Origin: Desulfuromonas sp. SDB
GTDB lineage: Bacteria; SDB-A
NCBI GenBank assembly: GCA_001412365.1
Contig: LKUE01000045.1
Coordinates: forward strand, 1 to 6,085
Direction of reading: 5' to 3'
DNA length: 6,085 bases
Shown: positions 1-6,085 of the stretch, one piece after another
Layout of the letters: the number at the start of each line of letters is the position of its first letter
Numbering within the stretch: the stretch's first letter is position 1
Notes under the pieces: model-generated
What the model saw: the letters and a program-made list of their open reading frames with translations, nothing else
Told to the model about the DNA's origin: nothing
The model's database searches: none
Made by a program: the position numbers and the translations under genes

Positions 1-1357
1 CAATCATATAATCTATAAGAGAAAAAAACTGCTTTTCAGTTATTTTGGAAAAACAGTAAATATTCTTTAAAATTTTCCACGCATCTTGTGGGGAAATACC
101 ATTATTTTGAAGACTTAAGCAGATCAACTGATGTGCCATAATATGAAAAGCTTTTGTTGGAAATTTTATAAATTCAGATATTTTCTTAACTCCTAAATTA
201 ACAACTGCAGTTAATAGCAATATATCTTCTGTTGAAAGGCATAAGCCTTTAAAAGATTGAATTGACCCTTTTCTTCTTCCTGTTCTTCCAACTCTTTGTA
301 AAAACGAACTAGAGCTGGCTAAAGATCCAACTTGAAAAACAGAATCAAGATCTCCAATATCAATACCCAACTCCAGTGTTGATGTACTAATAATACTATC
401 TATTCCACTTTCAAGATCTTTCTTCATGTTAATTCTTTTTTCAGCTTCTTCCCTATAATATTTACTTACAGAAGAATGATGAGTTCTAACTTTAAGTGGG
501 ATTTTTGTTCTCAGAGAATAATTTCTTTTATTTAACATTTCTGCAATTTTCTCAGTAAAGGTTCTTGATTGTGCAAAAACAATTGATTTCTTGTTAAATA
601 ATGATAAATATAACAATTCAATAAGTCTATTTAATGAATAGGTTCTGGGGGATCCTGGTTTTTCTTTTAACTCATTGAAAAATATCACACTATAATCATA
701 ATTTTTCTGTTTTGTTTCTATAACTTCAACAATTTGACCTTTGTCTCTTTTTTTCCCAGCTAACCATGATAGCATGTCCTCAGGGTTTCCAATTGTTGCT
801 GAAACAGCTATTCTCTGGGGTTTAATCTTTGCAAACCATTCAAGTCTTTCAATCACAGATATTAAATGAGATCCTCTATCACTTGATGCAAAATTATGTG
901 CTTCATCAATAATAATTACTTCAAGATTTTTAAAGTAAAGTTCCCAGCCAGATTTTCTTAATAAAATTGCCTCTAAAGATTCCGGTGTGGTTAATAGTAA
1001 TTGAGAAGGGATTTTAAGTTCATTGATTTTCTTTTTCTGTCCAACATCGCCATGCCATTTAAAACTATGTAAGCCACATGCTTCTGAATATTTTTTTGCT
1101 CTTATTTCAATATCATTCAACAATGCTTTCAAGGGAGCTAGATATAATATCTGAACTGAATTTGTTTTCTTTTTTGCAATTTTAGTTAAACTTGGAAATA
1201 ATACTGCTTCTGTTTTACCTCCAGCAGTAGGGGCAACAATAATACAATCTGATCCTTCCAATATTATCGGTAATGATTTTTTTTGTATTTCTGTTAATTG
1301 CTGCCAATTTTTTTCTACTATTAATTTTCTTAATCCTGGATTTAATTGTTTTAAAAT
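1..1357 (-). CDS. Lhr-like superfamily 2 DEAH helicase (BrxHI-like), C-terminus cut by window edge
   Basis: This is an ATP-dependent DNA helicase or translocase of the Lhr-like branch of superfamily 2; 452 codons are visible and the frame stays open to the left edge. Motifs in order are: a Q-motif-like LTEIQ near the start; motif I APTAGGKT (1211-1234); DEAH box (896-907); motif III SATIGN (785-802); motif IV SIVFAQSR; motif V STLELGIDIGDLD; and motif VI QRVGRTGRR (272-298). SATIGNPE and STLELGIDIGD are typical of Lhr, and APTAGGKTEA resembles the BREX helicase BrxHI as I remember it. Part of the helical region after the second RecA domain is present. The gene directly follows the BrxD-like ATPase, as brxHI follows brxD in type 2 and 6 BREX, so a role in phage defence or DNA surveillance is inferred. 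The start is odd: the frame is closed by TGA at 1372-1370 and has no ATG, GTG or TTG before the Q motif. ATT at 1357 is given because AAGGGA lies 7 bases upstream. The alternative is ATG at 1373 with a one-base frameshift. The helicase call is secure; the start is not. Confidence 0.88.
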   Translation of the reverse strand, partial: MLKQLNPGLRKLIVEKNWQQLTEIQKKSLPIILEGSDCIIVAPTAGGKTEAVLFPSLTKIAKKKTNSVQILYLAPLKALLNDIEIRAKKYSEACGLHSFKWHGDVGQKKKINELKIPSQLLLTTPESLEAILLRKSGWELYFKNLEVIIIDEAHNFASSDRGSHLISVIERLEWFAKIKPQRIAVSATIGNPEDMLSWLAGKKRDKGQIVEVIETKQKNYDYSVIFFNELKEKPGSPRTYSLNRLIELLYLSLFNKKSIVFAQSRTFTEKIAEMLNKRNYSLRTKIPLKVRTHHSSVSKYYREEAEKRINMKKDLESGIDSIISTSTLELGIDIGDLDSVFQVGSLASSSSFLQRVGRTGRRKGSIQSFKGLCLSTEDILLLTAVVNLGVKKISEFIKFPTKAFHIMAHQLICLSLQNNGISPQDAWKILKNIYCFSKITEKQFFSLIDYMI

Positions 1358-1373
1358 TTTAAATTCCCTTCAT
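1358..1373 (-). promoter_or_regulatory. Translation start region of the helicase, with two competing readings
   Basis: On the minus strand AAGGGA (1370-1365) resembles a Shine-Dalgarno site and lies 7 bases before ATT (1357-1355), the first possible non-standard start in the helicase frame. An ATG at 1373-1371 lies 3 bases after the ATPase stop but hits TAA after four codons. Removing one G from the GGG run (1368-1366) would join this ATG to the helicase frame and give an N-terminus reading MKEFKILKQL. The sequence alone cannot decide between the two. Either way the layout implies translational coupling to the upstream ATPase gene. Confidence 0.45.
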
Positions 1374-1376
1374 TTT

Positions 1377-4268
1377 TCAATCCAATATTGTATTAACTTG
1401 ATTAAAATTTTCTTTATTAGTCAATGAAATTCGAAAAAGTTCATTGTAAGATAAATCTGGATTTTCTTCGCAAAGATCGAGAATATTAATAAGTTCTCTT
1501 AAAATCGGTCTTGGTTTTCTACTAACAGTATCATCACCAAAAGAAGTCCATTCCCGAACCAAGTTCTTTAGACTTTCATCTGGCAATCTTGTTTTACTAT
1601 CCCAGCTATAAGCAACTCCATGTATATCTCTAATTTTACTGGTTACCCGAAATAATTTTTCATGATCAAGACCTTCAAGATTAATAACCGGTTGCCTTAA
1701 ACTTATCACCCCATCTGGAGTATTGGGGGAAATGATTCGTTCTGCTAATGCTTCATAACTCTTTAAGCCAGCTCTATCATCTTCAAAAAACATATCTGTT
1801 CCCGTAAAAATCAACAAACATCCTGGAAATCCATTTTTTCCAGATTCATCAATTAGTAGTCTTAAAATTTCTAAAGCTTGCTCTCTTTGTCTGGTTTGTG
1901 GGAATCGACGTATAAGTTCCAATTCATCAACGATTAAAAGTAATCCTTCATATCTAGTACCTTTAATAAGTTCTATTAAAGCTCTGATCCTGGGGAAAAC
2001 CTGGTTTGATTCCAAACATCCTTTTACACCTATTGTGTGTAAATTGCGACCTGATATCGTTTTACTACCATTTAACCAAGCAATAGCAATAGAAGCAGTT
2101 ACTTGATCTCCATTACTTCTAGCTTTATAAAAGGCTCTTAAAGCGGGTGCAAAACCAGGATCTAAATCAGAGAAATAAGATAATTCTCCCTCAACACGCT
2201 TTTCAACAAGAGAAGTTAATTTTTGTAAATTCTCGTTATTGATAGCAGATAAATTCTCAATTTTTGCTGTCTTTTTATGAATATTCAACAACCAGGATTC
2301 AATTATATCTACTAATGCACTGGAATCTCTTTTCTCTGATGTCCTAAGCCCATTGATTAAACCTGAATAAAAAATAGGCAAATCAGATAGTGGTTGATCT
2401 GGTCCAATATTAACTGTAGAGGTAGTGAATTTTTTATTAACAGCTTGTTCTCTTAGCCAGGAACATAAAAAAGTTTTTCCTGAACCATAAGGACCTTTAA
2501 TAAATTTGAAGGGTGATTTATTTTTTGCTTCTTCAAGCAATTCTAATAAATGTTGTCTTTGTTTTTTTTGTCCAATTACTAGAAGGTCTAAATTTTTATC
2601 AGGTACAACTCCCTGTCTAAGTGCATCAATAACATCTCTTGCTGATCTTAATTCAATCTTTTTTTCTTCGCTTATAAATTCACCTGCCCATTCATATATA
2701 TTTATACTTCTGACGCTTCTGATATTTAACGGATTCTTATTCATATTTTTTAATTTATTTGTCATTTCAGACATATGAGCTTTAATCAAAAACCATCCTA
2801 ATCCATGTCTGGAGCTTGCTCTTTCAATATCATGTTCTGTTAGTGATCTAGTTTCTTTAATCAAAGATAAAATTATTTTTTCATCTTCATCTAATTCAGG
2901 AAAATCTTTTGAAATTTCCATGTATCCCTTGGGTTTATCAATTCTAGTTTTAGTAATTATTGGTGATTCAAACTTTTCTTTCTCTAGTTCATCTTTTACT
3001 CCCTTAGCTTCCATACTTGCTTCTTGATCTTGTTCAACTGCTTTTAAAGTTGCTTCATTGAACAATGTCGATGCTCCTTCAATAAGTCTTTCAATTAATT
3101 CCCTTTTAACACCAGACACTCTAATGTTTAATTTTTTACAAAGCTCTGATAAATCAATTCTTCTTAACTTGTTCAATAATGTTCTTTCCGACCAGGGACT
3201 ATCAATTAATCTATTTACTTTTTCTTCTTTAGTTCCACTGGTTTTCAAAAAACTTTGCGATAAAATATCATATAGTTGATCATTTGTTAGATTTAAAAGT
3301 AGTTTAGAAAAAACATCATTAGTAATTTCTCTTTCTTCAGGATTTTCTGGAAATGGTGATTGAATTTCAACTTCTTTTTCTTCTATCAAATCCTTTTTAT
3401 TATCATAAAATTCAATTATATTTGAGATAACTTCTACTTTAGTACCAGAAACTTGTATTCCGTTATCTCTACAAAAATCTCTTAACTCATCAATATGAAG
3501 TGTATATAAAAATTCATTAGGCGGAATTAGAGAATCTAATACAGTTTGAGTTTTTTGTTCTTTATTACCACTTACTGGTAATCCGATTTTTTCCAGAACT
3601 CTATGTATTTGATTCCTTTTAATAGAAGATAGTAATCTAAAATAATCATTTCTTCCTAATTCAATTCCCCAAGCTCTACGAATTTGTACTGCTACTTCTT
3701 CTGCAATAACATAATTGTTTTGATAAGTTAGAACTAAACCTGTAATTAAAAGATGATTTCTTGCTGAAATATAAGCATTTGCTTGATCCCAAAGTCTTCT
3801 TACATCCGGATGATGCTCTAATAATAAATGCTCTCTGGTCCAAATATTTAATTCTTTTCGCAAAGTTTCAAGTAAAAAAGCTTCACTTCGATCAATTTTA
3901 TTTTCATGTTCCCATGCATTTTTTAAAACATTTAAATATAATTGATAATTCTTACCTGGGGTTAATCCACTGCCTGTATCTGCTTTTCTAGTCATTTCCT
4001 TAGTTAATTTAAGAACATTTTCTTGAAAACCTTCAATCGGTAACAAATAATTTTCAGCGTCCAGTAATATTCTTATAAAAGCATAAGTTGGTGGCCTAGA
4101 AGGAGCTAACGCACCGGCAACATAAGTCAAAGAACTTAAAGCTGCTGAAATTTCTTGAATTATTATATTTCTGGGGAGTCTTAAATTAGCAGATTCATCA
4201 ACTTTATCTGTTGATAATTGATCAATAGTGGCATCTGAATATTTATCTAGAATTTCAAGAATCTTCAT
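1377..4268 (-). CDS. BrxD-like (DUF2791) P-loop ATPase with TerB-like and four SAP-like N-terminal modules
   Basis: The protein has 963 residues. At the C-terminus (about 540-963) is a P-loop NTPase domain of the DUF2791 / BrxD type. It enters through an SARDVIDALRQGV segment, has Walker A GPYGSGKT (592-599), Walker B LLLIVDELE (D781, E782), then a sensor-like FTGTDMFFEDD (821-831) and SYEALAERI (837-845). The YGSGKTF, DELE and TGT..FF spacing fits the family. N-terminal to it lie a helical region with a TerB-like stretch (about 105-152), four SAP-like motifs (217-398) and an acidic linker. A helical segment (about 455-528) follows that could be a TerB-C-like or winged-helix domain. SAP motifs usually bind AT-rich DNA, so a DNA-bound cytoplasmic ATPase that works with the helicase next door is inferred. 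BREX BrxD proteins are normally much shorter, as I recall, so the front half is an added module. ATG at 4268 is preceded by AAGGAG at 7 bases; the stop is TGA. The preceding membrane-protein gene ends 48 bases upstream. The ATPase class is secure; a BREX role is inferred from context. Confidence 0.9.
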   Translation of the reverse strand: MKILEILDKYSDATIDQLSTDKVDESANLRLPRNIIIQEISAALSSLTYVAGALAPSRPPTYAFIRILLDAENYLLPIEGFQENVLKLTKEMTRKADTGSGLTPGKNYQLYLNVLKNAWEHENKIDRSEAFLLETLRKELNIWTREHLLLEHHPDVRRLWDQANAYISARNHLLITGLVLTYQNNYVIAEEVAVQIRRAWGIELGRNDYFRLLSSIKRNQIHRVLEKIGLPVSGNKEQKTQTVLDSLIPPNEFLYTLHIDELRDFCRDNGIQVSGTKVEVISNIIEFYDNKKDLIEEKEVEIQSPFPENPEEREITNDVFSKLLLNLTNDQLYDILSQSFLKTSGTKEEKVNRLIDSPWSERTLLNKLRRIDLSELCKKLNIRVSGVKRELIERLIEGASTLFNEATLKAVEQDQEASMEAKGVKDELEKEKFESPIITKTRIDKPKGYMEISKDFPELDEDEKIILSLIKETRSLTEHDIERASSRHGLGWFLIKAHMSEMTNKLKNMNKNPLNIRSVRSINIYEWAGEFISEEKKIELRSARDVIDALRQGVVPDKNLDLLVIGQKKQRQHLLELLEEAKNKSPFKFIKGPYGSGKTFLCSWLREQAVNKKFTTSTVNIGPDQPLSDLPIFYSGLINGLRTSEKRDSSALVDIIESWLLNIHKKTAKIENLSAINNENLQKLTSLVEKRVEGELSYFSDLDPGFAPALRAFYKARSNGDQVTASIAIAWLNGSKTISGRNLHTIGVKGCLESNQVFPRIRALIELIKGTRYEGLLLIVDELELIRRFPQTRQREQALEILRLLIDESGKNGFPGCLLIFTGTDMFFEDDRAGLKSYEALAERIISPNTPDGVISLRQPVINLEGLDHEKLFRVTSKIRDIHGVAYSWDSKTRLPDESLKNLVREWTSFGDDTVSRKPRPILRELINILDLCEENPDLSYNELFRISLTNKENFNQVNTILD
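3075..3620 (-). repeat. Four SAP-like motifs arranged as a duplicated pair within the ATPase
   Basis: Residues 217-398 contain four helix-turn-helix units with the core hydrophobic-x-x-V/T-S-G-x-K: GLPVSGNK (229-236), GIQVSGTK (270-277), LKTSGTK (341-347) and NIRVSGVK (381-388). This glycine-lysine turn between two helices marks SAP domains. The serine-glycine pairs are 41 residues apart within the first pair, 41 within the second, and 70 between the pairs. The two pairs align without gaps, which suggests that a two-SAP unit was duplicated as a block. The individual SAP calls rest on motif recognition and are moderately certain. Confidence 0.7.
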
Positions 4269-4275
4269 TTTGATT

Positions 4276-4281
4276 CTCCTT
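4276..4281 (-). promoter_or_regulatory. Ribosome binding site of the BrxD-like ATPase
   Basis: AAGGAG on the minus strand ends 7 bases before the ATG at 4268, which fixes that start. The 48-base gap to the preceding stop codon is AT-rich. I see no clear terminator hairpin in it, so read-through from the membrane-protein gene is likely. An extra promoter in the AT-rich gap cannot be excluded. Confidence 0.8.
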
Positions 4282-4316
4282 ATTTATCTTTGTTTTATAT
4301 ATTAAATCTATATCTT

Positions 4317-5972
4317 CTATCTCAAATCACCGGCAAATCTTCTAAGTGAGCATAAATCGTATATTTCTATTATCTCCTGGAACACTTTCAGGTCGTTGGA
4401 GGACAGTTGGTAGGAGTCCCTACCCTGGGATCCCCAGTAGATTACCCATACTTCTGAACCAGTGGCAATTTTCCGGATCAGAGATTCCTGACCGGAAATG
4501 TCCACCCATTCGGAAACTCCGTAACCGGTGGGATCCTGATTTACATTACTGGGGCTGAGAGGAAAATCGTATTCAGTCCCATCCACTTTTATGGTAATCT
4601 TCTCCAGAAACAGCCAGTCGGAGAGATTGTATCCCACTCTCAGCAAAAGCCATTTATCCATGGCGCTTTTCAATCCTATATAGGGATAACACATATGTCT
4701 TCGAGAATTGACGTAAACTGGTGAATTATTATGCTTTACCCAAATAATATTCAACGCCTCCTCTTCGTCAATCCTCATTCTATACTTCAAGGTCTGAAAT
4801 CTTCGGTCCTGATTTATACTGTCCTGTCTTACCGCCCGGGCGATGCTGTCCTGAACTCTAATTTGCTCTAAGCTGTCCTCAATCCTTTTTTGCTCCAGAC
4901 TTTCCAATCTCAAGCTTTCCGCCTTCATCAAGGTTGAAAAACTATCCGGATTGTGAATCTCCAGACTGTCTAAAAATGCCTGATAAAGTCTAACTTGCGC
5001 TAAGCTGTCCTCTATCCTAACCTGGCGGATGCTGTCCTGATACTTCGCCCTTCTCTGCTCTTGTTCCCTTCTCGCTTTATTCTCGCAACTATTGACAATT
5101 ACTGAGAAAATTGTACACAAACTGACAGCTCCAACTATACAGATAATTACAATTATCATCGCCAGATTAGAAGTGGTCATCCTGGGCATTTTCGGTCTCG
5201 GTCCTTTCTCTCCTGCCTTCTTCCACTGATCTAACTTATTCAGATAAGTTACTTTCTTGTTGTAATAAGATTTTTGCCTGCTGATATACCGGTTAAAGCT
5301 GGTCTTGATATTTTGTTTGAGAAAATCAGAGGTAATGCTTACTTCTTTTTGAAACTTAAAGTTATTAATACTGATCAGTTTCAAAAAATCAAGAATTTCC
5401 CGGGTGAAATCAATGTCCTCTTCGTAAAACTTCTCCAGTTCCTTATATGCCTGAAGGTATTTAACTGAATTTTCCTGGAACAATCTTTTTTCATTTAAAA
5501 TATTTGGAGACTGGGTTATCTGCTTCCGGTCGAAAACAAAAAATCTTTCCTTTCCCCGGTTAAGCAATGAACGTAATTTTTCATATACTTCTGATCTGAC
5601 CTTTTCCTGCTCCACTGGATCGTAGAGTTCAACTACTTTTTTAAAACATTGAATGGACTCGGAAGTTCTGAGGTTCTCCCTGGTTGAAATTAAGAAAGTG
5701 GTTTCCGCCTTTCCCAGCCAGGCGTCTTTTGATTTAATGTTAATTTCCAGATAGCGGTTGTAGTAGTCCAGGGCTTCTCTGTAGTTGCCAAAATCCTTGG
5801 CTGAATCGGCAAGCTTGAGCAGATTTTCTTTTTTTACCGAATCAGCTCCTCCCAGGACCTCTTTTACAATGATCTTGGTCCCGCAGTACATGCAGGAAAC
5901 GACATCTTTATCTTCGGGCAGCTGGAGTTCTCCTCCGCAGCTAGGGCATTTTGCCGGTCTAAATTTAGACAT
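4317..5972 (-). CDS. Zinc-ribbon, TPR and single-membrane-span protein with charged D-S repeats and a conserved C-terminal domain
   Basis: The protein has 551 residues from ATG at 5972 and ends at TAG. I do not recognise a named family for the whole protein. In order it shows: an N-terminal zinc ribbon with CxxC pairs (C9/C12 and C27/C30); one or two TPR-like helix pairs (about 47-116), including NYREALDYYNRYLEI; a long helical region; and a basic proline-containing segment just before a hydrophobic span (about 269-294). After the span come nine-residue D-S-I/L repeats (about 312-390), probably a charged helix or coiled coil. A C-terminal domain (about 399-536) follows, rich in aromatic residues, with WVKHNNSPVYVN, WLFLEKITIKVDG and SEWVDI. 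Related C-terminal segments occur in bacterial lipoproteins and membrane proteins, as far as I recall; their function is unknown to me. With no signal peptide, the zinc ribbon and TPR region are probably cytoplasmic and the repeats and C-terminal domain outside, consistent with the basic residues before the span. A sensor or scaffold is possible. Codon use is more GC-rich than in the two following genes. A GTG at 5999 would add nine residues but lacks a good ribosome site. Confidence 0.88.
   Translation of the reverse strand: MSKFRPAKCPSCGGELQLPEDKDVVSCMYCGTKIIVKEVLGGADSVKKENLLKLADSAKDFGNYREALDYYNRYLEINIKSKDAWLGKAETTFLISTRENLRTSESIQCFKKVVELYDPVEQEKVRSEVYEKLRSLLNRGKERFFVFDRKQITQSPNILNEKRLFQENSVKYLQAYKELEKFYEEDIDFTREILDFLKLISINNFKFQKEVSITSDFLKQNIKTSFNRYISRQKSYYNKKVTYLNKLDQWKKAGEKGPRPKMPRMTTSNLAMIIVIICIVGAVSLCTIFSVIVNSCENKARREQEQRRAKYQDSIRQVRIEDSLAQVRLYQAFLDSLEIHNPDSFSTLMKAESLRLESLEQKRIEDSLEQIRVQDSIARAVRQDSINQDRRFQTLKYRMRIDEEEALNIIWVKHNNSPVYVNSRRHMCYPYIGLKSAMDKWLLLRVGYNLSDWLFLEKITIKVDGTEYDFPLSPSNVNQDPTGYGVSEWVDISGQESLIRKIATGSEVWVIYWGSQGRDSYQLSSNDLKVFQEIIEIYDLCSLRRFAGDLR
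4803..5039 (-). repeat. Imperfect nine-residue D-S-I/L repeats in the membrane protein
   Basis: After the transmembrane span the protein repeats a nine-residue unit close to x-D-S-I/L-x-Q-V/I-R-I. The clearest copies are QDSIRQVRI, EDSLAQVRL, EDSLEQIRV, QDSIARAVR and QDSINQDRR. The aspartates of the first two are 9 residues apart, and so are those of the last three. Looser ESL and DSL copies lie between. At DNA level this appears on the plus strand as recurring GCTGTCCT words. The charged, heptad-breaking pattern suggests an extended helix or stalk outside the membrane. Confidence 0.75.
5091..5168 (-). other. Codons for the single transmembrane segment of the membrane protein
   Basis: About 26 uncharged residues (NLAMIIVIICIVGAVSLC and the following stretch) form one membrane span. 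It is flanked by a basic KGPRPKMPR-type segment before it and a charged ENKARREQEQRR-type segment after it. The basic residues on the N-terminal side are consistent with the N-terminus in the cytoplasm, but the C-terminal flank is also charged, so the topology is inferred and not certain. Confidence 0.8.
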
Positions 5973-5977
5973 CTTCT

Positions 5978-5982
5978 CTCCT
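5978..5982 (-). promoter_or_regulatory. Ribosome binding site that sets the membrane-protein start at 5972
   Basis: AGGAG on the minus strand lies 5 bases before the ATG at 5972-5970. The zinc ribbon begins eight residues after that methionine. The upstream in-frame GTG at 5999 has only AT-rich or unrelated sequence before it, so the ATG is preferred. Confidence 0.8.
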
Positions 5983-6000
5983 ATAAAATTTTTTACCACT

Positions 6001-6013
6001 GTTAAATATTAAC
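6001..6013. promoter_or_regulatory. Small dyad in the leader of the membrane-protein gene
   Basis: GTTAAATATTAAC has 5-base arms (GTTAA and TTAAC) around a 3-base centre and ends 28 bases before the ATG. It could be part of an operator or overlap a -10 element (TAATAT on the minus strand, with no convincing -35). Short AT dyads arise easily by chance, so this is weak. Confidence 0.25.
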
Positions 6014-6019
6014 CTCAGA

Positions 6020-6064
6020 TAAACACAGCTAAACACTGTACCCCCCTTCTCCCCTAACACTGAT
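6020..6064. repeat. Three copies of a TAA(A)CAC-type 10-base repeat upstream of the membrane-protein gene
   Basis: On the plus strand TAAACACAGC (6020-6029) and TAAACACTGT (6030-6039) are adjacent, one helical turn apart. A third, TAACACTGAT (6055-6064), follows after 15 bases, and a degenerate TACCACTG lies at 5994-6001. Such phased direct repeats upstream of a gene can be activator or repressor sites. No partner regulator is visible, and the region is cut by the window edge. Confidence 0.35.
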
Positions 6065-6077
6065 CCCTTCCCCTCCC
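6041..6077 (-). other. G-rich strand with five G-runs in the upstream region
   Basis: Read on the minus strand, 6077-6041 holds G-runs of 3, 4, 3, 4 and 6 bases with spacers of 1, 2, 10 and 4 bases. This could fold as a G-quadruplex with one long loop, in the DNA or in a leader RNA if transcription starts upstream of it. It stands out because the rest of the leader is AT-rich. No function is shown by the sequence. Confidence 0.4.
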
Positions 6078-6085
6078 AAAGTGAA

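What the first reader, a model, noticed from the sequence alone, without database searches (positions are those of the whole stretch)
1..4268. BrxD-like ATPase paired with an Lhr-like helicase, with no other BREX gene in view
The gene order ATPase then helicase matches brxD-brxHI of type 2 and type 6 BREX. Within the window, however, the upstream neighbour is an unrelated membrane protein instead of pglZ, pglX or brxC. The ATPase also has a large N-terminal addition. This may be a stand-alone two-gene defence or DNA-surveillance module that shares its engine with BREX. What is seen is the motifs and the order; the BREX parallel comes from known loci; the stand-alone role is inferred.
Basis: partly seen in the sequence, partly recalled or inferred. 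Interest (0 to 1): 0.62.

Follow-up and report, generated by a model that had tools for sequence, protein, structure and literature searches.

The report
SAP-fused BrxD ATPase with BrxHI-type helicase
Two adjacent bacterial genes encode a DNA-binding motor-loader and a helicase of the kind used in the BREX and Shango phage-defence systems, but here they stand apart from both, as a compact pair that turns up again in an unrelated bacterium, so they are probably a small and so far unnamed defence system whose downstream end has not been seen.

Summary
A 963-aa protein carries a BrxC/BrxD-type AAA+ ATPase (Pfam 3e-97, residues 539-946). It is followed after 3 nt by a BrxHI/SngC/Lhr-type helicase cut by the contig end. 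The contig is exactly the window, so it cannot be extended, but the 98.7%-complete genome has no other BrxC/BrxD and its only PglZ-domain protein looks like PorX: no BREX was found.

What is new: (1) The N-terminal half holds a duplicated SAP/HeH pair. Its first 300 residues are homologous to the N-terminus of ~515-aa FokI-type nucleases in other phyla. (2) The same whole fusion (52% identical, same 3-nt spacing to the helicase gene) occurs in genome G407, outside the window's phylum, behind an unrelated upstream gene. So the fused pair is a recurring unit. (3) Trees put the ATPase in its own clade, outside Shango and not nested in BREX-2.

Best reading: a third partner arrangement for the BrxD-BrxHI dyad, with SAP motifs built in as DNA-targeting part. 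Defence is inferred from kinship and patchy occurrence. The downstream side is unseen in both loci, and both helicase genes show defects (frameshift at the start; truncation).

The parts
1377..4268 (-). 963-aa fusion protein: helical module, duplicated SAP/HeH pair, conserved small domain, BrxD-type AAA+ ATPase
   Evidence: RBS-like aggag at 4276-4280
3624..4199 (-). Residues 24-215: mostly helical module, 55% identical to G407, homologous to the N-terminus of FokI-type nucleases; TerB-like motif 110-154 only suggestive
3411..3638 (-). Residues 211-286: first SAP/HeH pair (Pfam SAP at 260-292)
3078..3305 (-). Residues 322-397: second SAP/HeH pair, internal duplicate of the first (Pfam SAP at 365-397)
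   Evidence: score 109 against 27 +/- 4.8 in 2000 shuffles
2679..2903 (-). Residues 456-530: conserved domain just before the ATPase, winged-helix-like by eye (52% identical to G407; flanking linker only 17%)
1431..2654 (-). Residues 539-946: BrxC/BrxD-type AAA+ ATPase
2472..2495 (-). Walker A GPYGSGKT (592-599); Walker B LLIVDE at 777
2..1369 (-). BrxHI/SngC/Lhr-type SF2 helicase, open frame cut by the contig end; motifs APTAGGKT, DEAH, SAT, TLELGID, QRVGRTGR
1371..1373 (-). Likely helicase start ATG, 3 nt after the ATPase stop, one base out of frame with the helicase ORF; G407 has the same 3-nt spacing and an in-frame start

Best explanation
A compact two-gene module: an AAA+ (ORC/Cdc6-like) BrxD ATPase with a built-in SAP-rich DNA-binding module, plus its partner BrxHI/Lhr-type SF2 helicase. 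Shown: the domains, the intact ATPase and helicase motifs, the operon-like 3-nt spacing, recurrence of the whole arrangement in a genome outside the window's phylum, and separation from BREX-2 and Shango lineages. Inferred: the SAP/HeH repeats bind DNA and direct the complex; the ATPase oligomerises on DNA and loads or switches on the helicase; the helicase then unwinds or strips invading DNA and blocks its replication, or hands it to a nuclease not encoded by the pair. It works like the BrxD-BrxHI and SngB-SngC dyads, with the separate partner protein (BREX core or TerB SngA) replaced by a fused targeting module.
For: Family hits. Second locus G407/L124: 52% identity over the whole fusion, helicase 3 nt downstream at 51%, upstream gene an ATP-sulfurylase/APS kinase, so the upstream side is not conserved. 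2 of 65 strong BrxC/BrxD matches carry the fusion. Own clade 100/99, Shango clade 100/100 without it; helicase tree also outside Shango. N-terminal module shared with FokI-type nucleases. No match to the ATPase in the three other genomes of the host family. BrxD as possible loader of BrxHI: PMC12839542; SngC, BrxHI, DruE and DpdJ as a defence helicase clade: PMC12278908.
Against: No phage data. No other defence gene is visible beside either locus. Both contigs end in or just after the helicase, so a third gene downstream is possible. The window helicase has an apparent one-base frameshift at its start. In G407 an in-frame TAG sits at codon 9 of the upstream ATG frame and the helicase stops at residue 249. 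Only two examples are known.
Confidence: 0.55

Rival explanations
1. A larger multi-gene system whose remaining genes lie beyond the left contig end, downstream of the helicase, for example with a nuclease.
For: The contig ends inside the helicase and in G407 98 nt after the truncated helicase ORF, so the downstream side is unseen in both.
Against: In the sampled Shango loci the helicase is usually the last gene and nothing conserved follows it, and no BREX-2 core gene follows it in the BREX-2 loci. The genome has no other BrxC/D and no BREX-type PglZ.
Confidence: 0.25
2. A divergent Shango system in which SngA (TerB) and SngB became one gene.
For: Same dyad and order. The only alignment of the N-terminal profile with SngA falls on the TerB domain (residues 110-154), and G407 reads ESDGHIDRSEALLLKALREHLGI there.
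Against: That alignment is not significant (HHalign probability 0.8-4.8%). A TerB profile scores the protein at noise level (E 3.8-8.5). No TerB_N, TerB_C or TerB Pfam hit. BrxD and BrxHI outscore SngB and SngC, and the ATPase is outside the Shango clade, although its place next to that clade is unresolved (71/19).
Confidence: 0.12
3. The end of an ordinary BREX type 2 locus.
For: Best family matches are BrxD and BrxHI.
Against: Upstream gene is unrelated and differs between the two loci; no BrxC or BREX-type PglZ in the genome. In the BREX-2 loci read here PglZ lies directly upstream of BrxD and BrxD is 430-443 aa.
Confidence: 0.03
4. A decayed remnant with no present function.
For: Frameshift at the helicase start; G407 copy with in-frame stop and truncated helicase.
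Against: Otherwise open frames of 963 and 456 codons with all motifs intact; domains 52-56% identical between the two copies against 17% in the linker, as expected under purifying selection. A one-base assembly error would explain the start.
Confidence: 0.15

Closest known systems
BREX type 2 BrxD-BrxHI dyad
   Same: ATPase family PF10923, helicase family, gene order, tight linkage; best profile matches
   Different: No PglZ, PglX or BrxC beside it and no BrxC or BREX-type PglZ found in the genome; 530 extra N-terminal residues with SAP motifs, whereas BrxD is described as lacking added DNA-binding domains (PMC12839542); separate clade
Shango SngA-SngB-SngC
   Same: BrxD-like ATPase followed by BrxHI-like helicase, working without BREX genes; known anti-phage activity (PMC10250203)
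   Different: No TerB protein upstream, no significant TerB, TerB_N or TerB_C match; ATPase outside the Shango clade
SAP plus FokI-type nucleases of about 515 aa (L022, L015, L030, L031, L033)
   Same: Residues 1-300 of the window protein are homologous to their N-terminal half
   Different: They end in a FokI-like PD-(D/E)XK nuclease instead of the ATPase and stand alone; one SAP pair instead of two
Hachiman HamAB and Druantia III DruH-DruE
   Same: Two-component defence with an SF2 helicase (PMC12278908, PMC13316683)
   Different: No AAA+ loader in those; no nuclease visible here

Membership tests
BREX (type 2) | BrxC/PglY ATPase | tested here: not met
   PF10923 search of the own genome: one strong match, the window protein itself
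BREX (type 2) | PglZ | tested here: not met
   Only PglZ hit is a 518-aa receiver-plus-PglZ protein, PorX-like, on another contig
BREX (type 2) | PglX methyltransferase and PglW kinase | not tested
   No separate genome search; absent from the contig
BREX BrxD equivalog (NF033438) | Score over the curated cutoff of 350 | tested here: not met
   264 bits
PF10923 BrxC_BrxD superfamily | Score over gathering cutoff, Walker motifs | tested here: met
   326 bits against 22.2; GPYGSGKT and LLIVDE
BrxHI/SngC/Lhr-like SF2 helicase | Helicase motifs and family profile | tested here: met
BrxHI/SngC/Lhr-like SF2 helicase | Lhr-type C-terminal domain | not testable with these tools
   Cut by the contig end; G407 copy truncated
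Shango | TerB protein SngA next to SngB | tested here: not met
   Upstream gene P0002 has no TerB match; no SngA profile hit on the contig
Shango | TerB domain within the N-terminal module | tested here: inconclusive
   Noise-level profile match in the right register; model of pLDDT 54
Shango | ATPase in the SngB clade | tested here: not met
   SngB clade 100/100 excludes it; sister position unresolved
SAP-domain DNA-binding proteins | SAP domain over Pfam cutoff | tested here: met
   64.6 bits against 23.9, two stretches; also in G407

The most novel reading that the evidence does not exclude
A self-contained, nuclease-free, two-gene anti-phage system: a SAP-repeat targeting module fused to a BrxD loader drives one BrxHI-type helicase, and the same targeting module is swapped in evolution between this motor and FokI-type nuclease domains.
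Probability: 0.35. Interest if true: 0.7.

Novelty: new variant of a known kind. Interest (0 to 1): 0.52.

Why it matters
What BrxD and BrxHI do in BREX, and SngB and SngC in Shango, is unknown, partly because those systems have many parts. A pair that carries its own DNA-binding module and may need no other protein would be a much simpler way to test whether BrxD loads the helicase on DNA, and what the pair does to invading DNA. It also shows the dyad being plugged to different partners (BREX core, TerB protein, leucine-rich-repeat proteins, a second ATPase, or fused SAP motifs), which suggests that it is a common engine of several defence systems.

Tried and rejected
Extending the contig: impossible, contig equals window. 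Relatives of the whole protein in phages, plasmids, viral contigs and genome contigs: none over the full length; plasmid matches cover the ATPase part only. TerB identity of the N-terminus: HHalign, HMMER and Pfam give no significant support. Relation of residues 456-530 to the TerB_C domain that ends SngA: not supported. AlphaFold2 of the N-terminal 305 residues: pLDDT 54, not used for a fold search. The model of the nuclease relative L030 (pLDDT 74) confirms the FokI-like domain (Z 10-11); its N-terminal part matches winged-helix proteins only at Z 7-8.5, which the tool calls common, and no TerB structure was listed. A mixed alignment for a full-length model was misaligned by MAFFT and not used. 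G554, with a 979-codon open frame over a BrxD match, has no match to the N-terminal module and its predicted ORF is a GC-rich open frame; I read it as an ordinary BREX-2 locus. G+C of the pair (0.29-0.33) against the upstream gene (0.41) fits acquisition, but sampled stretches of the genome mostly range from 0.32 to 0.42 (two masked loci left out), so this is weak.

Full report
Setting. The window is one whole contig, G000:C45, of 6085 bases in a 433-contig, 98.7% complete assembly. Only three other genomes of the same family are held and the next relatives share only the domain, so the host belongs to a sparsely sampled lineage. Three genes are read on the minus strand: a 560-aa protein (4317-5999), the 963-aa ATPase (1377-4268) and a helicase cut by the contig end.

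The ATPase. Residues 539-946 match Pfam BrxC_BrxD at 3e-97, with Walker A GPYGSGKT and Walker B LLIVDE. PADLOC BrxD scores 267 bits and Shango SngB 197; NCBIfam's stricter BrxD model is not passed. N-terminal to it lie two significant SAP domains. A local alignment shows that residues 211-286 and 322-397 are duplicates (score 109 against 27 +/- 4.8 for 2000 shuffles; the same in the G407 relative), so there are two SAP/HeH pairs. Residues 456-530 form a further conserved small domain directly before the ATPase.

The helicase. Its 456 codons match BrxHI best, then SngC, and Lhr among solved structures. The core SF2 motifs searched for are present. No ATG, GTG or TTG lies in frame before codon 37, but an ATG 3 nt behind the ATPase stop sits one base out of frame. 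The G407 relative starts its helicase after the same 3-nt gap and in frame, so this ATG is probably the real start and the window has either an assembly error or a real frameshift.

No BREX. The own genome holds one strong PF10923 match, this one, and one PglZ-domain protein of 518 aa with an N-terminal receiver domain, PorX-like, on another contig. PglX and PglW were not searched for separately.

Parallels of the dyad. The ATPase-helicase pair recurs with different partners: PglX-PglZ in BREX-2 (L029, L083, L085, L101, L103), TerB proteins in Shango (L026, L027, L080-L082, L104, L106), leucine-rich-repeat-variant proteins on a Deinococcus plasmid (L028), and a second ATPase plus a ~285-aa protein (L090, L092-L094 and others). 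Shango is a proven anti-phage system (PMC10250203). SngC and BrxHI have been placed in one defence-associated SF2 clade (PMC12278908), and BrxD has been proposed to load or activate BrxHI and described as lacking extra DNA-binding domains (PMC12839542).

A second locus. A census of PF10923 in 195 genomes of another phylum found G407:C62, 321 bits in a 956-codon frame. Its protein is 52% identical to the window protein: helical part 55%, SAP region 52%, domain 456-530 52%, ATPase 56%, linker only 17%. The helicase follows 3 nt later at 51% identity but stops after 249 codons, 98 nt before the contig end, and an in-frame TAG stands at codon 9 of the upstream ATG. The upstream gene is an ATP-sulfurylase/APS kinase, unrelated to the window's upstream gene. 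So the fusion is not an assembly chimera, its upstream side is not conserved, and the pair has moved between distant hosts. Of 65 PF10923 matches over 100 bits, two have this architecture.

Phylogeny. With both members in the tree they form a clade (100/99) on a long branch. All Shango ATPases form another clade (100/100). Their relation to BREX-2 is unresolved: holding them with BREX-2 is not rejected (p-AU 0.10) and the join with Shango has 71/19 support. The helicase tree, without G407, places the window next to BREX-2, within a starred set of BREX-2 plus the Deinococcus pair, outside Shango.

The N-terminal module elsewhere. Residues 1-300 are homologous (about 25% identical) to the N-terminal part of ~515-aa proteins in Kiritimatiellae, Aegiribacteria and two further MAG lineages. 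Their C-terminal parts carry a conserved E...E...(P/A)DG...WDxK pattern, weak Pfam FokI hits, and an AlphaFold2 model that matches FokI and Nt.BspD6I (Foldseek 5e-5; VIA-align Z 10-11). The same module is thus attached either to a nuclease or to the BrxD motor. A TerB-like segment at 110-154 is suggestive but not significant.

Mechanism. Shown: domains, motifs, linkage, recurrence. Inferred from the families: SAP/HeH repeats bind DNA, the ORC-like ATPase assembles on it and loads the helicase, which disrupts invading DNA. There is no nuclease in the visible pair, so either strand separation itself blocks the invader, as reported for the helicase-based DruH-DruE system that prevents phage DNA circularisation and replication (PMC13316683, abstract), or another nuclease acts. 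Defence is an inference from the helicase and ATPase kinship and from the patchy distribution (no match in the three other genomes of the family).

Verdict. Observation confirmed; stand-alone reading strengthened by an independent second locus; two-gene completeness and defence unproven. A new variant of the BrxD-BrxHI kind.

Noticed in passing
L090, L092, L093, L094 (also L029 11601-16995, L089): A recurring four-gene set: a ~280-aa protein without Pfam match, two tandem BrxD-like ATPases and a BrxHI-like helicase. It groups apart from BREX-2 and Shango and may be an unnamed defence module.
   Followed up: partly
L030 5846-7381, L031 272-1819, L033 7767-9317, L022 7603-9135, L015 1126-2688; partial relative on a Natrinema plasmid, L108 4455-6095: A family of ~515-aa proteins with SAP domain and FokI-type nuclease, apparently single genes, in scattered bacterial MAGs with a relative in a haloarchaeon.
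   Followed up: partly
L075 2-1393; L084 1-1290: Shango SngA variants: one carries a RecU-like nuclease region before TerB_N and TerB_C, another ORF shows sigma-70 regions upstream of TerB_C.
   Followed up: no
L028 4020-17200 (Deinococcus psychrotolerans plasmid): Two consecutive BrxD-helicase pairs with nearly identical ATPases and helicases on one plasmid, the first preceded by two related leucine-rich-repeat-variant proteins.
   Followed up: partly
L076 7488-15331: A SngB-like gene and a SngC-like gene are separated by a 4.2-kb stretch coding for a 311-aa and a 1006-aa protein, an unusual split Shango.
   Followed up: no
L124 6600-6626 and 10240-10345: In G407 the fusion gene has an in-frame TAG at codon 9 and the helicase ORF ends abruptly in unrelated sequence near the contig end, perhaps an inserted element.
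   Followed up: no
window 4317-5999: 560-aa zinc-ribbon/TPR protein with one likely transmembrane segment and repeated charged QDSI/EDSL motifs; no full-length relative in 20 related genomes.
   Followed up: partly
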